Assembly: GCA_016188625.1 (NCBI GenBank)
Contig: JACPHL010000302.1
Span: 1 to 11,287, forward strand
Direction: 5' to 3'
DNA from: Candidatus Rokuibacteriota bacterium
Lineage (GTDB): Bacteria; Methylomirabilota; Methylomirabilia; Rokubacteriales; JACPHL01
DNA: 11,287 bases
Shown: positions 1 to 11,287 of the stretch, piece after piece
How positions within the stretch are numbered: the first letter of the stretch is position 1
How the letters are laid out: every line of letters starts with the position of its first letter
Notes under the pieces: generated by a model
What the model was told of the DNA's origin: nothing
The model's database searches: none
What the model saw: only the letters and a program-made list of their open reading frames with translations
Made by a program: the position numbers and the translations under genes

Positions 1-768
1 GCCGACCAGCAGCGTGATGAGCACCACGATGTCGATGCCGATGAGGGAGAAGATGCTGGGGTTGATGAACCCGTTTTGGTAGGCGTACAGCGATCCCACG
101 AACCCGATGAGGAGCGATCCGACGGAGGCGGCCAGCACCTTGTAGCTGGTCACGTCGATCCCGGCCAGCTCGGCGGTGTACTCGTCGTCGCTCAGGGCCC
201 GGAACGCCACCCCGACCCGCGAGCTCATCATGAACTGGTACATGAAGAGCGCCACCATCAGGACCCCGAGGAAGACGTAGTAGCTCGATCGCTGACCCTC
301 CAGCACGCCGAGCCCCATCCCCTTCGTCACCAGCCCCGTCTCTCCGTTGGTCAACTCCCTGAGCCCGTAGATCAGGTTGTTGAAGATCAGGGAGAAGGCG
401 AGGGTCACGATCCCCAGGAAGATGACCCCGAGGCCCCGGCGCACCGAGACGTAGCTGAAGAGCCCGCCCAGCGCTCCGGCGAGGAGCGTCCCGAGCACGA
501 TCGTCACCCAAGGGGACAGATGGAGCTCCCTGGTCAGCACGACGGAGACGTACGCCGCCGAGCCCGCGAGCGCGCCCAGGCAGAGGAAGAGCTGCCGCGT
601 GTGGCCGAAGATCATGTTGAAGGCCACGGCGTAGGCCATGTAGACCAGCGCCAGGGTCGTGATCCTGGCGTAGTAGGCGCTGTCGCCGGTGGCGAGGGGG
701 ACCAGCGCGAGGGCCGCCCCCACGACGAGGAGCGCCCAGTAACCCGCAGCGACCCCGGGCTGGCTCAT
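1..768 (-). CDS. livM: Branched-chain amino-acid-type ABC transporter permease LivM (partial, C-terminus beyond window)
   Basis: This is an inner-membrane permease subunit of a HAAT-family importer, which pairs with LivH to form the translocation pore. The frame is open from an ATG at 768 to the window edge, giving 256 residues without a stop; the C-terminal part is missing. Hydrophobic segments alternate with short loops. The NMIFGHT stretch (about 51-57) matches the usual LivM N-terminal motif, although the typical GQxSxGH continuation is degenerate. The cytoplasmic coupling loop that contacts the ATPases lies at about 185-210 (RALSDDEYTAELAGIDV, the place of the usual AIRDNE...AGI). The start overlaps the livH stop as ATGA, which indicates translational coupling. 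It is the last visible gene of the transporter operon. The family call is secure; the substrate is not readable from this subunit. Confidence 0.93.
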   Translation of the reverse strand, partial: MSQPGVAAGYWALLVVGAALALVPLATGDSAYYARITTLALVYMAYAVAFNMIFGHTRQLFLCLGALAGSAAYVSVVLTRELHLSPWVTIVLGTLLAGALGGLFSYVSVRRGLGVIFLGIVTLAFSLIFNNLIYGLRELTNGETGLVTKGMGLGVLEGQRSSYYVFLGVLMVALFMYQFMMSSRVGVAFRALSDDEYTAELAGIDVTSYKVLAASVGSLLIGFVGSLYAYQNGFINPSIFSLIGIDIVVLITLLVG

Positions 769-1622
769 GTCCAGTACGCCAGCATGCCGCTCGGCCGGAC
801 GAGTATGGTGAGCATCGCCGCCGCCAGGAGGATGATGAGGGTCAGGTAGGTCCCGATGTAGAAGCTGGCGACCGCGTTGACGACCCCCAGGAGGATCCCC
901 GCGACCAGGGTCCCGCTGACGCTCCGCACCCCCCCCACCACGGCGACGATGAGGGCGAAGATCGTCAGCTCGACCCCCATCTCGGTCCCCAGCGAGGAGA
1001 AGAGCCCCTGCGCGATCCCCCCCAGCCCCGCCAGCACGGCGCTCAGGCCGACGATCAGGGTGCGGGTGCGGGTGGCGTTGATCCCGCACAGCTCGGCCCC
1101 GGTCTCGTTCTGGATGATGGAGCGGACGGCCTTCCCCAGCAGGGTGCCTTTGAGGAAGATCGCCAGCAGGATGAACGCCAGGGCCGCGAGGGCCGACGTT
1201 GCCACGCTCGCCGTCCGGATGGTGATGCCGGCGACGGTGATGGACGGATGGGGAAGGCGCACGGTGAGCGCGGTCTCGGGGTAGCGGTAGTTGAGGTAGC
1301 CGTCCACGACGAAGGAGAGGCCCAGGGTCAGGACGAGGCCGAGCAGGAGCCGCTCCTCCCCCTTGTACCGGTAGGCCGGGAGGAGCAGAGATCGATCGAC
1401 GATCAGGCCGAAGACCCCCGCGGCCAGGACGCCGAGGACGCAGGCCGCGACGACGTGCATCCCCTGGCCGATCAGGAGCGCGGCGACGACCCCCCCGACG
1501 ACCGCGAACTGGCCGTGGGCGAGGTTCAGCACCCCCCCGAGGCCGTAGATGAGGGTGATCCCGACGGCGAGGAGCGAGAGCTGGAGCCCCTGGACGATCC
1601 CGTCGATGACGATGGGGATCAC
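765..1622 (-). CDS. livH: Branched-chain amino-acid-type ABC transporter permease LivH
   Basis: Inner-membrane permease of 285 aa, a normal length for LivH. It begins at a GTG, giving an N-terminus reading IPIVIDGIVQGLQLSLLAVG, which is characteristic of the family. The conserved LNLAHGQF motif (about 32-39) sits after the first membrane segment. The EAA-type coupling loop is at about 164-186 (GKAVRSIIQNETGAELCGIN). Several further hydrophobic segments follow. The reading frame stays open far upstream into livF, but only the GTG at 1622 gives a family-like N-terminus, and it lies 5 bases after the livF stop. The end overlaps the livM start by 4 bases. With LivM it forms the pore of an importer energised by LivG and LivF. 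Confidence 0.94.
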   Translation of the reverse strand: MIPIVIDGIVQGLQLSLLAVGITLIYGLGGVLNLAHGQFAVVGGVVAALLIGQGMHVVAACVLGVLAAGVFGLIVDRSLLLPAYRYKGEERLLLGLVLTLGLSFVVDGYLNYRYPETALTVRLPHPSITVAGITIRTASVATSALAALAFILLAIFLKGTLLGKAVRSIIQNETGAELCGINATRTRTLIVGLSAVLAGLGGIAQGLFSSLGTEMGVELTIFALIVAVVGGVRSVSGTLVAGILLGVVNAVASFYIGTYLTLIILLAAAMLTILVRPSGMLAYWT

Positions 1623-1627
1623 GGGAC

Positions 1628-2329
1628 CTACGCCACCCCCAGATAGGCCCGCTTGATCCCGGGATCCCCCAGGAGGTCCCTCGAGGCCCCGGAGAGCTTG
1701 ATCCAGCCGTTCTCCAGGACGTACGCCCGCTCGCAGAAGGAGAGCGCGAGGGGGACCTGCTGCTCGGCGAGGAGGATGGTCAGCCCCTCCTCCCTGAGCC
1801 GGGCGAGCTGGCGGTACATCTCCGCGACGAGGAGGGGGGCGAGGCCGGTGGAGGGCTCGTCCAGCAACAGGACCTTCGGCCTCGCCATCACCCCCCGGGC
1901 GATCGCCAGCATCTGCTGCTCGCCCCCGCTCAAGGTCTCCGCGCGCTGGCCCTTCCGCTCCGCGAGCCGCGGAAAGAGGCCGAAGACGAACTCGAACAGG
2001 CCGTCCCTGTCCCTCGGGTTCGCGTACGCGCCCAGCTCCAGGTTCTCCAGCACGGTCATCTGCGGGAAGAGCTCCCGCTCCGCCGGGATGTAGACGATCC
2101 CGCGCCTGGCGACGTCGGAGGTGTGGAGGCCGTCCAGGCGCGCGCCGTCGTAGAGGATCCTGCCCGCCTTCGGCCGGAGCATCCCGGCGATCGCCTTGAA
2201 GAGCGTGGTCTTGCCGGAGCCGTTCGGACCGATGACCCCCACGGCCTCGCCGCCCCGCACCTCGAGGCTGACCTCCCGCAGCACCGGGGTCTCGTCGTAG
2301 GCGACGTCGATCCGCTCGACCCTGATCAG
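1628..2329 (-). CDS. livF: Branched-chain amino-acid-type ABC transporter ATP-binding protein LivF (likely CTG start)
   Basis: One of the two cytoplasmic ATPases of the importer. From the proposed start it has 233 aa, typical for LivF. Walker A is GPNGSGKTT (34-42), the signature is LSGGEQQ (133-139) and Walker B is VLLLDE (153-158). The H-loop position reads AEQQ, in line with the VEQN usual in LivF. The Q-loop region reads PAER, where family members often have PEGR. The first ATG/GTG in frame is a GTG at 2284, which would remove the first beta strand and the aromatic A-loop residue (Tyr11). In-frame codons continue upstream to a CTG at 2329, 6 bases after the livG stop and 4 bases behind GGTGAGG. 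I therefore chose CTG; the N-terminus IRVERIDVAY is family-like. The family is certain, the exact start codon less so. Confidence 0.9.
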   Translation of the reverse strand: MIRVERIDVAYDETPVLREVSLEVRGGEAVGVIGPNGSGKTTLFKAIAGMLRPKAGRILYDGARLDGLHTSDVARRGIVYIPAERELFPQMTVLENLELGAYANPRDRDGLFEFVFGLFPRLAERKGQRAETLSGGEQQMLAIARGVMARPKVLLLDEPSTGLAPLLVAEMYRQLARLREEGLTILLAEQQVPLALSFCERAYVLENGWIKLSGASRDLLGDPGIKRAYLGVA

Positions 2330-2335
2330 GGCGCC

Positions 2336-3079
2336 TCACCCCCTCCCGAGGTACGCGTCGATCACCGCCTGGTCGCGGGCCACCTCGTCGGGGGTCCCCA
2401 TCGCGATCACCTGGCCGTAGTTGAGGACCATGACCCGCTCGGCGGTCCCCATGATCGCCCTCATCACGTGCTCCACCCAGACGATGGTGACCTTCAGCTC
2501 GTCCCGGACCCGGCGGATGAGGCGCATGGACTCCTCGATCTCGGCGGGGTTCAGGCCGCTCATGACCTCGTCGATCAGGGTGACCTCCGGCCGGGTGGCC
2601 AGCGCCCGCGCCAGCTCGATCATCTTCTTCTCCTGCAGGGTCAGGCTGCGCACGGGCAGGTGCCGCTTGTCGTGGAGGCCCATGAATCGGAGGGTGGACT
2701 CCGCCTGCTCCAGCGCCGTGGAGGCCTTCGAACCCCGATCCTGGCCCCCGAAGAGGGCGCCGACCGCGACGTTCTCCAGCACGGTCATGCTGGTGAACGG
2801 GCGGGGGGACTGTGACACCCGGGCGACCCCGAGCCGGGCGACGGCGTGGGGCCGCAGGCCGGTGATGGTCCGGCCACGGAGGCGCACAGTCCCCCCGCTC
2901 GGCGGGAGGACCCCGTTGACGACGTTCAGGAGGGTCGTCTTGCCGGCGCCGTTCGGGCCGATCAGTCCCAGGATCTCCCCGCGGGTCACCTGGAAGCTGA
3001 CGTCCTTGAGCGCCGCCGATCCCCCGAAGTACTTGGTGACCCGCTCCCCCTCGAGGATGACCTCACTCGGTTGGGACAT
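2336..3079 (-). CDS. livG: Branched-chain amino-acid-type ABC transporter ATP-binding protein LivG
   Basis: Cytoplasmic ATPase of the importer, 247 aa, a normal length. Walker A is GPNGAGKTT (41-49), the Q-loop glutamine is Gln90, Walker B is VTLIDE with catalytic Glu171, and the H-loop is His204 within VEHVM. The ABC signature is degenerate: where LSxGQ is expected the protein reads LTLQEKK (146-152). A relaxed LTL-type signature followed by DEVMxGLxP is, from general knowledge, seen in a subgroup of LivG proteins, so this is probably a functional variant rather than decay. The ATG at 3079 lies 17 bases inside the end of the substrate-binding protein gene. No strong Shine-Dalgarno is visible, so coupling to the upstream gene is likely. 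The stop is 6 bases before the livF start. Confidence 0.94.
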   Translation of the reverse strand: MSQPSEVILEGERVTKYFGGSAALKDVSFQVTRGEILGLIGPNGAGKTTLLNVVNGVLPPSGGTVRLRGRTITGLRPHAVARLGVARVSQSPRPFTSMTVLENVAVGALFGGQDRGSKASTALEQAESTLRFMGLHDKRHLPVRSLTLQEKKMIELARALATRPEVTLIDEVMSGLNPAEIEESMRLIRRVRDELKVTIVWVEHVMRAIMGTAERVMVLNYGQVIAMGTPDEVARDQAVIDAYLGRG

Positions 3080-4247
3080 AGGGCTGGGACGGGGGCGAGC
3101 GGAAGAGCACCTTCGGGCGCCAGTTCGCCCCGGGGTTGATCCCGCCGGGCGGGCTCCCCTTCTCGAAGGTGTAGAGGGTCGGCTGGACCCCCTTCATGTC
3201 CCCCGACTCGGTGTACGACAGCGTCCACCCGTACCCCTCGTAGGCGAACTTCCCGGTCCTGAGGGCGGCCGCGATGGCCTTGGGGTCAGCCGAGTTCGCC
3301 TGCCGGATCGCATCCGCCACCATCCTGACGATCACGTACCCCGAGAAGGCGTTGTGGTCGAAGAAGCGCTTGTAGGTGGCGTGGAACTTCTCGGCCAGCT
3401 TCTGGTACGCCGGGCTCGCGATGTCGCCGCAGGAGAAGTCCACGTACCGGTCGAAGACGGCGTCACCGGCCCGCTGGACGAAAAACTCCGGCGGGTACCA
3501 GGAGCCGACCACGAGCGTTTTCATCCCCAGCTCGGCGGACTGCCGGGTGATGGTCGGGTTCCCGGGCGGGTGCCCGGTGGCCACGATGAGCTCCGGATCG
3601 AGGGCCTGCATCTTCCTCAGATACGGCGTGAAGTCCTTCTCCGGGACGGGGGCGACCTCGATCTGGGTCTTCACGCCGGGGAGGGGGACGATGAACTTCT
3701 CGAAGGACGCCTTGAGGGCGTGCCCCCACTCGTAGTCGGCGAAAATGGCGCCGACCCGGGTGTACTTCCGATCCTTGATCATCTCGGCGATCGGCTCCAG
3801 CACCGTCGGTGCGGCCGGGAGACAGGTCCTGAAGGTGTAGCGCGAGCTCTTCTTGGTGATGCCATGGGAGCCCGACATGGTAAGGAAGTAGGGGACCTTC
3901 AGCGCCTCGGCCTCGCGCGCGACCGCCAGGCCGACCCCGCTCGAGATCACGCCGCCCCCGGCCACGATCCCTTCGCGCTCGACCAGGAACTTGAACGTGG
4001 TGATCCCCTCGGCCGGGTTGTTCTTGTCGTCGCGCTCCACCAGTTCCAGCGGCCTGCCGAGCACGCCGCCCTTCTCGTTCACCTCGGCGATGGCCAGCTT
4101 CATCCCGTCCCGGACGTTGATCCCCCAGGCCGTGAAGGGGCCGCTCAACGAGCTGGCGAAGCCGATCTTGATGGGTTGGGCGTCGGCGGGCATCACCGCC
4201 ATCGCCAGTACCAGAACGGTCAACAGGGTTATCCCTCGTTTGATCAT
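3063..4247 (-). CDS. Periplasmic substrate-binding protein of the Liv-type ABC transporter (LivK/Peripla_BP_6 family)
   Basis: Exported binding protein of 394 aa that delivers ligand to the LivHM pore. The N-terminus is a classical signal peptide: basic MIKR, a hydrophobic core, and a probable cleavage after ADA (residue 23). There is no lipobox cysteine. The mature protein opens with PIKIGFASSLSGPF, the standard start of a type I periplasmic binding fold. VNEKGGVLGRPLELV (56-70) is the usual family motif. The only two cysteines, Cys142 and Cys273, could form a disulfide in the periplasm. The ATG at 4247 has an AGGGAGG Shine-Dalgarno (4257-4263) 9 bases upstream. It heads the transporter operon. 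Members of this family bind amino acids, amides or aromatic acids. The nearby aromatic-type CoA genes favour an aromatic or related ligand, but that is inference. Confidence 0.92.
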   Translation of the reverse strand: MIKRGITLLTVLVLAMAVMPADAQPIKIGFASSLSGPFTAWGINVRDGMKLAIAEVNEKGGVLGRPLELVERDDKNNPAEGITTFKFLVEREGIVAGGGVISSGVGLAVAREAEALKVPYFLTMSGSHGITKKSSRYTFRTCLPAAPTVLEPIAEMIKDRKYTRVGAIFADYEWGHALKASFEKFIVPLPGVKTQIEVAPVPEKDFTPYLRKMQALDPELIVATGHPPGNPTITRQSAELGMKTLVVGSWYPPEFFVQRAGDAVFDRYVDFSCGDIASPAYQKLAEKFHATYKRFFDHNAFSGYVIVRMVADAIRQANSADPKAIAAALRTGKFAYEGYGWTLSYTESGDMKGVQPTLYTFEKGSPPGGINPGANWRPKVLFRSPPSQPYVPTE

Positions 4248-4256
4248 GCCGGAGCG

Positions 4257-4263
4257 CCTCCCT
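4257..4263 (-). promoter_or_regulatory. Shine-Dalgarno of the substrate-binding protein gene
   Basis: AGGGAGG on the minus strand, 9 bases before the ATG at 4247. It supports this start and shows that the transporter operon begins translation here rather than being coupled to an upstream gene. Confidence 0.7.
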
Positions 4264-4444
4264 GAATCGTCACTCGGTCGGAAGTCCCCACCTCTGCCCC
4301 ATGTCGCAGCCGCCTTTCACCCCCCCTCGCGGGCCCGTATCCCACGCCCTCTCGGGCGCCCGATTGCCGGAAACCTGCCGACCACCCGCCGGGCAGCGGG
4401 CGCCCCACGCCGGCTAATCTACCCCAGAAACGGCCGCCGCGCCA

Positions 4445-4490
4445 GCCCCCCCGAGCTAGTGCCACTGCACTAGCCGACTCGGAGGGGGGC
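4445..4490 (-). terminator. Long imperfect hairpin, probable terminator of the oxygenase/hydratase operon (or operator)
   Basis: The core is an 8-bp perfect inverted repeat, GCTAGTGC (4455-4462) and GCACTAGC (4467-4474), around a 4-base loop CACT. Pairing continues outward through 4451-4454 with 4479-4482, after a small bulge, and then through a C-run (4446-4450) against a G-run (4484-4488). The total is about 17 bp. It begins about 20 bases after the enoyl-CoA hydratase stop, the position of a transcription terminator. No T-run follows on either strand, so it would be a U-less hairpin. A regulatory operator for the downstream transporter operon is the alternative. Confidence 0.45.
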
Positions 4491-4510
4491 CCCGCCTCCC
4501 TCCGAGTTCC

Positions 4511-5290
4511 CTAGCGGCCGCGGAAGCTCGGGGCGCGCTTCTCGACGAAGGCGCGGGAGCCCTCCTGGAAATCCTCGCTGGCGAACGCGATGCCGCCGCA
4601 CGTCCGTTCCAGGCTCAGCCCGCCCGCCAGCGGCATCTCCAGCCCCTCGGTGACGCACCGTTTGATCAGCCCGATCGTCAGCGTGGGCCCCTGGGCCAGC
4701 GTCTTCGCGTACTCCGCGATCTTGGGCAAGAGCTCGTTCGGCTCGAAGACGCGATCCACCAGACCGATGGCGAGCGCCTCGTCCGCGGTCACCGTCTCCC
4801 CCGTGATCATCATGTGAAGGGCGCGTCCCTTGCCGACGAGCCTCGGGAGCCGCTGGGTGCCTCCCATGTTGGGGACCGCGCCGATCTTGGCCTCGACGAG
4901 CCCCAGGCGGCCGCTCCCGCGGGCCATGAAGCGCAGGTCGCAAGCCATGGCGATCTCGAGCCCGCCGCCCAGGGCGTGCCCCTCGATCGCGGCGATCACG
5001 ACCTTCGGCAACCGCTCCAGCTTGTCCAGCGCCTGATGGCCCACCAGGGCGAAGGTCGTGAGGGCCTCCAAGGGCGCGCCGAGGAAGCTGTTGATGTCCG
5101 CCCCCGCGCTGAAGAACTTGGGGGTGCCCTTCACGATGACGACCTTGGCCGCGTCGAGGTATCTCACCTCCTCGATGGCCGCGTCCAGGTCCTTGAGGAA
5201 GTCCAGGTTGTAGGCGTTCGCGGGGGGGCGGTTCAGCTCGAGGAACGCCACCGGCCCGTCCAGCTTCACGCCGACGAAGTTCGTCCCCAT
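4511..5290 (-). CDS. Enoyl-CoA hydratase/isomerase (crotonase family)
   Basis: Cytoplasmic crotonase-fold enzyme of 259 aa, a full normal length. The CoA/oxyanion-hole motif SAGADI is at 61-66, and the second oxyanion segment HALGGGLEIAMACD is at 105-118. Both glutamates of classical hydratases are present: Glu112 in GGGLE and Glu133 in LVEAKIG. The PNMGGTQRLPRLVG motif (140-153) follows. Retention of both acids favours true hydratase activity, though PaaG-type isomerisation cannot be excluded. A GTG at 5293 directly precedes the ATG at 5290. I chose the ATG because AGAGGAG (5299-5305) is 8 bases from it and only 5 from the GTG. The gene lies 40 bases downstream of the PaaA-like gene and is probably cotranscribed, placing it in a CoA-thioester degradation step. 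Confidence 0.93.
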   Translation of the reverse strand: MGTNFVGVKLDGPVAFLELNRPPANAYNLDFLKDLDAAIEEVRYLDAAKVVIVKGTPKFFSAGADINSFLGAPLEALTTFALVGHQALDKLERLPKVVIAAIEGHALGGGLEIAMACDLRFMARGSGRLGLVEAKIGAVPNMGGTQRLPRLVGKGRALHMMITGETVTADEALAIGLVDRVFEPNELLPKIAEYAKTLAQGPTLTIGLIKRCVTEGLEMPLAGGLSLERTCGGIAFASEDFQEGSRAFVEKRAPSFRGR

Positions 5291-5330
5291 CACTCAGGCT
5301 CCTCTCGGCTCTGCGGGATGTGAAAGCGCC

Positions 5331-6059
5331 CTAGAGATACTTGCGAAGCGACGTGACGTCGGGCACGTCCAGGCCGAGCTCCCGGATCAGCGGCTCGACC
5401 TCCCGGACGAACGCCTGCCGGGCCTCCCCGTTGGTCCGTCGCTTGAGGCCGAGCTCGACGTACCGGACGCTCCGCCTGGAGTCCGAGCGTCCGAACATGT
5501 CGAGGGCGGTGGCGTACCACTGGGGCAGGAGGCGCTGGACGTCGGCCCTCCCTTCGGGCGTCTTGCAGATCCTCCGGAGATTGTAAAAGCCCGCGTTGCC
5601 GTGGCCGGTCTCGTCGCGGACGATGGCGGGCGCGACTCTCGCCAGCGGCAGGTAGCTCGAGTCGATCCACTCCTCGGCCTGGAACCGCCCCACGCGGTCC
5701 GCGAGGAAGTTGAACAGCCCGAACTCCGTCCACGACTCCAGCCACTTGTCGAAGACATAGAGGTTCCGGTGCTCCCCCTCGAACTCCTGCTCGGTCACCT
5801 CGACGCCAAGGTCCCTGAGCAGCTTGTAGGCGATCAACCCGTGCCGGGTCTCCTCGGCCAGGTACTGGGCGACCTTCACCCGGTCCTCCAGGGTCGGGGC
5901 GAGGTTCGCGATGTGGGCGTACTGGGCCCACCCCTTCGGGAAGAGGAGATAGGTCTCCGTGTCCGCCTGGATCCGCAGCAGCCGGATGAGGAGATCCCGA
6001 TACTCCTCGGGCATGGGATCCGTCGCCTCATATTGCGTCCTGGCGGTCTGCGTGCTCAT
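5331..6059 (-). CDS. PaaA/PaaC-like ferritin-fold di-iron oxygenase-type protein (phenylacetate catabolic family)
   Basis: A 242-aa soluble helical protein resembling the phenylacetyl-CoA 1,2-epoxidase catalytic family (PF05138/PaaA-like). The segment EYRDLLIRLLRIQADTE (19-35) and the following TLEDRVKVAQYLAEETRHG resemble PaaA. A complete di-iron carboxylate set can be proposed: Glu35, Glu70-x-x-His73, Glu129 or Glu130, and Glu150-x-x-His153 (in RDETGHG). The length is closer to PaaC than to the longer PaaA, but metal ligands argue for a catalytic rather than structural subunit. No paaB, paaD or paaE reductase gene is adjacent, so partners must be elsewhere or absent. The ATG at 6059 has a GGGGAG (6068-6073) 8 bases upstream. 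It is the first gene of a two-gene unit with the enoyl-CoA hydratase. The family is fairly sure; substrate and reaction are inferred. Confidence 0.8.
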   Translation of the reverse strand: MSTQTARTQYEATDPMPEEYRDLLIRLLRIQADTETYLLFPKGWAQYAHIANLAPTLEDRVKVAQYLAEETRHGLIAYKLLRDLGVEVTEQEFEGEHRNLYVFDKWLESWTEFGLFNFLADRVGRFQAEEWIDSSYLPLARVAPAIVRDETGHGNAGFYNLRRICKTPEGRADVQRLLPQWYATALDMFGRSDSRRSVRYVELGLKRRTNGEARQAFVREVEPLIRELGLDVPDVTSLRKYL

Positions 6060-6113
6060 CGCCCCTACTCCCCGGCCCGATGTTTGGAGATTCAGCGGTC
6101 GTAGGTGAAAATG

Positions 6114-6142
6114 ATCATAGTCCGGGACGTTCGACGTGTCGA
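6114..6142 (-). promoter_or_regulatory. Predicted sigma70-type promoter for the PaaA-like/enoyl-CoA hydratase unit
   Basis: On the minus strand, TCGACA (6142-6137, 5 of 6 to the -35 consensus) and TATGAT (6119-6114, 5 of 6 to the -10 consensus) are separated by exactly 17 bases. Transcription would start near 6107, leaving a leader of about 48 bases before the ATG at 6059. The spacer and -35 contain ACGT-TCG-ACGT (6127-6137), and the -10 lies in the palindrome ATGATCAT (6111-6118); either could bind a regulator. This AT-richer island stands out in a very GC-rich window. Confidence 0.55.
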
Positions 6143-6254
6143 GGCCCTTTGCCGATCACGTGAGGAGCCCTCTGGATCCGGCGGCAGCAGCCCCACCGGG
6201 CCCGGAGGGGGTCCACTGGAAACTCGTCGTAACCAGTTGATTTCTATGGCACAG

Positions 6255-6262
6255 AAAGGAGG
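6255..6262 (+). promoter_or_regulatory. Strong Shine-Dalgarno of the peroxiredoxin gene
   Basis: AAAGGAGG, a near-perfect anti-16S match, lies 7 bases before the ATG at 6270. It decides the start in favour of this ATG over in-frame ATGs at 6105, 6111 and 6246, and shows the gene is built for efficient translation, which argues against a dead pseudogene. Confidence 0.8.
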
Positions 6263-6269
6263 CCGTCTC

Positions 6270-6809
6270 ATGACACGCGGCGTTCGTCGAGGTCCCCGTA
6301 CGCTCCTCCTCGCCGTCTTCCTCGCAACCGGCCTTGCCGGGAACGCGGCGGCGGTCGAGGTCGGCCAGAAGGCCCCGGACTTCATCCTGCCTGGGACGCC
6401 TGAGAAGCCGGTGCGCCTCAGCCAGTACGCCGGGAAGACGGTGGTGGTCCTCCACTTCTACCTCGGCGACTTCCTCCCGGCCTGAGAGGCCGACCTGGCG
6501 TCCCGTCGGGACGGCTACCGAGCGTTCCAGGAGGCCGGCGCCGAGATCCTCGGCGTCAGCTCCGATGCGCCGGCCAAGCACCGGCAGTTCCAGGCCAAGC
6601 TCGGGCTTCCCTTCCCGCTCCTGAGCGACGAGAAGCGGCAAGTGATCCGGCGCTACGGGGTGCTCGACACGACCTGGAACCTGGCCAAGCGCTCCTACTT
6701 CATCATCGACCGGCAGGGGGTCGTGCGCTTCAAGAAGGTCTTCGACGACCCGACCCAGATGCTGACCAACGAAGAGCTCCTGGCCGAGGTCCGGCGGCTG
6801 GCGCGGTGA
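6270..6809 (+). CDS. Exported AhpC/TSA-family peroxiredoxin, predicted selenoprotein (in-frame TGA = Sec72)
   Basis: Predicted peroxide-reducing thioredoxin-fold enzyme, 179 residues including selenocysteine. Residues 1-28 form a signal peptide (arginine-rich start, hydrophobic LLLAVFLATGLAG, cleavage after NAAA), so the protein should act outside the cytoplasm. VGQKAPDF (31-38) is the standard peroxiredoxin opening. HFYLGDFLPA leads to a TGA (6483-6485) aligning with the peroxidatic Cys of the FYPxDFTPxCxxE motif. The same frame then continues without interruption: EADLASRRDGY, EILGVSSDAPAKHRQF, LPFPLLSDE and RSYFIIDRQGVV, with the expected conserved Arg, to a TGA at 6807. A SECIS-like hairpin follows the recoded TGA. 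There is no cysteine anywhere, so it would be a 1-Sec type. The usual Pro (-7) and Thr (-3) before the active site are both Leu. The alternative is a Cys-to-TGA mutation or base error. It is the only plus-strand gene, divergent from the PaaA-like gene. Confidence 0.85.
6486..6515 (+). promoter_or_regulatory. Candidate bacterial SECIS element directly downstream of the in-frame TGA
   Basis: Within the coding sequence after the TGA, CGTCCC (6499-6504) pairs perfectly with GGGACG (6508-6513) around the loop GTC (6505-6507). One more G-C pair (6497-6515) can form beyond a mismatch. The apical loop starts with G and lies 19 bases after the TGA, within the spacing described for bacterial SECIS elements. 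The loop GUC resembles the GGUCU loop of E. coli fdhF. SelB would bind it to deliver Sec-tRNA. GC-rich sequence folds easily, so the hairpin alone is not proof. Confidence 0.6.
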
Positions 6810-6819
6810 AGGGTCGCGG

Positions 6820-6842
6820 GCCGGGGGCCTCGCGGGCCCGGC
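6820..6842. terminator. Possible bidirectional hairpin between convergent genes
   Basis: GCCGGG (6820-6825) and CCCGGC (6837-6842) form a 6-bp inverted repeat with an 11-base loop in the 33-base spacer between the convergent peroxiredoxin and DUF1326 genes. The position suits a shared terminator, but there is no T-run and local GC content is extreme, so support is weak. Confidence 0.3.
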
Positions 6843-7457
6843 TCAGGGGCCCTGCCAGCGCACCTTCGCCAGCTCCCCGCACTTGCCGGGATGGGCGAAG
6901 CTCAGCTCGGGCCCCTCCTGGACCCAGAACTCCTTGAGCGCGTACTGCTCGCCTTCCTGGAAGACGAACCCCTGGGGGAGCATCACCTTGGGGGTGGCCT
7001 CGGCCTTGGTCACGGGGTTCCGGATCGGCTGGAACGAGATCTTGACCCGCCCGTCTACCGCGACCTCGGTCTCCTTGCCTGCCACCCGCATCGCGATCTT
7101 CACGAAGAACGGGCCCAGGACGTGCGAGAAGGTGGGGGCGAAGATCGCCCAGGGCGGCCCCCCGGCCTCGCCCGTGAGGATCTTCGTGAGCGCCTCGCGC
7201 TGAGCCGGCGAGGCCCCCTGGTCGATGTAGATCGCGGCCACGCCGTTCCCCTCGTGAATGGCCCCCGGCCATTTGGCGGCCACGAAGGCCTTCTGCCCGT
7301 CGAGGCGGACGTCGCCATACGCCCCCTCGGCCACCTGGAAGCCGACGGCCCCCTGGCAGAAGCCCATCGTCGGCCGCGCGTTGAAGTTGCACGGGCATCC
7401 GAAGTCGCAGTTGCACGCGAGCACGTAGTCGCCGGAGATCTGCCACTTGGTCGCCAT
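6843..7457 (-). CDS. DUF1326 domain-containing protein
   Basis: A 204-aa protein of a family without an established function. It opens with WQISGDYVLACNCDFGCPC (5-23), the DUF1326 hallmark CxCxxxCxC (Cys15, 17, 21, 23), followed by PTMGFC with Cys34; Cys193 lies near the C-terminus. This cluster looks suited to metal binding or thiol chemistry, but that is inference. There is no signal peptide or membrane segment, so it is likely cytoplasmic. A GTG at 7460 abuts the ATG at 7457; the ATG is preferred because the GGGAGGA Shine-Dalgarno (7462-7468) is too close to the GTG. It is the last gene of a minus-strand run, 51 bases after the macrodomain gene, and converges on the selenoprotein peroxiredoxin gene with a 33-base spacer. 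Confidence 0.88.
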   Translation of the reverse strand: MATKWQISGDYVLACNCDFGCPCNFNARPTMGFCQGAVGFQVAEGAYGDVRLDGQKAFVAAKWPGAIHEGNGVAAIYIDQGASPAQREALTKILTGEAGGPPWAIFAPTFSHVLGPFFVKIAMRVAGKETEVAVDGRVKISFQPIRNPVTKAEATPKVMLPQGFVFQEGEQYALKEFWVQEGPELSFAHPGKCGELAKVRWQGP

Positions 7458-7461
7458 CACG

Positions 7462-7479
7462 TCCTCCCGCCCTTGCGGG
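7462..7479 (-). promoter_or_regulatory. Small hairpin overlapping the DUF1326 Shine-Dalgarno
   Basis: On the minus strand, CCCGC (7479-7475) and GCGGG (7470-7466) form a 5-bp stem around AAGG. The 3' arm includes the GGG of the GGGAGGA ribosome-binding site (7468-7462). It could reduce initiation or act as a weak terminator for the macrodomain gene. The stem is short and the sequence GC-rich, so confidence is low. Confidence 0.25.
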
Positions 7480-7508
7480 CCGCGTGGGGTGTTCCGAGGT
7501 GTGGGGCC

Positions 7509-8057
7509 TTACGGCCGATGGTAGTCCTGGCCCAGGATGCGGGCAAGCGCTTTTTCGTGAACCTCACGGTCCCGCTCGCCGTGCAGCACGAAGCGGATCC
7601 GTCTGACATGATTCAGCCTCGGGGCCGTCTCGAGGATCGTCTGGAAGGCCACCTCGGCGGCCTCGCCCATCGGGTAGCCGAAGGCGCCGGTGGAGATGGC
7701 GGGGAAGGCGACGGAGTCGATCCGGTGCCGCTCGGCCAGCTCGAGGGCGTTCCGGTAGCAGCGGGCCAGCAGCTCGGCCTCCGGCCTGTCCACGCCGTAG
7801 ACCGGGCCGAGGCAGTGGATGACGTGGCGGTTGGGGAGGTCATGCCCCCCGGTGAGGACCGCCTCGCCGGGCTTGATCGGGGCCAGGGGCCGGCACTCCG
7901 CCTCGAGGCCGGGACCCGCGGCCCGGTGGATCGCGCCCGCCACGCCGCCCCCGGTCCGGAGCTGGGCGTTCGCGGCGTTCACCACCGCGGTCATGTCCCG
8001 TTGGGCGGCGATGTCGCCCTTGACGCACTCGACCGTGACCCCGGCCATCGTCACCAT
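7509..8057 (-). CDS. Macrodomain protein (ADP-ribose-binding, YmdB/MacroD/Af1521-like)
   Basis: A 182-aa protein consisting of a single macrodomain, which binds ADP-ribose or removes it, or hydrolyses O-acetyl-ADP-ribose. KGDI (13-16) carries the adenine-binding Asp15. VVNAAN (25-30) and the glycine loop GGGVAGAIHRAAG (36-48) follow. The distal-ribose/phosphate loop is FPAISTGAFGYP (118-129). In YmdB and MacroD the motif is GGVDGAIH with a catalytic Asp; here that residue is Ala40, as in Af1521-type GGGVAYAI, so activity may differ. The ATG at 8057 follows GGAGAGGGG about 4-9 bases upstream; an alternative ATG at 8048 would lose three residues. The reading frame continues upstream through mscL, but the N-terminus there is not family-like. 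It lies 17 bases after mscL and is probably cotranscribed with it. Confidence 0.92.
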   Translation of the reverse strand: MVTMAGVTVECVKGDIAAQRDMTAVVNAANAQLRTGGGVAGAIHRAAGPGLEAECRPLAPIKPGEAVLTGGHDLPNRHVIHCLGPVYGVDRPEAELLARCYRNALELAERHRIDSVAFPAISTGAFGYPMGEAAEVAFQTILETAPRLNHVRRIRFVLHGERDREVHEKALARILGQDYHRP

Positions 8058-8074
8058 CGATCCCCTCTCCGACC

Positions 8075-8518
8075 CTACGCCGCCTTCAGGGCGGAGGTGC
8101 AGTGGGGACAACGACTCGCATTGAGGTGGATGGCAGAGAGGCAGAACGGGCACTCCCCGGTTGTCGGCGCCGCCGGCAACGCCTCCTGCTGCCGTTTCAG
8201 CCTGTTGATCTGCCGGACCAGCAGGAAGATGGCGAACGCCACGATCACGAAGTCGATCACCGTGTTGAGGAACATCCCGTAGTTGATGGTGGCGGCCCCG
8301 GCCGCCTTCGCCTCCGCCAGCGTGGCGTAGCGCTGTCGCGACAGGTTGAGGAACAGGTTGGAGAAATCCAGCCTGCCGAGGAGCAACCCGACGGGCGGCA
8401 TCAGGACGTCGTTGACGAAGGAGGTGATGATCTTGCCGAAGGCGACGCCCAAGATGATCCCGACGGCCATGTCGAGGACGTTCCCGCGCATGGCGAACTC
8501 TTTGAACTCTCTCAGCAT
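8075..8518 (-). CDS. mscL: Large-conductance mechanosensitive channel MscL with C-terminal zinc ribbon
   Basis: Inner-membrane channel that opens under high membrane tension to release solutes in osmotic downshock. The protein has 147 aa. The N-terminal helix [20 protein letters not shown] (1-20) and TM1 with its glycine-rich [23 protein letters not shown] (20-42) are canonical. A periplasmic loop (about 45-80) precedes TM2, [20 protein letters not shown] (88-107). The usual charged C-terminal bundle is followed by an extra CPFC...CPHC module (Cys123, Cys126, Cys137, Cys140) that should bind zinc in the cytoplasm. The ATG at 8518 has an AGGGAGGG Shine-Dalgarno close upstream. It lies 18 bases after the CoA ligase stop and 17 bases before the macrodomain gene, so it sits inside a catabolic transcription unit, perhaps through readthrough. 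Confidence 0.96.
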
Positions 8519-8536
8519 CTCGGTCCCTCCCTCCTC

Positions 8537-9853
8537 TCACCCGGCGAGCCGCCGGACAACCCGCCGGGCCTTCAGCTCGTAGCGGGGGAGGCTCCTGACC
8601 GGCACGGCCACGGCCTCCACGCGGATGCCCAGCTCCCGCCGGATCGCCTCGCCCACCCCCTCCACGGCGCGCCGCACCGTCTCGGGGGTCGAGCCGTCGA
8701 TCTCCAGGAGCAGCCGGACCTCGTCCAGCTCGGCCCGCGTGTACACCTCGATCAGGAACTCGTCCACGGCGTCGAACTGCCGGACGATCCCCTCGATGGC
8801 CGAGGGGAAGACGTTGACCCCGCGGACGATCAGCATGTCGTCCACCCGCCCAAGGATCCCGCCCGGCAGCCGCCCGAAGCTCCGGCCGCAGGGGCACGGC
8901 TCGGCGCTCCAGCGCACGCGGTCGCCCGAGCGGTAGCGGAAGACCGGCGAGCCGCCGCGGCCGAGGTTGGTGAGGACCAGCTCCCCCACCTCCCCCTCTC
9001 CGACCGGCCGGCCCGTCTCCGGGTCCAGGACCTCGGCGATGAACTCGGTCTCGTTGACGTGGAGCCCGGCCTGGGCGACGCACTCGAAGCCCCAGGCCCC
9101 GACCTCGGTCATCCCGGCGTGGTCGTAGGCGCGCGCCCCCCACGCCTCCTCGAGGCGGCGGCGGATCGCCGGGATCCCGGCCCCGGGCTCGCCCGCGTGC
9201 ACGGTCGTCCGCACCCCGAGGGCGACGGGGTCGATCCCCTGATTGCGGGCGACCTCGGCGAGGTGGAGACCGTAGGAGGGCGTCGAGACGAAGGCGGTGG
9301 CCCCGAGCTGCCGCATCCAATGGAGGCGCGTCGGGGAGTCCTGGCCGCCGCCGGGGATGGCCAGGGCCCCGAGCTGGCGAGCCCCCTCGAAGGCCGACCA
9401 GAAGCCGACGAAGAGGCCGAAGGAGAACGGGAAGAAGATCCGGTCCTCGGCGGTGAGCCCCGCCCCCCGGAAGACGAAGGCCCAGCAGCGCCCCCACCAG
9501 GCCCAGGCCTCCTCGGTGTCGAGCCAGCGGAGCGGCTGGCCGGTGGTGCCGGAGGTCTGGTGGACCCGGATGTAGCGCGGGAGCGGGTAGGTCAGGTTCG
9601 TCCCGAACGGGGGGTGGGCGGCTTGATCCTCGACCAGCTCGGCCTTGGTCGTGAAGGGGAGCCGGGCGAAGGCCTCCCGGCCCCCGAGGTCCCGCGGGTC
9701 GTCGAGCCCCGCGGCCTTCCACTTCGCCCGGTAGAAACGGTTCCCGGCCCAGACCTCCTGGACGAGGCGGGTCAGCCGCTCCCACTGCCGGGCCCGCAGG
9801 CGCTCGGGGGGGAGGGTCTCGAGGGCCCGGTCGAAGCAGGGGATCCCGCTCAC
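8537..9853 (-). CDS. PaaK-like phenylacetate-CoA ligase family protein (ANL superfamily)
   Basis: A cytoplasmic adenylate-forming ligase of 438 aa, the usual PaaK size, that activates an aromatic or similar carboxylic acid to its CoA thioester using ATP. The phosphate-binding loop HQTSGTTGQP is at 98-107. The adenylate motif YDHAGMTEVG is at 243-252, RYRSGDR with Asp311 at 306-312, and the hinge GRVDDMLIVRGVNVFP at 335-350. The C-terminal SLPRYELKAR contains the probable catalytic Lys428. A CPCGR pair (Cys320, Cys322) lies before the hinge. The start is a GTG at 9853 overlapping the DUF971 stop as GTGA, giving the PaaK-like N-terminus; the frame extends upstream only as antisense-like filler. 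Substrate is unproven: phenylacetate, benzoate-type or other aryl/alkyl acids are all possible. Confidence 0.92.
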   Translation of the reverse strand: MSGIPCFDRALETLPPERLRARQWERLTRLVQEVWAGNRFYRAKWKAAGLDDPRDLGGREAFARLPFTTKAELVEDQAAHPPFGTNLTYPLPRYIRVHQTSGTTGQPLRWLDTEEAWAWWGRCWAFVFRGAGLTAEDRIFFPFSFGLFVGFWSAFEGARQLGALAIPGGGQDSPTRLHWMRQLGATAFVSTPSYGLHLAEVARNQGIDPVALGVRTTVHAGEPGAGIPAIRRRLEEAWGARAYDHAGMTEVGAWGFECVAQAGLHVNETEFIAEVLDPETGRPVGEGEVGELVLTNLGRGGSPVFRYRSGDRVRWSAEPCPCGRSFGRLPGGILGRVDDMLIVRGVNVFPSAIEGIVRQFDAVDEFLIEVYTRAELDEVRLLLEIDGSTPETVRRAVEGVGEAIRRELGIRVEAVAVPVRSLPRYELKARRVVRRLAG

Positions 9854-10182
9854 GGTCGGCTCCCGGCCCGCGCCGCCTCGCACGCCTCGCAGAGGCACCA
9901 CTCCCGGAGCTTCCGGAAGGGGTAGATCCCGGTGCTGTGGCCGTCGCTCCAGCGGATCTGGATCGCGTAACGGCCCACCAGCGAGATCTCGAGGGCCTTG
10001 ATGTCAGGCCGGATGGCGTCGGTGTCGAGGAGCCGCTGCCCGGTCAGCTCGTGGACGCAGGTGGCGCACTGGCAGTGCCCCCGGAGCCACGTGTTCGGGA
10101 AGACGGTCCTGTGGCCGTCGGCCCAGGCGATGTGGAGCTCCCGGTCCTCCACGCGCCGGATCTCGAGGGGCGTGGCGTCCAC
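9850..10182 (-). CDS. DUF971 / gamma-butyrobetaine hydroxylase-like N-terminal domain protein
   Basis: A 110-aa protein made only of the DUF971 (GBBH-like N) domain. The WLRGHCQCATCVHELTGQR segment (32-50) is the family signature. Cys37, Cys39, Cys42 and His82 match the pattern of the structural zinc site in eukaryotic gamma-butyrobetaine dioxygenase (CxCxxC plus a downstream His), so zinc binding is likely. A second cysteine group near the end, WCLCEAC (Cys96, Cys98, Cys101), could bind another metal. There is no oxygenase domain, so it is not a hydroxylase by itself. The start is a GTG at 10182 with GAGAGG 7 bases upstream, 10 bases after the aldehyde dehydrogenase stop. The end overlaps the CoA ligase start by 4 bases, implying coupled translation. 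The cellular role is not established. Confidence 0.88.
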   Translation of the reverse strand: MDATPLEIRRVEDRELHIAWADGHRTVFPNTWLRGHCQCATCVHELTGQRLLDTDAIRPDIKALEISLVGRYAIQIRWSDGHSTGIYPFRKLREWCLCEACEAARAGSRP

Positions 10183-10192
10183 GGCCGGCCTC

Positions 10193-11287
10193 TCAGAGCT
10201 GGACCCAGACGCTCTTGACCTCGGTGTAGGCGTCGAGCCCCGCCTGGCCCAGCTCGCGGCCGAAGCCCGACTCCTTGAACCCCCCGAAGGGGAGCGCGGC
10301 GTCGTAGAGGTTGTAGGCGTTCACCCAGACCGTCCCCGCGCGGATGGCGCGGGCGGCCCGGAGGGCCTTCGACACGTCCCGCGTCCAGACGGCCGCGGCC
10401 AGCCCGTAGAAGGTGTCGTTCCCCTGGGCGACCCCGGCGTCGAAGTCCCGGAACGGGATCACCGAGAGGACCGGCCCGAAGATCTCCTCCCGGGCGATCT
10501 TCATGGTGTTCTGGACGCCCGCGAAGATGGTCGGCTCGATGAAGTAGCCCTTGCCGTCCCCGACCTTCGCGCGGTCGCCCCCGCATACCAGCCGGGCGCC
10601 CTCCCGCCTGCCTGCCTCGATGTAGCCGAGCACGGTCTCCATCTGCTGCCGGGAGACGACCGGCCCCATGCGTGTCGCCTTGTCCATGGGGTCGCCCACC
10701 TTGAGCCCCTTGACCCGCTCGGTGAGCTTTCCCATGAACTCGTCGTGGACCGCCTCTTCCAGGAAGAGCCGGGACCCGGCCGCGCAGACCTCCCCTTTGT
10801 TGTAGAAGATCCCGGTCAGGGCCCCGCGGACCGCGCCCTCCATGTCGGCGTCGGCGAAGACGATGTTCGGCGACTTCCCGCCCAGCTCCAGGGAGACGCG
10901 CTTCAGGGTGGCGGCCGCCTCGCGCATGATCCCCTTCCCCACCTCGGTGGAGCCGGTGAAGGCGATCTTGTCCACCCCCGGGTGGCGCACCAGGGCCATC
11001 CCGACCTTCGACCCGGGGCCGGTAACGACGTTGAAGACGCCCGGGGGCAGGCCGGCCTCCTGGCAGAGGGCGGCGAATTTGAGGGCCGTGAGCGGGGTCA
11101 GGGAGGCCGGCTTCAGGACGACGGTGTTCCCCGCGGTCAGGGCCGGGGCGATCTTCCAGGTGGCGAGGAGGAACGGGAAGTTCCAGGGGACGATCGCCCC
11201 CACCACCCCGATGGGCTGGCGGAGGGTGAAGGTGAAGGCGCTCTCGCGGAGGGCGAGGGTCTCGCCGTGGATCTTGGTCGCCCACCC
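10193..11287 (-). CDS. NAD(P)-dependent aldehyde dehydrogenase (partial, N-terminus beyond window)
   Basis: A cytoplasmic aldehyde dehydrogenase oxidising an aldehyde to its carboxylic acid. 364 residues are visible; the frame is open to the right edge at 11287, so roughly the first quarter is missing. The fragment begins GWATKIHGETLALRE, typical of the region before the coenzyme fold. PWNFPFLLATWKIAPAL and FTGSTEVGK (the NAD-binding Gly-x-x-x-x-Gly region) follow. The catalytic general-base Glu is in LELGGKSPN (fragment residue 134) and the nucleophilic Cys in NKGEVCAAGS (168). The C-terminal PFGGFKESGFGRELG and YTEVKSVWVQL are characteristic. The closest-looking classes are broad-specificity, betaine-aldehyde and phenylacetaldehyde dehydrogenases; substrate cannot be fixed. 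It is the first visible gene of the unit with DUF971 and the CoA ligase, and its acid product would suit that ligase. Confidence 0.95.
   Translation of the reverse strand, partial: GWATKIHGETLALRESAFTFTLRQPIGVVGAIVPWNFPFLLATWKIAPALTAGNTVVLKPASLTPLTALKFAALCQEAGLPPGVFNVVTGPGSKVGMALVRHPGVDKIAFTGSTEVGKGIMREAAATLKRVSLELGGKSPNIVFADADMEGAVRGALTGIFYNKGEVCAAGSRLFLEEAVHDEFMGKLTERVKGLKVGDPMDKATRMGPVVSRQQMETVLGYIEAGRREGARLVCGGDRAKVGDGKGYFIEPTIFAGVQNTMKIAREEIFGPVLSVIPFRDFDAGVAQGNDTFYGLAAAVWTRDVSKALRAARAIRAGTVWVNAYNLYDAALPFGGFKESGFGRELGQAGLDAYTEVKSVWVQL

Follow-up and report, generated by a model that had tools for sequence, protein, structure and literature searches.

A probable exported selenoprotein of the peroxiredoxin fold, with leucine at two signature positions, in a Rokubacteria genome

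The window analysed here, a stretch of 11,287 nucleotides, is contig 130 of the 84%-complete genome (2.6 Mb in 344 contigs) of a Candidatus Rokuibacteriota bacterium from soil or groundwater. On the forward strand it carries a gene that encodes 179 amino acids when its single internal TGA, codon 72, is read as a residue; 107 amino acids lie beyond this codon, and the frame closes with a final stop TGA at 6807-6809. Mechanical ORF calling terminated the frame at 6485, the truncation that a first-pass annotation of this DNA had expected of standard gene calling. The gene stands alone between a PaaA-like gene and a DUF1326 gene, and as each of these runs on the opposite strand an operon with either neighbor is ruled out. 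The features of the locus are as follows.

6256..6262, + strand: Shine-Dalgarno sequence AAGGAGG, 7 nt ahead of the ATG at 6270 (read from the sequence).
6270..6809, + strand: Sec-peroxiredoxin gene (translation; Pfam AhpC-TSA; ortholog L026, 82% identical).
6270..6353, + strand: probable signal peptide, residues 1-28, MTRGVRRGPRTLLLAVFLATGLAGNAAA (assigned by eye; pLDDT pattern).
6462..6464, + strand: Leu65, where the signature has Pro (-7) (alignment).
6474..6476, + strand: Leu69, where the signature has Thr (-3) (alignment).
6483..6485, + strand: in-frame TGA, residue 72, at the peroxidatic position, read as selenocysteine (homologue alignment).
6499-6504 pairing with 6508-6513, + strand: candidate SECIS hairpin, with the loop GUC at 6505-6507 (compensatory changes in Sec homologues).
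6690..6692, + strand: Arg141 in KRSYFIID, nearly invariant in our alignment A2 and probably the catalytic Arg.

The read-through protein matches Pfam AhpC-TSA (PF00578) over residues 31-154 (E=1.3e-36; 125.7 bits against a curated cut-off of 26), and a single AhpC-TSA domain therefore spans the TGA. This agrees with the first-pass annotation, which had described peroxiredoxin coding on either side of one TGA together with a Shine-Dalgarno sequence, a signal peptide and a hairpin after the TGA; all of these are present, the signal peptide as a by-eye reading of the translation. The read-through protein contains no cysteine. An AlphaFold2 model built from 30 sequences, with Sec entered as Cys, has a pLDDT of 90.5, low before about residue 30 and at 92-98 in the blocks that follow. 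Peroxiredoxins rank first among the structures retrieved by Foldseek, the nearest including Sulfolobus Bcp4 and Mycobacterium tuberculosis AhpE.

The active site reads FYLGDFLPAU in the window protein and FYLGDFLRAU in L026. The original alignment by eye with the motif FYPxDFTPxCxxE holds for the peroxidatic column, on which the TGA falls, but not for its Pro and Thr, both of which are Leu. With Leu at -7 and -3, the protein lacks the peroxiredoxin signature PxxxTxxC/U, and shows neither of the motifs by which Sec-peroxiredoxins have been described, TxxU (PMC1088965) and PxxxTxxU (PMC13188914). Detecting a selenoprotein in this way is a known phenomenon; an active site with neither Pro nor Thr is a departure from the textbook family, and we found no description of a Sec-peroxiredoxin with such a site in the open-access literature.

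To place these substitutions in the family, residues were counted in a larger set of sequences, excluding rows with a doubtful register at the Sec column. Pro occupies -7 in one of 63 Sec sequences compared with 35 of 43 Cys sequences, and Thr or Ser occupies -3 in 39 of 63 compared with 41 of 43; Cys is absent altogether from 58 of the 63 Sec forms. The sole Sec form with Pro at -7 is a TGA-peroxiredoxin with the full FYPLDFTPGU, found on an Alkalihalobacillus MAG contig (L132) that may be contamination. A wider scan, of the genome contigs of 84,980 species, added Sec forms from Rokubacteria, Methylomirabilota, deltaproteobacterial MAGs, SAR324 and one betaproteobacterial MAG, and Cys forms from cyanobacteria and others. 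The distribution of Pro and Thr across Sec and Cys forms is mainly a property of clades. Striking as the raw counts are, the tree offers only four well-supported, independent Sec/Cys contrasts, with which a sign test cannot reach significance, and we therefore claim no causal link between Sec and the loss of Pro and Thr.

Judged from these residues, the case for a peroxidase is weaker without Pro and Thr, and substrate handling may differ from that of classical peroxiredoxins because both positions are Leu. The protein could then be a selenoprotein without being a peroxidase, carrying Sec on a peroxiredoxin fold for thiol-disulfide or persulfide chemistry or for redox sensing; the two Leu residues, shared by the window protein and its ortholog, and the lack of both published motifs are what this explanation has in its favor. 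However, the protein retains its peroxidatic position and catalytic Arg along with the entire fold, and 39 of the 63 related Sec forms do keep Thr or Ser at -3, so that we consider it rather unlikely. As a tentative possibility, the window protein and its relatives may constitute a subfamily of Sec-peroxiredoxins that are exported and for the most part lack Cys. Sec would allow their active site to dispense with the Pro and Thr that are otherwise essential in peroxiredoxins, giving an undescribed site for peroxide or another substrate.

Whether the TGA is read through at all was judged from related genes. A search of 95 genomes of the phylum (E<=1e-30) yielded 30 places in 27 genomes, and among these best phylum homologues 29 have one TGA and one has Cys, all at the same column, as expected from the earlier placement of the TGA on the column of the peroxidatic Cys. 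The nearest homologue, L026, comes from a different family and has kept the same TGA at 82% identity. Over the 107 codons after the TGA, the two genes differ by 24 synonymous and 13 nonsynonymous codon differences (dN 0.088 and dS 2.28 by YN00; dN 0.099 and dS 0.479 by NG86), dN/dS being low by both methods with dS near saturation and method-dependent. On this codon comparison the region downstream of the TGA is under purifying selection. Because L026 shares the TGA and the changes after it are biased toward synonymous ones, chance or decay is very unlikely; nor was there any other disruption of the frame, of the unrelated kind that had been named as the mark of a pseudogene. In the tree, the window protein and L026 form a pair (support 100/99), weakly placed (98/52) next to a well-supported clade that comprises 28 Sec and two Cys sequences, 30 in all.

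The candidate SECIS hairpin starts about 13 nt past the UGA and its loop 19 nt past it. With the T of the TGA numbered 0, its paired positions sum to 46. Across 23 distinct Sec sequences, 78% of the cells in this register are paired, against 9-55% for other registers; in 20 aligned sequences, 89% of the hairpin cells pair. Covariation within the hairpin scores 0.268. Shuffles give 0.140, none of the 500 reaching the observed value, and sliding the partner strand gives no more than 0.070. Pair 18/28 is compensatory, occurring as G-C, U-A, A-U and G-U with amino acid changes on both sides. The slid controls and this pair weigh more than the shuffles, because shuffles do not keep the relatedness of the sequences. 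Folded alone, 40 nt of the window give z=-1.9 and a different register as the minimum-energy fold; the comparative register is preferred because it holds across the family. Taken by itself, the hairpin in the window sequence is only plausible, and the case for it comes from comparison, through which the SECIS-like hairpin of the first-pass annotation has gained a register that is conserved and covarying in related genes. A search of Rfam gave zero matches within the window, which says little about bacterial SECIS elements. In another Sec clade, the UGA is followed by a hairpin that is longer and of a different form. In L031 and L073, Cys homologues nested in the Sec clade, the hairpin is broken, with pairs lost as expected if Cys replaced Sec; these two genes, with Cys and a decayed hairpin, are natural controls for the SECIS element.

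These data bear directly on the alternative that translation truly stops at the TGA, or that the codon arose in a Cys gene through faulty sequencing or assembly, leaving a pseudogene or a short N-terminal product. Mechanical ORF calling does end at 6485 as this explanation would have it, but the same TGA in 29 of 30 independent homologues, the purifying selection on the codons downstream and the covariation of the hairpin all speak against it, and we regard it as very improbable.

The host genome possesses the machinery for Sec. Its contig 273 carries selA (600 bits), selB (381 bits) and tRNA-Sec (75.7 bits) together, the anticodon of the tRNA being TCA (ARAGORN), and selD (396 bits), also present, contains a TGA of its own, in the motif GAGUACK; every component that the first-pass annotation had proposed to look for is therefore in the host assembly. 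Across the phylum, selA was found in 84 of the 95 genomes. Three of the 27 homologue-bearing genomes (G088, G078 and G004) yielded neither a selA match nor a tRNA-Sec above the cut-off. One of them, G088, with a listed completeness of 100%, contains two TGA-peroxiredoxins; there the absence is probably due to a missing contig, and because the Sec genes lie together a single missing contig could explain each of the three cases.

Elsewhere in the window TGA is an ordinary stop, since none of the 12 other genes contains an internal TGA, seven terminate with this codon and Trp is encoded by TGG. An altered genetic code, with TGA as Trp or another residue everywhere, would likewise leave the frame open across one TGA, but it is refuted by this use of TGA, by the presence of tRNA-Sec(TCA), selA, selB and selD, and by Cys, not Trp, as the alternative residue at the column, and its probability is negligible.

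The host genome is selenoprotein-rich. Further thioredoxin-fold genes whose single in-frame TGA coincides with the catalytic position or lies close to it (e.g. FTPGU, TUEMC and KWUPYC) were seen on host contigs C39, C36, C131, C256, C285 and C264 (L002, L004, L005 and L007). The peroxiredoxin search alone gave eight more matches in the host genome with one TGA each, among which one TGA is probably a genuine stop. This fits the picture of a selenoprotein-rich Methylomirabilota MAG, for which 63 predicted selenoproteins are given in a passage of a 2026 review (PMC13188914) that cites Deng et al. 2026.

The reading of TGA72 as Sec is strongly supported; the machinery, the homologue column, selection and the hairpin all favor the probable selenoprotein of the first-pass annotation. 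It is highly likely that the gene encodes an exported selenoprotein of the peroxiredoxin fold, in which UGA72 is decoded as Sec by the host's own machinery and the hairpin, and which reduces peroxide by a 1-Sec mechanism with a partner. In the scheme that we infer, SelA, SelB, SelD and tRNA-Sec of the host would insert Sec at UGA72, directed by the hairpin past the UGA, and after the presumed export of the protein the Sec selenolate would attack peroxide. As the protein has no Cys, it has no resolving Cys, and its oxidised Sec would be reduced by a partner protein. Given the Foldseek kinship to the 1-Cys enzyme AhpE, the most likely reading is such a 1-Sec mechanism, in which a partner does the reducing.

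Candidate reductants are suggested by the gene content near related loci. At 17 of these (L035, L037-L040, L042, L048, L052, L075, L079, L082, L084, L086, L089, L092, L093 and L106; some are the same gene twice) a TlpA-like frame with NFWA[ST]WCxxC follows 227-353 nt further downstream, in the same orientation. Frames resembling ABC-transporter substrate-binding proteins also recur near Sec-peroxiredoxin loci with a TlpA-like frame. At five loci of the other Sec clade (L047, L120, L125, L130 and L133) the downstream TlpA-like frame is a Sec version, FFW[TA]TWUPDC, its TGA at the first Cys position of the redox motif, and this arrangement suggests a two-selenoprotein operon. The gene after the L026 ortholog (L135) is a CMD/AhpD-type frame with an in-frame TGA in SPYUMDI; a search of the host genome for an ortholog of it gave only a weak match (27% identity, E=3.6e-5).

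Because ordinary gene calling cuts at the TGA, widespread exported selenoenzymes of Methylomirabilota and Rokubacteria are easily overlooked or wrongly annotated as fragments. Should Sec indeed make up for the absent Pro and Thr, this family would provide a natural experiment on the role of those residues in peroxiredoxins.

Sec-peroxiredoxins are a known class, as the first-pass annotation stated and the literature confirms (PMC1088965, PMC13188914). Like the window protein, the published ones have an AhpC/TSA domain (PF00578) with Sec at the peroxidatic position; the window protein differs from them in its Leu at -7 and -3, its lack of Cys and its probable signal peptide. The best NCBIfam match is PrxU (NF040737), a thioredoxin-dependent Sec peroxiredoxin, over residues 26-163, yet at 76.8 bits it lies far under the cut-off of 270, and by this score the window protein is not a member of the PrxU equivalog family. 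The Prx-like thiol:disulfide oxidoreductase selenoproteins (PMC13188914) are PF00578 selenoproteins as well, but are characterized by UxxC, whereas the window protein has UEAD; a UxxC-type paralogue, L007 with KWUPYC, exists in the host genome. M. tuberculosis AhpE (1-Cys; PDB 1xxu and 4x0x) has the same fold as the window protein (rmsd 1.4 over about 150 columns) at 29-30% identity, and is a Cys enzyme with no selenium. Like AhpE, the window protein would be expected to have a single catalytic chalcogen.
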